From Sulfurovum sp. (GTDB lineage Bacteria; Campylobacterota; Campylobacteria; Campylobacterales; Sulfurovaceae), in contig JALUBF010000023.1 of assembly GCA_027045015.1 (NCBI GenBank), forward strand, positions 65,713 through 112,485: a stretch of DNA of 46,773 bases. Direction: 5' to 3'. Shown here piece by piece: positions 1-46,773 of this stretch. The position numbers and the translations under genes are program-made. Position 1 is the stretch's first letter. Each line of letters opens with the position of its first letter. The notes under the pieces were generated by a model. That model did no database searches. It was not told the DNA's origin and saw only the letters and a list, made by a program, of their open reading frames with translations.

Positions 1-1072
1 AGAGTTGTTTTTGTATCTCTTCATCACTCAATCCAAACTCTTTAGCTATAAGTACTGAAGCAGATAGGTTCATAGCATTGAATGCACCTAAAATAGTAGC
101 TGAGTAACGTACACCATTTAGAGTAAAACTTGTACTCTCAAGTGTTGCTTCAATATCTTCTATAACAAACTCTGGAGCTGGTACATTTGAGCGTATATCT
201 AAGTTGGCTTTCTCTCCAAAAGTATGTACATTAGTTTCTGGTTTAACCATAGCACTCTCATGAATATACGCTTGTTCAAGTCTATTGGTTTTTAATATCT
301 CCATTTTTGTATTGCGTATATTTTCCATAGTTTTGAAGTACTCTATGTGTGCAGGACCAATCTTACCTACTACTACATAGTGAGGATTTACAAAAGTGGT
401 TATCTCTGCTATATCACCCTCACCTCTTGCACCCATCTCAACTACATACACTTCAGTATCTTCACTTAGTTCATTGTTTATATCTATCATTACGCCACCA
501 AGGGTATTGACAGATCGTGGTGTAGCATAGGTTTTGTATTTGGCTTTTAGTAGATGTTCCACATAGTTCTTAATGCTAGTTTTTCCATAACTTGCTGTAA
601 CTCCAACTACTTTTAAATCTTTCATAGACTCTATCTTGTTTTGTGCCTTAACTTTAAATCCATTAAAAAGCATCTTTTCTATAAAAACAGAGATACCAAA
701 TGCTAAAAATATAGGTATAACAACAGCAAAGTTTTTAAAGCTAACCGATATAAATATAGCAAAAAGTATCATTGCTATAAAAAAGCGTTTTACTCGTCCT
801 GTAAATACAAGTGGTTTATCTAACCCTCTGTACCAACTATAAAGAGCTACAAGATAGATAGATACAACAACAAAACCATAGCTACTAACACTATTTACGA
901 GCATATAGAGTGAAAATGGTACTAAAAAATATACAAAGTGCCACCATGTTTTAGTATGATGAAATACTACACGAGTTAGCTTATAGCTATACCACTGCAA
1001 ATTTGTAATAAAATAGTATCCCATCGCTAAAATAAAAAGTGGGTAAGCTATGAAGTTTAATATCTGTAACAT
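1..1072 (-). CDS. murF: MurF, UDP-MurNAc-tripeptide--D-Ala-D-Ala ligase (3' end outside window)
   Basis: MurF joins D-Ala-D-Ala to the UDP-MurNAc tripeptide, the last cytoplasmic step of peptidoglycan precursor synthesis. The reverse strand is open from an ATG at 1072 to base 1, about 357 codons; the C-terminal ligase domain lies beyond the window. The first ~130 residues hold several hydrophobic segments (starting MLQILNFIAYPLFILAMGYY), followed by the Mur ligase P-loop TASYGKTS near residue 160 and the central-domain motif VVEMGARGEGDIAEIT. As far as I recall, a membrane-associated N-terminus is usual for Campylobacterota MurF, unlike the short soluble one in E. coli. The ATG overlaps the stop of the upstream hydrolase by one base (TAATG), implying translational coupling. 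Confidence 0.93.
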   Translation of the reverse strand, partial: MLQILNFIAYPLFILAMGYYFITNLQWYSYKLTRVVFHHTKTWWHFVYFLVPFSLYMLVNSVSSYGFVVVSIYLVALYSWYRGLDKPLVFTGRVKRFFIAMILFAIFISVSFKNFAVVIPIFLAFGISVFIEKMLFNGFKVKAQNKIESMKDLKVVGVTASYGKTSIKNYVEHLLKAKYKTYATPRSVNTLGGVMIDINNELSEDTEVYVVEMGARGEGDIAEITTFVNPHYVVVGKIGPAHIEYFKTMENIRNTKMEILKTNRLEQAYIHESAMVKPETNVHTFGEKANLDIRSNVPAPEFVIEDIEATLESTSFTLNGVRYSATILGAFNAMNLSASVLIAKEFGLSDEEIQKQL

Positions 1073-1800
1073 TAGTTGATTTCCTTGCATTGTTTTATAA
1101 TGGTTTGAGCTATAAATTCTTTATGATATAAAAAGAAAAAGTGATCTCCATCTAATGGGTAAAATTCAGAATTTGAGATGAGTTTAGCTATCTTTTCTCC
1201 CGTATAAAGAGGGGTAGCTGTATCTTCTTTACCCCAGAAACAGAGAGCTTTAGAGTTAGATTTAGCAAAAGAGTCTTCAAAATCTTCATCTACTACATTT
1301 TTAAATGTCTCATACATCTCATGACTCATATTCTCTACATCTTTACTCTTAAACATATCTCGTATAAATCTCATACCAAGTGGTTTTAAAAACTTTACTG
1401 TAGCAATCTTGAGCTTAATAGACCACGGTTTTTGTGTTACTACTCCTGCACTAGAGAGAAGTACTAAACAAGGAGCATTTAGTAGCGTTGCTACCTTACC
1501 ACCAAAAGAGTGTCCCATAGCTATAATGGGAACTACATTTAAACTCTCTAAAAAGATCTTTACTATATTGGCATAATCATCAGTTGTAAGCACCATATCG
1601 TTAGTAGATTTACCAAATCCAGGCATATCAAGATAGATATGTCTATACTCCAAGAGTGTTGAAGCAAATGCCTGTTTCATAATCTCTTTATTACTACCCC
1701 AACCATGAAGAATAATTAAAATCTTCTCTTTAGTTGGATTTACTATTTCATAAGCTAATTTAAATGTACTATTTTGATATTTTATCTCTTTTGATGCCAT
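1072..1800 (-). CDS. alpha/beta hydrolase
   Basis: Serine hydrolase of the alpha/beta fold, 242 residues, substrate unknown. The oxyanion-hole motif HGWG is at residues 32-35, the nucleophile elbow GHSFGG has Ser98, and the likely acid and base are Asp193 (GKEDTATP) and His220 (DGDHFFF). There is no signal peptide, so it is probably cytoplasmic. It lies directly upstream of murF with a one-base overlap. From memory, a hydrolase-murF pair is also present in Campylobacter, suggesting a conserved link to the cell-wall gene set, but no cell-wall role is shown by the sequence itself. Confidence 0.88.
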   Translation of the reverse strand: MASKEIKYQNSTFKLAYEIVNPTKEKILIILHGWGSNKEIMKQAFASTLLEYRHIYLDMPGFGKSTNDMVLTTDDYANIVKIFLESLNVVPIIAMGHSFGGKVATLLNAPCLVLLSSAGVVTQKPWSIKLKIATVKFLKPLGMRFIRDMFKSKDVENMSHEMYETFKNVVDEDFEDSFAKSNSKALCFWGKEDTATPLYTGEKIAKLISNSEFYPLDGDHFFFLYHKEFIAQTIIKQCKEIN

Positions 1801-1853
1801 TATTTACCATTTGAATTAATTTTGCTTATTTTAACATAATGATATTAAAAGCA

Positions 1854-2171
1854 TTAGGAGGTCATCATATCATAAGGACGTTTTAACTTCTGAGTAAGTT
1901 GATGCAAACTAACATTTCTACCTTCACGAGCAAACTCACGTCCGTCCATAAAGACTATCATAGTAGGTACAGAAAATACTGAATAATTAGCAGATATTTC
2001 AGGATTGCTATGAGCATCTAAATATATCTGCTTAATCTCAGGAAATTCTCTATCAAATACATCTTTAAACTTAGGTCTAAGTGCATGACACACATTGCAA
2101 TTTTCACCCGAAAAATAGACCAATACACCCATCTCTTCTCGTATGGTTTGTTGAAGTTCTTCTAATCTCAT
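1854..2171 (-). CDS. thioredoxin-like protein
   Basis: Small thioredoxin-fold protein of 105 residues without a signal peptide, so a cytoplasmic thiol-disulfide exchanger. The active-site motif is C25-N-V-C28 within FSGENCNVCHALRP, instead of the classical CGPC, and the cis-proline lies at about residue 69 (SVPTM). An AAAGGA ribosome-binding site precedes the ATG, and a TATAAT box stands at 2194-2199 on the minus strand. The CNVC active site and short length separate it from housekeeping TrxA; the redox partner is unknown. Confidence 0.87.
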   Translation of the reverse strand: MRLEELQQTIREEMGVLVYFSGENCNVCHALRPKFKDVFDREFPEIKQIYLDAHSNPEISANYSVFSVPTMIVFMDGREFAREGRNVSLHQLTQKLKRPYDMMTS

Positions 2172-2193
2172 TGTTATCCTTTAAATTTTTTAT

Positions 2194-2199
2194 ATTATA
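2194..2199 (-). promoter_or_regulatory. -10 box of the thioredoxin-like gene
   Basis: TATAAT read on the minus strand, 22 bases upstream of the ATG at 2171, with an AAAGGA Shine-Dalgarno between them. No clear -35 hexamer, as is common for sigma-70 promoters of this group. Confidence 0.55.
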
Positions 2200-2242
2200 A
2201 CAACTATAAATGATAAGTTCAATAATTAAAGTGACTTAGGAG

Positions 2243-2248
2243 TATAAT
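2243..2248 (+). promoter_or_regulatory. -10 box of yebC
   Basis: TATAAT in the 105-base divergent spacer, 28 bases before the yebC ATG; an AAGGA ribosome-binding site is at 2266-2270. Confidence 0.6.
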
Positions 2249-2276
2249 ATCGTCATATTTTAATGAAGGATTTTTT

Positions 2277-3014
2277 ATGGGTAGAGCGTTTGAGTACCGT
2301 AAAGCAGCAAAAATGAAAAGATGGGGGACAATGTCAAGAGTCTTTCCAAAACTAGGTAAAATCATAACTATGGCAGCAAAAGAAGGTGGTCAAGATCCAG
2401 ATATGAACCCTAAACTTCGTACTGCTATTTTGAATGCAAAAGCACAAAATATGCCTAAAGATAACATAGATGCAGCCATCAAAAGAGCAGCAGCAAAAGA
2501 TTTAGCAGATATAAAAGAGATTACTTATGATGTAAAAGCATCTCATGGTGTTCAGATGATTATTGAGTGTGCTACAGATAACAATACAAGAACTGTTGCC
2601 AATGTAAAAGCTATACTTGTACGTAATGGTGCAGAGATGCTTACTTCTGGGTCACTTAATTTTATGTTTACACATAAAGCAGTTTTTATCATAGATAAAA
2701 AAGACAATATGGACATAGAAGAGCTTGAGCTTGAGCTTATAGACTATGGATTAGAAGAGATAGAAGAGGATGTAGAACCTCAAGAAAATGGTGATGATTT
2801 ACCAATATTAAGAATATATGGAGAATTTAAATCTTTTGGAGAGCTTAGTAAAGCTTTTGAAGAGAGAGGTATAGAGCCTAAGAAATCTACTCTTGAGTAT
2901 ATAGCCAATACACCTATTGAATTAAGTGATGAGCATATGGAAGAGTTAGATACTCTCATAGATAAACTAGAGGAAGATGAAGACGTACAAACAGTCTTTA
3001 CAAATATAAACTAA
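2277..3014 (+). CDS. yebC: YebC/PmpR family regulator (TACO1-like)
   Basis: YebC/TACO1 family protein, 245 residues, the usual family length. The family N-terminus is clear: [20 protein letters not shown], followed by [14 protein letters not shown] and the [12 protein letters not shown] segment. Members were first described as DNA-binding regulators; later work ties the family to translation, in particular relief of ribosome stalling at proline stretches. The C-terminal third is very acidic ([15 protein letters not shown] and EEDEDVQ). It is a single-gene unit with its own TATAAT promoter and is closed by a perfect hairpin at 3018-3040. Its immediate neighbours, a thioredoxin-like protein and an ABC-F ATPase, are both divergent or convergent to it. 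Confidence 0.96.
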
Positions 3015-3017
3015 ATA

Positions 3018-3040
3018 TAAGCACCATAATATGGTGCTTA
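3018..3040. terminator. bidirectional terminator between yebC and ybiT
   Basis: Perfect 10-bp inverted repeat (taagcaccat / atggtgctta) with a 3-base loop, just after the yebC stop at 3014 and just beyond the convergent ybiT stop at 3051. It can serve both strands; the flanking T-run is short. Confidence 0.75.
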
Positions 3041-3050
3041 TTAAGAGAGA

Positions 3051-4646
3051 TTATTTTTCATATTTCTCTACAAAACTTTCATAATTACCTTCAAAATCTA
3101 TAATAGTTCCATCTTCATTTATCTTAATAATTCTATTTGCAAATGCGTCTATGAGTTCTCTATCGTGAGATACACAAATAACTCCACCTCTATAGTTATG
3201 TAATGCTTCACCTAAAGCTACAATAGCTTCAAGGTCAAGGTGATTGTCTGGTTCGTCCATTACTAAGAAATTGGCAGAGTCCATCATCATTTTACTTAAC
3301 ATAACACGATGTTTTTCTCCTCCAGAACAAGCATCTATCTTTTTCTTTTGCTCTTCACCAGAAAATAACATACGACCTAAAGTTTTACGTATATCATCTA
3401 TATGCCACTTAACATCAAAACCTTGTATCCATTGAGGTAACTCTTCATCTCCTGTTACTAAATCAGTAGTATTTTGAGGAAAGTAACTATATGTAATAGT
3501 CTGACCCCATTTCATAGTTCCATTATCTGGTTCTATCTCTTCCATAAGTATCTTAAGTAGTGTTGTCTTACCTACACCATTACCACCAATAAGTGCTATT
3601 TTATCACCACTATTGACCTTAAAACTAATATTTTCAAATACTGTTTCACCATCATAGGATTTTGAAAGATTCTCTGCATCAAGTATTTCATTTCCTATAT
3701 CACGGTGAGGCTTAAACATAATAGATGGATCACGTCTACTAGAAAGTTTAATCGCTTGTACATCAAGCTTATCTAACTGTTTCTGACGTGAAGTTGCTTG
3801 TTTTGCTTTTGAAGCATTTGCCGAAAATCGCTTAATAAAACTCTCTAACTCTTCTTTCTCTTTAAGTGCTTTACTTCTATCTGTTTCAGCTTGTTTAGCT
3901 AAAAGATTTGCAGCTATATACCACTCATCATAATTTCCTGTAAATTCACGAATATTTTGAAAATCAAGATCAAGTATGTGTGTTACTACACCATTTAAAA
4001 AGTGTCTATCATGAGAGATAACCATAAGTGTACCATCATGACGTTTTAACTCATTTTCTAACCATGATATGGTCTCCATATCCAAGTTATTTGTAGGCTC
4101 ATCGAGCAATAATACATCTGGCTTTAAAAATAGTACCTGAGCAAGTAATATCTTAAATTTATCTCCACCAGTAAGTGAACTCATAAGCTCACTATGTTGT
4201 TCTACTGCAAATCCAAGTGATTGAAGTAGTTTTTCTATCTTTACATCAGACTCATAAGTTGGGTCTTCATCTGCACATATCATCTCTAGTTCACCTAGAC
4301 GATTATTTACTTCATCAGACTCAAAATCCCCTTCCATATAGAGTTTCTCTTTCTCTTTTTGTGCATCATATAGTTTTTTATTTCCATAAAGTACTGCATC
4401 GCTAAGAGTAAAATCTTCAAAAGCATACTGGTTTTGACTAAGCATACCTAGTTTAAGTCCCGGTTGAAGTTGTACTTCACCATCACTTGGCTCTAACTCA
4501 CCTGCAAGTATCTTCATAAATGTAGATTTACCTGCACCATTTGCACCAATTAAACCATAGCGTTTACCTACATCCATAGTCATATTTATCTTATCAAAAA
4601 GAACTCTTTTTCCGTAACGTTGTGTTAAATTTACTGTACTAAGCAA
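3051..4646 (-). CDS. ybiT: ABC-F family ATPase, YbiT type
   Basis: Soluble twin-ATPase ABC-F protein, 531 residues, the same size as E. coli YbiT and with the same N-terminal phrase RYGLIGANGAGKSTFMKIL. Walker A motifs lie at about residues 34-41 (GANGAGKS) and 352 (GGNGVGKT). The Walker B regions are LLLDEPTNNLD and LVMDEPDNHLD; the signatures are LTGGDKFKI, which is atypical, and CSGGEKHRV. The linker between the halves is charged and helical. ABC-F proteins act on the ribosome E site and have no membrane domain; YbiT's physiological role is not well defined. The start is a TTG with AAGGA six bases upstream; no ATG fits. Confidence 0.92.
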   Translation of the reverse strand: MLSTVNLTQRYGKRVLFDKINMTMDVGKRYGLIGANGAGKSTFMKILAGELEPSDGEVQLQPGLKLGMLSQNQYAFEDFTLSDAVLYGNKKLYDAQKEKEKLYMEGDFESDEVNNRLGELEMICADEDPTYESDVKIEKLLQSLGFAVEQHSELMSSLTGGDKFKILLAQVLFLKPDVLLLDEPTNNLDMETISWLENELKRHDGTLMVISHDRHFLNGVVTHILDLDFQNIREFTGNYDEWYIAANLLAKQAETDRSKALKEKEELESFIKRFSANASKAKQATSRQKQLDKLDVQAIKLSSRRDPSIMFKPHRDIGNEILDAENLSKSYDGETVFENISFKVNSGDKIALIGGNGVGKTTLLKILMEEIEPDNGTMKWGQTITYSYFPQNTTDLVTGDEELPQWIQGFDVKWHIDDIRKTLGRMLFSGEEQKKKIDACSGGEKHRVMLSKMMMDSANFLVMDEPDNHLDLEAIVALGEALHNYRGGVICVSHDRELIDAFANRIIKINEDGTIIDFEGNYESFVEKYEK

Positions 4647-4710
4647 GTTTTATCCTTGTATATTTATATCATTATAATTAATGTGATTCTATCGAAATGT
4701 ACTGAAATTC

Positions 4711-4728
4711 CACTCTCATAAGAGAGTG
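4711..4728 (-). terminator. terminator after the lipoprotein gene
   Basis: Hairpin CACTCTC-ataa-GAGAGTG, a 7-bp stem, ten bases past the minus-strand stop at 4738, followed on that strand by GGAATTTC. It closes the ppk2-lolA run and separates it from ybiT. Confidence 0.6.
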
Positions 4729-4737
4729 AAACCATAT

Positions 4738-5616
4738 TTATGGTGCTACAATTGTTATATTCGATTCACTAAATGGATCTAATGTATGTATAACATATCC
4801 ATCGAATGATCTATTTGGTATATCAGTAGTTAAAAATGGTTTTATCGCTTTTGGATTATTGTAAAACGATACATTATCTTCATCTGTATCCCCCATTTCT
4901 AAAGCTATTTTAACACTTTTATCATCTTTGTCATCTGCATATTCTAGTGTATTTTGTGCAAACTTATAAAATCTATCATGAAATATAGTATAATCCATAA
5001 CAATGGTCTCGTCAGCTATATCAACAACTTCATAGTTTAGATTTCTACCATTTGGAAATGCTTCTGTAATAAAATTTAACCAAAATGGTATAGATACAGA
5101 TAGTTTTAGTCCATGGCTATGTAAAATATCTCTTGAATCTTTTAAGAAATCAAGATAATCTTGCCAATCATCTCTATTGTCAGAACTATTTTGATCAGTA
5201 AATTTTGTCCATGGTTCAAGATCAAATGATATACCTTTTATATCTTTAATATGATTTTGATTATAATCGTCAATAATATCGACTTGTTTTTCAATATAAG
5301 CTAAACTAGGATCTCCAGATATTAAAGACCATACATCTGCACCATTTTTATTAAGAATCTCTGAATTTGAGATAAATTTATCACTCTTTCCATGATCTAC
5401 AGGATTAAGATATACCGTTACCTTATTATAGTTCTTAATATGATTAAAAGCTTTTTTATAATTTGATACACCATTCCAAGCATAAAATGATATGCTTTTT
5501 AATGCTTTATTCTCTTGCTCTATATTCTCTATAGAGGAGTTTGAACCATTACCACCACAACCATTTATAATAAATAAAAATATTGATATAAATATTAATT
5601 TCCATAATCTAAACAT
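4738..5616 (-). CDS. lipoprotein with TIM-barrel glycosidase-like domain
   Basis: Predicted lipoprotein of 292 residues: a basic start, a hydrophobic stretch and a lipobox ending at Cys20 (IINGCGG), then a Ser/Asn-rich linker. From residue ~42 the beta-strand phrases SISFYAW, KVTVYLNP, KGISFDLEPW, LKLSVSIPFW, ETIVMDYTIF and VKIALEMGD follow one another as in a (beta/alpha)8 barrel. The FDLEPW phrase, with Asp132 and Glu134, sits where chitinase-like (GH18-type) barrels carry their acid residues, but the full DxxDxDxE motif is absent, so activity and substrate are unknown. It is the last gene of the ppk2-lolA run, 6 bases after the ArsC-like gene. No specific family was recognised. Confidence 0.72.
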   Translation of the reverse strand: MFRLWKLIFISIFLFIINGCGGNGSNSSIENIEQENKALKSISFYAWNGVSNYKKAFNHIKNYNKVTVYLNPVDHGKSDKFISNSEILNKNGADVWSLISGDPSLAYIEKQVDIIDDYNQNHIKDIKGISFDLEPWTKFTDQNSSDNRDDWQDYLDFLKDSRDILHSHGLKLSVSIPFWLNFITEAFPNGRNLNYEVVDIADETIVMDYTIFHDRFYKFAQNTLEYADDKDDKSVKIALEMGDTDEDNVSFYNNPKAIKPFLTTDIPNRSFDGYVIHTLDPFSESNITIVAP

Positions 5617-5622
5617 ACAAAT

Positions 5623-5973
5623 TTACCCCAATAATTTTATTATATTTTCTATAGGACGACCTATAGTAGCTTTTCCGTCTTTTACAACAATTGGACGCTC
5701 TATAAGCTTAGGATTAGCTATCATAAGATTTATCAACATATCTTCATCACTAATATCTTTTATGCCCAACTCTTTATATATATCCTCTTTAGTACGCATA
5801 AGCCCTCTAGCACTAAGTCCCAACATATCAAGTATCTCTATAAGCTCTTGTCTACTTGGTGGAGTATCCAAATATTTTATCACCTCTATTTCTACTTCTC
5901 TCTCTTGTAAAAGGGCTAAAGTAGCCCTTGATTTACTACATTTTGGATTGTGGTATATCTTAATATTTTTCAT
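5623..5973 (-). CDS. arsC: ArsC/Spx-like arsenate reductase family protein
   Basis: Glutaredoxin-coupled arsenate reductase family, 116 residues. The catalytic Cys12 lies in HNPKCSKSR, and Arg60 (LMRTKE), Arg93 (IERPIV) and Arg106 (IGRPIEN) match the positions of the arsenate-binding arginines of plasmid ArsC within a residue. The chemistry of true ArsC is glutathione/glutaredoxin-dependent reduction of arsenate to arsenite. No arsR, arsB or acr3 gene is nearby, so a YfgD-like housekeeping thiol role is equally possible and the symbol is given for the family. It sits inside a co-directional run with the coiled-coil gene 28 bases upstream. Confidence 0.85.
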   Translation of the reverse strand: MKNIKIYHNPKCSKSRATLALLQEREVEIEVIKYLDTPPSRQELIEILDMLGLSARGLMRTKEDIYKELGIKDISDEDMLINLMIANPKLIERPIVVKDGKATIGRPIENIIKLLG

Positions 5974-6001
5974 CTATCTCTCCTTTTTATATGGTTGTAT
6001 T

Positions 6002-6499
6002 TCAAATAATATTCTTAAGCTTCATAAGAAGCCTTGAATTATCAGTACGATATTTTTTATTCTCTTCAATCTTTGTAAAGTATTCTTCTTTTAAGATTTC
6101 ATACTCTTCCAATAGATTTGCATATATATTTTCACTAATTTTTAGTTTATCTTTAACTCTAGTTAACTCATCTTCTAAAGAAGAAAAATTTTTTTTTAAA
6201 TTAGAAAAATCATTTTGTATATTATGTAATTTTGTTTTTATCTCAACAAAATCTAGTAATTTTTTCTTATTTTCTATATCTTCTATCTTATATCTTTGAA
6301 GTTCACTATCAAGTATCAATATCTCTTTTAATTTATCTTTATTATCTACAGTTAAATTCCAACATCTATTTTTATAATTCTTCACTATCATAGCAGATAC
6401 TATAATAATAAGTACAATAATAAGTAATACAACTACGGATATAAGAGCCATAAGCATAAACATAGAATCACCCTCTATCTTTGTGATTAGCTCATCCAT
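6002..6499 (-). CDS. membrane-anchored coiled-coil protein, unknown function
   Basis: Unrecognised protein of 165 residues. One transmembrane segment at about residues 13-40 (MFMLMALISVVVLLIIVLII) is followed by ~120 residues of charged heptad-like helix rich in Lys, Glu and Leu, so it is probably an inner-membrane-anchored coiled coil. The start ATG is two bases after the lolA stop, and the AGAGGT at the end of lolA can act as its ribosome-binding site, so the two are translationally linked. The position suggests an envelope role, but nothing in the sequence specifies it. Confidence 0.75.
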   Translation of the reverse strand: MDELITKIEGDSMFMLMALISVVVLLIIVLIIIVSAMIVKNYKNRCWNLTVDNKDKLKEILILDSELQRYKIEDIENKKKLLDFVEIKTKLHNIQNDFSNLKKNFSSLEDELTRVKDKLKISENIYANLLEEYEILKEEYFTKIEENKKYRTDNSRLLMKLKNII

Positions 6500-6501
6500 A
6501 T

Positions 6502-7023
6502 CTAACCTCTTATAATATCATAATTTTTAGGATATATACACTCCATTTGTTTAGTTGATAACTTACTATTTTTATACTTCATTTTCATAAAAAGTATCTG
6601 TACTTTGTTATCAAGCTCATCAAAATATGCGATACTTTGTAACCTATTTTTACTATCTAATTGTATAGTATATATTTTACCATCATATACAGCTGTATAT
6701 ATACTATCTTTATAATGTTTTGCACTATTTAAAACTTTTGAAATATTTAAACCATTATTTATACGATATTCTGATACCTGCTCCAAATCATGATCTATAA
6801 CAAGAAGTTCTTTACTATTGGTGCATACTTCTTTTTTTGTAGGTTTTAAGTAACTCCATTTGAAATACTTATTATCTGAAAAATATACCTTACCACTATA
6901 AACAATAACACCATTGTGTGTATTTGTAACTATCTGTTTAAATCTAGATTTAAAACTTTGTGGTAACACAATATTAGCTAATGCCATAGAGCTAATCAAA
7001 ATAATCCCAAATAATAATTTCAT
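6502..7023 (-). CDS. lolA: LolA-like periplasmic lipoprotein carrier
   Basis: LolA carries outer-membrane lipoproteins across the periplasm from LolCDE. This 173-residue protein has a signal peptide (MKLLFGIILISSMALA, cleavage near residue 16) and the family layout: SFKSRFKQIVTN, GKVYFSDNKYFKWSYLKPTKKEV, ELLVIDHDLEQVSEYRI, then a C-terminal FDELDNKVQILFMKMKY strand. Length fits the short Campylobacterota LolA. It lies 15 bases after ppk2 and two bases before the coiled-coil gene. The lipoprotein encoded two genes downstream could be one of its cargoes, which is inference. Confidence 0.87.
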   Translation of the reverse strand: MKLLFGIILISSMALANIVLPQSFKSRFKQIVTNTHNGVIVYSGKVYFSDNKYFKWSYLKPTKKEVCTNSKELLVIDHDLEQVSEYRINNGLNISKVLNSAKHYKDSIYTAVYDGKIYTIQLDSKNRLQSIAYFDELDNKVQILFMKMKYKNSKLSTKQMECIYPKNYDIIRG

Positions 7024-7038
7024 TTATTTCCTTAATAA

Positions 7039-7887
7039 TTAACTATTTTTTCTTAAAGTCATTTCTGTTTCCATAGTTTTAATCTCATCTTGTGCCAAAA
7101 TACATATTTGTTTATCAATTTTTAGATTTTTATCTTCTATTTTATTAGGATATTCATAAGAAGCTAAAATATGTTTTATACAATTTAAACGAGCTTTTTT
7201 CTTATTGTCTGAACGTATAATAGTCCAAGGTGCATAATCTGTATGAGAAGCTAAAAGCATAGAATATTTTGCTATAGTATATTTATCCCAAAGTCCTTGT
7301 GACTTTTCATCGACAGAAGAAAGTTTATACTGTTTTAGAGGATCTGTTCTACGTTTATTAAAACGTTTTTTTTGTTCATTTTTTGAAACAGAAAAATAAA
7401 ATTTAAAAATTTTGATATTTGAATTTATAAGCATCTTTTCAAATTCTGGTACTTCATGTAAAAATTCTTTATGTTCTTCTTGTGAACAAAAATTCATCAC
7501 AGGTTCTACTCCTGCTCGATTATACCAACTTCTATCAAAAAGTACTATTTCTCCAGCAGAAGGAAGATGTTGACTATATCTTTGAAAGTACCATTGTGAC
7601 TTTTCAATATCACTTGGTTTATCAAGAGCAACTACTCTAGCCCCTCTAGGATTTAGATGTTCAGTAATACGTTTAATAGTACCACCTTTCCCTGCAGCAT
7701 CACGTCCTTCAAAAATCATCAGTACTTTTTGTCCAGTAGCTTTAATGTGATTTTGCATTTTTAGTAATTCTATTTGGAGGTTTTTAAGTTCTTTTTCATA
7801 CTCTAAAACTTCATTTTTAATCCAGATAGAAGTCATATTATTTTTACTATGAACTTCATCTTTTATCATTAAAGGTTTTAATCCCAT
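7039..7887 (-). CDS. ppk2: polyphosphate kinase 2 (PPK2 family)
   Basis: PPK2 enzymes transfer phosphate between polyphosphate and nucleoside (di)phosphates. Residues 61-70 form the Walker A loop (GRDAAGKGGT) and residues 118-128 the lid/Walker B motif DRSWYNRAGVE, both diagnostic. The C-terminal KRRTDPLKQYKLS and KYSMLLASHTDYAPW segments are also typical. The frame is open upstream to an ATG at 7971, but the ATG at 7887 is preferred because an AGGA lies 8 bases before it and the product, 282 residues (MGLKPLMIKDEV), then has the usual single-domain length. It heads the minus-strand run ppk2-lolA-coiled coil-arsC-lipoprotein. Subclass is not certain. Confidence 0.93.
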   Translation of the reverse strand: MGLKPLMIKDEVHSKNNMTSIWIKNEVLEYEKELKNLQIELLKMQNHIKATGQKVLMIFEGRDAAGKGGTIKRITEHLNPRGARVVALDKPSDIEKSQWYFQRYSQHLPSAGEIVLFDRSWYNRAGVEPVMNFCSQEEHKEFLHEVPEFEKMLINSNIKIFKFYFSVSKNEQKKRFNKRRTDPLKQYKLSSVDEKSQGLWDKYTIAKYSMLLASHTDYAPWTIIRSDNKKKARLNCIKHILASYEYPNKIEDKNLKIDKQICILAQDEIKTMETEMTLRKNS

Positions 7888-8148
7888 CAAATATCCTATC
7901 TTAATTTGATACTCCATCCCATAAATGAGGTGGATTCTTGTTCTATAATTCAACTGACTATTTTCAAACAAGTATTTAAAGTCAACTATACCCTACCTAG
8001 ACTATATCTTTTGAAGGGAATTGACCACTTGATTTTAGTAGTATTGATTGTAATAAAATCATCATATTATATCATATTTCTTTGCTAATACCACTTATAT
8101 TTAATTATTAAAATAGCATAAAACAGAGATAAAAAAGCACCATTACGC

Positions 8149-8154
8149 TATAAT
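8149..8154 (+). promoter_or_regulatory. -10 box of valS
   Basis: TATAAT 33 bases before the valS ATG; an AGGAA ribosome-binding site follows at 8178-8182. The 300-base spacer between ppk2 and valS holds divergent promoters but no other gene that I can support. Confidence 0.6.
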
Positions 8155-8187
8155 CGCGATAATTATATAAAGCATATAGGAACTATT

Positions 8188-10824
8188 ATGAGCGAAACTG
8201 TAGAGAAAAAAACTGGTTACAACCCTAAAGAGGTAGAAGACAACTATTATAAAATATGTGAAGAGCGTGGATATTTTGAGATAGATGGAAATAAAAATAT
8301 ACAAGAAGATGGTAAAACATTTTCTATTATGATGCCTCCACCAAATGTTACAGGAAGCCTACATATTGGTCATGCCCTTACATTTACATTGCAAGATATC
8401 ATAACCCGTTATAAGCGTATGGACGGATTTAAAACACTTTGGCAACCAGGAACTGATCATGCAGGTATTGCTACTCAAAACATAGTAGAGAAGCAACTCT
8501 TGGCTGAGGGAACTACAAAAGAAGAGGTAGGACGCAAGAAGTTTTTAGAACGTGCATGGCTACAAAAAGAGACAAGTGGTGGAAACATAGTTCATCAGAT
8601 GCGTAAACTAGGTGTTACTCCTGCTTGGAAACGTGAGCGTTTTACTATGGATGAAGGTCTTAAAGAGGCTGTAAAAGAGGCTTTTGTATCGCTATACAAT
8701 GAGGGACAAATTACCCAAAATACCTATATGGTAAACTGGTGTACACATGATGGTGCATTGAGCGATATAGAGGTAGAGCATGAAGAGGTAAATGGTAAAT
8801 TTTACCATATGCTATACAAATTTGCAGATGGTAGTGGAGAGCTTGAAGTAGCAACAACTAGACCAGAAACATACTTTGGAGATACTGCTATAATGGTTCA
8901 CCCAGATGATGAGCGTTATAGAGATATAGTAGGTAAAGAGGTGCTTCTTCCACTTACCGATAGAACAATCAAAGTCATTACTGATGAGCATGTAGATATG
9001 GATTTTGGTACAGGTGTAGTAAAAGTCACACCTGCTCATGACCAAAATGACTACGCTGTAGGACAAAGACATAATCTTGAGCTGATAAAAGTATTTGATG
9101 AAAAAGGGATACTCAATGACTACTGTGGAGAGTTTGCAGGATTAGAGCGTCTTGAGGCACGTCCTATCATTGTCAAAGCACTTGAAAATGCTGGACATAT
9201 TGTAAAGATAGAAGATCACGTTCATCAAGTAGGACACTGTTACCGTTGTAAAAACATCGTAGAGCCGTTTATCTCTACACAATGGTTTTTAAGTGAAGAG
9301 ATTGCCCGAAACTCAATAAAAGAGACTAAAAAACACAACAACTTCCACCCTGCTCACTGGATAAACTCCTACACAGCATGGATGGACGAACTTAGACCTT
9401 GGTGTATCTCTCGTCAACTATGGTGGGGACATCGCATACCTGTATTTACTTGTGATGAGTGTAATCATCAATGGGCTGACAAAGCTGATGAGCCAGAAGC
9501 TTGTCCTAAATGTGGCTCTAAAAATATGACACAAGACCCTGATGTACTTGATACTTGGTTCTCATCTGCTTTATGGGCCATGTCTCCACTTGGCTGGGGA
9601 AACAATGGCAAGATGTCTCAAACATATAACGATACAGATATGCAAGATTTTTACCCCAACTCACTACTTATAACTGGATTTGACATTATGTTCTTCTGGG
9701 TAGCGCGTATGATGATGATGGGTGAACACTTTACTGGTAAACTACCATTTAAAGATATCTATATGCATGCTCTTGTACGTGATGAACATGGAGCTAAGAT
9801 GTCAAAATCCAAAGGTAATGTTATAGACCCTCTCAATATGGTAGAGGAGCATTCGGCTGATATTATCAGATTTACTTTAGCTTACCTTGCAGTACAAGGT
9901 CGTGATATTAAACTTGGAGCAAAGAACTTAGAGCAGTTTAGAAACTTTACAAATAAACTCTATAATGCAACAAATTATCTACAACTAAACCATACAACAT
10001 TTAAAGATTTGGCAGATATTGAGGTCGTTACACCACTTGGACGCTATATGCAAAGTCGTTTGGCAAAAGCAGTTGAAGATGTAAGAGAGAGTTTAGATAC
10101 ATACAACTTCTCTGATGGTGCTAAAGCACTCTATAACTTCGTCTGGAATGAGTTTTGTGACTGGGGTATTGAGTACTCAAAAGCTGACAAAGATAGTGTA
10201 GTAGAACTTGGAGCAATTTTTAAAGAGACACTCAAGATGGTCTCTCCATTTATGCCATTTATATCTGACTATCTTTATCATAAACTTAGTGGAACTACAC
10301 TTGAAAAAGGAGAGTCACTAATGGTAACAAACTTTCCTAAAAACATAACAAAAGATGAAGAAGCAGAAAATATGTTTGCCATCATTGAAGAGTCTATCAC
10401 ATCTTTACGTCGTGCAAAAGTAGTCATAGATATGGGTAATTCTAAGATAGACAAAGCATACATCAAATTAGATGATACCTCAAGTATAGATACAGAGATG
10501 GCAAAACCATTCATAGAAAAACTTGCAAAAGTAGTACAGATAGAGTTTGTAGATGCTAAAGTAGCAGATAGTATTACTGATGTATCAGATAACCTAGAGG
10601 TTTACCTACCAACTGGTGAGATAGATATGACCCCTATCATCACAAAGCTTACACGCCAAAAAGAGAAACTTGAAAAAGAGATAGCTAAACTAAATGGAAT
10701 GCTAAACAATGAAAGATTTGTAGCAAATGCTCCTGAAGCAATCATAGCTGAAAACAGACAAGCACTAGAAGATGCAAATAATAAAATAACAAAAGTCACA
10801 GCAGAACTAAATAACTTTATGTAG
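8188..10824 (+). CDS. valS: valyl-tRNA synthetase
   Basis: Class I aminoacyl-tRNA synthetase that charges tRNA-Val, 878 residues, normal for ValS. The HIGH signature is at residues 59-62 (PPPNVTGSLHIGHAL), the KMSKS loop at 537-541 and the editing-domain phrase TTRPETYFGDTA lies in between. A zinc-binding-like segment (CDECNHQW...CPKCGS) precedes the DPDVLDTWFSSALW strand. The last ~65 residues form the Lys/Glu-rich coiled coil (KLTRQKEKLEKEIAKLNGML) that is specific to ValS and contacts tRNA. It is transcribed alone, with its own TATAAT box and a hairpin over the stop codon. Confidence 0.98.
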   Translation: MSETVEKKTGYNPKEVEDNYYKICEERGYFEIDGNKNIQEDGKTFSIMMPPPNVTGSLHIGHALTFTLQDIITRYKRMDGFKTLWQPGTDHAGIATQNIVEKQLLAEGTTKEEVGRKKFLERAWLQKETSGGNIVHQMRKLGVTPAWKRERFTMDEGLKEAVKEAFVSLYNEGQITQNTYMVNWCTHDGALSDIEVEHEEVNGKFYHMLYKFADGSGELEVATTRPETYFGDTAIMVHPDDERYRDIVGKEVLLPLTDRTIKVITDEHVDMDFGTGVVKVTPAHDQNDYAVGQRHNLELIKVFDEKGILNDYCGEFAGLERLEARPIIVKALENAGHIVKIEDHVHQVGHCYRCKNIVEPFISTQWFLSEEIARNSIKETKKHNNFHPAHWINSYTAWMDELRPWCISRQLWWGHRIPVFTCDECNHQWADKADEPEACPKCGSKNMTQDPDVLDTWFSSALWAMSPLGWGNNGKMSQTYNDTDMQDFYPNSLLITGFDIMFFWVARMMMMGEHFTGKLPFKDIYMHALVRDEHGAKMSKSKGNVIDPLNMVEEHSADIIRFTLAYLAVQGRDIKLGAKNLEQFRNFTNKLYNATNYLQLNHTTFKDLADIEVVTPLGRYMQSRLAKAVEDVRESLDTYNFSDGAKALYNFVWNEFCDWGIEYSKADKDSVVELGAIFKETLKMVSPFMPFISDYLYHKLSGTTLEKGESLMVTNFPKNITKDEEAENMFAIIEESITSLRRAKVVIDMGNSKIDKAYIKLDDTSSIDTEMAKPFIEKLAKVVQIEFVDAKVADSITDVSDNLEVYLPTGEIDMTPIITKLTRQKEKLEKEIAKLNGMLNNERFVANAPEAIIAENRQALEDANNKITKVTAELNNFM

Positions 10825-10842
10825 GGAAATTTTTCTCTACAT
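10819..10842. terminator. terminator hairpin overlapping the valS stop
   Basis: Near-perfect 11-bp inverted repeat (atgtagggaaa / tttctctacat, one G-T wobble) starting just before the valS stop codon. The minus-strand barrel gene ends 13 bases beyond, so it may serve both directions. Confidence 0.6.
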
Positions 10843-10855
10843 AAATAAGATTTTA

Positions 10856-11812
10856 TTAGAAAGAATATCCTATTCCCATATAACCTACTGAACTATCAAA
10901 ACCAAATTTAGTTTTTAATGGATCTAATATTTCAGAACTCATCTTAGCTCCTGAAGTATTTATAGTCATATTATCTACATCCCATTTGGAATATTTATAT
11001 CCTAATGTAGCATAAATATTGGAACTAATGGTTAACCAACCCAATTTAAAATCTTCTGAAAATGGAGTATATCTAATACCTAAATTAAGCTCCTTAAATA
11101 AACCATTCACACTAAATTTAGAATCAACATAATGATTTTTAACATAACCTGTTTGATATGCCCAACTTGCAGTTCCATATAGTGAAACTTTATCACTAAT
11201 AAAAGTTTTTTGAAAATTTACAGAAGGACCTATCTTATAAGTCAATATATCTGTTCTAGTCTTTTGAAAAAAATCTCTAGCAGTTTTAAATAAATATTGA
11301 TTATCCAATATAAATTTTATAGTATCTGCTGAAGGTGATGCAGAACTTGAACTATCTATCCAAGGCATAGAAATTCCTAATAACATACCCAAACCTAAGA
11401 AATTATTCTCTCCTTTATGAAGAACATCATATCCTAGTCTAATATTTGCATCCATTCCTTTAACTCTATAATCCATACTAGGTATTTCAAAAGTAGTTAG
11501 AGGTGTAGGATTAAAAGTACTTAGAGGAATAGGATTAAAATCATTAGCAACAGTAGTCATATTATTGTAAATATGCTGTGCTTGTTTTAGAGTCTTAGAA
11601 TCCATCCATGTAAAATCATAACTATAAAAAATATTTGTTCCATCTATATTGGCATGATGTTCTGCAAGACTAAAAGTATTAATATCTGTAGATATTTTAT
11701 TGGTTAAACCAAGAAATCCTCCAGACATATTGAATGTTCCTCTTCCATACTCAAACTCTGAAGTATAGGCTAAAGTCGTTATTGTAATTAATGAATATAC
11801 AATTTTTTTCAT
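10856..11812 (-). CDS. outer-membrane beta-barrel-like protein, unknown function
   Basis: Unrecognised envelope protein of 318 residues with a signal peptide (MKKIVYSLITITTLAYTS). The mature part alternates amphipathic strands and turns and ends in SVGYMGIGYSF, with the C-terminal Phe typical of outer-membrane barrels. Phrases such as IRLGYDV, LGLGMLLGISM, LYGTASWAYQTGY and YATLGYKYSKW support a barrel. The ATG at 11812 is preferred over an in-frame ATG at 11833 because AAAGGTG lies 7 bases before it and it gives a clean signal peptide. A tandem 24-bp repeat at 11493-11540 encodes a proline-rich loop. Ligand and role are unknown. Confidence 0.72.
   Translation of the reverse strand: MKKIVYSLITITTLAYTSEFEYGRGTFNMSGGFLGLTNKISTDINTFSLAEHHANIDGTNIFYSYDFTWMDSKTLKQAQHIYNNMTTVANDFNPIPLSTFNPTPLTTFEIPSMDYRVKGMDANIRLGYDVLHKGENNFLGLGMLLGISMPWIDSSSSASPSADTIKFILDNQYLFKTARDFFQKTRTDILTYKIGPSVNFQKTFISDKVSLYGTASWAYQTGYVKNHYVDSKFSVNGLFKELNLGIRYTPFSEDFKLGWLTISSNIYATLGYKYSKWDVDNMTINTSGAKMSSEILDPLKTKFGFDSSVGYMGIGYSF
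11493..11540 (-). repeat. two tandem 24-bp repeats inside the barrel gene
   Basis: Two adjacent 24-base units, 11493-11516 and 11517-11540, differ at three positions and are in frame, encoding the repeated peptide FNP(I/T)PL(S/T)T. The repeat lies in a likely surface loop or periplasmic turn of the barrel-like protein. Confidence 0.7.
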
Positions 11813-11957
11813 TATTATTTCACCTTTAAACATAAAAAATATTTAAATTATATCCATAGTATCAAATATATGCCTTAAAAAAATAATATATAAGAATTTA
11901 TTATAAATAAAATTATTTAACTATAAATGAAGAATATATCCTTACATTATATGAAGA

Positions 11958-12530
11958 TTAATATAAAGTTTTATATCTTTTTACAATACCATTTTTTACA
12001 ATACATTCACCTTTTTCATCTACTCGTGCTTCATTCCAATTAAAATTAACTGGTACATGAACTACACCATCTAAATAGTATCCTCTACTAACAGAAAATG
12101 CCGTATTTGGAAAATATGGAAATTTATCTCCAAGATAATTTTTACAAGCTTTAGAAAAAGCTAATGGTGCTTTTCTGTTAGTATGACTTCTATGTGGGAG
12201 TCTACCAAAAAGTATTTTTGTCCAATGAAAATCAGTTCTATCTCTCCATTTACTTTTTTTACAAATCCTTTTATATATATTACAACTAACACCATTTGAA
12301 AAAGTCCATTCTTTTAAATCCATATCATATCTATCTATATTCTTTTTAAGTTTTTTTGCAGCTCTTGAACCAAGATAAATCTTAGTAAATCTAAGCGAAA
12401 TACCTGAAGAGTCAACACATAATTTATCTTTTCTATCGCATATAATACCCTTAGACGGAGAGTATAAACTTCTAGCATATGCCATTCCTGATAGTAATAT
12501 AAAAGCTGTGATTAACAATATCTTTCTAAT
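11958..12530 (-). CDS. YcgJ / Fels-1 prophage-like secreted protein, probable ATT start
   Basis: The N-terminal part (YSPSKGIICDRKDKLCVDSSG, then ISLRFTKIYLG) matches the YcgJ / Fels-1 prophage protein-like family, small exported proteins of unknown function. Six or so cysteines in the mature part suggest disulfides. The only standard start codon near the 5' end is a TTG at 12518 that cuts into the signal peptide and lacks a proper ribosome-binding site. An ATT at 12528-12530 with AAAAGGA exactly 7 bases upstream would give (M)RKILLITAFILLSGMAYA, an ideal signal peptide, and an in-frame TAA lies just before that. I therefore place the start at 12530 (190 residues); a mutated ATG or a sequencing error are the alternatives. 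The family name is from memory of the motif. Confidence 0.7.
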   Translation of the reverse strand: MRKILLITAFILLSGMAYARSLYSPSKGIICDRKDKLCVDSSGISLRFTKIYLGSRAAKKLKKNIDRYDMDLKEWTFSNGVSCNIYKRICKKSKWRDRTDFHWTKILFGRLPHRSHTNRKAPLAFSKACKNYLGDKFPYFPNTAFSVSRGYYLDGVVHVPVNFNWNEARVDEKGECIVKNGIVKRYKTLY

Positions 12531-12656
12531 TTTTAATCCTTTTTATTTTTGTTTATTATAGTTAAAGAGTATATTTATGTCAAGAATATTTCCTAGCCAT
12601 AAATTAATATAATTAATTTTTTATTATTATTTAAGTTTTATTTAAAACAAGTTATA

Positions 12657-12662
12657 TATAAT
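12657..12662 (+). promoter_or_regulatory. -10 box of the FadL-family gene
   Basis: TATAAT within a very AT-rich tract, 39 bases before the ATG at 12702; a strong AAGGAG ribosome-binding site is at 12691-12696. Confidence 0.45.
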
Positions 12663-12701
12663 TAATAATTATAAGTATTTTATATATTTAAAGGAGAAAA
12701 T

Positions 12702-13865
12702 ATGAAAAAAACAATTAAATTGAGTATAATAGTTGGATTGGCTTTAGGTACAACTTCTGCATTTGCAACCAATGGTTCAGTTATGATAGGTACTGGTGCT
12801 AAAGCACTTAGTATGGGAGGAACTGGTATCGGAATGAATCATGGTGCTGAGTCAGCTTTACTGAATCCTGCTCTTATTACTTCTGTTGAAAATAATGAAA
12901 TTTCATTTGGTGGTACTTTTTTTATGCCAGATGTTTCCAATAATACAGGTGATGGATATCATAAAAGTGATGCAGACTTAAGTGTTGTACCAATGGTTGC
13001 TACCACAACTAAAGTAAATGATAATCTTTTTATAGGTGTTGGTATGTGGGGAACTGCTGGTATGGGTGTAGACTATAGATATTTTGCATCACAATATAAA
13101 ATGGTTACTAACCTACAACTTATGCAATTTGGTATTCCAATAGCTTATAAAGTAGATAATTTTTCATTTGCTGTGACACCATTACTACAGTATGGTGCTT
13201 TGGATATTAATTTTGTTGATGGTCGTGGAACACATGGCAATGGTGTTGCCCAAGATTTAAAATTTGGATATAACGTAGGTGTTGCCTATAAGGTATCTAA
13301 ATTTACAATTGGTGCTGTTTATAAATCAAAAATTGATATGGACTATAAAAATCAAATTCCTGATGCAGGTCGTGCATTTGGTTTAAATTTAGGAAGTAAA
13401 TTATCAACTCCTGCTGAAATTGGATTGGGTTTATCTTATGCTTTGGGTGGAAGTACTTTTGCATTAGATTATAAAAAGATTAAATACTCAAATGCTAAAG
13501 GCTACAAAGATTTTGGTTGGAAAGATCAAGATGTCATCTCTTTAGGTTACCAATACTCTACTGAATTATGGTCAACTCGTATTGGTTACAACTATGCTAA
13601 AAGTCCTATAGTAAATCAAAATGGTACTACTCAAAAAGGTGCAGCAATCAATACACTAAATTTACTTGGATTCCCAGCTATTGTAAAATCACACTATACA
13701 ATTGGTGGAACATATAAGATAAGTAAAAAAACTTCTTTTGATTTCGCATATGTCTATTCTCCAGAAGCTAAAAACTCATTTGACAACAGTGGTGTTAGAG
13801 GTAGAGGAATCTCAACTAAACACTCTCAATCAGCTCTAAGTATAGCCGTAAACTTTAACTTTTAA
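12702..13865 (+). CDS. FadL/OmpP1/TodX family outer-membrane porin
   Basis: FadL-type 14-strand barrels let hydrophobic compounds (long-chain fatty acids, aromatics, alkanes) cross the outer membrane by lateral diffusion. The 387-residue precursor has a signal peptide ending SAFA at residue 22, and the mature protein begins with the diagnostic hatch sequence TNGSVMIGTGAKALSMGGTG. It continues with AESALLNPAL, also typical. The protein ends ALSIAVNFNF, with C-terminal Phe for BAM recognition. Substrate cannot be told from sequence. It has its own promoter and terminator and is one of three consecutive envelope genes in this stretch. Confidence 0.92.
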   Translation: MKKTIKLSIIVGLALGTTSAFATNGSVMIGTGAKALSMGGTGIGMNHGAESALLNPALITSVENNEISFGGTFFMPDVSNNTGDGYHKSDADLSVVPMVATTTKVNDNLFIGVGMWGTAGMGVDYRYFASQYKMVTNLQLMQFGIPIAYKVDNFSFAVTPLLQYGALDINFVDGRGTHGNGVAQDLKFGYNVGVAYKVSKFTIGAVYKSKIDMDYKNQIPDAGRAFGLNLGSKLSTPAEIGLGLSYALGGSTFALDYKKIKYSNAKGYKDFGWKDQDVISLGYQYSTELWSTRIGYNYAKSPIVNQNGTTQKGAAINTLNLLGFPAIVKSHYTIGGTYKISKKTSFDFAYVYSPEAKNSFDNSGVRGRGISTKHSQSALSIAVNFNF

Positions 13866-13873
13866 CAATAAAC

Positions 13874-13903
13874 CCATAGTATCACCAAATGGTGATACTA
13901 TGG
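13874..13903. terminator. strong bidirectional terminator
   Basis: Perfect 13-bp stem (ccatagtatcacc / ggtgatactatgg) with a 4-base loop, between the convergent stops of the FadL-family gene (13865) and the DUF6172 gene (13904). Confidence 0.8.
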
Positions 13904-14209
13904 TTAATCTACAACTATCTCTTCTTTAAGTGGTTTTCTAACCTCTTTAGCTAAAATTTCTATATATACTTCTGTAGCACCAGTAGCTTTTACTTTATCA
14001 ATTTCTTTTATAAGTTCTTCAAATACTAACTCTTTTGCATTATCTATAGTAGTACCTATTCTACAATCAAAATCCCAATACATAGTTGCTCTATCTGAAA
14101 GAGTTTTCTTTTTCTCACGTTTTGCATACTTCCGAATCTCATTTTTAATAGCCTCAACTACTCTATCTTCATTTTTTTTCATATCTGTAAATTTAAATAC
14201 TTTTTTCAT
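13904..14209 (-). CDS. DUF6172 family protein
   Basis: Small basic cytoplasmic protein of 101 residues that I assign, from memory of the family, to DUF6172: a KVFKFTD start, the VEAIKNEIRKYAKREKKKTL segment and the core phrase MYWDFDCRIG. Function is unknown. The start codon overlaps the stop of rhlE by one base (TAATG), so translation is coupled to the helicase, and its high Lys/Arg content fits an RNA-associated protein; that functional guess rests on context only. Confidence 0.82.
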   Translation of the reverse strand: MKKVFKFTDMKKNEDRVVEAIKNEIRKYAKREKKKTLSDRATMYWDFDCRIGTTIDNAKELVFEELIKEIDKVKATGATEVYIEILAKEVRKPLKEEIVVD

Positions 14210-15579
14210 TATTTTTTCCTTCTATTTTCTTTTTTATCCAATCTATCAAGTTTAGCTTGTAGATTAGTACCTATTATCTCAGCATTAGGATTTTTAACTC
14301 TCTTTTTTCTGCTATTTGAGCTCTTATTCTCTTCTGCTTTATCACTATTTGGTTTTCTTTTTTTTCTATTATTACCTGAAGTTTTAGAAGAGGCTCTACC
14401 CCCTCCTCTTCTATTTTGTATGGGTTCTGCTTTTATGCTAGGGTCTGGTCTAAAAGCTTCTATATCTACCTTAGGTATCTTAGAATTTGTAAACTTCTCT
14501 ATAGCATTTAGAAGTTCAAGCTCATCTATACATACTAAAGATACTGCTTCACCTTTCATACCTGCTCTACCAGTTCTTCCTATACGATGTACATAATCTT
14601 CTGGAACATTTGGAAGTTCAAAGTTTACCACATGAGGAAGTTGCTCTATGTCAATACCACGTGCTGCAATATCAGTAGCTACCAATACACGTATATCTCC
14701 TGCTTTAAAGTCTGCAAGTGCTTTAGTTCTAGCTCCTTGAGATTTATTTCCATGAATAGCAGATGATTTTATGCCTGAATACTCCTCTAACTGTTTACAA
14801 AGACGATTGGCACCATGTTTTGTGCGAGTAAAGACAAGTACCTGCTCCCAATTATTAGTTTTAATGAGTTGTGCAAGAAGTTCTCGTTTGCGACTCTTAT
14901 CTACAGGATATACCTTTTGCGTTATCTGTTTGGAAGTTGAATTTTCTCTTGCTACCTCTATAAGTACAGGATCATTTAACAATCCTGATGCAAGTTGCTT
15001 TATCTCTGTAGAAAATGTTGCAGAAAAAAGAAGAGTTTGACGTTTTTTTGGCATAAGTGCCATAAGCTTCTTAATGTCATGTATAAAACCCATATCTAAC
15101 ATTCTATCTGCTTCATCAAGCACCAAACACTCTAAAGCTGAAAAATCAATCCCACCTTGACTAGATATATCAAGCAATCTTCCTGGAGTTGCTATGACTA
15201 TATCTACCCCCTTACGAATAGTTGCTAACTGTGGATTGATACCAACTCCACCAAAGATAACAGTAGAACTACAAGATATATATTTACCATAAGTTTTAAT
15301 AGATTCTGCAACTTGAGCTGCAAGTTCACGTGTTGGAGTAAGTACAAGTACGCGTATCTGTCTCTTTTTCATCTGAGGATTTGTCTTAGAAAGACGTTCA
15401 AGTAGAGGCAATGTAAAACCAGCTGTTTTTCCTGTACCTGTCTGTGCAGCTGCAAGTACATCTCTACCATCTATTACTACAGGTATAGCTTTTGCCTGTA
15501 TAGGTGTTGGAGTGGTATATCCCACATCGTTTATAGCTTTAAGTAGAGACTCATTTAGTCCAAGTTCTGTAAATTTCAT
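14209..15579 (-). CDS. rhlE: RhlE-type DEAD-box RNA helicase
   Basis: ATP-dependent RNA helicase of 456 residues. Motifs in order: Q motif ([10 protein letters not shown]), I (AAQTGTGKT, to residue 52), Ia (PTRELAAQ), II (DEAD at 155-158), III (SAT at 186-188), V ([12 protein letters not shown]) and VI ([10 protein letters not shown]). The ~90-residue C-terminal tail is very basic ([17 protein letters not shown] at the end), the RNA-binding tail of RhlE proteins. Roles in this family are ribosome assembly and RNA remodelling, often important in the cold. It is cotranscribed with the DUF6172 gene. A long leader (about 98 bases from the -10 box at 15684-15689) with an inverted repeat may regulate it. 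Confidence 0.95.
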
Positions 15580-15609
15580 GATATTCCTAGTATGACCTAT
15601 TTAGTATTT

Positions 15610-15663
15610 CGGTCTTAGGCTTTGTAGAGTATTGTATAGAACAATAGCAAATAGATCCGACCG
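15610..15663 (-). promoter_or_regulatory. possible structured 5' leader of rhlE
   Basis: Within the rhlE leader, CGGTC and GACCG (outer arms), CAAA/TTTG and ATTGT/ACAAT (inner arms) are nested inverted repeats around a short loop near 15636-15640. The total span is 54 bases. The arrangement suggests a stem-loop in the untranslated region, but I could not calculate its stability. Confidence 0.35.
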
Positions 15664-15683
15664 ATGAATCTTTATATGCTAAG

Positions 15684-15689
15684 ATTATA
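15684..15689 (-). promoter_or_regulatory. -10 box of rhlE
   Basis: TATAAT read on the minus strand, about 105 bases upstream of the rhlE ATG at 15579, giving a long leader. Confidence 0.5.
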
Positions 15690-15701
15690 ACATAAATTAT
15701 G

Positions 15702-15707
15702 TATAAT
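15702..15707 (+). promoter_or_regulatory. -10 box of tRNA-Arg
   Basis: TATAAT placing the start point near 15714, about 11 bases before the mature tRNA 5' end at 15725. Confidence 0.6.
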
Positions 15708-15724
15708 TAGATTTTTATTATCTT

Positions 15725-15800
15725 GTCCTCATCGCTTAACTGGATAAAGCAGGACCCTCCTAAGGTCTAGCTCGTGGTTCGAGTCCACGTGGGGACACCA
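15725..15800 (+). tRNA. tRNA-Arg (anticodon CCT)
   Basis: All arms can be drawn: acceptor GTCCTCA/TGGGGAC with one G-T pair, D stem GCTT/AAGC, anticodon stem GGACC/GGTCT around loop CTCCTAA, T stem CGTGG/CCACG around TTCGAGT, discriminator A, and an encoded CCA at 15798-15800. The anticodon CCT reads AGG arginine codons. It is transcribed away from rhlE and stands alone, with no neighbouring tRNA. Confidence 0.97.
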
Positions 15801-15816
15801 ATATTTCATATATTAT

Positions 15817-16386
15817 TTAAAACTTTCTCAAATCTACAGCTAGATTATCTTCAAATTTACTAAATGCACGATTCATAGCATCTACTATATCTGTTATATC
15901 TTTTTTTGTAGCAACCTTTATTGAGAATAGATGAGATATTCGTTTTTTTGATTTTAGATTTTCTATACTATATGAAACATCTAAATATACATAATCTCCT
16001 TGAGCTATAAATCTACTAATATGTATAGATATCTTTATATTTGGCTGATTATCTATATCCCAAGGATACATATATATATCAGGGTTATTAAATTTTTTAC
16101 GTAGATAATTTATAACTCTATTGGTAAGCCCTACATCTAAATCTTCGCCCCATTTTGCCGAGGATAGTAATGTAATACTATTTGAAGAGTTGGCTATAGC
16201 TATCTCTCTTTTATATAAATAGGCAGGAACTGTTACATTCTCAATTCCTATAACTTTATTATTGATATGATACGTCATATTTGGCTGTGATGGTACAGAT
16301 AATATATAGTAGTTATTTGTACCACCAACACATCCAACCAATCCAAAAAGAGATACAAAAAGTAAAAAAATCTTTATAAACATCAT
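15817..16386 (-). CDS. pqiC: PqiC-like ABC-transport auxiliary lipoprotein
   Basis: PqiC (YmbA) is the lipoprotein partner of the PqiAB intermembrane transport system and sits in the outer membrane in E. coli. The 189-residue precursor has a signal peptide with a lipobox ending at Cys19 (GLVGCVGG). The family phrases YYILSVP, IGIENVTVPAYLYKREIAI and WGEDLDVGLTNRVINYL are present. The start (MM) overlaps the pqiB stop by one base, so translation is coupled. It is the last gene of the operon, ending close to tRNA-Arg. Confidence 0.88.
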   Translation of the reverse strand: MMFIKIFLLFVSLFGLVGCVGGTNNYYILSVPSQPNMTYHINNKVIGIENVTVPAYLYKREIAIANSSNSITLLSSAKWGEDLDVGLTNRVINYLRKKFNNPDIYMYPWDIDNQPNIKISIHISRFIAQGDYVYLDVSYSIENLKSKKRISHLFSIKVATKKDITDIVDAMNRAFSKFEDNLAVDLRKF

Positions 16387-18020
16387 TAATTATCTCCAAA
16401 TATAAGTGAATTAGGTTTTCTATTTAACATACGTAAAAATCTCTCCATCTCTTTAGATGTTTTAGTCAATACTCTTAATGTTTGAGAGAGTTGCTCTTTT
16501 ATAAGAGAGTTACTATCATACCCTTTTACAACTTTTTTTGTAGTCCTAAGAGTTCTTGTCATCTCACGCAGTGCTTTATTTAACTCATCTGGCACAACTT
16601 TAAATGATTTACGATTTGTCATTTTATTTATATTATCTACACTATGTTTTAAAGCAATTAAAAGAGTATCTGCATCTTTTACTGGTTTTTTACTATCATC
16701 AACTAAATTCTTGACAGAAGCTACCAACTTATTTAATGGTAGATTGTTTATCTTATTTAGTATCTGTTTTACTGAATCTACAATACCTAAAGAGCTTTTA
16801 GAAACTGTAGGTATATAATTGTATTTTCCTATTTTCACAATAGTAGCATTAGTATCATTATGCTCAAATATTAAATCTATATATTGGATATTACCTATAG
16901 GGCTAAGTCCTGATATTTTAGCTCTTAAACCATCTTCTACAGCTTTATAAAAATTCTCTTTTCCAGAGTTATTCATATCTTTAAATATAGTTAAATTTAT
17001 AGATATAAGTACATCTCCACTCATACTATGAGTAACTTTATCATATAACAACTTGATTTTTAATACTTTACCAATATCAAAACCATCAAATCGTACAACA
17101 GAACCATTACTTAATCCTGAGACAGATTTTTTAGTATGTATCATAAATTGTTTACCATTTTTATTAGCAAAATCTACAGTATGACTTTGTGCTAAAGTTT
17201 TATTTTTATATAAAGTAAATATATGTTTATTTGATAACTTTTTATCTTTATCTATAGATGATGATGAAAATACTATTCCACCTCTTATTAAGAAATTTAA
17301 TGGTGCAATATCAACATCTAACTTACCATGAGTAAAATCAACACTCATCATACTCTTTATCCAAAATTGTGTACTCTCTTGTATATAATCTGCATATTCA
17401 TTATTTATAAAGATAATGATATCTATATGTTTATTATCTAAAGAGAGATATTTATATGCTATTTTACCAACTTTTATATTTTTAAAATATACTGGCATAC
17501 CTATGGATATATTTTTACCATCTTCTGATCTTAGATGAAAAAATTTACCTTTACTTGTATCTTGATATGGTTGTTCATACCCTACATATTTACTCTTAAA
17601 ACTCTTACCACCAGACTTAGAATATACATTTATATATGTACCAGATATCAATGTATCAAGTCCTGATATACCACTAAATCCAACTTCTGGTTTGACTATC
17701 CAAAAACGTGCTTTTTCTGTAACATATGGGATAAACTCTTTTGAGTTTACTCTTACTTTTACAACAACATCATTTGACTTCTCATCTATATTTATCTTTG
17801 TTACTTTACCTACTGGTACATTTTTATATTTTAAAACACTCTGCCCAGCTACAAGTCCCTCATTTTTAGGAAAGACTATATCTATCTCTGGACCTAAGTT
17901 ATCAAAATATTGATAAGCAAGCCAACTAGCAATCGCCAATGCTATAAATGGTACTATCCAAATAGAGCTAAATATGTTGAACTTTGTCGTTTTCTCTATC
18001 TTTGGTCTATTTACTGACAT
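16386..18020 (-). CDS. pqiB: PqiB, MCE-domain intermembrane transport protein
   Basis: PqiB-type protein with one N-terminal transmembrane helix (IWIVPFIALAIASWLAYQYF, about residues 20-39) and three consecutive MCE/MlaD domains beginning near residues 45, 160 and 285. Each has the pattern GLVAGQSVLKYKNVPVGKV or a variant. In E. coli PqiB the MCE rings and a C-terminal helical needle form a hydrophobic tunnel across the periplasm for lipids. Here the last ~120 residues are also helical and charged (LREMTRTLRTTKKVVKGY). Length is 544, close to E. coli PqiB. It starts one base after the stop of the second PqiA gene. Confidence 0.94.
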   Translation of the reverse strand: MSVNRPKIEKTTKFNIFSSIWIVPFIALAIASWLAYQYFDNLGPEIDIVFPKNEGLVAGQSVLKYKNVPVGKVTKINIDEKSNDVVVKVRVNSKEFIPYVTEKARFWIVKPEVGFSGISGLDTLISGTYINVYSKSGGKSFKSKYVGYEQPYQDTSKGKFFHLRSEDGKNISIGMPVYFKNIKVGKIAYKYLSLDNKHIDIIIFINNEYADYIQESTQFWIKSMMSVDFTHGKLDVDIAPLNFLIRGGIVFSSSSIDKDKKLSNKHIFTLYKNKTLAQSHTVDFANKNGKQFMIHTKKSVSGLSNGSVVRFDGFDIGKVLKIKLLYDKVTHSMSGDVLISINLTIFKDMNNSGKENFYKAVEDGLRAKISGLSPIGNIQYIDLIFEHNDTNATIVKIGKYNYIPTVSKSSLGIVDSVKQILNKINNLPLNKLVASVKNLVDDSKKPVKDADTLLIALKHSVDNINKMTNRKSFKVVPDELNKALREMTRTLRTTKKVVKGYDSNSLIKEQLSQTLRVLTKTSKEMERFLRMLNRKPNSLIFGDN

Positions 18021-18632
18021 CTATTTACTATCCTTAATATTTTCTCTTATGAGTGTTTCATCAAAAGCATGTGCTGATAAAAGTGTAAAAAATACTGATA
18101 TAGCAAAAGCTGTAGCAGCTGTACCTGCAACAATAGATATGTTTGATAAATGTATTAATGCTGTTAAAATAGCTACAACAAAGACATCAATCATTGACCA
18201 CGGTCCTATAACTTCTGTAATATAATAGAGTTTATGCTTATCAACCTTTTTATCTTTTCCAAAAGGGTATTTTACACTAATTAAAAGATAAAACAAGATA
18301 AAAAACTTAAGAAGTGGTACTACTATAGATGCAAAAAATATTACCATAGCAATAGGATAAGAACCATTTTCCCATAAATGTACAACTCCACCTAGTATAG
18401 TACTACTTTGATGTGTTCCAAATTTATTGGTAATCAACATAGGATATAAATTTGCAGGGATATATGCGATAATAGCTGTTATAAGATATGCCCATGATTT
18501 TTCTGTTATAAAATTTTTATGCTGATATATAGCACTACCGCAACGACGACATATATTTTTATTGCCTCTATCAATATTTACGGCATTACATATAGGGCAA
18601 GGTATCAATCTATTCTCTTCTACATCTATCAA
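18021..18632 (-). CDS. pqiA: PqiA, C-terminal half as separate gene
   Basis: Integral membrane protein of 203 residues corresponding to one half of PqiA: a zinc-ribbon at the N-terminus (CPICN...CRRCG, about residues 12-32) and four hydrophobic segments, including YLITAIIAYIPANLYPMLI and VVPLLKFFILFYLLISV. The PqiA fold is usually two such halves in one chain of ~417 residues. The start is a TTG embedded in the TGA stop of the upstream half (TTGA), so the two are made in coupled fashion and probably assemble. PqiA is the inner-membrane component with PqiB and PqiC. Confidence 0.88.
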   Translation of the reverse strand: MIDVEENRLIPCPICNAVNIDRGNKNICRRCGSAIYQHKNFITEKSWAYLITAIIAYIPANLYPMLITNKFGTHQSSTILGGVVHLWENGSYPIAMVIFFASIVVPLLKFFILFYLLISVKYPFGKDKKVDKHKLYYITEVIGPWSMIDVFVVAILTALIHLSNISIVAGTAATAFAISVFFTLLSAHAFDETLIRENIKDSK

Positions 18633-19273
18633 TTTTTAGACCTCTTTAGAATCATATTTTCTCTAAGTATCCACAACTCAGATATTTTTACCTTTTTTAC
18701 TATATATATATCTATCAATACAAATATAATAAGTGCATAAAATGCCATTCCCATATCTATTTGAACATAGCCTATAAGTTTTACAAGTGCTACCAATATA
18801 GAAATAAGAAATATATCTGGCATACTCCAAGGTAAAATATGTGCCAATAGTACCAATAGAGTTTTAGTAAATTTCTTTGAACGCCTTAATTTTAAAAGTG
18901 TAAATAATATAATATCTATTATAAGAATCATAAGTGGAAATATAAAGATAAGAAACATACATAATATACCTACAATATAAAATCCACTATCTATAAGTGT
19001 AAATATAGTCTTAGAAATAGTTATAAATTGATCATGTCCCAATATCTCTATCTTAACTATCGGAAAAAAGTTTGCCAATATAAAAAATATAAGCCCTGAT
19101 ATACTTAAAGCCAAACTCTTATCGACAAGTTTAGTATCATATCTATACAACATAGCCCCACACTCGTTACAAGATGCCATATAACCATCTTTTATAGGTA
19201 TTATTTTATGTAAAGTGAAACATTTGTGACAGATAATATAATTATCTAAATCATCTTCATTTTTAATTTTCAT
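18629..19273 (-). CDS. pqiA: PqiA, N-terminal half as separate gene
   Basis: Second PqiA-family half, 214 residues from the ATG at 19273 (MKIKNEDDLDNY); an in-frame TTG at 19300 adds nine residues and has no better ribosome-binding site. A zinc-ribbon-like motif (CHKCF...CNECG) is followed by four membrane segments, e.g. LALSISGLIFFILANFFPIV. It overlaps the downstream half by four bases. A TATAAT on the minus strand lies only about seven bases before the ATG, so the transcript may be nearly leaderless. Together with the next three genes it forms a pqiA-pqiA-pqiB-pqiC lipid transport operon. Confidence 0.85.
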   Translation of the reverse strand: MKIKNEDDLDNYIICHKCFTLHKIIPIKDGYMASCNECGAMLYRYDTKLVDKSLALSISGLIFFILANFFPIVKIEILGHDQFITISKTIFTLIDSGFYIVGILCMFLIFIFPLMILIIDIILFTLLKLRRSKKFTKTLLVLLAHILPWSMPDIFLISILVALVKLIGYVQIDMGMAFYALIIFVLIDIYIVKKVKISELWILRENMILKRSKN

Positions 19274-19312
19274 AGCTATAATTATAACTAATTTATTCAA
19301 ATTGGGACTATA

Positions 19313-19993
19313 ATGAAGATATTAAGTATAAATCGTAACATTAAACACAATAAACTATCTATTGAAAATATAACTTTTAGCAAATTAGCAACTCTTTCAA
19401 ATATAGAAGATTATAGCTATATAATTATAAATGGTGGTGATGGGACTATTAGAAGAGTTATAAAAATATTACATAACATCAATAGCAATATTCCAATTAT
19501 TTTAAATCCTACTGGTTCATTTAATGTTATAGCTAAACTACACCATACACAATCACTCAAGACTATCTTAGAAAATCTTTCTAATGGTAAAACTATAAAA
19601 ACAAATATACAAAAATATTACTCCATAAATAATGATATATTTCTATTTTCAGCAGGAAATATGGGTGATTTACAACATATATTTTTATCTGAGACTCTAC
19701 GTTTTGGTCTGCTAAAAAATGGTATATCTAAATATATCTTAGCCCTACTCTTTCTTCTACCAATACACTTTATTATGACACCATTTATGCTTATGAGTTC
19801 TAAAAGATTTTTTATATTTACTCCTACATCTTACATCTCTAAGTTTGGTTCTTTTAGAGGTAAAATTACAAAAGAGTTTACTGTAGATTTAGAAAATGAT
19901 TATAATCTTATAGAGTTAGATGGAGATATAGTAACAATAAAAGAGAGTTCACTTACTATCCAACCTGCTGGTAATTTGAAAATAGTAATTTAA
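19313..19993 (+). CDS. diacylglycerol/lipid kinase family protein
   Basis: Member of the diacylglycerol kinase catalytic-domain family, 226 residues, shorter than the ~300 of typical DgkB/YegS proteins. The nucleotide-binding motif GGDGT is at residues 41-45 (IINGGDGTIRR). The following NPTGSFNVIAK replaces the usual GT(A/G)ND phrase, and SAGNMGDLQHIF is the third conserved block. A hydrophobic stretch (ISKYILALLFLLPIHFIM) may contact the membrane. The substrate lipid cannot be deduced. It is divergent from the pqi operon with only 39 bases between starts, and 62 bases upstream of the PqqD-like gene, so it may share its transcript. Confidence 0.8.
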   Translation: MKILSINRNIKHNKLSIENITFSKLATLSNIEDYSYIIINGGDGTIRRVIKILHNINSNIPIILNPTGSFNVIAKLHHTQSLKTILENLSNGKTIKTNIQKYYSINNDIFLFSAGNMGDLQHIFLSETLRFGLLKNGISKYILALLFLLPIHFIMTPFMLMSSKRFFIFTPTSYISKFGSFRGKITKEFTVDLENDYNLIELDGDIVTIKESSLTIQPAGNLKIVI

Positions 19994-20055
19994 TATTAAC
20001 ATTTTATTAACAACAAGATTATACAATATGTTTGAAACCAAAACAGGAGAAAAAT

Positions 20056-20292
20056 ATGAGACCAATAGATCAACTTGTACTTGATGAAAATAATGTTGCA
20101 TTCAACCCAGTTGTAGGAAATAGTTATCAAGTAAATGATATTGCAAAAGAGATTCTTATAGCTATAAGACATCATAAAAGTAAAGAAGATATCATAAACG
20201 AGCTTACTGAAAAATATGATGTAAGTAAAGAAGAACTTTTTATTGATGTTAGCGATTTTATATCAAAAGTAAAAATCTACGGGTTACTCTAG
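20056..20292 (+). CDS. PqqD-like peptide-binding protein
   Basis: Protein of 78 residues in the PqqD family, whose members bind substrate peptides for radical-SAM and other RiPP enzymes. It shows the family layout: a short beta-hairpin (LVLDENNVAFNPVVGNSYQV), then VNDIAKEILIAIRHH, the SKEDIINELTEKYDVSKEEL helices and a terminal FISKVKIYGLL. The ATG at 20056 is chosen because AGGAG stands 7 bases upstream; the longer reading from a TTG at 20032 lacks a site. A single base separates it from the ATP-grasp gene. No precursor peptide gene is visible nearby. Confidence 0.78.
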   Translation: MRPIDQLVLDENNVAFNPVVGNSYQVNDIAKEILIAIRHHKSKEDIINELTEKYDVSKEELFIDVSDFISKVKIYGLL

Positions 20293-20293
20293 T

Positions 20294-21313
20294 ATGAATA
20301 TTGCTATTAGTGGACTTAACAATACAGACAATCCAGCTCCAGGGATCCCCGTTATTAAAAGCTTACAAGATGAACATACGCTTATTGGTCTCTCTTATGA
20401 TGCAAATGAACCTGGTAACTTTATGGGACTTTGCGAAAAAACATACTTGATGCCATACCCATCACTTGGTATTCAAGAGTTAAAAGATAGACTTATAGAT
20501 ATTAAAGAGAAATCTAATATAGATGCCATTATTCCAAATCTTGATGCAGAACTACCTCTTTACATAAAATATCAAGAAGAGTTAGAAAATGAACTTGACA
20601 TCTCTCTTTGTCTTCCATCTTTAGAAAATTTTGAACTAAGAAATAAAAATAAACTTGATACACTTTCAAAAACACTCAATATAAATCACCCAAAAACATT
20701 TGAAATATCAAGTATTGATGAGTTAATGGAGTGTAGTAAAGATTTAGGATTTCCTTTAATGGTTAAAGGGAATTACTATAAAGCATATATGTCATACAAT
20801 CTTGATAGTGCTATTGATAATTTCTATAAAATATCTAATGAATGGGGATTTCCTGTACTAGTTCAAGAGGTTGTTTCTGGTGAAGAGCTAAACCTTATAG
20901 GTGTCGCTGATGGAAAAGGTGAACTTAAAGGTGCTGTTGCCATAAAAAAACTTACTACTACTGATATTGGTAAGATATGGACAGGAGTTACTATACAGAA
21001 TGATAAGCTAATGAATATAGCAAAAGATTTTGTATCTAACACAAAATGGAAAGGACCATTTGAGCTTGAGTGTATTATGTCTGCGAATGGTGATATTTAT
21101 CTTATTGAGATAAATCCACGCTTCCCTGCATGGGTCTATTTTGCTACAGAGATTGGCATAAACCTACCTAAAATTGTAGTAGATATAATGCAAGGGATTG
21201 ATACACCTGCACAACTTGAATATCCTCAAAACAAGCTATATGTTCGGTACACTGGTGAACTAGTTACCGACTTTACAGATCTTATAAAATTACTATCAAC
21301 AAAGGAACTTTAA
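20294..21313 (+). CDS. ATP-grasp ligase (CarB-like)
   Basis: ATP-grasp enzyme of 339 residues, related in layout to the carbamoyl-phosphate-synthase large-chain-like group that activates a carboxylate with ATP and couples it to an amine. The pre-ATP-grasp domain spans about 1-110; the ATP-binding part includes LGFPLMVKGNYYKAY and FPVLVQEVVSGEEL. Near the C-terminus GPFELECIM and YLIEINPRFPAW supply the metal-binding Glu and Asn. Substrates are not evident. One-base gaps to the PqqD-like gene before it and the decarboxylase after it imply joint translation and one pathway. Confidence 0.85.
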   Translation: MNIAISGLNNTDNPAPGIPVIKSLQDEHTLIGLSYDANEPGNFMGLCEKTYLMPYPSLGIQELKDRLIDIKEKSNIDAIIPNLDAELPLYIKYQEELENELDISLCLPSLENFELRNKNKLDTLSKTLNINHPKTFEISSIDELMECSKDLGFPLMVKGNYYKAYMSYNLDSAIDNFYKISNEWGFPVLVQEVVSGEELNLIGVADGKGELKGAVAIKKLTTTDIGKIWTGVTIQNDKLMNIAKDFVSNTKWKGPFELECIMSANGDIYLIEINPRFPAWVYFATEIGINLPKIVVDIMQGIDTPAQLEYPQNKLYVRYTGELVTDFTDLIKLLSTKEL

Positions 21314-21314
21314 A

Positions 21315-22643
21315 ATGAGCAAACAAACCTATCTTAAACCAACAATAAACAAAGTTGAATTTGCAATGGCATCTAAATATGGAAGTCCTCTCAAAACACA
21401 AAAAATACGTTCAGAAATAGATGGTGTAAAAGTTTCTGACCTAGTTGAGCAGTATGGAAGTCCTCTATTTGTATTTTCTCAGACTAAAATAGAAGAGCTT
21501 TACCATAACCTATACAATGCATTTAGCTCAAGATATCCAGATGTACAATTTGGTTGGAGCTATAAAACAAACTATCTTAATGAAATTTGTAAAGTATTTC
21601 ATAATCTTGGCTCTATTGCAGAAGTAGTAAGTGAATTTGAATACCAAAAAGCAAGAGCATTAGGTATAGAAGGTAAAGATATTATATTTAATGGACCATA
21701 TAAACCATATAAAGATTTAAAAATTGCTGTTCAAGAGGGAGCAAAAATTCATGTAGATAATCTTTTTGAATTAAATGATCTTGAAAAAATTGCTGATGAA
21801 CTTGGTACAAAAATAAAAGTAGCTATTAGAGTCAATATGGATACAGGCATATATCCTCAATGGTCACGTTTTGGATTTAACTTTGAAAATGAAGAGGCTT
21901 ATGAAGCAGTAAAACGTATGTATGATGGTGGAAAACTTGAACTTAATGGTATCCATTCTCACATTGGTACTTTTATGCTTGATGCAAATGCATACAAAAT
22001 GGCTACTATAAAAATTATGCAACTTAAAGAACGTGTTGAAAATGATTTTGGATCTATTATTGATTATATTGACCTTGGTGGTGGATTTGCTAGTAAATCA
22101 CATCTTAAAGGAGTATATCAATCACCAGATGTAACTATTCCTACAGCTGATGATTATGCTGAGGCTATAACAAATGCTATCTATGAGATGAATAAAAGTG
22201 ATAAATTACCAAAACTATATCTTGAAACTGGTAGAGCCTTGATTGACGAAGCAGGTTATTTACTAACATCTGTACATGGATATAAAAGATTTCCTGATGG
22301 GAAAAAAGGATACATTCTTAATGCTGGAGTAAATCTACTATATACCTCAACATGGTATAACTTCAATATTGAACTAGATAAAAGATATGATGGAGAAAAT
22401 GAACCATCTATGCTCAATGGACCTTTATGTATGAATATTGATATTATTGAAGAAAATATTATGTTACCTGCACTAGATAGAGGAACTATTTTAACTCTCT
22501 CTCCAGTAGGTGCTTATAACTATACACAAGCTATGCAGTTTATTAGATATAGACCAGCAGCTGTCCTTATAGATAAAGAGGGTAAATCAAGAGTTATTAA
22601 AGAGATTGATGATCTTGATACGGTTAACTATAAAGAGGTATAA
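21315..22643 (+). CDS. fold-type III PLP decarboxylase (LysA/SpeC-like), substrate unknown
   Basis: Orn/DAP/Arg decarboxylase family 2 protein of 442 residues. Lys84 (FGWSYKTNY) binds PLP; GIHSHIGTF, DLGGGF and LETGRAL line the cofactor pocket, and Cys372 is the second-subunit Cys. In diaminopimelate decarboxylase that Cys begins a CES/CxxxD-type motif. Here it reads CMNID, so the usual acidic neighbour is missing and the substrate is probably not meso-DAP. A ~40-residue N-terminal extension precedes the barrel, with a YGSPL phrase repeated at residues 22-26 and 47-51. It begins one base after the ATP-grasp gene, with AAAGGA upstream, and the transporter-peptidase follows 10 bases later. Confidence 0.85.
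   Translation: MSKQTYLKPTINKVEFAMASKYGSPLKTQKIRSEIDGVKVSDLVEQYGSPLFVFSQTKIEELYHNLYNAFSSRYPDVQFGWSYKTNYLNEICKVFHNLGSIAEVVSEFEYQKARALGIEGKDIIFNGPYKPYKDLKIAVQEGAKIHVDNLFELNDLEKIADELGTKIKVAIRVNMDTGIYPQWSRFGFNFENEEAYEAVKRMYDGGKLELNGIHSHIGTFMLDANAYKMATIKIMQLKERVENDFGSIIDYIDLGGGFASKSHLKGVYQSPDVTIPTADDYAEAITNAIYEMNKSDKLPKLYLETGRALIDEAGYLLTSVHGYKRFPDGKKGYILNAGVNLLYTSTWYNFNIELDKRYDGENEPSMLNGPLCMNIDIIEENIMLPALDRGTILTLSPVGAYNYTQAMQFIRYRPAAVLIDKEGKSRVIKEIDDLDTVNYKEV
21378..21466 (+). repeat. 14-base direct repeat in the 5' end of the decarboxylase gene
   Basis: TATGGAAGTCCTCT occurs at 21378-21391 and 21453-21466, 75 bases apart and in the same reading frame, encoding YGSPL each time. The second copy belongs to the conserved family motif; the first lies in the N-terminal extension. 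Confidence 0.8.
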
Positions 22644-22653
22644 AATAGTTATT

Positions 22654-24717
22654 ATGAATAATATAAAAACGATTTTTTTTAGTGCTATAAAACCATATTC
22701 AGCACTGTTATTTCTTGATAACAAAATTGTTGGTATTTTATTATTGCTAATTACATTTATAAATCCATCTGTTGCATTAAGTGGTCTTGCAGCAGTGGGT
22801 TTCACTATTTTATTTGCTGAATTTATACAATTTAAAGAGTCTTATCTTGCACAGGGGTTTTATATATATAATTCCCTACTTGTTGGTATGGGAATTGGAT
22901 ACATATTTACACCTTCGTTTATTAGTATATTACTAATTGGTATTTTATCCTCATTTACATTTATGCTATCATTTATGTTCAATCGTCTTTTTAGTGTCTA
23001 TAAAATACCTATATTGTCTCTACCTTTTTCAATTGTAACAATATTTGCATATCTAGCTTCCCTTCAATACTCAGGGCTTCTTTCTACGCTTATAAATAAT
23101 GCTACAATGTATGATATATCATTACCACTAATCATTAGTGGTTTTTTTAAATCTCTTGGAGAGATATTTTTTCTACCAAACAATATTGCAGGAATTGCCA
23201 TTGCACTATTGATATTGTATTTTTCTAGAATTATATTTATAATGGCTCTTATAGGATTCTACTTTGGTGTTGCAGTTCATAGCCTCTTAATAGACTCATA
23301 TTTTCAAGCACTACGTGACCCTTACGCATTTAACTACATACTTGTTTCTATTGCACTTTGTGGTATATTTCTACTTCCTACTATAAAAAACTTTTTTATA
23401 GCACTCATAGCTATAGCTATAAGCGTTGTATTGACAGATGCTATTGTTATGTTCTTTAACTATTTTAGCATACCTGTTTTTACCCTTCCATTCAATATTA
23501 CTGTTATCTCTTTTATTTTTATTCTTTCCATAATCTACTACAAAGAGTTTAATATAGAGATAAAATCTACGCCAGAAGAGTCTTTATCAAATTACCTTAG
23601 TAAGATATTTCGTTTTGGAGAGATACCAACAAAAATTGCATTACCTTATTCTGGTACATGGTCTGTATATCAAGCTTTTAATGGAGAATGGACGCATAAA
23701 GGTGAGTATAGATATGCTTATGATTTTGTAAAAAGATATCCTGATGGTAAAACATATAATTCAGATGGTAAAGCATTAGAGAATTATGGAGCTTTTGGAG
23801 AGTCTGTTATAGCACCAGTTAGTGGATATATTATCAGTACTCGAAGTGACCTTAAAGATAACTATATTGGTGAAGTTGATCATATAAATAACTGGGGAAA
23901 TTATATTATCATAAAAAGTGATTTAGGATTTTATGTAGAGATTAGCCACTTAATGCAATACTCATGTATATATAAGATAGGTGATTATATACAAGAAGGT
24001 AATGTTATTGCTAAATGTGGTAATTCAGGTTACTCTCCAGAGCCTCATATTCATATTCAAGTACAATATACAGGCTATATTGGTGGGTTTACACAAAACT
24101 TTCTATTTAGTGAATATATTCTTGAAGATAAACTATATTATAACCAAACTCCTGCTCTAAAAGAAAATGTAACAGCAATTATTATAAATAAAAATATAGC
24201 ATCAAGATTTCTTTTTATTCTTGATGATAAATTTATATATAAGCTTTATGAAGATGGTAAGTATAAAGAAGAGGTAACATTCACGGTAACCATGGATGAA
24301 GCAGGTAAATTTTATCTGACTGACGAAGCAAAAAATAGACTATATTTTTACAATACCCTAAAAGAGTTCTATTTTTATCAATATAATGGGACAAATAGCT
24401 ATCTAAAAACTCTATTTATGCTTGCACCACGTATTCCATTTATATCATCACAAGAAGTTATCTATGAGGATTATCTTCCTACAAATATAACTAAAACACC
24501 TTTTAAAAAGACTCTCATAGAACTATATGCTACAATAAATAAAAAAATTTACAAAGAAACTTCTATATATAGGTTTAATAAAGATAAAATAATATCAAAA
24601 TATGGAGAAGCTACCATTTGTACGAAACATAAAGGATTTGCATCTATTTCTTTTAATAATATTGAGCTTAAATTATCTTTAGAGGACAATACACCAAGGA
24701 GGGATAATTCTAATTAA
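22654..24717 (+). CDS. urea-transporter-like membrane domain fused to M23 peptidase
   Basis: Two-domain protein of 687 residues. Residues 1 to ~295 form a polytopic domain with about ten hydrophobic segments and the urea-transporter-like phrases GFYIYNSLLVGMGIGY and YAFNYILVSIALCGIF. The second part is an M23 (LytM-type) metallopeptidase: His348 and Asp357 in the HKGEYRYAYDF motif, and His465/His467 in PHIHIQVQ, so the zinc ligands are complete. A beta-rich tail follows to residue 687. In M23 proteins the domain acts in the periplasm on peptidoglycan cross-links. The ATG at 22654 is chosen since upstream in-frame starts overlap the decarboxylase. It shares the transcript with the enzymes before it. 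Confidence 0.85.
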   Translation: MNNIKTIFFSAIKPYSALLFLDNKIVGILLLLITFINPSVALSGLAAVGFTILFAEFIQFKESYLAQGFYIYNSLLVGMGIGYIFTPSFISILLIGILSSFTFMLSFMFNRLFSVYKIPILSLPFSIVTIFAYLASLQYSGLLSTLINNATMYDISLPLIISGFFKSLGEIFFLPNNIAGIAIALLILYFSRIIFIMALIGFYFGVAVHSLLIDSYFQALRDPYAFNYILVSIALCGIFLLPTIKNFFIALIAIAISVVLTDAIVMFFNYFSIPVFTLPFNITVISFIFILSIIYYKEFNIEIKSTPEESLSNYLSKIFRFGEIPTKIALPYSGTWSVYQAFNGEWTHKGEYRYAYDFVKRYPDGKTYNSDGKALENYGAFGESVIAPVSGYIISTRSDLKDNYIGEVDHINNWGNYIIIKSDLGFYVEISHLMQYSCIYKIGDYIQEGNVIAKCGNSGYSPEPHIHIQVQYTGYIGGFTQNFLFSEYILEDKLYYNQTPALKENVTAIIINKNIASRFLFILDDKFIYKLYEDGKYKEEVTFTVTMDEAGKFYLTDEAKNRLYFYNTLKEFYFYQYNGTNSYLKTLFMLAPRIPFISSQEVIYEDYLPTNITKTPFKKTLIELYATINKKIYKETSIYRFNKDKIISKYGEATICTKHKGFASISFNNIELKLSLEDNTPRRDNSN

Positions 24718-24801
24718 TAATAATTATGATAAGATTTTATGTTTTGTATATAAAGTATGTATACATTTAACCATTCATTAATAAAAGGACAAAGAAAAAA
24801 T

Positions 24802-25698
24802 ATGAAAAAATTAATTTTAAGTATGATTGCAATTTCAGCACTTGCATCTGCAGATGTGAAAACAGTACTACCTTATTATGGTACAATTAATTATGATAAT
24901 TCATCAAACAAATCACTAAAAGATAGCTCAAAGTTTGGTGGATTTTACACAAGTATAGGTAATCTTGGATATCTATTTGAATTGGGATATAACTATCTTG
25001 ATACAAAATATAAAGATCCTAAGATATCAAATCTAAAACAACATGACCTTACAATGATGTATAGTAAATACTATCCTACATATATGATAAAAAGTGGTTT
25101 TCACTATATTAACAATAATGAAAAAACTGCCTTTAGAGATTTAGGAAATGGTATAGTTGGTATTTTAGGTGTTTCTAGATATACATTTAAACCAAAAAGT
25201 AAAACAACATATGGATTGGATCTATACTACTCTCACTATGGTAGTGCGCATAACGATAGAACTCTTGCTGAGATTAAAACTATAAATATAGCACAATTTA
25301 CACCATATTTAACATATGGAGAGACTATATCTTCATCAATGAGCAATGTATTTACATTTAAAACAAACTTCATATATTCTCATTCATATAAAGATACTTC
25401 TTATGTCTCATATGAATTTTCTGATACACTTATAGAAAATAAAGCTTATCTTACTCTTAGTTATCTTGGTGGTGATTTCAGAAGTGGTGTAAAAGATAAT
25501 GGTTTCTCTGTGTACAATACTAAAGATCTTTATAGTCGCTCATATCAAGCAAAATTAGGTTATCATTTCTCTAAAAAACTTGATGCTAGTATTGATTATA
25601 CTTCAAATTTCTATAAAGAGTATGATGCTAAAACTCTTAAACTTATGCCAAGAGGACGTAACAATATAATATCTGCTTCAATGAGTTATACTTTCTAA
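24802..25698 (+). CDS. outer-membrane beta-barrel-like protein
   Basis: Protein of 298 residues with a signal peptide (MKKLILSMIAISALASA, cleavage about residue 18) and a mature part of alternating strands such as GYLFELGYNYLDTKY, TTYGLDLYYSHYG, KAYLTLSYLGG and YQAKLGYHFSKKLDASIDY. It ends IISASMSYTF with the barrel-terminal Phe. I do not recognise a family; a YaiO-like barrel is possible. The ATG at 24802 fits the signal peptide better than the in-frame ATG at 24757, and AAAGGA lies about 12 bases upstream. An 84-base gap from the transporter-peptidase includes a 10-base palindrome (ATGTATACAT at 24757-24766), leaving room for its own promoter. Confidence 0.75.
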   Translation: MKKLILSMIAISALASADVKTVLPYYGTINYDNSSNKSLKDSSKFGGFYTSIGNLGYLFELGYNYLDTKYKDPKISNLKQHDLTMMYSKYYPTYMIKSGFHYINNNEKTAFRDLGNGIVGILGVSRYTFKPKSKTTYGLDLYYSHYGSAHNDRTLAEIKTINIAQFTPYLTYGETISSSMSNVFTFKTNFIYSHSYKDTSYVSYEFSDTLIENKAYLTLSYLGGDFRSGVKDNGFSVYNTKDLYSRSYQAKLGYHFSKKLDASIDYTSNFYKEYDAKTLKLMPRGRNNIISASMSYTF

Positions 25699-25699
25699 T

Positions 25700-26335
25700 A
25701 TGAAAAGATTTATATCTCTATGTCTAGCTACAACTATTTGGCTTGTAGCTAGTCAAACATCAAAAGATAATGAGATTCAAAAAGATTATTATCAATCTTA
25801 TAACTATGAACAAATTGGTAACTATGATGAAGCTATAAAAGTACTTGTACCACTTTATAATCAATATAAAAATGGATATACACTTAACTTACGTTTAGGT
25901 TGGCTATTTTTTAAAAGTAAAAGATATAAAGATAGTTTAGATTATTACCAAAAGGCTTCTATAATATCTCCAAATTCTATTGCTCCTCGTTTAGGCATAA
26001 TACGTATTTATCTTAAGACACAATCATACAAAAAAGTTGAGAGCGCATCACAACAGTTACTAAAGATAGACTACTATAATTACTATGCAAATTTATATAT
26101 TGTAAAAGCACTTATAGCCCAGAAAAAATATGATACTGCACTATTTGTTGTTAGAAAAATGTTAGTTTTATACCCTACATCAGTTAGATACCTTGAAGAG
26201 TTAGCAAAAATTTATAAAGCAACTAGTAATAAAAATTTATATCAAATTTATAAAGATATATTAATACTTGATCCAAACAATATTACAGTTTCCAATATGA
26301 AAAAACAATCTAATGTTCAAAATCTTAATCTTTGA
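25700..26335 (+). CDS. TPR-repeat protein, exported
   Basis: Protein of 211 residues with a probable signal peptide (MKRFISLCLATTIWLVASQTS) and four to five tetratricopeptide repeats, e.g. NYEQIGNYDEAIKVLVPLYN, LRLGWLFFKSKRYKDSLDYY and IVKALIAQKKYDTALFVVRK. TPRs mediate protein-protein contacts; with an outer-membrane barrel immediately upstream (one base apart) it may form a periplasmic part of an export complex, as in polysaccharide exporters where TPR domains sit on the barrel. That pairing is inference. It overlaps the next gene by 23 bases in another frame. Confidence 0.82.
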   Translation: MKRFISLCLATTIWLVASQTSKDNEIQKDYYQSYNYEQIGNYDEAIKVLVPLYNQYKNGYTLNLRLGWLFFKSKRYKDSLDYYQKASIISPNSIAPRLGIIRIYLKTQSYKKVESASQQLLKIDYYNYYANLYIVKALIAQKKYDTALFVVRKMLVLYPTSVRYLEELAKIYKATSNKNLYQIYKDILILDPNNITVSNMKKQSNVQNLNL

Positions 26336-26927
26336 AAGTACTCTTTCATATTATGTAAAAACACACTTTTCAATCTATGAGATTGATTTTGTGTGGACAG
26401 AAGAAGATATACTCTCTAAAACATTTGAAAAAAAATATGATTTATATATCATACATTTTAGTGCGCTAAATATTGTAGAGTCACTTAGAAATTCTGGTGA
26501 TATGACACCTATTATATTTATTGATGAGTATTATCTACTTGAACATATGAAGTTAGCTTTTCTCTATGGAGATGACTATCTTATTAAACCTCTTTATATT
26601 GAAGATATTTCTATACGAATAGATTATCATTATAGAAAAATATATAATCATAAAAATAATATTCTTATATATAAAGATTTCTATTTTCATATAAATAGCC
26701 GTCAACTTTTTAAAGATACTCAAAAAATAAAACTATCTCCAAATGAGTTGAAATTATCAGAATTATTACTACATTATAAAGAGAAACCACTAAATAAAGA
26801 GTTGATATATGATACACTAGAGAGTAGAAGTGAAGGCTCATTACGTGTTTATATCTCAAAACTAAATAAACTAGGATTTAATATAAAATATAATAGAGCC
26901 ATCTCAAGCTATATACTTATACCTTAA
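26313..26927 (+). CDS. OmpR-type regulator with degenerate receiver domain
   Basis: Regulator of 204 residues. The N-terminal ~105 residues resemble a receiver domain but the phospho-acceptor position carries His48 (YDLYIIHFSAL) where Asp is expected, and the acidic pair reads ES (residues 8-9). The conserved Lys92 (YLIKPL) is kept. The C-terminal ~80 residues are an OmpR-type winged helix (KLSPNELKLSELLLHY...SEGSLRVYISKLNKLGF), so it binds DNA. No histidine kinase is near. Phosphorylation in the classical way is therefore unlikely; it may be an atypical response regulator controlled otherwise. It overlaps the TPR gene by 23 bases and has no promoter of its own. Confidence 0.8.
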   Translation: MFKILIFESTLSYYVKTHFSIYEIDFVWTEEDILSKTFEKKYDLYIIHFSALNIVESLRNSGDMTPIIFIDEYYLLEHMKLAFLYGDDYLIKPLYIEDISIRIDYHYRKIYNHKNNILIYKDFYFHINSRQLFKDTQKIKLSPNELKLSELLLHYKEKPLNKELIYDTLESRSEGSLRVYISKLNKLGFNIKYNRAISSYILIP

Positions 26928-26937
26928 AATAATAAGA

Positions 26938-26943
26938 TATAAT
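26938..26943 (+). promoter_or_regulatory. -10 box of the APC permease gene
   Basis: TATAAT 25 bases before the ATG at 26969, with AGGA at 26959-26962. This separates the permease from the upstream cluster. Confidence 0.55.
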
Positions 26944-26968
26944 TACACTTTTAAAATTAGGATTTTTT

Positions 26969-28261
26969 ATGAATAATAGAACTATTAGTTTAATAGGCGC
27001 TATATCTATTGGTATTGGTGGTATGGTAGGTGGTGGTATATTTGCTGTACTTGGAGAGGCTGTATCGTTAGCTCATGGAGCAACTTTTGTGGCATTTTTT
27101 ACAGCAGGGTTAGTAGCTATTTTAACATCTTACTCCTATGCAAAATTATCTGTACACTATCAAAATCGTGGAGGAACTGTTGTATTTATAGATAATGCTT
27201 TTAAGAAAAATCTATTTTCAGGTAGTGTCAATTTGATGTTATGGCTAAGCTATTTAGTTACTATATCTCTATATGCTACAGCATTTGCTTCTTATGGAGG
27301 AACTTTTTTCCAACATTCAACAACCCCTTATATTAAACAAGGTCTCATCTTTATAGCTATCTTTCTACCAACTTTTATAAATCTAGTTAATGCTTCTTTT
27401 GTAAGTAAATCTGAATCTATTATTGTTTTTATAAAGATAACACTCCTTATACTAATTATAGTATCTGGAGCAAACTATATTGATATCCAACGTCTATCTC
27501 CTACACATTGGGAAGCACCTTTAGGCATAGTAACAGCAGGTATGATTATATTTGTAGCATATGAAGGATTTGAACTCATAGCCAATTCAGCCGAAGATAT
27601 CAAAAATCCTACAGTAAATCTACCTCGTGCTTTTTATGGTTCAGTTATTTTTGTTATTTTACTATATGTACTTATCTCCATAGTTACTGTTGGAGTTGTA
27701 CCCGAATCTCAACTTTTAGAGGCAAAAGATTATGCTTTAGCTATAGCAGCTAAACCTGCTTTAGGAGAAGTTGGATTTACTATTGTAGCTATTGCTGCAT
27801 TACTTTCTACATTTTCAGCCATCAATGCAACTATCTATGGAAATGCACGTTTAGGATTTTTTCTTGCCAATGAAGGAGAACTTCCAAAAATATTGGGTCA
27901 AGAGAAGAAAAATATACCTACGCTTGGAGTGTGGGTTACATCTATATTAAGTTTCTTTTTAGCTATCAGTATATCTTTAACAGAAATCGCCATTATAGCA
28001 AGTGCAGGTTTTTTACTTATCTTTGCTATTGTAAATATCTCAGCATTTAAATTGGCAAAAGAGATAAATGCAAATAGAATAATAACTCTTTTTGCTATTT
28101 TATGTTCTGTCTTGGCATTAACAACACTACTATTTCATACTTATACTAGTAACCCTAAAGCTGTTGTTATTTTTATCATATTTATGACTTTTTCTCTATT
28201 ATTTGAGTTAATATATGGCAGATTTGTTAGAGGTCATTTTTTAAATAGAAAATATTTATAA
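26969..28261 (+). CDS. APC superfamily amino-acid permease
   Basis: Permease of 430 residues with about 12 transmembrane segments. The conserved APC motif is present at the start (SIGIGGMVGGGIFAVLGEAV) and the substrate-binding helix reads AGMIIFVAYEGFELIANSAED. The exact amino acid is not evident. It has its own TATAAT promoter directly downstream of the regulator gene. Its stop overlaps the end of the convergent HAD gene by six bases. A functional link to the unusual cluster upstream, for example supply of an amino acid substrate, is possible but not shown. Confidence 0.88.
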   Translation: MNNRTISLIGAISIGIGGMVGGGIFAVLGEAVSLAHGATFVAFFTAGLVAILTSYSYAKLSVHYQNRGGTVVFIDNAFKKNLFSGSVNLMLWLSYLVTISLYATAFASYGGTFFQHSTTPYIKQGLIFIAIFLPTFINLVNASFVSKSESIIVFIKITLLILIIVSGANYIDIQRLSPTHWEAPLGIVTAGMIIFVAYEGFELIANSAEDIKNPTVNLPRAFYGSVIFVILLYVLISIVTVGVVPESQLLEAKDYALAIAAKPALGEVGFTIVAIAALLSTFSAINATIYGNARLGFFLANEGELPKILGQEKKNIPTLGVWVTSILSFFLAISISLTEIAIIASAGFLLIFAIVNISAFKLAKEINANRIITLFAILCSVLALTTLLFHTYTSNPKAVVIFIIFMTFSLLFELIYGRFVRGHFLNRKYL

Positions 28262-28873
28262 GATAATTCTTTTTAAATCATATACTGATTTAAGAGCATT
28301 TTTATGCTCTGTAAATCCCCAATCTACCATAAGATAATCCATATTAGCTCTTTTAGCAGACATCTCATCTTTTGAGCTATCTCCTATAAAAATAGCATCT
28401 TCTACCTTGATATGAAGTTCATCTAATATTTTAAATAACATATCTGGATAAGGCTTACCTTTAGCTACATCATCATAACAGACTACTGCATCAAATAAAT
28501 TATAGATATTTAGATATGTAAGTGATTCTATAGTTGAACTTCTATATGCATTGGTAGCTACTGCTAACTTTTTACCCTGCTTTTTAAGCTCTAAGAGAAG
28601 CTCTTCTATGCCTTTATATAGTACCAATTCTTTATCGTGATTTTTACTATAATACTCAGTAAACCATCTCTCGTGATCGGCATCAAAACTCTTTGTATGA
28701 TAGAAAGTTTGTGCTGGATTTATAGTATTATCATTTATTAAGTGTAAGATTTTATCTTTATCCATAGCTTCAAAACCAAGATTTTTACGTACATAGTTAA
28801 TGGCATTGGCTATAGCAATAGAACTATTTACCAATGTACCGTCCATATCAAATATAATAAGATTTTTTTTCAT
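28256..28873 (-). CDS. HAD-superfamily phosphatase
   Basis: HAD hydrolase of 205 residues, of the phosphoglycolate-phosphatase-like subgroup by sequence. Nucleophile Asp9 and Asp11 lie in FDMDGTL, motif II is VATNAY, motif III has the Lys in AKGKPYPD, and IGDSSKDE supplies the metal ligands. Substrate unknown. The start lies 5 bases downstream of the psd stop, so it is cotranscribed with psd. Its stop overlaps that of the APC permease. Confidence 0.88.
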   Translation of the reverse strand: MKKNLIIFDMDGTLVNSSIAIANAINYVRKNLGFEAMDKDKILHLINDNTINPAQTFYHTKSFDADHERWFTEYYSKNHDKELVLYKGIEELLLELKKQGKKLAVATNAYRSSTIESLTYLNIYNLFDAVVCYDDVAKGKPYPDMLFKILDELHIKVEDAIFIGDSSKDEMSAKRANMDYLMVDWGFTEHKNALKSVYDLKRIIL

Positions 28874-28878
28874 ATAGA

Positions 28879-29694
28879 TTACCTTATAGTTCCTAAAATA
28901 TCTGTAAATGATACCTTTTGATTTATAGATACTTCAGGTACGATACTTCCTTGTTCAGAGAATGTCAAGATAGTTGAACCCATCTCAAACCAACCAAACA
29001 TCTCCCCTCTTTCTACCCATAAATCTTCATACTCATAGTGTTGAGGCTCTCTTATATCTGAATTTGTCTCTACTCTTGGTTCAAATGTAACTACCATCTT
29101 ACCAACATTTAAAGCACCTACAAGTACTAAAACTTGACATCTTCCTCTCTTATCTTTACACTCTAATACCACTCGTTCATTTTCTATAAAAAGGTCTTTT
29201 TTATTGCGTAGTAGAGGAAAATTAACTGGATATAACTTACCAGGGATATGAGTAAGTGAGACTATTTGTAAATCCATAGGCATATGGTAACGATGGTAAT
29301 CTTTTGGAGATAGATAGAAGTTTATAAACTCTCCACCCTCCACTTTTTTAACTGCCTCTTTATGATAATCTCCAAAAAGCTCTTCTATACTGTAGCTCAT
29401 ACCCTTTATCTGATAAGCTCTAGCATTTTCTATCTTACCTGCATCAGTTATAAGTGCATCAACTCCAGAGATGAGTTTACTCTTTTCTTCGGGTATAGCT
29501 CTAGGTATTTTAAAGCTTCTCGTAAAGAGTTTATTGAGCGTTTTGTAGTTATTTGGTTTATCAAACTCTGACATATCAAGTCCCATTAGCTTTACATACC
29601 CTGAATTGATAGTATGTTGAATGATAGATGGAAACTCTTTTGATGCAAACTTTCCAAAAATAGATGAGATAACAGAAGTATAGTGTTTTTTCAT
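28879..29694 (-). CDS. psd: phosphatidylserine decarboxylase
   Basis: Psd converts phosphatidylserine to phosphatidylethanolamine with a pyruvoyl group formed by self-cleavage. In this 271-residue protein the cleavage motif is MGST, with Gly239-Ser240 (usual LGST), the phrase SPKDYHRYHMP (residues 129-139) holds the catalytic His and Asp79 (SGVDALITDAG) is the probable triad acid. GALNVGKMVVTF is also conserved. It acts at the inner membrane. A TATAAT box lies on the minus strand at 29725-29730, and AGGA precedes the ATG. The HAD gene follows in the same transcript. Confidence 0.93.
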   Translation of the reverse strand: MKKHYTSVISSIFGKFASKEFPSIIQHTINSGYVKLMGLDMSEFDKPNNYKTLNKLFTRSFKIPRAIPEEKSKLISGVDALITDAGKIENARAYQIKGMSYSIEELFGDYHKEAVKKVEGGEFINFYLSPKDYHRYHMPMDLQIVSLTHIPGKLYPVNFPLLRNKKDLFIENERVVLECKDKRGRCQVLVLVGALNVGKMVVTFEPRVETNSDIREPQHYEYEDLWVERGEMFGWFEMGSTILTFSEQGSIVPEVSINQKVSFTDILGTIR

Positions 29695-29724
29695 AGTAAG
29701 ATATCCTATATATAAATTACTTAT

Positions 29725-29730
29725 ATTATA
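29725..29730 (-). promoter_or_regulatory. -10 box of psd
   Basis: TATAAT read on the minus strand, 30 bases upstream of the psd ATG, in the 80-base divergent spacer to the exonuclease gene. Confidence 0.5.
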
Positions 29731-29774
29731 GCAGAAATAGGATATTATCTTTTATTAAAAAATTAGGAAAGAAT

Positions 29775-30515
29775 ATGGCAAAATATATACTATTTGATAC
29801 AGAAACAACTGGTGCTGGAGAGAATGACCGTATTATACAATTTGGTGCTATGATAGTTCACAATAAAAATGAGATAGATGTTTATGATGAGTTGTGTAGC
29901 ACAGAAGTACCCATATCTATAGAAGCTATGGAAATTCACAATATCATACCAGATAAACTTATAGGCAAACCTACATTTAATGAATTAGCTATAGTTAAAG
30001 AGATACATAGATATAACTCTTGTGAAAATTATCTGATAGCTCATAACATTAGTTTTGATTTAGGTATGCTAAAAAAAGAGGGATTTGAGAACAATTATAC
30101 ACTCATAGATACTCTGCGTTGTGCAAAACACCTTTTAGATGATATACCATACCATAGACTACAGTATCTAAGATATGCTCTTGAACTATATAAAAGTGAA
30201 GATAGTGAAGCTACAAAACTAGGTGTATCCATAAAAGCTCATGATGCCATAGGTGATGTACTCATAATGAAACTACTACTATCCAAACTTGTAAAGATTA
30301 CTCAAGATAGATATCCAAATATAAATCCTATGATAAAACTAGCAGAACTTACAAATACTCCTGTACTTCTAAAAACATTTAAATTTGGAAAATATAAAGA
30401 TAGAGCTATAGAAGAGATAGTAAAAACAGATACTGGATACATAAATTGGATGAAAAACAATATGGATTTAGCTGAAGATTTAGTTTATACATTGAAATAC
30501 TATCAAAATAGGTAA
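29775..30515 (+). CDS. DnaQ-like 3'-5' exonuclease with DUF3820-type C-terminus
   Basis: DEDD-family exonuclease, 246 residues. Motif I is FDTETTG (Asp8, Glu10), motif II is LIAHNISFDLGML, and motif III is AHDAIGDVLI, of the DEDDh type. The last ~55 residues (FKFGKYKDRAIEEIVKTDTG...YINWMKNN) match the small domain seen at the end of ExoX-like nucleases and of DUF3820 proteins. It degrades single-strand DNA ends or proofreads in this family; the precise task is not fixed by sequence. It is a monocistronic gene, divergent from psd and convergent with the TrkA-C gene. Confidence 0.85.
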   Translation: MAKYILFDTETTGAGENDRIIQFGAMIVHNKNEIDVYDELCSTEVPISIEAMEIHNIIPDKLIGKPTFNELAIVKEIHRYNSCENYLIAHNISFDLGMLKKEGFENNYTLIDTLRCAKHLLDDIPYHRLQYLRYALELYKSEDSEATKLGVSIKAHDAIGDVLIMKLLLSKLVKITQDRYPNINPMIKLAELTNTPVLLKTFKFGKYKDRAIEEIVKTDTGYINWMKNNMDLAEDLVYTLKYYQNR

Positions 30516-30526
30516 CCATCTATATA

Positions 30527-31954
30527 CTACTCATCAATATCAAAGGGGATAAGTAGTTTTGGATGTTTTTTTCTTATCAATAAGTAATCTTTTACCTTTA
30601 ATGAGATTAATTTAAAAATACTTCTTTTACCTATATCTTTATCAAACGGCGCAATTTGTAGTATATTATCCATTTTTGCAACTTCTCGTATTGGATTTGC
30701 AATTTTTTTCTCTATATTTATCTCCATATTAAAGATATGTGTTAATGTTTCATAATATTCTATTATCATCTCTCTACCATTAAAATCACCCTCTGGATCA
30801 AAATCACATAAACAAAGAGTTGTATTTAATGCTTCAGATATATCAAATGCACTAGAAGCTATGGACTCCATTTTCTCATCTTTATCCATAAGAATAATAG
30901 ATTTTCTTACATCTTTTATAGACTGATTTCCAAAAAGATAGACTAAATTTTTTAACTTATATAATCTATCTGAAAATTTATTAGATTCAAATGTATAAAG
31001 AGAATTTAAAACAAGTCCAATATTATACTCATATATATCAAATTCTATCAAGTCAGCCATATCTACGTTATCATAAACAACATATATATATATATTATTG
31101 GCTTCATACTCTTTTACTCTTTGTAATAAATCAAAATCATTAGGATATAAGATACGTACAAATAATTTTTTATCTTTTAATCTATTTAATATATATATTG
31201 TCTCATCAAGATATGTGAACATTTTTAATTTATCAAATCTAAAATCTAAAATAAGATATATATTTTGACCAAATGGCTCAGGAAATATACCTGTACGTCT
31301 ATTTATAATTTTACTTATATTATCAAGAACACGAGGTTTACCAACAAGTAATAATGTATCATCTGGTTTTATCATAGTTGCATTTGTAGGTAATATCTGC
31401 TTTTTATCACGATATAGTGCTACTATTTTCCATTTTCGTTGCAAGATAGAACCTATATGTCTATAGGCATAAGATGAACCAAAAGGTACATGAACCTCCA
31501 TAATCTCACCCTCTCCAAGCCCAATATTTTGTGCTACCAAAGGTACATTTGGAAGTTTATTGTAAAGATGTGCTGTTGCTAATGTAGATACATCTACAAT
31601 AGTTATATTTTCATACTCACTACCAATAGTATCATTATTCCATTCATTTAAAAGAACTATACGTGCCTTATGAGAAATAAGTTTAAGATTTTTAAGTGAG
31701 TATTCTACATCTTTTATATTATCCATAACTATAAAAATATTTAAAAAATTTGTCTCTTTCATAATACATGATAGCTTATAAAAACTTGTCGGATCACTCT
31801 TTATAAGATTGAAATTTTTATCTATATGTTCAGGTATTGTTTCATCATTATAATATCCAATAGTATAATAATTTTGAGAGACTCTTTTCTTGTTTATAAG
31901 TTCAATAAAATCTTTTGCAATATTTCCATTTGCTAAAATTAATATATTTTTTAT
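30527..31954 (-). CDS. TrkA-C (RCK_C) domain protein (COG3400-like), probable ATA start
   Basis: Cytoplasmic protein, most likely 475 residues, with an N-terminal Rossmann-like part ([15 protein letters not shown]), a TrkA-C domain at about 150-225 ([16 protein letters not shown]...DDTLLLVG) and a C-terminal region of unknown type. TrkA-C domains bind ligands and regulate ion transport. The first standard start, ATG at 31762, would cut off the Rossmann motif. The frame stays open 64 codons further, to an ATA at 31952-31954 preceded by AGGAAG four bases away, and an in-frame TGA lies just before. I take the ATA as start; if wrong, the protein begins at 31762 with 411 residues. Family assignment is from memory. 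Confidence 0.78.
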
Positions 31955-31978
31955 GATACTTCCTCATATGCTTTTAGC

Positions 31979-31984
31979 TATAAT
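31979..31984 (+). promoter_or_regulatory. -10 box of tgt
   Basis: TATAAT 30 bases before the tgt ATG at 32015. The AGGAG at 31997-32001 is 13 bases from the ATG, further than usual. Confidence 0.55.
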
Positions 31985-32014
31985 TTCACATTATTTAGGA
32001 GTAATTATAACACA

Positions 32015-33139
32015 ATGGATTTTCAAATAGATAAAAAAGATGGTAAAGCTAGAGCTTGTACCATAAAAACAGCACATTCAACTATTCAAACACCAGTATT
32101 TATGCCTGTTGGAACTGTAGGTGCAGTCAAATCACTAGATGCTATTGATTTGGCAACATTTATTAAACCCGAGATTATATTGGCAAATACTTATCATATG
32201 TATATACGCCCTAAAGATGATGTGGTAGCCAAGATGGGTAAACTTCACGGTTTTACCAAATATCCAAAATCATTCCTTACAGACTCTGGAGGGTTTCAAG
32301 CATTTTCACTCTCCAATAATGTCAAGATAGATGAAGGTGGTATAACATTTGCAAGTCATTTAGATGGTAGTAAACACTATTTTACCCCAAAAAAAGTGAT
32401 AGATATTCAACACAATCTAGGTTCAGATATTATGATGATATTAGATGACCTTGTAGCACTTCCAGCTACAAAAGAACGTATAGGTGCGAGTATAGAACGG
32501 ACTACAAGATGGGCTAAAGAGAGCATAGATTACTTTAGAAAAAAACAGTCTGAGGGTGTAGGAGTTGAACAAAATATCTTTGCTATTATTCAAGGTGGAA
32601 CAGATAGAGCATTTAGAGAAAAGTCTGCCAAAGAGTTATGTGCTTTAGATTTTGATGGTTTTGCTATTGGTGGGCTAAGTGTTGGTGAAGCCAATCAAGA
32701 TATGTACGATACTGTAGAGTGGACAACTCAGTTTATGCCTGAAGATAAACCACGATACCTAATGGGTGTAGGAACTCCTGAAGATTTGGTAGAAAATGTA
32801 GCACGTGGAGTAGATATGTTTGACTGTGTTATGCCTACACGTAATGCACGTAATGGTACATTATTTACTAGCTTTGGAAAGATAAACATTAAAAAGGCAG
32901 AATTTACAACAGATGATGCTCCAATAGATCCAGAATGTAACTGTATCGTATGTAAAACCTATTCACGTTCATATCTACGTCACCTATTTAGAGCAAGAGA
33001 GATAACCTACTTTAGATTAGGAACTATACACAATCTATACTACTATCTAAATCTAATGAAACAGATGAGAGAAGCTATCTTGAACGACAAGTTTGAAGAT
33101 TTTAGAAAAGAGTTTTATGCCAAAAGAGTAAAAAAGTAG
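32015..33139 (+). CDS. tgt: tRNA-guanine transglycosylase (Tgt)
   Basis: Tgt exchanges guanine-34 for preQ1 in tRNAs with GUN anticodons, in queuosine synthesis. In 374 residues the family motifs are clear: [14 protein letters not shown], catalytic-site DSGGFQAF (Asp90), [20 protein letters not shown], the second catalytic Asp region [16 protein letters not shown], and the zinc-binding [17 protein letters not shown]. It begins [13 protein letters not shown], like other Campylobacterota Tgt. It is monocistronic and ends in a strong hairpin at 33142-33169. Confidence 0.97.
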
Positions 33140-33141
33140 TC

Positions 33142-33169
33142 CAATATCTCATTTTAAGATGAGATATTG
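33142..33169. terminator. terminator after tgt
   Basis: Perfect 11-bp stem (caatatctcat / atgagatattg) with a 6-base loop, followed on the plus strand by GCTATTTATT. The convergent minus-strand gene stops at 33170, so it probably terminates both. Confidence 0.75.
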
Positions 33170-33430
33170 CTATTTATTGGCTATCTTTTCAAGAAGTATA
33201 GTCTGTTTTTTCAACTCCATATATTTTTCACGAGATGTAATAAAATGTTCTAATAGTAAGATAATCACCATTCCTGATATCATCGCTACAACTGAAGCTA
33301 TAATAGCAGATAAAATCGATATAGAATAGAAAGTTAAAAAGGCACTTGAAGCACCTAAAAAAAGAGTAGCCCAAGCTACTCCTAGAAGAAAATTAACAAT
33401 AAAACTTAAACTTTTATTTCCAAGTCTCAT
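33170..33430 (-). CDS. small membrane protein, unknown function
   Basis: Unrecognised 86-residue protein with two transmembrane segments (about residues 9-33 and 38-62) and a charged C-terminal helix (SREKYMELKKQTILLEKIANK). It lies 16 bases downstream of atpB on the same strand and ends at the shared terminator, so it is cotranscribed with the ATP synthase a-subunit gene. It may be an assembly or accessory protein of that operon, but nothing in the sequence shows this. The ribosome-binding site is weak. Confidence 0.65.
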   Translation of the reverse strand: MRLGNKSLSFIVNFLLGVAWATLFLGASSAFLTFYSISILSAIIASVVAMISGMVIILLLEHFITSREKYMELKKQTILLEKIANK

Positions 33431-33446
33431 AACTTACTATTAACTC

Positions 33447-34130
33447 TTAGTGATCTTCATCTACAGCTACTGCACCTGCAAGGTAAACGTAGATAAGAAT
33501 CATAAATACAAATGTTTGTAGCAATGCTGAAAACGATAGTAAAAGGTATGCTGGAAGTGGTGCAACAAATGGAACTAACATAAGAAGTACCCATAAAAAA
33601 AGATCATCACCTTTCATATTACCAAACAAACGGAAACTAAGAGATATAATTCTTGATATATGAGAAACTATCTCTATTGGGAACATAAGTGGTGCAAGTA
33701 TTTTTACAGGACCAGCAAAATGTGCAAAGTATTTAACAACACCATTTTTCTTAATACCCTCATAATTATAGTAGAAAAATACCATAAGCGCTAAAGATAA
33801 AGTAACATTAATGTTTGAAGTTGGTGATTCAAACCCAGGAATGATACCAAGAACGTTAGATACAAAGATAAAAAGACCCACAGCAGCTACAAGTGGTAGA
33901 TACTTACGTGCAAGTTCTTCACCAATAACATCTTTACCCATAGCTATTACACCACCAAGGTAAGCCTCCATAACATTTTGAGCACCAATTGGTACAGCTC
34001 TAAAGCTCTTTGTTGCCATTTTTGCAACAAATATCACAATAGCAAAAACCACAAGTAAATGAGCAACCAATACTGCTGAATGATTATGCTCTCCTAAAAT
34101 ACCACCAAGGTAAGTAAATACACCTTCCAT
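33447..34130 (-). CDS. atpB: ATP synthase F0 subunit a
   Basis: Subunit a of the F0 proton channel, 227 residues, with about six membrane segments. The essential Arg is at residue 167 in [14 protein letters not shown], and the final helices carry [25 protein letters not shown]. In Campylobacterota atpB is typically encoded apart from the rest of the ATP synthase genes, and here no other subunit gene is present. It lies 67 bases downstream of the TIGR02757 gene, in the same direction. Confidence 0.95.
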
Positions 34131-34197
34131 GAAACATCCTCTTGTTTAAAATAATTGTTGCGATTATATCTATTTTGTACTTAATATGGGCTAAGAT

Positions 34198-34953
34198 TTA
34201 AGCCAATTTTTCTTGTCCCAATCTATATATAGCAAAATCGTATTTAATAGGGTCACTACTATCAAATTCTCTTAACCTTTGAGTAAGTTCCAAGGTTGCT
34301 TTCATATCATAAGTTTTTCTCTTTAATAGTCCTAATCGTTGTGAAACTTTAAAAGTATGGGTATCTAAAGGCATTAGCAAATCTTTTTTATCTATCTTTG
34401 ACCAAAGTCCCATATCTAACTCATCATCTCTTACCATCCAACGTAGATACATCATATATCGTTTATATGTTCCCATACCTGTTTTTTTCTTTGGTACAGA
34501 ACCTACTAAGAAGTTATATCCTCTACTTTCATAACTATCTATAGATTTTAATTTATCTATAAAAAGCCATAACCCATCTAAGATATTGGACTCTTTTTTA
34601 TAACCCTCATAAAATATATTTTCAATACTATCAATCTCTCTCAATCTTTTTAGAGCTATAAACAACATAGTTACATCTTCAGAATTTTGAAAACGATAAT
34701 AGTGTGACGATAGAGTTGCTCTTATAACATCATCTGATTTATCAAGTAAAGAGAAATCTAAACTCTGTAAAAATTTTACAATCTGCTTAGCATTACCATA
34801 AGCAAACAGAGCGCATATAAGTGCTATTGTCTCATCATTATATTTAGAAGCTATAAGAAGTGGATCAGGTTTATCTAAAGATAACTCTAAGCTATTATTG
34901 CGTCTCTTTACCTCTTTATCAAGAAGTTTTTTTATATTTTTTTCTACCATCAA
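34198..34953 (-). CDS. TIGR02757 (DUF2400) family protein
   Basis: Protein of 251 residues of the TIGR02757/DUF2400 family, function unknown. Family phrases: DPLLIASKYNDETIALICALFAYGNAKQI, YMMYLRWMVRDDELDMGLW and LMPLDTHTFKVSQRLGLLKRKT. The last resembles a helix-hairpin-helix glycosylase-like core, so a nucleic-acid role is often suggested. Its start overlaps the lptB stop by four bases, so the two are coupled. A second ATG one codon in (MMVEKN) is an alternative start. Confidence 0.9.
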   Translation of the reverse strand: MMVEKNIKKLLDKEVKRRNNSLELSLDKPDPLLIASKYNDETIALICALFAYGNAKQIVKFLQSLDFSLLDKSDDVIRATLSSHYYRFQNSEDVTMLFIALKRLREIDSIENIFYEGYKKESNILDGLWLFIDKLKSIDSYESRGYNFLVGSVPKKKTGMGTYKRYMMYLRWMVRDDELDMGLWSKIDKKDLLMPLDTHTFKVSQRLGLLKRKTYDMKATLELTQRLREFDSSDPIKYDFAIYRLGQEKLA

Positions 34954-35672
34954 AACTTAAAATTCTCACCCAAATAATATTTACGAACATTTTGATTGTT
35001 GGTTATCTCTTCACTTGTACCAGTAGCCAACATCTCTCCACTACGCATAACATAAGCTCTATCACAAATGCCTAGAGTCTCACGAACGTTATGGTCTGTA
35101 ATCAATATACCCATATCAAGCTCAACAAGCTTTTTAATTATATTTTCTATATCAATGACAGCTAATGGGTCAACTCCTGCAAAAGGTTCATCAAGCAACA
35201 AAAATTTAGGCTCTCCTACCAATGCACGAGCTATCTCTACACGTCTTCTCTCTCCACCACTAAGACGAATACCCAAACGTGAACGAATAGGCTCAATATT
35301 GAAAATCTCAAGTAGATTTTCAATACGAGAGTTTATAGTATCTTTAGGTATATTTAATGCTTCTGATGCAATAAGAAGATTCTCCTCAACACTCAAATCT
35401 TTAAATATACTTGACTCTTGTGGCAGATAACCAATCCCCATCTTAGCTCTTGCACTAAGTGGAAGTTTTGTAATATCTTCATCATCTAAAGATACACTCC
35501 CCTCCGTAGCATCTGTAAGCCCACAAACCATATAGAATGATGTTGTCTTACCTGCACCATTTGGACCAAGAAGACCAACTATCTCTCTACTTTTAACGCT
35601 TAAAGATATATCGTGAACAATCTGTGTTTTCTTGATGGTTTTTGCAAGATTTTTTGCTTCAAGTATGTGCAT
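34950..35672 (-). CDS. lptB: LptB, LPS export ABC transporter ATP-binding protein
   Basis: LptB powers extraction of lipopolysaccharide from the inner membrane together with LptFG. 240 residues with Walker A GPNGAGKT (36-43), the signature LSGGERRRVEIARAL, Walker B FLLLDEPFAGVD and the switch His in TDHNVRET, all as in LptB. It follows tsaE with a one-base gap and overlaps the TIGR02757 gene downstream. In several relatives lptB is followed by rpoN, which is not the case here. Confidence 0.95.
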   Translation of the reverse strand: MHILEAKNLAKTIKKTQIVHDISLSVKSREIVGLLGPNGAGKTTSFYMVCGLTDATEGSVSLDDEDITKLPLSARAKMGIGYLPQESSIFKDLSVEENLLIASEALNIPKDTINSRIENLLEIFNIEPIRSRLGIRLSGGERRRVEIARALVGEPKFLLLDEPFAGVDPLAVIDIENIIKKLVELDMGILITDHNVRETLGICDRAYVMRSGEMLATGTSEEITNNQNVRKYYLGENFKF

Positions 35673-35673
35673 T

Positions 35674-36096
35674 TTAGCTCTCTATCTTATAAATTCTACT
35701 ATTGTTATAAGGCTCTATCTCTATAGTAGTAACACTATATCCAACATTTTGTAAAAATGCTCTAAGCTCATCACTACCCCACTCTACCATATGCCAACCA
35801 GACTTTTCAAACTCTTCAAAAAGTCCCATCTGCATAAACTCATCATATGTAAGTCTATAAAGATCATAATGATATAAACTATTACCATCACTACCTTCAT
35901 AACACTGTTGTAACGAGAATGTAGGAGAGGTGATATCGCCAAAGATACCTTTTTCTTTAGCTATAGCTTGAGTAAGTGTAGTTTTTCCTGATGCCAAATC
36001 ACCACGCAAAAATACAATAGCATTTTGTGGTAAAACCTCATCAATATATCTAACAATTTTATCTAAATCTTCTAATGAAGCTTCTATCTTTTTCAT
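35674..36096 (-). CDS. tsaE: TsaE, tRNA t6A synthesis ATPase
   Basis: TsaE is the ATPase that works with TsaB and TsaD to make N6-threonylcarbamoyladenosine in tRNAs. 140 residues: Walker A at 32-39 (GDLASGKT), then SPTFSLQQCYEG, YHYDLYRL and the VEWGSDEL motif, all characteristic. It lies between trpD (29 bases upstream) and lptB (one base downstream), all on the minus strand. Confidence 0.95.
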   Translation of the reverse strand: MKKIEASLEDLDKIVRYIDEVLPQNAIVFLRGDLASGKTTLTQAIAKEKGIFGDITSPTFSLQQCYEGSDGNSLYHYDLYRLTYDEFMQMGLFEEFEKSGWHMVEWGSDELRAFLQNVGYSVTTIEIEPYNNSRIYKIES

Positions 36097-36125
36097 ACCT
36101 GACTCCTACTATTGTAATCTACTAG

Positions 36126-37115
36126 CTACTCAATAGTAGTTACTAACTGTTTACTGATTGTTGCCATAAAATCTAAATGCTTTAGTGCTTTACCACTATC
36201 AAGCTGTGTTTCTACCATAGATATAGCCTCTTGTATATCACGAACACTACCATCTACAAATAGTGCAAATGCCGAGTTAAGAACAACTATATCTCTCTTA
36301 GCCCCACGCTCTTTAGCTGAAAAAATATCTCTAGTTATCTGAGCATTATGCTTTGCATCTGCACCAAGTATTGCCTCTTTGGGAGCAAATTTAAAACCAA
36401 ATGTTTCTGGATTTATTTCACCCTCCAAAATACGTCCTGACTCTACATAAGCAAAAGATGTATTGCAAGATAGCCCTATCTCGTCCATACCATCTTGACT
36501 ACTTACAACAAACGCTCGTTTTGTATCTAAATTTAAAAGAGCCTCTGCCATTACTTTTATATAACTTGGATCAAATACTCCAAGCAGATACTTCTGGGTA
36601 CGTGCAGGATTGGTAAGAGGTCCAAGTAGATTAAAGATAGTTCTATGTTCTATAGATTTACGAATAGGCATAATATACTTCATCGCTGGGTGATGGTCAG
36701 TTGCTGGAAAGAAACAAAAACCTGTCTCTTCAAGCATCTTTATCTTATTGTCAATATTTAAATCTAAGTTTATCCCCAATGCCTCAAGCACATCAGTTGA
36801 ACCAGAATTAGATGTGATACTTCTATTTCCATGTTTTGCCACCACACGCCCCATAGATGCAAGTAGTAGAGATACTGTAGTAGAGATGTTAAAGCTCCCA
36901 CTTTTATCTCCACCTGTTCCTACAATATCTATGGCTTTTTCACGAAGTTCATCTGAGAGGTTAAGTCCTATAGAGTATTCACGCATTACAGATGCAGCAG
37001 TAGCTATATCTGACCCATTCTCACCTTTTTCATAAAGCTCTACAAGAAATTGACGTGCTTCATCTTTAGGCATTTGATTGTTAAATAGTTGTTCAAATTT
37101 CTCTTTTATATCCAT
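36126..37115 (-). CDS. trpD: anthranilate phosphoribosyltransferase
   Basis: TrpD attaches the phosphoribosyl group to anthranilate in tryptophan synthesis. The 329-residue protein has the PRPP-binding motif VGTGGDKSGSFNIST (residues 65-79), KHGNRSITSNSGSTDVLE and the RTIFNLLGPLTNPA segment, as in the family. No other trp gene is in the window. It starts one base before the S4-protein stop and belongs to the dapD-to-TIGR02757 run of minus-strand genes. Confidence 0.96.
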   Translation of the reverse strand: MDIKEKFEQLFNNQMPKDEARQFLVELYEKGENGSDIATAASVMREYSIGLNLSDELREKAIDIVGTGGDKSGSFNISTTVSLLLASMGRVVAKHGNRSITSNSGSTDVLEALGINLDLNIDNKIKMLEETGFCFFPATDHHPAMKYIMPIRKSIEHRTIFNLLGPLTNPARTQKYLLGVFDPSYIKVMAEALLNLDTKRAFVVSSQDGMDEIGLSCNTSFAYVESGRILEGEINPETFGFKFAPKEAILGADAKHNAQITRDIFSAKERGAKRDIVVLNSAFALFVDGSVRDIQEAISMVETQLDSGKALKHLDFMATISKQLVTTIE

Positions 37116-37361
37116 CTAAAGTTCCTTTACAAACTCATCTTTTTGAGATTTTGGTATGGTCTTAGTCTTAGGAATTTGAAGCACCTCATAATGCTTTGCC
37201 CCTTTAAGATACTCTATGGTTATCTTATCACCAATTTTTACATCTTTAGAGGCTTTAGCTTTTATATTGTTAATATATACAACGCCAGATTTGAGCATAT
37301 CTGTAGCGATAGTACGACGCTTTACTACATTTACTGCACTTAACCATTTATCTACACGCAT
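37116..37361 (-). CDS. S4-domain RNA-binding protein (Hsp15-like)
   Basis: An 81-residue protein made of a single S4 fold: MRVDKWLSAVNVVKRRTIA, then GVVYINNIKAKASKDVKIGDKITIEY. Small free-standing S4 proteins such as Hsp15 bind the 50S subunit carrying a stalled nascent chain. The C-terminal tail (KTKTIPKSQKDEFVKEL) is charged. It is followed directly by trpD, and the 78-residue unknown gene lies 9 bases upstream. Confidence 0.85.
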   Translation of the reverse strand: MRVDKWLSAVNVVKRRTIATDMLKSGVVYINNIKAKASKDVKIGDKITIEYLKGAKHYEVLQIPKTKTIPKSQKDEFVKEL

Positions 37362-37370
37362 AAAGTTCCT

Positions 37371-37607
37371 TTATTGCTTAAACATCTCTTCAGCCAATTT
37401 AGCTTCCATGATACCTTTCATAGTAAGCTCACTATCTTTAGAGATATACTGCTCACTTTTAAGCATCTTAAAAACAGCTTTGCACTCTTTCATATCAAAC
37501 ATACCTGTATCTACTAACATCTTTTGCACATCCAAGAGTGACTCTTTAGGCTCTTTTTTCATAAGAGCCAATAAACAGACACGTTCTACTACATTTTCTT
37601 CATTCAT
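37371..37607 (-). CDS. small protein, unknown function
   Basis: A 78-residue, probably all-helical cytoplasmic protein (MNEENVVERVCLLALMKKEP...) that I do not recognise. The pattern of helices ending in EQYISKDSELTMKGIMEAKLA could fit a small winged-helix or DUF-type fold. It lies 3 bases downstream of dapD and 9 bases upstream of the S4 gene on the same strand, which supports it as a real gene. No function is proposed. Confidence 0.72.
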   Translation of the reverse strand: MNEENVVERVCLLALMKKEPKESLLDVQKMLVDTGMFDMKECKAVFKMLKSEQYISKDSELTMKGIMEAKLAEEMFKQ

Positions 37608-37610
37608 ATT

Positions 37611-38804
37611 TTAATGCAAATCTTCATTTAGTTTTACTTCTCTTGTACTTCTTCTTACTACTATCTCTCCAGTAGTTGAATTTTGTCTAAAGTGAAGACC
37701 ATTTAACCCTTGGAACTCATCTGCACGGAATGTAGTTTTATCATCTAGTTGTGCATCTGGATTTGCCTCTTTGATTTTAGCCAACTCTTCAGGAGCTACT
37801 TTTACTTTAGTTCCTGCAAAGATAGCCAAACCACCATCTAAGATACAAGCATCACCAAGAGGGATACCACAAGTTGAATTTGCTCCAAGAAGTGTATTTT
37901 CACCAATGCTAATAGGGTTACCATCTGTACCACTCAATACACCTAAGATAGATGCACCACCACCAACATCTGAACCACTACCAACAATAGCAGAAGATGA
38001 GATACGACCCTCAACCATTACTGGTCCAAGTGTTCCAGCATTGAAGTTGATATATGATGCTCCTGGCATTACTGTAGTTCCTGCTGCTAATTGAGCCCCC
38101 ATTCTTACTTTAGATGCTTCAAGTATTCTAGTGTTATCAGCTGGGATAATATGTTGTAAAAATCTTGGGAATTTATCTACTGAATCTACAGTTGGGTAAG
38201 TTCCATTTAGTTTCATCTCTATCTCATTGTCTCTAAGGTAGTCAAGCTCATAAGGAGTGTTTCCTACCCATGCTACATTAGATAAGATTCCAAATGCACC
38301 ATTTAGATTTACTCTTCTAAGCTCTGCTTTACTTTGAGAGAGAGCATAAAGTTTAAGATATACAGCCTCAACTGATTCAGGATTTGCATCTTCAAATAAA
38401 AATACTATTCTAAAGTTTTTAGCGATATCTTCCATATTTGCCAAAGTTTTAATAACTTGTACATTTTTATGTGCTTCACCTGTTGCTTCTGCTAAATATG
38501 GAGCAAATACTGACATAGCATTATTTAAAAAGTTTTCATTGATAGTTGCTACAAACTCAGAACCTGAAAAATCTACATTACACTTAGCCTCTTGAAGTGC
38601 TTTGATGAAAACAGCTGCACTTCCAAAGTTCTCTTTCCAGTTGATAAGTCCAAAGTTAGCTTGAAGTATCTTCTCTGCATTCTTTTGACCACGGTCAACT
38701 CTAGCGATACCAAATGCCATAGGCTCTTTATAACCTTCTTGTGAAGTAACTTCTGCTACCAATGCTTTAAACTCATCTGTTGATTGTATTGTTTTAATTG
38801 ACAT
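37611..38804 (-). CDS. dapD: tetrahydrodipicolinate N-succinyltransferase (DapD)
   Basis: DapD adds succinyl to tetrahydrodipicolinate in the lysine/DAP pathway. The 397-residue length corresponds to the long type of DapD found in Campylobacterota, rather than the ~275-residue E. coli type. The left-handed beta-helix repeats are visible in TTVMPGASYINFNAGTLGPV, ISSSAIVGSGSDVGGGASILG and ENTLLGANSTCGIPLGDAC. A TATAAT box on the minus strand at 38846-38851 precedes it, and it heads a minus-strand run through to atpB. The 234-base gap upstream, to cobT, holds both promoters. Confidence 0.95.
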   Translation of the reverse strand: MSIKTIQSTDEFKALVAEVTSQEGYKEPMAFGIARVDRGQKNAEKILQANFGLINWKENFGSAAVFIKALQEAKCNVDFSGSEFVATINENFLNNAMSVFAPYLAEATGEAHKNVQVIKTLANMEDIAKNFRIVFLFEDANPESVEAVYLKLYALSQSKAELRRVNLNGAFGILSNVAWVGNTPYELDYLRDNEIEMKLNGTYPTVDSVDKFPRFLQHIIPADNTRILEASKVRMGAQLAAGTTVMPGASYINFNAGTLGPVMVEGRISSSAIVGSGSDVGGGASILGVLSGTDGNPISIGENTLLGANSTCGIPLGDACILDGGLAIFAGTKVKVAPEELAKIKEANPDAQLDDKTTFRADEFQGLNGLHFRQNSTTGEIVVRRSTREVKLNEDLH

Positions 38805-38845
38805 AAATATTCCTTATATTATCTTTTTATTTATTGATTTGATGA

Positions 38846-38851
38846 ATTATA
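38846..38851 (-). promoter_or_regulatory. -10 box of dapD
   Basis: TATAAT read on the minus strand, 41 bases upstream of the dapD ATG at 38804. Confidence 0.5.
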
Positions 38852-39000
38852 CTTTTTTTAATTTAATAGTAAGATACAAAAGATACAATTTGCTTATGAA
38901 AAAATATTTACGTGGTCATAATAAACAGTACTTCTCTCTAGCTGTTATAGCAATGTACTCTACTTTAATTTTATTATAAATTAAACTTAAAAAAATATTC

Positions 39001-39006
39001 TATAAA
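39001..39006 (+). promoter_or_regulatory. candidate -10 box of the cobalamin operon
   Basis: TATAAA 32 bases before the ATG at 39039; AAAGG at 39026-39030 is the ribosome-binding site. No cobalamin riboswitch is recognisable in this short leader. Confidence 0.4.
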
Positions 39007-39038
39007 TACTACAACAGATAAATTAAAAGGAAAAATAT

Positions 39039-40097
39039 ATGATACAAACTATTATAGGAAACCTAAAGTACATTCAAGAGTTTAAAGATAAAAAAGCTAC
39101 ATTTATGTTAGCTATGTCCAATACAGCTACAGCTGATATAGCAGGGATAACACAAGCAGGGATACCAAAAATGATACATCTTACACCAACTTTAGATGCT
39201 GAATTTTTAGCTACGGGTGAAGTACGTAGCCTACCTAATATTGCTGAGACTCCAAAGGGAGTACCAACACCTGCTCTCATAACTAGAGCTATACATCTGC
39301 TACACTCTTACTCACATATAGAGTTGCTTGATTTAGGATTAAAAGTTAAACCTAAAGGTAATGACTTTACCATACACCACTTAGATATTGCACCAAGTCA
39401 AAACATCGCAAATGGGGCAAATATAGATGCAAAAGATATTTTTGACAAAGGTGTAGAGTTTGGTAAGTCGTACAAATGTAAAGATGACTATCTTATACTA
39501 GGGGAGTCTGTACCTTCTGGTACTACTACAGCTACGGCTACAGCCTTAGCTTTGGGATATGATGCTAAAACTCTATTTTCATCTAGCTTTAAAAATGTAC
39601 CAAACAATATACGAGAAGAGACCATTAGCAAAGCTCTAAAAAAGGTAGAAGATAAAAAAGACCTCTTCGATATTTTAGGTTCACTCTCTGACAATATGCT
39701 CATCTTCAATGCTGGATTTATCTTAGGTGTAAATGGACGTTTTCCTATAATATTGGCAGGTGGTACGCAGATGGCTTGTGTATTGTTAGTAGCCAATAGT
39801 ATCTCACGCTATATGGGTGCTAAAGTAGATAGCTCACATATAGCTCTTGCTACTACTAAATGGGTAGCTAAAGATAAGCACTCAAATATAAAAGCTTTAC
39901 TTGAAATGTTAGATTTTCCTATCAACGCCTACTATGATGACTTTGACTTTTCTCTATCTAAACACCCTGCCTTAAAACTCTACGATGAAGGAGAAGCAAA
40001 AGAGGGTGTTGGAGCTGGTGGAGCTTTAGTTTATGGTGATTTAAATGGACTTAGTAAAAATGAGATTACTCATAAAGTTGAAAGTTTTTTAGTTTAA
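39039..40097 (+). CDS. cobT: CobT-like nicotinate-nucleotide phosphoribosyltransferase (TIGR00303 type)
   Basis: Enzyme of 352 residues in the CobT-like group (TIGR00303) which activates the lower-ligand base of cobamides using nicotinate mononucleotide. Recognisable phrases are ILGESVPSGTTTATATALALGY, GSLSDNMLIFNAGFILG and PIILAGGTQMACVLLVAN. This group differs from the E. coli type CobT and its base specificity is not well defined. It is the first gene of the operon, and its stop overlaps the cobU start by one base. Confidence 0.88.
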   Translation: MIQTIIGNLKYIQEFKDKKATFMLAMSNTATADIAGITQAGIPKMIHLTPTLDAEFLATGEVRSLPNIAETPKGVPTPALITRAIHLLHSYSHIELLDLGLKVKPKGNDFTIHHLDIAPSQNIANGANIDAKDIFDKGVEFGKSYKCKDDYLILGESVPSGTTTATATALALGYDAKTLFSSSFKNVPNNIREETISKALKKVEDKKDLFDILGSLSDNMLIFNAGFILGVNGRFPIILAGGTQMACVLLVANSISRYMGAKVDSSHIALATTKWVAKDKHSNIKALLEMLDFPINAYYDDFDFSLSKHPALKLYDEGEAKEGVGAGGALVYGDLNGLSKNEITHKVESFLV

Positions 40098-40591
40098 TGA
40101 AAATCCTATACTATGGTGGACAAAAATCAGGTAAAAGCCTACTAGCAGAAGAAAAAACTTTAACTTTAAGTAAAGATACAAAGCCTTACTACATCGCTAC
40201 TTATGACAATAGTTATGGTGATAATGAGATGCAAGAGCGTATAGACAGACATCAAGCTCAGCGTAAAGAGAAGTTTGTCACTATAGAAGAGACCTTGCAC
40301 CTTAGCCAACACATAGAAGCTGGACATACCTACCTTATAGATTGTATGAGTATGTGGATACTCAATACTATGGAGCATAGTATCAACATAGTGCTTAAAG
40401 AGATAGAAACCATCTGTAAGAAAAATGCCAATATTGTATTTGTACTTAACGATCTCTCTTCTGGTGTGATACCTCTTGATAAATTTAGTAGAAAATATGT
40501 TGACCGTTCTGGTATTGTTGGACAGAGATTAGCTAAACTTTGTGATGAAGTGTATGATGTAAAATTGGGTTTAAAGAGTAGGTTAAAATGA
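40097..40591 (+). CDS. cobU: adenosylcobinamide kinase/guanylyltransferase CobU
   Basis: Bifunctional enzyme that phosphorylates and then guanylates adenosylcobinamide. The P-loop GGQKSGKS (residues 7-14) opens the chain, RHQAQR carries the histidine guanylylated in the second reaction, and VFVLNDLSSGVIP with DRSGIVGQRLAKLCDEVY follows. At 164 residues it is slightly shorter than E. coli CobU (181). It overlaps cobT by one base and cobD by four bases. Confidence 0.93.
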   Translation: MKILYYGGQKSGKSLLAEEKTLTLSKDTKPYYIATYDNSYGDNEMQERIDRHQAQRKEKFVTIEETLHLSQHIEAGHTYLIDCMSMWILNTMEHSINIVLKEIETICKKNANIVFVLNDLSSGVIPLDKFSRKYVDRSGIVGQRLAKLCDEVYDVKLGLKSRLK

Positions 40592-41598
40592 AGATTTTTC
40601 AACATGGTGGAGATGTAATAGGTTTTGCTAAATCTTGTAAATGTAGTGTAGAAGAGGTTATAGACCTATCATCTAACATCAACTTTGTTAAACCTACTAT
40701 AGATATAGATTTCAATAATTTAGATATATCAGCATACCCTAACTACGATAAACTATATGAAGAGATAGCCAAGCATTATGATGTAAGCATAGATGAGATA
40801 GAACTTTTCAATGGTGGTAGCTCTGCTATATTCTCTTTTTTTCGTCTTTTAAAAGCTAGATACAATAGATGTACCATATACTCTCCTGCATATCTTGAGT
40901 ATAAAAAATCGGCTAAAACTTTTGGATATGAGTTAGATATTGTTGATAGGTTTGATAATATCAATAAAAATATAGCTAACAAGAGCTTGGTTATATTTGT
41001 AAATCCCTCCACTCCTGATGGAATGCTTTATGATATAGATGAGTTATTGGATATATGGCATAAACAAAACTCTACTGTATTGGTAGATGAATCATTTATA
41101 GAGTTTGGTCATACCTCATCTATAACATCTAAACTAAGTAGATATCCAAATCTATATATACTCAAATCAATGACCAAATTTTTTGGTTCTGCTGGTATTC
41201 GCATGGGTACAATTATATCTCAAGCTAACAATATAAAACTACTTAAAAAGAGTGAACCTCTTTGGAAGATATCTGAATTTGACTCTAACTATATTCAAGC
41301 TGTTTTAAAAGATAGAGAGTTTAAAAAGCGTTCAGATAGTCTCAATGCTAAAAGTAAAAGATATCTAATGCAAATACTTAAAAGTAGCCCATTGGTAGAG
41401 AAGATATATCCATCTTTTGCAAATTATATATTGGTAAAACTAAATATTAGTGCCAAAGAGCTACAAAAAAAACTACTTAGTTACAAGATAATGATACGCT
41501 CTTGTGAAAATTTTGATGGACTTACCATCTATCATGCACGTATAGCTGTTAAAAGTATGCAAGATTTAGAGATATTTAAAAAGGCTTTAAATGCATAA
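40588..41598 (+). CDS. cobD: CobD, threonine/serine-phosphate decarboxylase
   Basis: Aminotransferase-fold PLP enzyme of 336 residues that makes aminopropanol phosphate for the nucleotide loop. PLP-binding Lys197 is in LKSMTKFFGSAG, Asp167 (VLVDESFIEF) and the IRMG phosphate-binding Arg are present. The HGGDVIGFAKS opening is typical. In Sulfurospirillum, a related enzyme decarboxylates serine phosphate and yields norcobamide; which substrate is used here cannot be read from the sequence. It overlaps cobU by four bases and cobQ by eight. Confidence 0.9.
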   Translation: MKIFQHGGDVIGFAKSCKCSVEEVIDLSSNINFVKPTIDIDFNNLDISAYPNYDKLYEEIAKHYDVSIDEIELFNGGSSAIFSFFRLLKARYNRCTIYSPAYLEYKKSAKTFGYELDIVDRFDNINKNIANKSLVIFVNPSTPDGMLYDIDELLDIWHKQNSTVLVDESFIEFGHTSSITSKLSRYPNLYILKSMTKFFGSAGIRMGTIISQANNIKLLKKSEPLWKISEFDSNYIQAVLKDREFKKRSDSLNAKSKRYLMQILKSSPLVEKIYPSFANYILVKLNISAKELQKKLLSYKIMIRSCENFDGLTIYHARIAVKSMQDLEIFKKALNA

Positions 41599-42919
41599 TA
41601 TCAGTATATTTGGTACAAGTTCTGATGCAGGTAAAAGTACTGTTACTTGGCTTGTAGGACGTATAATACAAGAGTATGGATACTCTGTTGCTCCATTTAA
41701 GGCACAAAATGTATCTAATAATGCCCATGTTGCAGATGATGGTTCAGAGATAGCCATAGCCCAACACTTTCAAGCTAAAGCTCTAAGTGTTCCAACATCT
41801 TGGCATAACAATCCAGTACTTCTTAAATCTGGTAGAGGTTCATCTGCTTCACTTATAGTAGGTGGTAAAAGTAATGCCGACAAGAGTGTAAGAGAGTATT
41901 ATCGTGATATAGATAGACTAAAACCTATAGTAAAAGAAGGATTTTCTTACTTAGATACTAAGTATGATTGTGTAGTAGCTGAAGGTGCAGGTTCACCTGT
42001 TGAACTAAATCTTATGAGTAAAGACCTCTCCAATATCTTCATAGCTACAGAGTTTAAAACCAAGATAATCCTAGTAGCAGACATAGAAAAAGGTGGTGTT
42101 TTTGCCTCCATATATGGAGTATATCATCTACTACCAAAAGAGCTTCAAAAAAATGTTATAGGTGTCATTGTCAATAAATTTAGAGGAGATATGACTCTTT
42201 TTGATAATGGTATCAAGATAATAGAAGAGGAGTTTGGCATACCTCTACTTGGAGTTTTACCTTATGAACCTTTCAATCTTGGATTTGAAGACTCACAAAG
42301 TTTACTTAACTATACTCAAGAGTGTCAAAATGCTACAAAACATATAGCAGTTATATCTTACCCAACTATGGCTAACTATACAGACTTTGAACCTCTCTTA
42401 GCAGATACCAATAGCTGTATAGAGTTTATAAGTGCCAATATAGACCTATCATCTTTTGACTCTATCATTTTGCCTGGCTCTAAACGAGTGATAGATGACC
42501 TTACATGGCTTAAAAAGAGTGGACTTTTTAAACAACTACAAGAACATTATAGAAAAGGTAAAATCAAAATAATAGGTATCTGTGGAGGTTATGAGATGAT
42601 GCATAACTACATAGAAGATAGCGATTCTATAGAGGTACAAACTCCTACAAAAGTAGAAGCCCTTGGCTTTATAGATGCCAATATTGTATTTAAAAAAGAT
42701 AAGATAGTCAGACTAAATGGTGATAAGTATGAGATACATCACGGTATCTCTACTACCTATCCAAATGAGTACAGAAGTACAAATATATATGGTACATTCT
42801 CTCATGGTCTATTTGTTGATGAGTGGTTTAAAATGTATGAGAAAGAGTCTATTGAATTATTTGTAGAAAAGATGAAAAGTCATCTAAATATAGAGAGGAT
42901 ACTAAAAAGTGTACTTTAA
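41591..42919 (+). CDS. cobQ: cobyric acid synthase CobQ
   Basis: CobQ amidates side chains of the corrin ring at four positions using glutamine. The 442-residue protein begins with the P-loop FGTSSDAGKSTVTW (7-20) and PFKAQNVSNNA, and has the glutaminase Cys331 in IIGICGGYEMM with His405 in FSHGLF. At 442 it is somewhat shorter than the ~490-residue norm. It overlaps cobD by eight and cbiB by eleven bases. Confidence 0.94.
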   Translation: MHNISIFGTSSDAGKSTVTWLVGRIIQEYGYSVAPFKAQNVSNNAHVADDGSEIAIAQHFQAKALSVPTSWHNNPVLLKSGRGSSASLIVGGKSNADKSVREYYRDIDRLKPIVKEGFSYLDTKYDCVVAEGAGSPVELNLMSKDLSNIFIATEFKTKIILVADIEKGGVFASIYGVYHLLPKELQKNVIGVIVNKFRGDMTLFDNGIKIIEEEFGIPLLGVLPYEPFNLGFEDSQSLLNYTQECQNATKHIAVISYPTMANYTDFEPLLADTNSCIEFISANIDLSSFDSIILPGSKRVIDDLTWLKKSGLFKQLQEHYRKGKIKIIGICGGYEMMHNYIEDSDSIEVQTPTKVEALGFIDANIVFKKDKIVRLNGDKYEIHHGISTTYPNEYRSTNIYGTFSHGLFVDEWFKMYEKESIELFVEKMKSHLNIERILKSVL

Positions 42920-43796
42920 TGTTACCCTTATAGCCTATATAATTGACAAACTATTTGGTGAATTTACTTTTATACGTCACCCTGTAATAATAATGGGAGA
43001 CTACATAAAATGGTTTGAGAAAAACTTCTATGAAGATGATGTTTTTAGAGGAGTTTTATTAAACTTAACTCTTATATCTATTGTAACTATAGTAGTATGC
43101 TATTTATCTATCTTTATTAGATATATATTTCCAGAGTATATTGGATATATCTTATTAGGTACTATAGCATCAACAACCATTGCTTCAAAAATGTTATACA
43201 CTTCAGTTAAAGATATATTAAATAATCCACAAAATATTAGATATTTAGTAAGCCGTGATACTAAAGAGTTAAGCCAATCAGAGATCAATAAAGCATCTAT
43301 AGAGACATATGCAGAAAATCTAAGTGATGGTGTAGTAGCACCTATATTTTATCTACTTTTTTTTGGTCTATGTGGTGCTTTTGTCTATAAAGCTATCAAT
43401 ACATTAGACTCAATGGTAGGTTACAGAAATGATAGATATGAAAAATTTGGTAAATTCTCTGCTAAGTTAGATGATATAGCAAACTATATTCCAGCTAGAA
43501 TTACGGCATTGATTATTGTTATTTTATCTATGAAGAGTAAAACATTTAAATTTTATAGATATGGCAAACTTCATGAAAGTCCAAATGCAGGTCACCCTAT
43601 CTCAGCTATGGCACTATCTTTAGATATTAGACTTGGTGGAGATACATCATATTTTGGGAAAATTAAAAAAAAACCATATTTTGGAGATGGTAAAAGCGAT
43701 ATAAATAAAAAAGATATAGAAAATGCACTTAAATTACAGCCAAAATTAGATATATTTATTGTTATATTTTTACTATTTAATATTTTTATTAAATAA
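42909..43796 (+). CDS. cbiB: CbiB, adenosylcobinamide-phosphate synthase
   Basis: Membrane enzyme of 295 residues that joins the aminoalcohol phosphate to adenosylcobyric acid. It has several membrane segments (VLLNLTLISIVTIVVCYLSI, IFYLLFFGLCGAFVYKAIN) and the family motifs NKASIETYAENLSDGVVAP, NTLDSMVGYRNDRYEKFG and SPNAGHPISAMALSL. The start is GTG at 42909, 11 bases before the cobQ stop, fitting the family N-terminus; no ATG is available near it. Confidence 0.93.
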   Translation: MYFNVTLIAYIIDKLFGEFTFIRHPVIIMGDYIKWFEKNFYEDDVFRGVLLNLTLISIVTIVVCYLSIFIRYIFPEYIGYILLGTIASTTIASKMLYTSVKDILNNPQNIRYLVSRDTKELSQSEINKASIETYAENLSDGVVAPIFYLLFFGLCGAFVYKAINTLDSMVGYRNDRYEKFGKFSAKLDDIANYIPARITALIIVILSMKSKTFKFYRYGKLHESPNAGHPISAMALSLDIRLGGDTSYFGKIKKKPYFGDGKSDINKKDIENALKLQPKLDIFIVIFLLFNIFIK

Positions 43797-43813
43797 ACAT
43801 AAAGGATTTAATT

Positions 43814-44206
43814 ATGAGATACCTCATATCACTACTATTTACTTTGGCTACTGCAAATGCATCTGATAACATATCTATGGATAACTCGCAAATTATTCTT
43901 AGTCTAACATCTTTATTGTTATGGATAATTATCTTATATACTTATTATATATATAAATGCAATAAAGGGAAAACTCTTTTAAATAAATGTAAAACAGAGT
44001 TAGAAGAGCTAAATCAAAAACATATAGATCTTGAAAAAGATATAGTTCAAAAAGACTCTAAAATAGAAAAAGATATAATTGAACTCAATCATACTATTGA
44101 CAATCTAAAACATCAAATACATGAGGGTACAAAAAATCAAGTAGTATTAAAGATTGAAGAGCTTGAAAGAAAACGTCAAAATCGACAAAATAAATCTTTA
44201 AATTAA
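43814..44206 (+). CDS. membrane-anchored coiled-coil protein in cob operon, unknown
   Basis: Unrecognised protein of 130 residues. A signal-like start (MRYLISLLFTLATANA) is followed by a transmembrane segment at about residues 28-47 (ILSLTSLLLWIIILYTYYIY) and an ~80-residue highly charged coiled coil (ELEELNQKHIDLEKDI, KIEKDIIELNHTIDNL). AAAGGA precedes the ATG. It lies between cbiB (17 bases upstream) and a second coiled-coil gene (12 bases downstream), inside the cobalamin operon. No cobalamin role is known to me. Confidence 0.75.
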   Translation: MRYLISLLFTLATANASDNISMDNSQIILSLTSLLLWIIILYTYYIYKCNKGKTLLNKCKTELEELNQKHIDLEKDIVQKDSKIEKDIIELNHTIDNLKHQIHEGTKNQVVLKIEELERKRQNRQNKSLN

Positions 44207-44218
44207 TAGGAGTTTATA

Positions 44219-44863
44219 ATGGCAAACCTAACTACAGAGATAGTACCTATAATAAAAGAACCTCAAGAGTTAATAGATAATCAAATATCTACTGAAAATT
44301 CTAAAGTAGAAGTTGTTACAGCATTAAGTATGCTTGATAATATCTATAAAGGTAATATCAATAACTATGCTAATCAACTTCATGAGTTTACATATAAAAT
44401 AGAACAAATAAATGCTCAATTAAAACCTCTATACGAAGCATTGAAACCTCATCAAAAATCACTAGAGATAATAGAAAAAGATATAGATTATGCATTAAGA
44501 ACCTTAGAAAATCTTACCGAAAAATGGTGTCAGAAATATATGATTATCAATGAATTAGATAGTGAACTAAGTAATCTAAAACATAATTTGAGAGAAAGAA
44601 AAAAAATCCTTCAACATCGAAATAAAGATATTGAAGATATAGATTCAGAGATAGAAGATATTGAACTACCATTATTACAAAATGAACTTGAGAAACAAAA
44701 TATATTGATGCTTATAGAACCAATAAACGAGAAAATACTAGAATTTAAAAATTCGATAAAAAAGATAGAAGCTCAAAAACATTATATTGAATCATCACAA
44801 CTTCATAATCTATCTTCCAAACATAACCAAGAGCAAGAGATAGACGAAACTTTACCTCAGTAA
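44219..44863 (+). CDS. cytoplasmic coiled-coil protein in cob operon, unknown
   Basis: Unrecognised, soluble, almost wholly helical protein of 214 residues with long heptad-like stretches (NYANQLHEFTYKIEQINAQL, LKHNLRERKKILQHRNKDI, SEIEDIELPLLQNELEKQ) and an acidic, Gln-rich tail. It has a strong AGGAG ribosome-binding site, and its stop overlaps the cobS start by one base, so it is translationally coupled to a cobalamin gene. It may pair with the membrane coiled-coil protein encoded just before it. Function unknown. Confidence 0.77.
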   Translation: MANLTTEIVPIIKEPQELIDNQISTENSKVEVVTALSMLDNIYKGNINNYANQLHEFTYKIEQINAQLKPLYEALKPHQKSLEIIEKDIDYALRTLENLTEKWCQKYMIINELDSELSNLKHNLRERKKILQHRNKDIEDIDSEIEDIELPLLQNELEKQNILMLIEPINEKILEFKNSIKKIEAQKHYIESSQLHNLSSKHNQEQEIDETLPQ

Positions 44864-45609
44864 TGAAAGAATACTATCTAGGTCTAAAATTTAGCTTTTC
44901 ATACTTTAGCATACTTCCTGTAAGATTTGCTAAAGATGATGACCTATCTACCCATAAAATTTTAGCCTCTATGCTATTTTTTCTTCCTCTTGTTGGAATA
45001 ACTTTAGGTAGTATAAGTTTAGCTATATTTTATATGCTATATTCACTAGAGTGGCTTAGTGCCATTGTAGCTAGTATAGCATATATGATGCTATATGGTT
45101 TTTTACATACTGAGGCTATTATGGACGTAGCTGATGCCATATATGCCAAGCACTCTGGAAAAGATGCTTATGCAGTTATAAAAGAGCCTACTGTTGGAGC
45201 TATGGGTGTACTTTGGGCTGGTTCTATGCTAATACTTAAGATTAGTGCTATTGTATATCTACTAATGTATGGTAAATATACAATATTTCTATCGGTACTA
45301 TTGGTAAGTCGATTAGGGCTTTTACTACTATTTTTTACACAAGAGTTTCATTCTAGTTTCATAACCAAACTTCAAGAAGAGTTTAATAAGAACTATCTTG
45401 TAGGTTCACTCTTGCTATTTACACTTATGGGATTACTACTTAGCTCTTGGCATTTTTTGATACTTCTTGGTAGTGGATTGATTTTTACATATTTATTAGT
45501 AAATTTTCTTAAAGAGAAACTAGGATTTATCAATGGTGATGTTTTAGGTACAACTCTTGAGAGTACAGAGATAGTATTATTTGTATTGGGAGCTATACTA
45601 TGGCATTAA
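44863..45609 (+). CDS. cobS: adenosylcobinamide-GDP ribazoletransferase CobS
   Basis: CobS joins adenosylcobinamide-GDP with alpha-ribazole (phosphate) in the inner membrane. 248 residues with about six hydrophobic segments. Family phrases are GLKFSFSYFSILPV at the start, the metal-binding LHTEAIMDVADAIYA (His..Glu..Asp..Asp) and KEPTVGAMGVLWAGSM, and the end has FINGDVLGTTLESTEI. It overlaps the coiled-coil gene by one base and cobC by ten bases. Confidence 0.93.
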   Translation: MKEYYLGLKFSFSYFSILPVRFAKDDDLSTHKILASMLFFLPLVGITLGSISLAIFYMLYSLEWLSAIVASIAYMMLYGFLHTEAIMDVADAIYAKHSGKDAYAVIKEPTVGAMGVLWAGSMLILKISAIVYLLMYGKYTIFLSVLLVSRLGLLLLFFTQEFHSSFITKLQEEFNKNYLVGSLLLFTLMGLLLSSWHFLILLGSGLIFTYLLVNFLKEKLGFINGDVLGTTLESTEIVLFVLGAILWH

Positions 45610-46121
45610 CCCTTTTACGACACGCTTCACTATCTAAAGAGCATCAAAATCGTTACAATGGTTGGTCAAATTTAGAGATAGACCCCCTGCTCTTTGATTA
45701 TGAAAAAATAGAATCTATAAAAAAACAGAAGTTTGATACGATATACTCTTCAGACCTCTTAAGGTGTCAACAAACTTTAAATATGATAGGTATAACTGAT
45801 TATATAGCAGATAAACGTCTAAGAGAAGTACGCTTCACTAAGGAGATAGAAGGACTTAGTTTTAATGAGATAGAGAAGCTCGACTCCTATAAGATAGAAT
45901 ATACAAAAAATATAGATATATGGTACAACTATATATGTGCAGAAACACAAGAGCATTTTAAGAGTAGAATAAAAGCATTTTTAGATGAGCTACCAAAAGA
46001 TAAAGAGATACTTATCTGTTCACACGGTGGTACACTTCGAACAATGATGTCCATATTGGGATATACTAAAGATAAGATAGATTACTTAGAGAATATAAGG
46101 ATAGAAAATGTCATACAGTAG
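45600..46121 (+). CDS. cobC: CobC, alpha-ribazole phosphatase-like
   Basis: Histidine phosphatase of 173 residues. The phospho-acceptor His8 lies in LLRHASLS (RHA instead of the usual RHG), and SDLLRCQQT, EVRFTKEIEGL and SHGGTLR form the rest of the active site. In the cobalamin pathway, CobC removes the phosphate from alpha-ribazole phosphate or from adenosylcobalamin phosphate. Overlaps cobS by ten bases and the following gene by fourteen. Confidence 0.9.
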   Translation: MALTLLRHASLSKEHQNRYNGWSNLEIDPLLFDYEKIESIKKQKFDTIYSSDLLRCQQTLNMIGITDYIADKRLREVRFTKEIEGLSFNEIEKLDSYKIEYTKNIDIWYNYICAETQEHFKSRIKAFLDELPKDKEILICSHGGTLRTMMSILGYTKDKIDYLENIRIENVIQ

Positions 46122-46527
46122 TTGGTTTCAAGAACATGGAAAGAAGCATCAAAAAATAATGGCTAAACTTACTCATCTAAATAGTGATGAAGTTATAGCC
46201 TACTTTAGATTTGAAAATATGGTAAAAAGTGAACCTGACTTCTGTCCACTCTATAAAAAAAATAAAAAATGCCATGATATAGATAATCTAAACTGTTACC
46301 TGTGTGCTTGTCCTAACTTTAGATTTAATGATAATGGATTTAAAAAAATAGAAGATAAAACTCTCTACTCTAAATGTAGTATAGACTCAAAAGATGGAAG
46401 CAAATATATTGGTGATGATGCCATACATCAAAACTGTGCAGGTTGTCTAGTTCCTCATCACGAAAAGTATATAAAAAAGCGATTTAGTAGAGATTGGTTT
46501 GAGATAATGAGAGAGGTATCGCCCTAA
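46108..46527 (+). CDS. cysteine-rich small domain protein
   Basis: A 139-residue protein with eight cysteines in the pattern FCP...KCH...NCYLCACP...KCS...NCAGC, matching the 'cysteine-rich small domain' family that is often linked to cobalamin operons. A metal or cluster may be bound; the function has not been established as far as I know. It overlaps cobC by 14 bases and is the last gene of the operon. Confidence 0.88.
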   Translation: MSYSSWFQEHGKKHQKIMAKLTHLNSDEVIAYFRFENMVKSEPDFCPLYKKNKKCHDIDNLNCYLCACPNFRFNDNGFKKIEDKTLYSKCSIDSKDGSKYIGDDAIHQNCAGCLVPHHEKYIKKRFSRDWFEIMREVSP

Positions 46528-46591
46528 CACTTTCGTTTTCCTTTTTTTAGGATAAAATCTAAAAATCTATACAATAAAATAATATTGATAA

Positions 46592-46642
46592 TAAATAGCC
46601 AACCTCTAAACTGCTTTAGATGATTGGAATTTCAGCTATTTA
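46592..46642. terminator. possible terminator, nested inverted repeats
   Basis: An outer 8-bp repeat (taaatagc / gctattta), CCAA/TTGG and an inner hairpin TCTAAA-ctgc-TTTAGA are nested between the convergent ends of the cob operon and the L,D-transpeptidase gene. No T-run is adjacent, so the role is a guess. Confidence 0.3.
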
Positions 46643-46773
46643 GTTATTAAAATTTAACTTCTGTATCTTATCATATCCATATATATCAGAGTATATATGC
46701 AATAATCCTTTGTCATCTACATAAGTTGTTAAATAGACAGTATGTACAGGTAATCTTCTTGATATAGATAAAT
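46640..46773 (-). CDS. L,D-transpeptidase (YcbB-like), C-terminal fragment
   Basis: The minus strand is open from 46773 to a TAA at 46640-46642, 43 codons of the 3' end of a gene starting beyond the window. The fragment SRRLPVHTVYLTTYVDDKG followed by HIYSDIYGYDKIQKLNF resembles the C-terminus of YcbB/LdtD-type murein L,D-transpeptidases, where PV(H/Y)xxYxTAxVDxxG...DIYGxD is a common pattern. Such enzymes make 3-3 cross-links in peptidoglycan. The catalytic Cys is outside the window, so activity cannot be judged. Confidence 0.75.
   Translation of the reverse strand, partial: LSISRRLPVHTVYLTTYVDDKGLLHIYSDIYGYDKIQKLNFNN

Follow-up and report, generated by a model that had tools for sequence, protein, structure and literature searches.

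The first four of seven adjoining genes in a stretch of Sulfurovum sp. DNA (46,773 nucleotides, called the window below) form one mobile unit with a common history in Campylobacterota of the hydrothermal-vent type, and the cassette of six or seven genes to which they belong is apparently a conserved, undescribed system. The four core genes encode a PqqD-like protein, an ATP-grasp ligase, a decarboxylase and a UT-fold channel fused to an M23 peptidase (UT-M23). None of the cassette proteins has an NCBIfam equivalog-level match and no comparable system was found in the gene-family libraries or the open literature searched, and within that scope our results support the earlier sequence-only reading of this DNA, which knew of no described pathway with such a gene set. 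The seven plus-strand genes that it had delimited were confirmed within 20056-26927, exact to the coordinate, with intergenic gaps of 1, 1, 10, 84 and 1 bases and a final overlap of 23 bases, and its PqqD, ATP-grasp, decarboxylase, UT plus M23 and TPR domains were all recovered with Pfam. The features are as follows.

20056..20292, + strand: PqqD-like RRE protein, 78 aa (Pfam PqqD, 4.8e-11; TbiB1, 5.3e-7)
20294..21313, + strand: ATP-grasp carboxylate-amine ligase (CarB/PylC-like), 339 aa (Pfam ATPgrasp_Ter, 1.1e-9)
21315..22643, + strand: alanine-racemase-fold PLP decarboxylase, 442 aa (Pfam Orn/DAP/Arg decarboxylase, 2.9e-31 and 7.9e-11)
21330..21347, + strand: codons for YLKPTI (decarboxylase residues 6-11), the YxKPxI tail, which resembles the YxxP(xL) RRE recognition sequence
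22654..24717, + strand: UT-M23 fusion, 687 aa, with UT-fold channel, zinc peptidase domain and C-terminal extension (Pfam UT, 6.1e-61; M23, 3.1e-10)
24802..25698, + strand: probable outer-membrane beta-barrel, 298 aa, with a signal peptide (alignment of 27 homologs; aromatic residue at the C-terminus)
25700..26335, + strand: secreted TPR protein, 211 aa (TPR families to 3.5e-10)
26313..26927, + strand: OmpR-like regulator, 204 aa, whose receiver domain is degenerate (OmpR-type models to 1e-11)

Promoter and terminator scans gave counts at chance level. An amino-acid permease gene lies downstream of the cassette, at 26969-28261.

All four core genes share one set of 19 carriers among 397 Campylobacterota genomes (10 of 68 genera, four families), which far exceeds chance, and in these carriers their order is constant: PqqD-like, ATP-grasp, decarboxylase, UT-M23. 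Save for one truncated PqqD relic, no genome among the 397 has any core gene without the other three. All 13 other UT-M23 genomes of the window's family carry the four genes in identical order, and in every cassette the PqqD-like ortholog lies 5' of the ATP-grasp gene. The search of other genomes for co-occurrence, which the sequence-only reading had put forward as a check, is decisively positive, and the core genes are not scattered among relatives, an outcome that it had named as contrary evidence, since they co-occur perfectly and share a common history. The TPR, barrel and degenerate response regulator genes are usual members of the cassette in variable order; the TPR gene adjoins UT-M23 or the barrel gene in most cassettes, and the position of the barrel gene differs between cassettes.

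The distances among cassette proteins correlate with each other at r 0.85-0.89 and with those of the housekeeping genes tgt and valS at r 0.43-0.56; tgt and valS correlate with one another at r 0.88. Because the mutual correlation is far above that with the two housekeeping genes, the block moves as a unit. In the f7 genome G433 the cassette is closest to those of the window's genus but tgt and valS are not, and this discordance therefore points to horizontal transfer of the cassette as a unit. Other phyla were covered in part: a single-protein scan of genome contigs returned two loci only, titled Sulfurovum and Helicobacteraceae. The plasmid records gave no DNA match and no ATP-grasp, decarboxylase or UT-M23 ortholog, only distant superfamily members, and the viral contigs held distant ATP-grasps only. 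Several candidates were set aside: a distant ATP-grasp in a Streptomyces locus that lacks the cassette; plasmid loci from Rahnella and Tritonibacter that include related decarboxylases but are carrier-protein loci; a Salmonella plasmid locus with a related decarboxylase, which belongs to amino-acid metabolism; and a 1450-aa reverse-frame ORF across one cassette copy (L028), dismissed as an open antisense frame.

The ATP-grasp protein matches the NCBIfam PRK12767 group (2.4e-24) and the structures 2pn1 and 4ffl (PylC), with a conserved SGLNxTDNPxPG start and invariant E257, E259, E272, N274 and R276. The best PDB match of the decarboxylase is 7kh2 (FslC/FigC; 1.1e-66, against 7e-57 for DAPDC), and it stays below the cut-offs of both NCBIfam NF041039 (N-citrylornithine decarboxylase FslC; 225.8 bits against 500) and TIGR01048 (diaminopimelate decarboxylase LysA; 223.6 against 297.9). 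K84, C372 and M373 are invariant among the aligned orthologs; M373, which follows the catalytic Cys, replaces the acidic residue expected for LysA, as M355 does in FigC, and T344 and Y348 correspond to FigC T327 and Y331. The citrate contacts of FigC (H357, R387 and N389) are not kept, their places being taken by I375, Q405 and M407. FigC-like pocket residues combined with replaced citrate contacts point to a large N-acylated, non-citryl substrate. Also missing from the enzyme is the Arg with which DAPDC binds the L-centre carboxylate, and a separate 408-aa DAPDC with CESGD is encoded elsewhere in the same genome.

RREs are familiar as the modules on which RiPP precursor peptides dock, and the closest solved structure to the PqqD-like protein is TbiB1, a lasso B1 RRE. 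The recognition sequences are YxxP and W/Y/LxxP/L/I for PqqD- and FusE-type RREs (PMC12710340) and YxxPxL/V in lasso leaders (PMC6856326). The decarboxylase carries the N-terminal peptide MSKQTYLKPTINKVEF, a putative RRE docking tail that includes Y6 and P9; Y6, K8, P9 and I11 are invariant in 24 of 24 aligned orthologs, and the YxKPxI tail is missing in the DAPDC of the same genome. Among the small ORFs with the motif in the roughly 7-20 kb around the copies, none resembles a precursor peptide gene, and the decarboxylase is the sole motif-bearing protein in the loci searched. The tail was missed by the lasso-leader models of NCBIfam and Pfam; the leader-model search gave a weak match to a tryglysin RiPP (E 0.017). 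Because YxKPxI is present in all copies and a precursor ORF was found near none, the partner of the PqqD-like RRE is more likely the decarboxylase tail than a peptide product, so that of the peptide-binding PqqD fold proposed earlier the fold stands and the peptide product gives way to this candidate partner. We regard it as possible, with a probability a little below even, that the RRE has been re-used outside RiPPs, where it would recognise a leader-like enzyme tail and so assemble an enzyme complex feeding a peptidase-fused UT channel, in a new class of horizontally spread natural-product or signalling cassette. If true, an RRE with its partner motif on an enzyme would reveal the working or the origin of the module beyond peptide natural products, and could account for the precursor-less RRE genes that come from genome mining.

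The UT domain scores 206.6 bits against a Pfam cut-off of 25 and is full-length, with both PxLxxPF-type repeats, and orthologs at 43-76% identity keep the fusion whole. The solutes that known UT proteins conduct are of urea size. In an alignment to 3k3f, Ala17 and the variable residue 170 (E/T/A) stand at the places of dvUT Gln24 and Glu187, the presumed urea-coordinating residues of the pore mouths, and this Gln/Glu pair is apparently not kept in UT-M23. With the cassette, UT-fold channels gain a new architecture and, likely, another cargo than those known. The M23 zinc and catalytic residues H348, D357, H432, H465 and H467 are invariant in 24 sequences. Lysine-rich segments flank the UT domain; provided that the topology of the family applies, they would by the positive-inside rule put M23 in the cytoplasm, and the closest plasmid-borne M23 relatives are Thermus and haloarchaeal proteins. 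Haloarchaea are without murein, and on these two grounds the earlier label of cell-wall peptidase is unsafe. For UT-M23 and the decarboxylase, AlphaFold models built on a shallow alignment reached pLDDT 34-37, and neither topology nor tail disorder is drawn from them.

The 24802-25698 product is called a probable outer-membrane barrel because of its signal peptide, beta-rich sequence and C-terminal aromatic residue; neither Pfam nor PDB gives a match for the protein itself, and two of 27 relatives match OMP_b-brl weakly (best 5.5e-4). The winged-helix domain of the regulator is below its Pfam cut-off (19.5 against 26.2 bits). The sequence-only reading had seen a DNA-binding regulator, which the OmpR-type match bears out, but its membership of the cassette is variable, and the phospho-acceptor position, His in the window, has a residue other than Asp in 10 of the 12 cassette copies.

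From the gene set, its history and the invariant motifs we infer docking, chemistry, export and regulation as follows. Our preferred reading, held tentatively and at rather less than even probability, is that the cassette is a mobile biosynthesis-and-export unit with an RRE-held decarboxylase, a ligase, a UT-fold channel, a barrel and a phosphorylation-free regulator. The RRE would grip the YxKPxI tail to form a cytoplasmic enzyme complex, its client being an enzyme and not a RiPP precursor. The ATP-grasp would use a diamino acid such as lysine, ornithine or DAP and couple its side-chain amine to a carboxylate, which is probably an amino acid, much as PylC does with lysine. The decarboxylase would then strip the free alpha-carboxylate of the large N-acylated amino acid to leave an N-acyl-diamine (a pseudo-dipeptide), in the order known from Francisella rhizoferrin synthesis, though the acyl group would be other than citryl. 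This product may pass the inner membrane via the UT-fold channel, where the attached M23 would trim or gate it, and exit via the barrel, aided by the periplasmic TPR protein; the degenerate regulator would control the operon without phosphorylation. Several points tell against the proposal: the lasso-leader models missed the tail, an N-acyl-diamine may not fit through so narrow a pore as that of UT, and the enzyme order could be the reverse, with decarboxylation before ligation. Of the ligation, decarboxylation and membrane passage suggested earlier, the gene unit is now established and the pathway itself stays as conjectural as it was then presented. The cassette seems to build a small molecule and predicts a novel Campylobacterota metabolite.

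The reverse order is central to an unlikely alternative, a polyamine or amino-acid amide cassette, in which the decarboxylase would turn a free amino acid into an amine, the ATP-grasp would conjugate it, like the tyramine-glutamate ligase MfnD, and the UT-like channel would release a small uncharged amide. It calls on the same two chemistries, such an amide would suit the UT pore better, and the downstream permease could be fitted in; however, the active site has FigC-like pocket residues and is without acidic residues for free diamines, and the permease had no match adjoining the cassettes of the family. We also think it improbable that the cassette processes peptidoglycan peptides, with the decarboxylase acting on the D-centre of meso-DAP in a muropeptide (DAP to lysine), the ATP-grasp re-ligating amino acids, M23 cutting wall peptides, the UT-like channel or barrel moving the pieces and the regulator reporting on the wall. 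The D-centre is the site at which DAP decarboxylases work, and in wall peptides it is free; the loss of the Arg for the L-centre carboxylate is expected if that centre is amidated; intact M23 zinc ligands and the envelope proteins fit as well. Against this stand the predicted cytoplasmic side of M23 and its relatives in haloarchaea, and the RRE would be left without a role.

A PqqD-like RRE accompanied by enzymes, a regulator and transport functions is the usual make-up of a RiPP cluster (PMC7470986), which favours a RiPP pathway with its precursor encoded elsewhere: the RRE would bind the leader, the ATP-grasp add a residue, the decarboxylase remove a carboxylate, M23 cleave the leader, and UT or barrel export the product. 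We consider it quite unlikely, given that the 7-20 kb around the copies hold no precursor-like ORF with the RRE motif, that the motif is on the decarboxylase only, and that the seven proteins include no radical SAM, cyclase, LanB/C or YcaO. An anti-phage defence system was rejected because none of the seven proteins matches a PADLOC model.

Compared with known systems, the cassette resembles the UT urea channels (dvUT, UT-B) in its full-length UT domain with both repeats, but its UT is peptidase-fused and no urease accompanies it. It shares with the lasso and PQQ RREs (B1, PqqD) a fold closest to TbiB1 and a YxxPxI-type sequence in the operon, but here the motif is on an enzyme, and their partners (B2 protease, asparagine-synthetase-like cyclase, PqqA/B/C/E) are not among the seven window proteins. 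The PylC and MfnD-type ligases belong to the same superfamily and join amino acids to amines; the PylC match is weak, and the cassette ATP-grasp is close to neither. In the Francisella rhizoferrin pathway (FslA/FigA and FslC/FigC), as proposed here, a carboxylate is ligated to a diamino acid before AR-fold PLP decarboxylation, and its decarboxylase is the closest solved relative (7kh2). The cassette differs from it in that the citrate contacts are not kept, the ligase is an ATP-grasp and not an NIS synthetase, an RRE and the UT-M23 fusion are present, and there is no MFS exporter.

The UT-M23 fusion of the cassette (20056-26927, plus strand) was found in 13 of 150 family genomes besides the window, and all 13 have a single-strand series that starts with the PqqD-like RRE and continues with ATP-grasp, decarboxylase and then the fusion; three weaker family matches to the fusion cover M23 alone, and a locus titled Sulfurovum is 76% identical. 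Of the 397 Campylobacterota genomes searched, an identical set of 19 was detected by the profile of the ATP-grasp, by that of UT-M23 and by that of the decarboxylase; these genomes represent four families and 10 of the 68 genera. The PqqD profile detected the same 19 plus one with a 30-residue relic. The conserved co-occurrence of the first three genes with the fusion, which the sequence-only reading had proposed as a check, thus holds, since the same 19 carry all four. The relic belongs to genome G447 (locus L079):

10111-10284, minus strand, PqqD-like gene remnant that keeps the first 30 residues

The roughly 10 kb to each side of it contain no other gene of the cassette, and it is best read as an apparent scar of cassette loss. 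The decarboxylase and UT-M23 genes are both interrupted in genomes G362 and G201, which suggests joint decay of the cassette genes if the interruptions do not come from faulty assembly. In the cassettes of loci L057 and L065 the same two genes are interrupted and the ATP-grasp gene is intact, by either joint decay or an assembly error.

Pairwise protein distances of the four core proteins correlate at 0.85-0.89 among themselves over the 19 genomes, but only at 0.43-0.56 with those of the housekeeping proteins tgt and valS, which correlate with each other at 0.88. Also, the tested cassette proteins of G433, a genome of another family, are nearest to those of the window's genus, whereas its tgt and valS are not. 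Given both results, the cassette moved between lineages as a unit, and this shared history is the strongest argument for its genes working together; that it is one functional, mobile unit we hold as almost certain. The valS of the window (8188-10824) itself groups with G433 and not with the genus mate G024, hinting that it was also transferred.

Re-deriving the genes reproduced the ends of the seven-gene block, its gaps of 1, 1, 10, 84 and 1 base and the final 23-base overlap, and the domains claimed for it were borne out by Pfam and NCBIfam except in the barrel. There the signal peptide and C-terminal aromatic residue favour the claim but the window protein has no family match, so that "probable barrel" is a fair description; two of 27 barrel relatives match OMP_b-brl weakly. 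Core-gene gaps are mostly -4 to +20 bases across cassettes. Behind the core the remaining genes are arranged chiefly in two ways: the window's genus has barrel-TPR-regulator and other families have TPR-regulator-barrel, with the barrel in some genomes upstream, or on the opposite strand and duplicated. In loci L027 (6146-8088) and L029 (7096-8969), two adjacent divergent copies on the strand opposite to the cassette share about 26-30% identity with the barrel of the window and make it possible that the outer-membrane component is diversifying. The OmpR-like regulator has H, S or N at the phospho-acceptor position in 10 of 12 copies, and is therefore probably independent of phosphorylation. Flanking genes vary between genomes; the downstream amino-acid permease and upstream lipid-kinase-like gene were left out of the cassette because neither has a counterpart at the remaining cassette loci of the family. 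The latter (19313-19993, plus strand) encodes a short diacylglycerol-kinase-like protein of 226 aa, against roughly 295-335 positions in the lipid-kinase models matched. A PqiA-PqiA-MCE(PqiB-like)-lipoprotein set (15817-19300, minus strand), which stops shortly ahead of the cassette, resembles, on its sequence alone, an operon for intermembrane lipid transport.

In the decarboxylase, the catalytic domain is preceded by a tail some 30 residues long. PDB decarboxylases leave it unaligned, the genome's own diaminopimelate decarboxylase (DAPDC) is without it, and the plasmid-borne relatives shown barely touch it, their alignments beginning no earlier than residue 7 and mostly at 25-43. Y6, K8, P9 and I11 (YxKPxI) are nevertheless invariant in 24 orthologs despite divergence of the remaining tail. 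The characterised lasso recognition sequence is YxxP, W/Y/LxxP/L/I being common to PqqD- and FusE-type RREs (PMC12710340), and the lasso leader motif is YxxPxL/V (PMC6856326). So short a motif is weak evidence by itself and draws its strength from the invariance and the adjoining RRE. The nearest solved relative of the PqqD-like protein is a lasso B1 RRE, but curated leader models did not match the tail. Motif and context together are most simply explained by docking of the RRE on the decarboxylase, and we give even chances to the decarboxylase being its client.

Among solved structures this enzyme matches N-citrylornithine decarboxylase (FigC; 7kh2) best, with DAP decarboxylases ranking behind. 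In FigC the catalytic cysteine is followed by M355 instead of an acidic residue, the specificity helix projects T327, T330 and Y331, and H357, R387 and N389 likely serve the citryl group (PMC7857480). Profile alignment gives as equivalents M373, T344, W347, Y348, I375, Q405 and M407, which vary little or not at all among orthologs. On these residues the enzyme would be like FigC in taking a large side chain that has no free amine, but unlike it in citrate binding. It is not the decarboxylase of lysine synthesis, because the genome encodes a separate DAPDC of 408 residues.

Over its full length the UT domain can be aligned with the solved urea transporter dvUT, and it retains its PxLS/T-PF repeats and pore phenylalanines, but has Ala17 and a variable residue 170 in place of the Gln/Glu that we take to coordinate urea; its cargo is likely other than urea. 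Both termini of known UTs are cytoplasmic, and here the most lysine/arginine-rich loops are those at both ends of the domain, suggesting cytoplasmic termini and hence a predicted position of M23 inside the cell. The metal residues of M23 are invariant. Among its closest relatives is a haloarchaeal peptidase (L108 3698-4624) near nitrile hydratase genes; haloarchaea have no murein, and members of this M23 subgroup may do something other than wall hydrolysis.

As a whole, we tentatively favour, at somewhat below even chances, a route in which ligation would come first, the N-acyl diamino acid would then be decarboxylated and the product would leave through the UT channel. Wall-peptide processing, which would suit an intact M23 metal site but sits poorly with a cytoplasmic M23, is unlikely, and we think equally improbable an amide synthesis in reverse enzyme order, which would draw on the same enzymes but fits less well a decarboxylase pocket of FigC type. 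No plausible precursor peptide was found among the small ORFs scanned in all cassette loci, and we regard a RiPP pathway with a hidden precursor as quite doubtful.

None of the seven proteins reached an equivalog cut-off in NCBIfam or matched a PADLOC model, no curated system matches the cassette, and no paper combining its parts was found in the open literature searched. Copies or descriptions may exist elsewhere, the genome search having covered mainly Campylobacterota. Its component domain families are familiar, and the cassette as a system is apparently undescribed.
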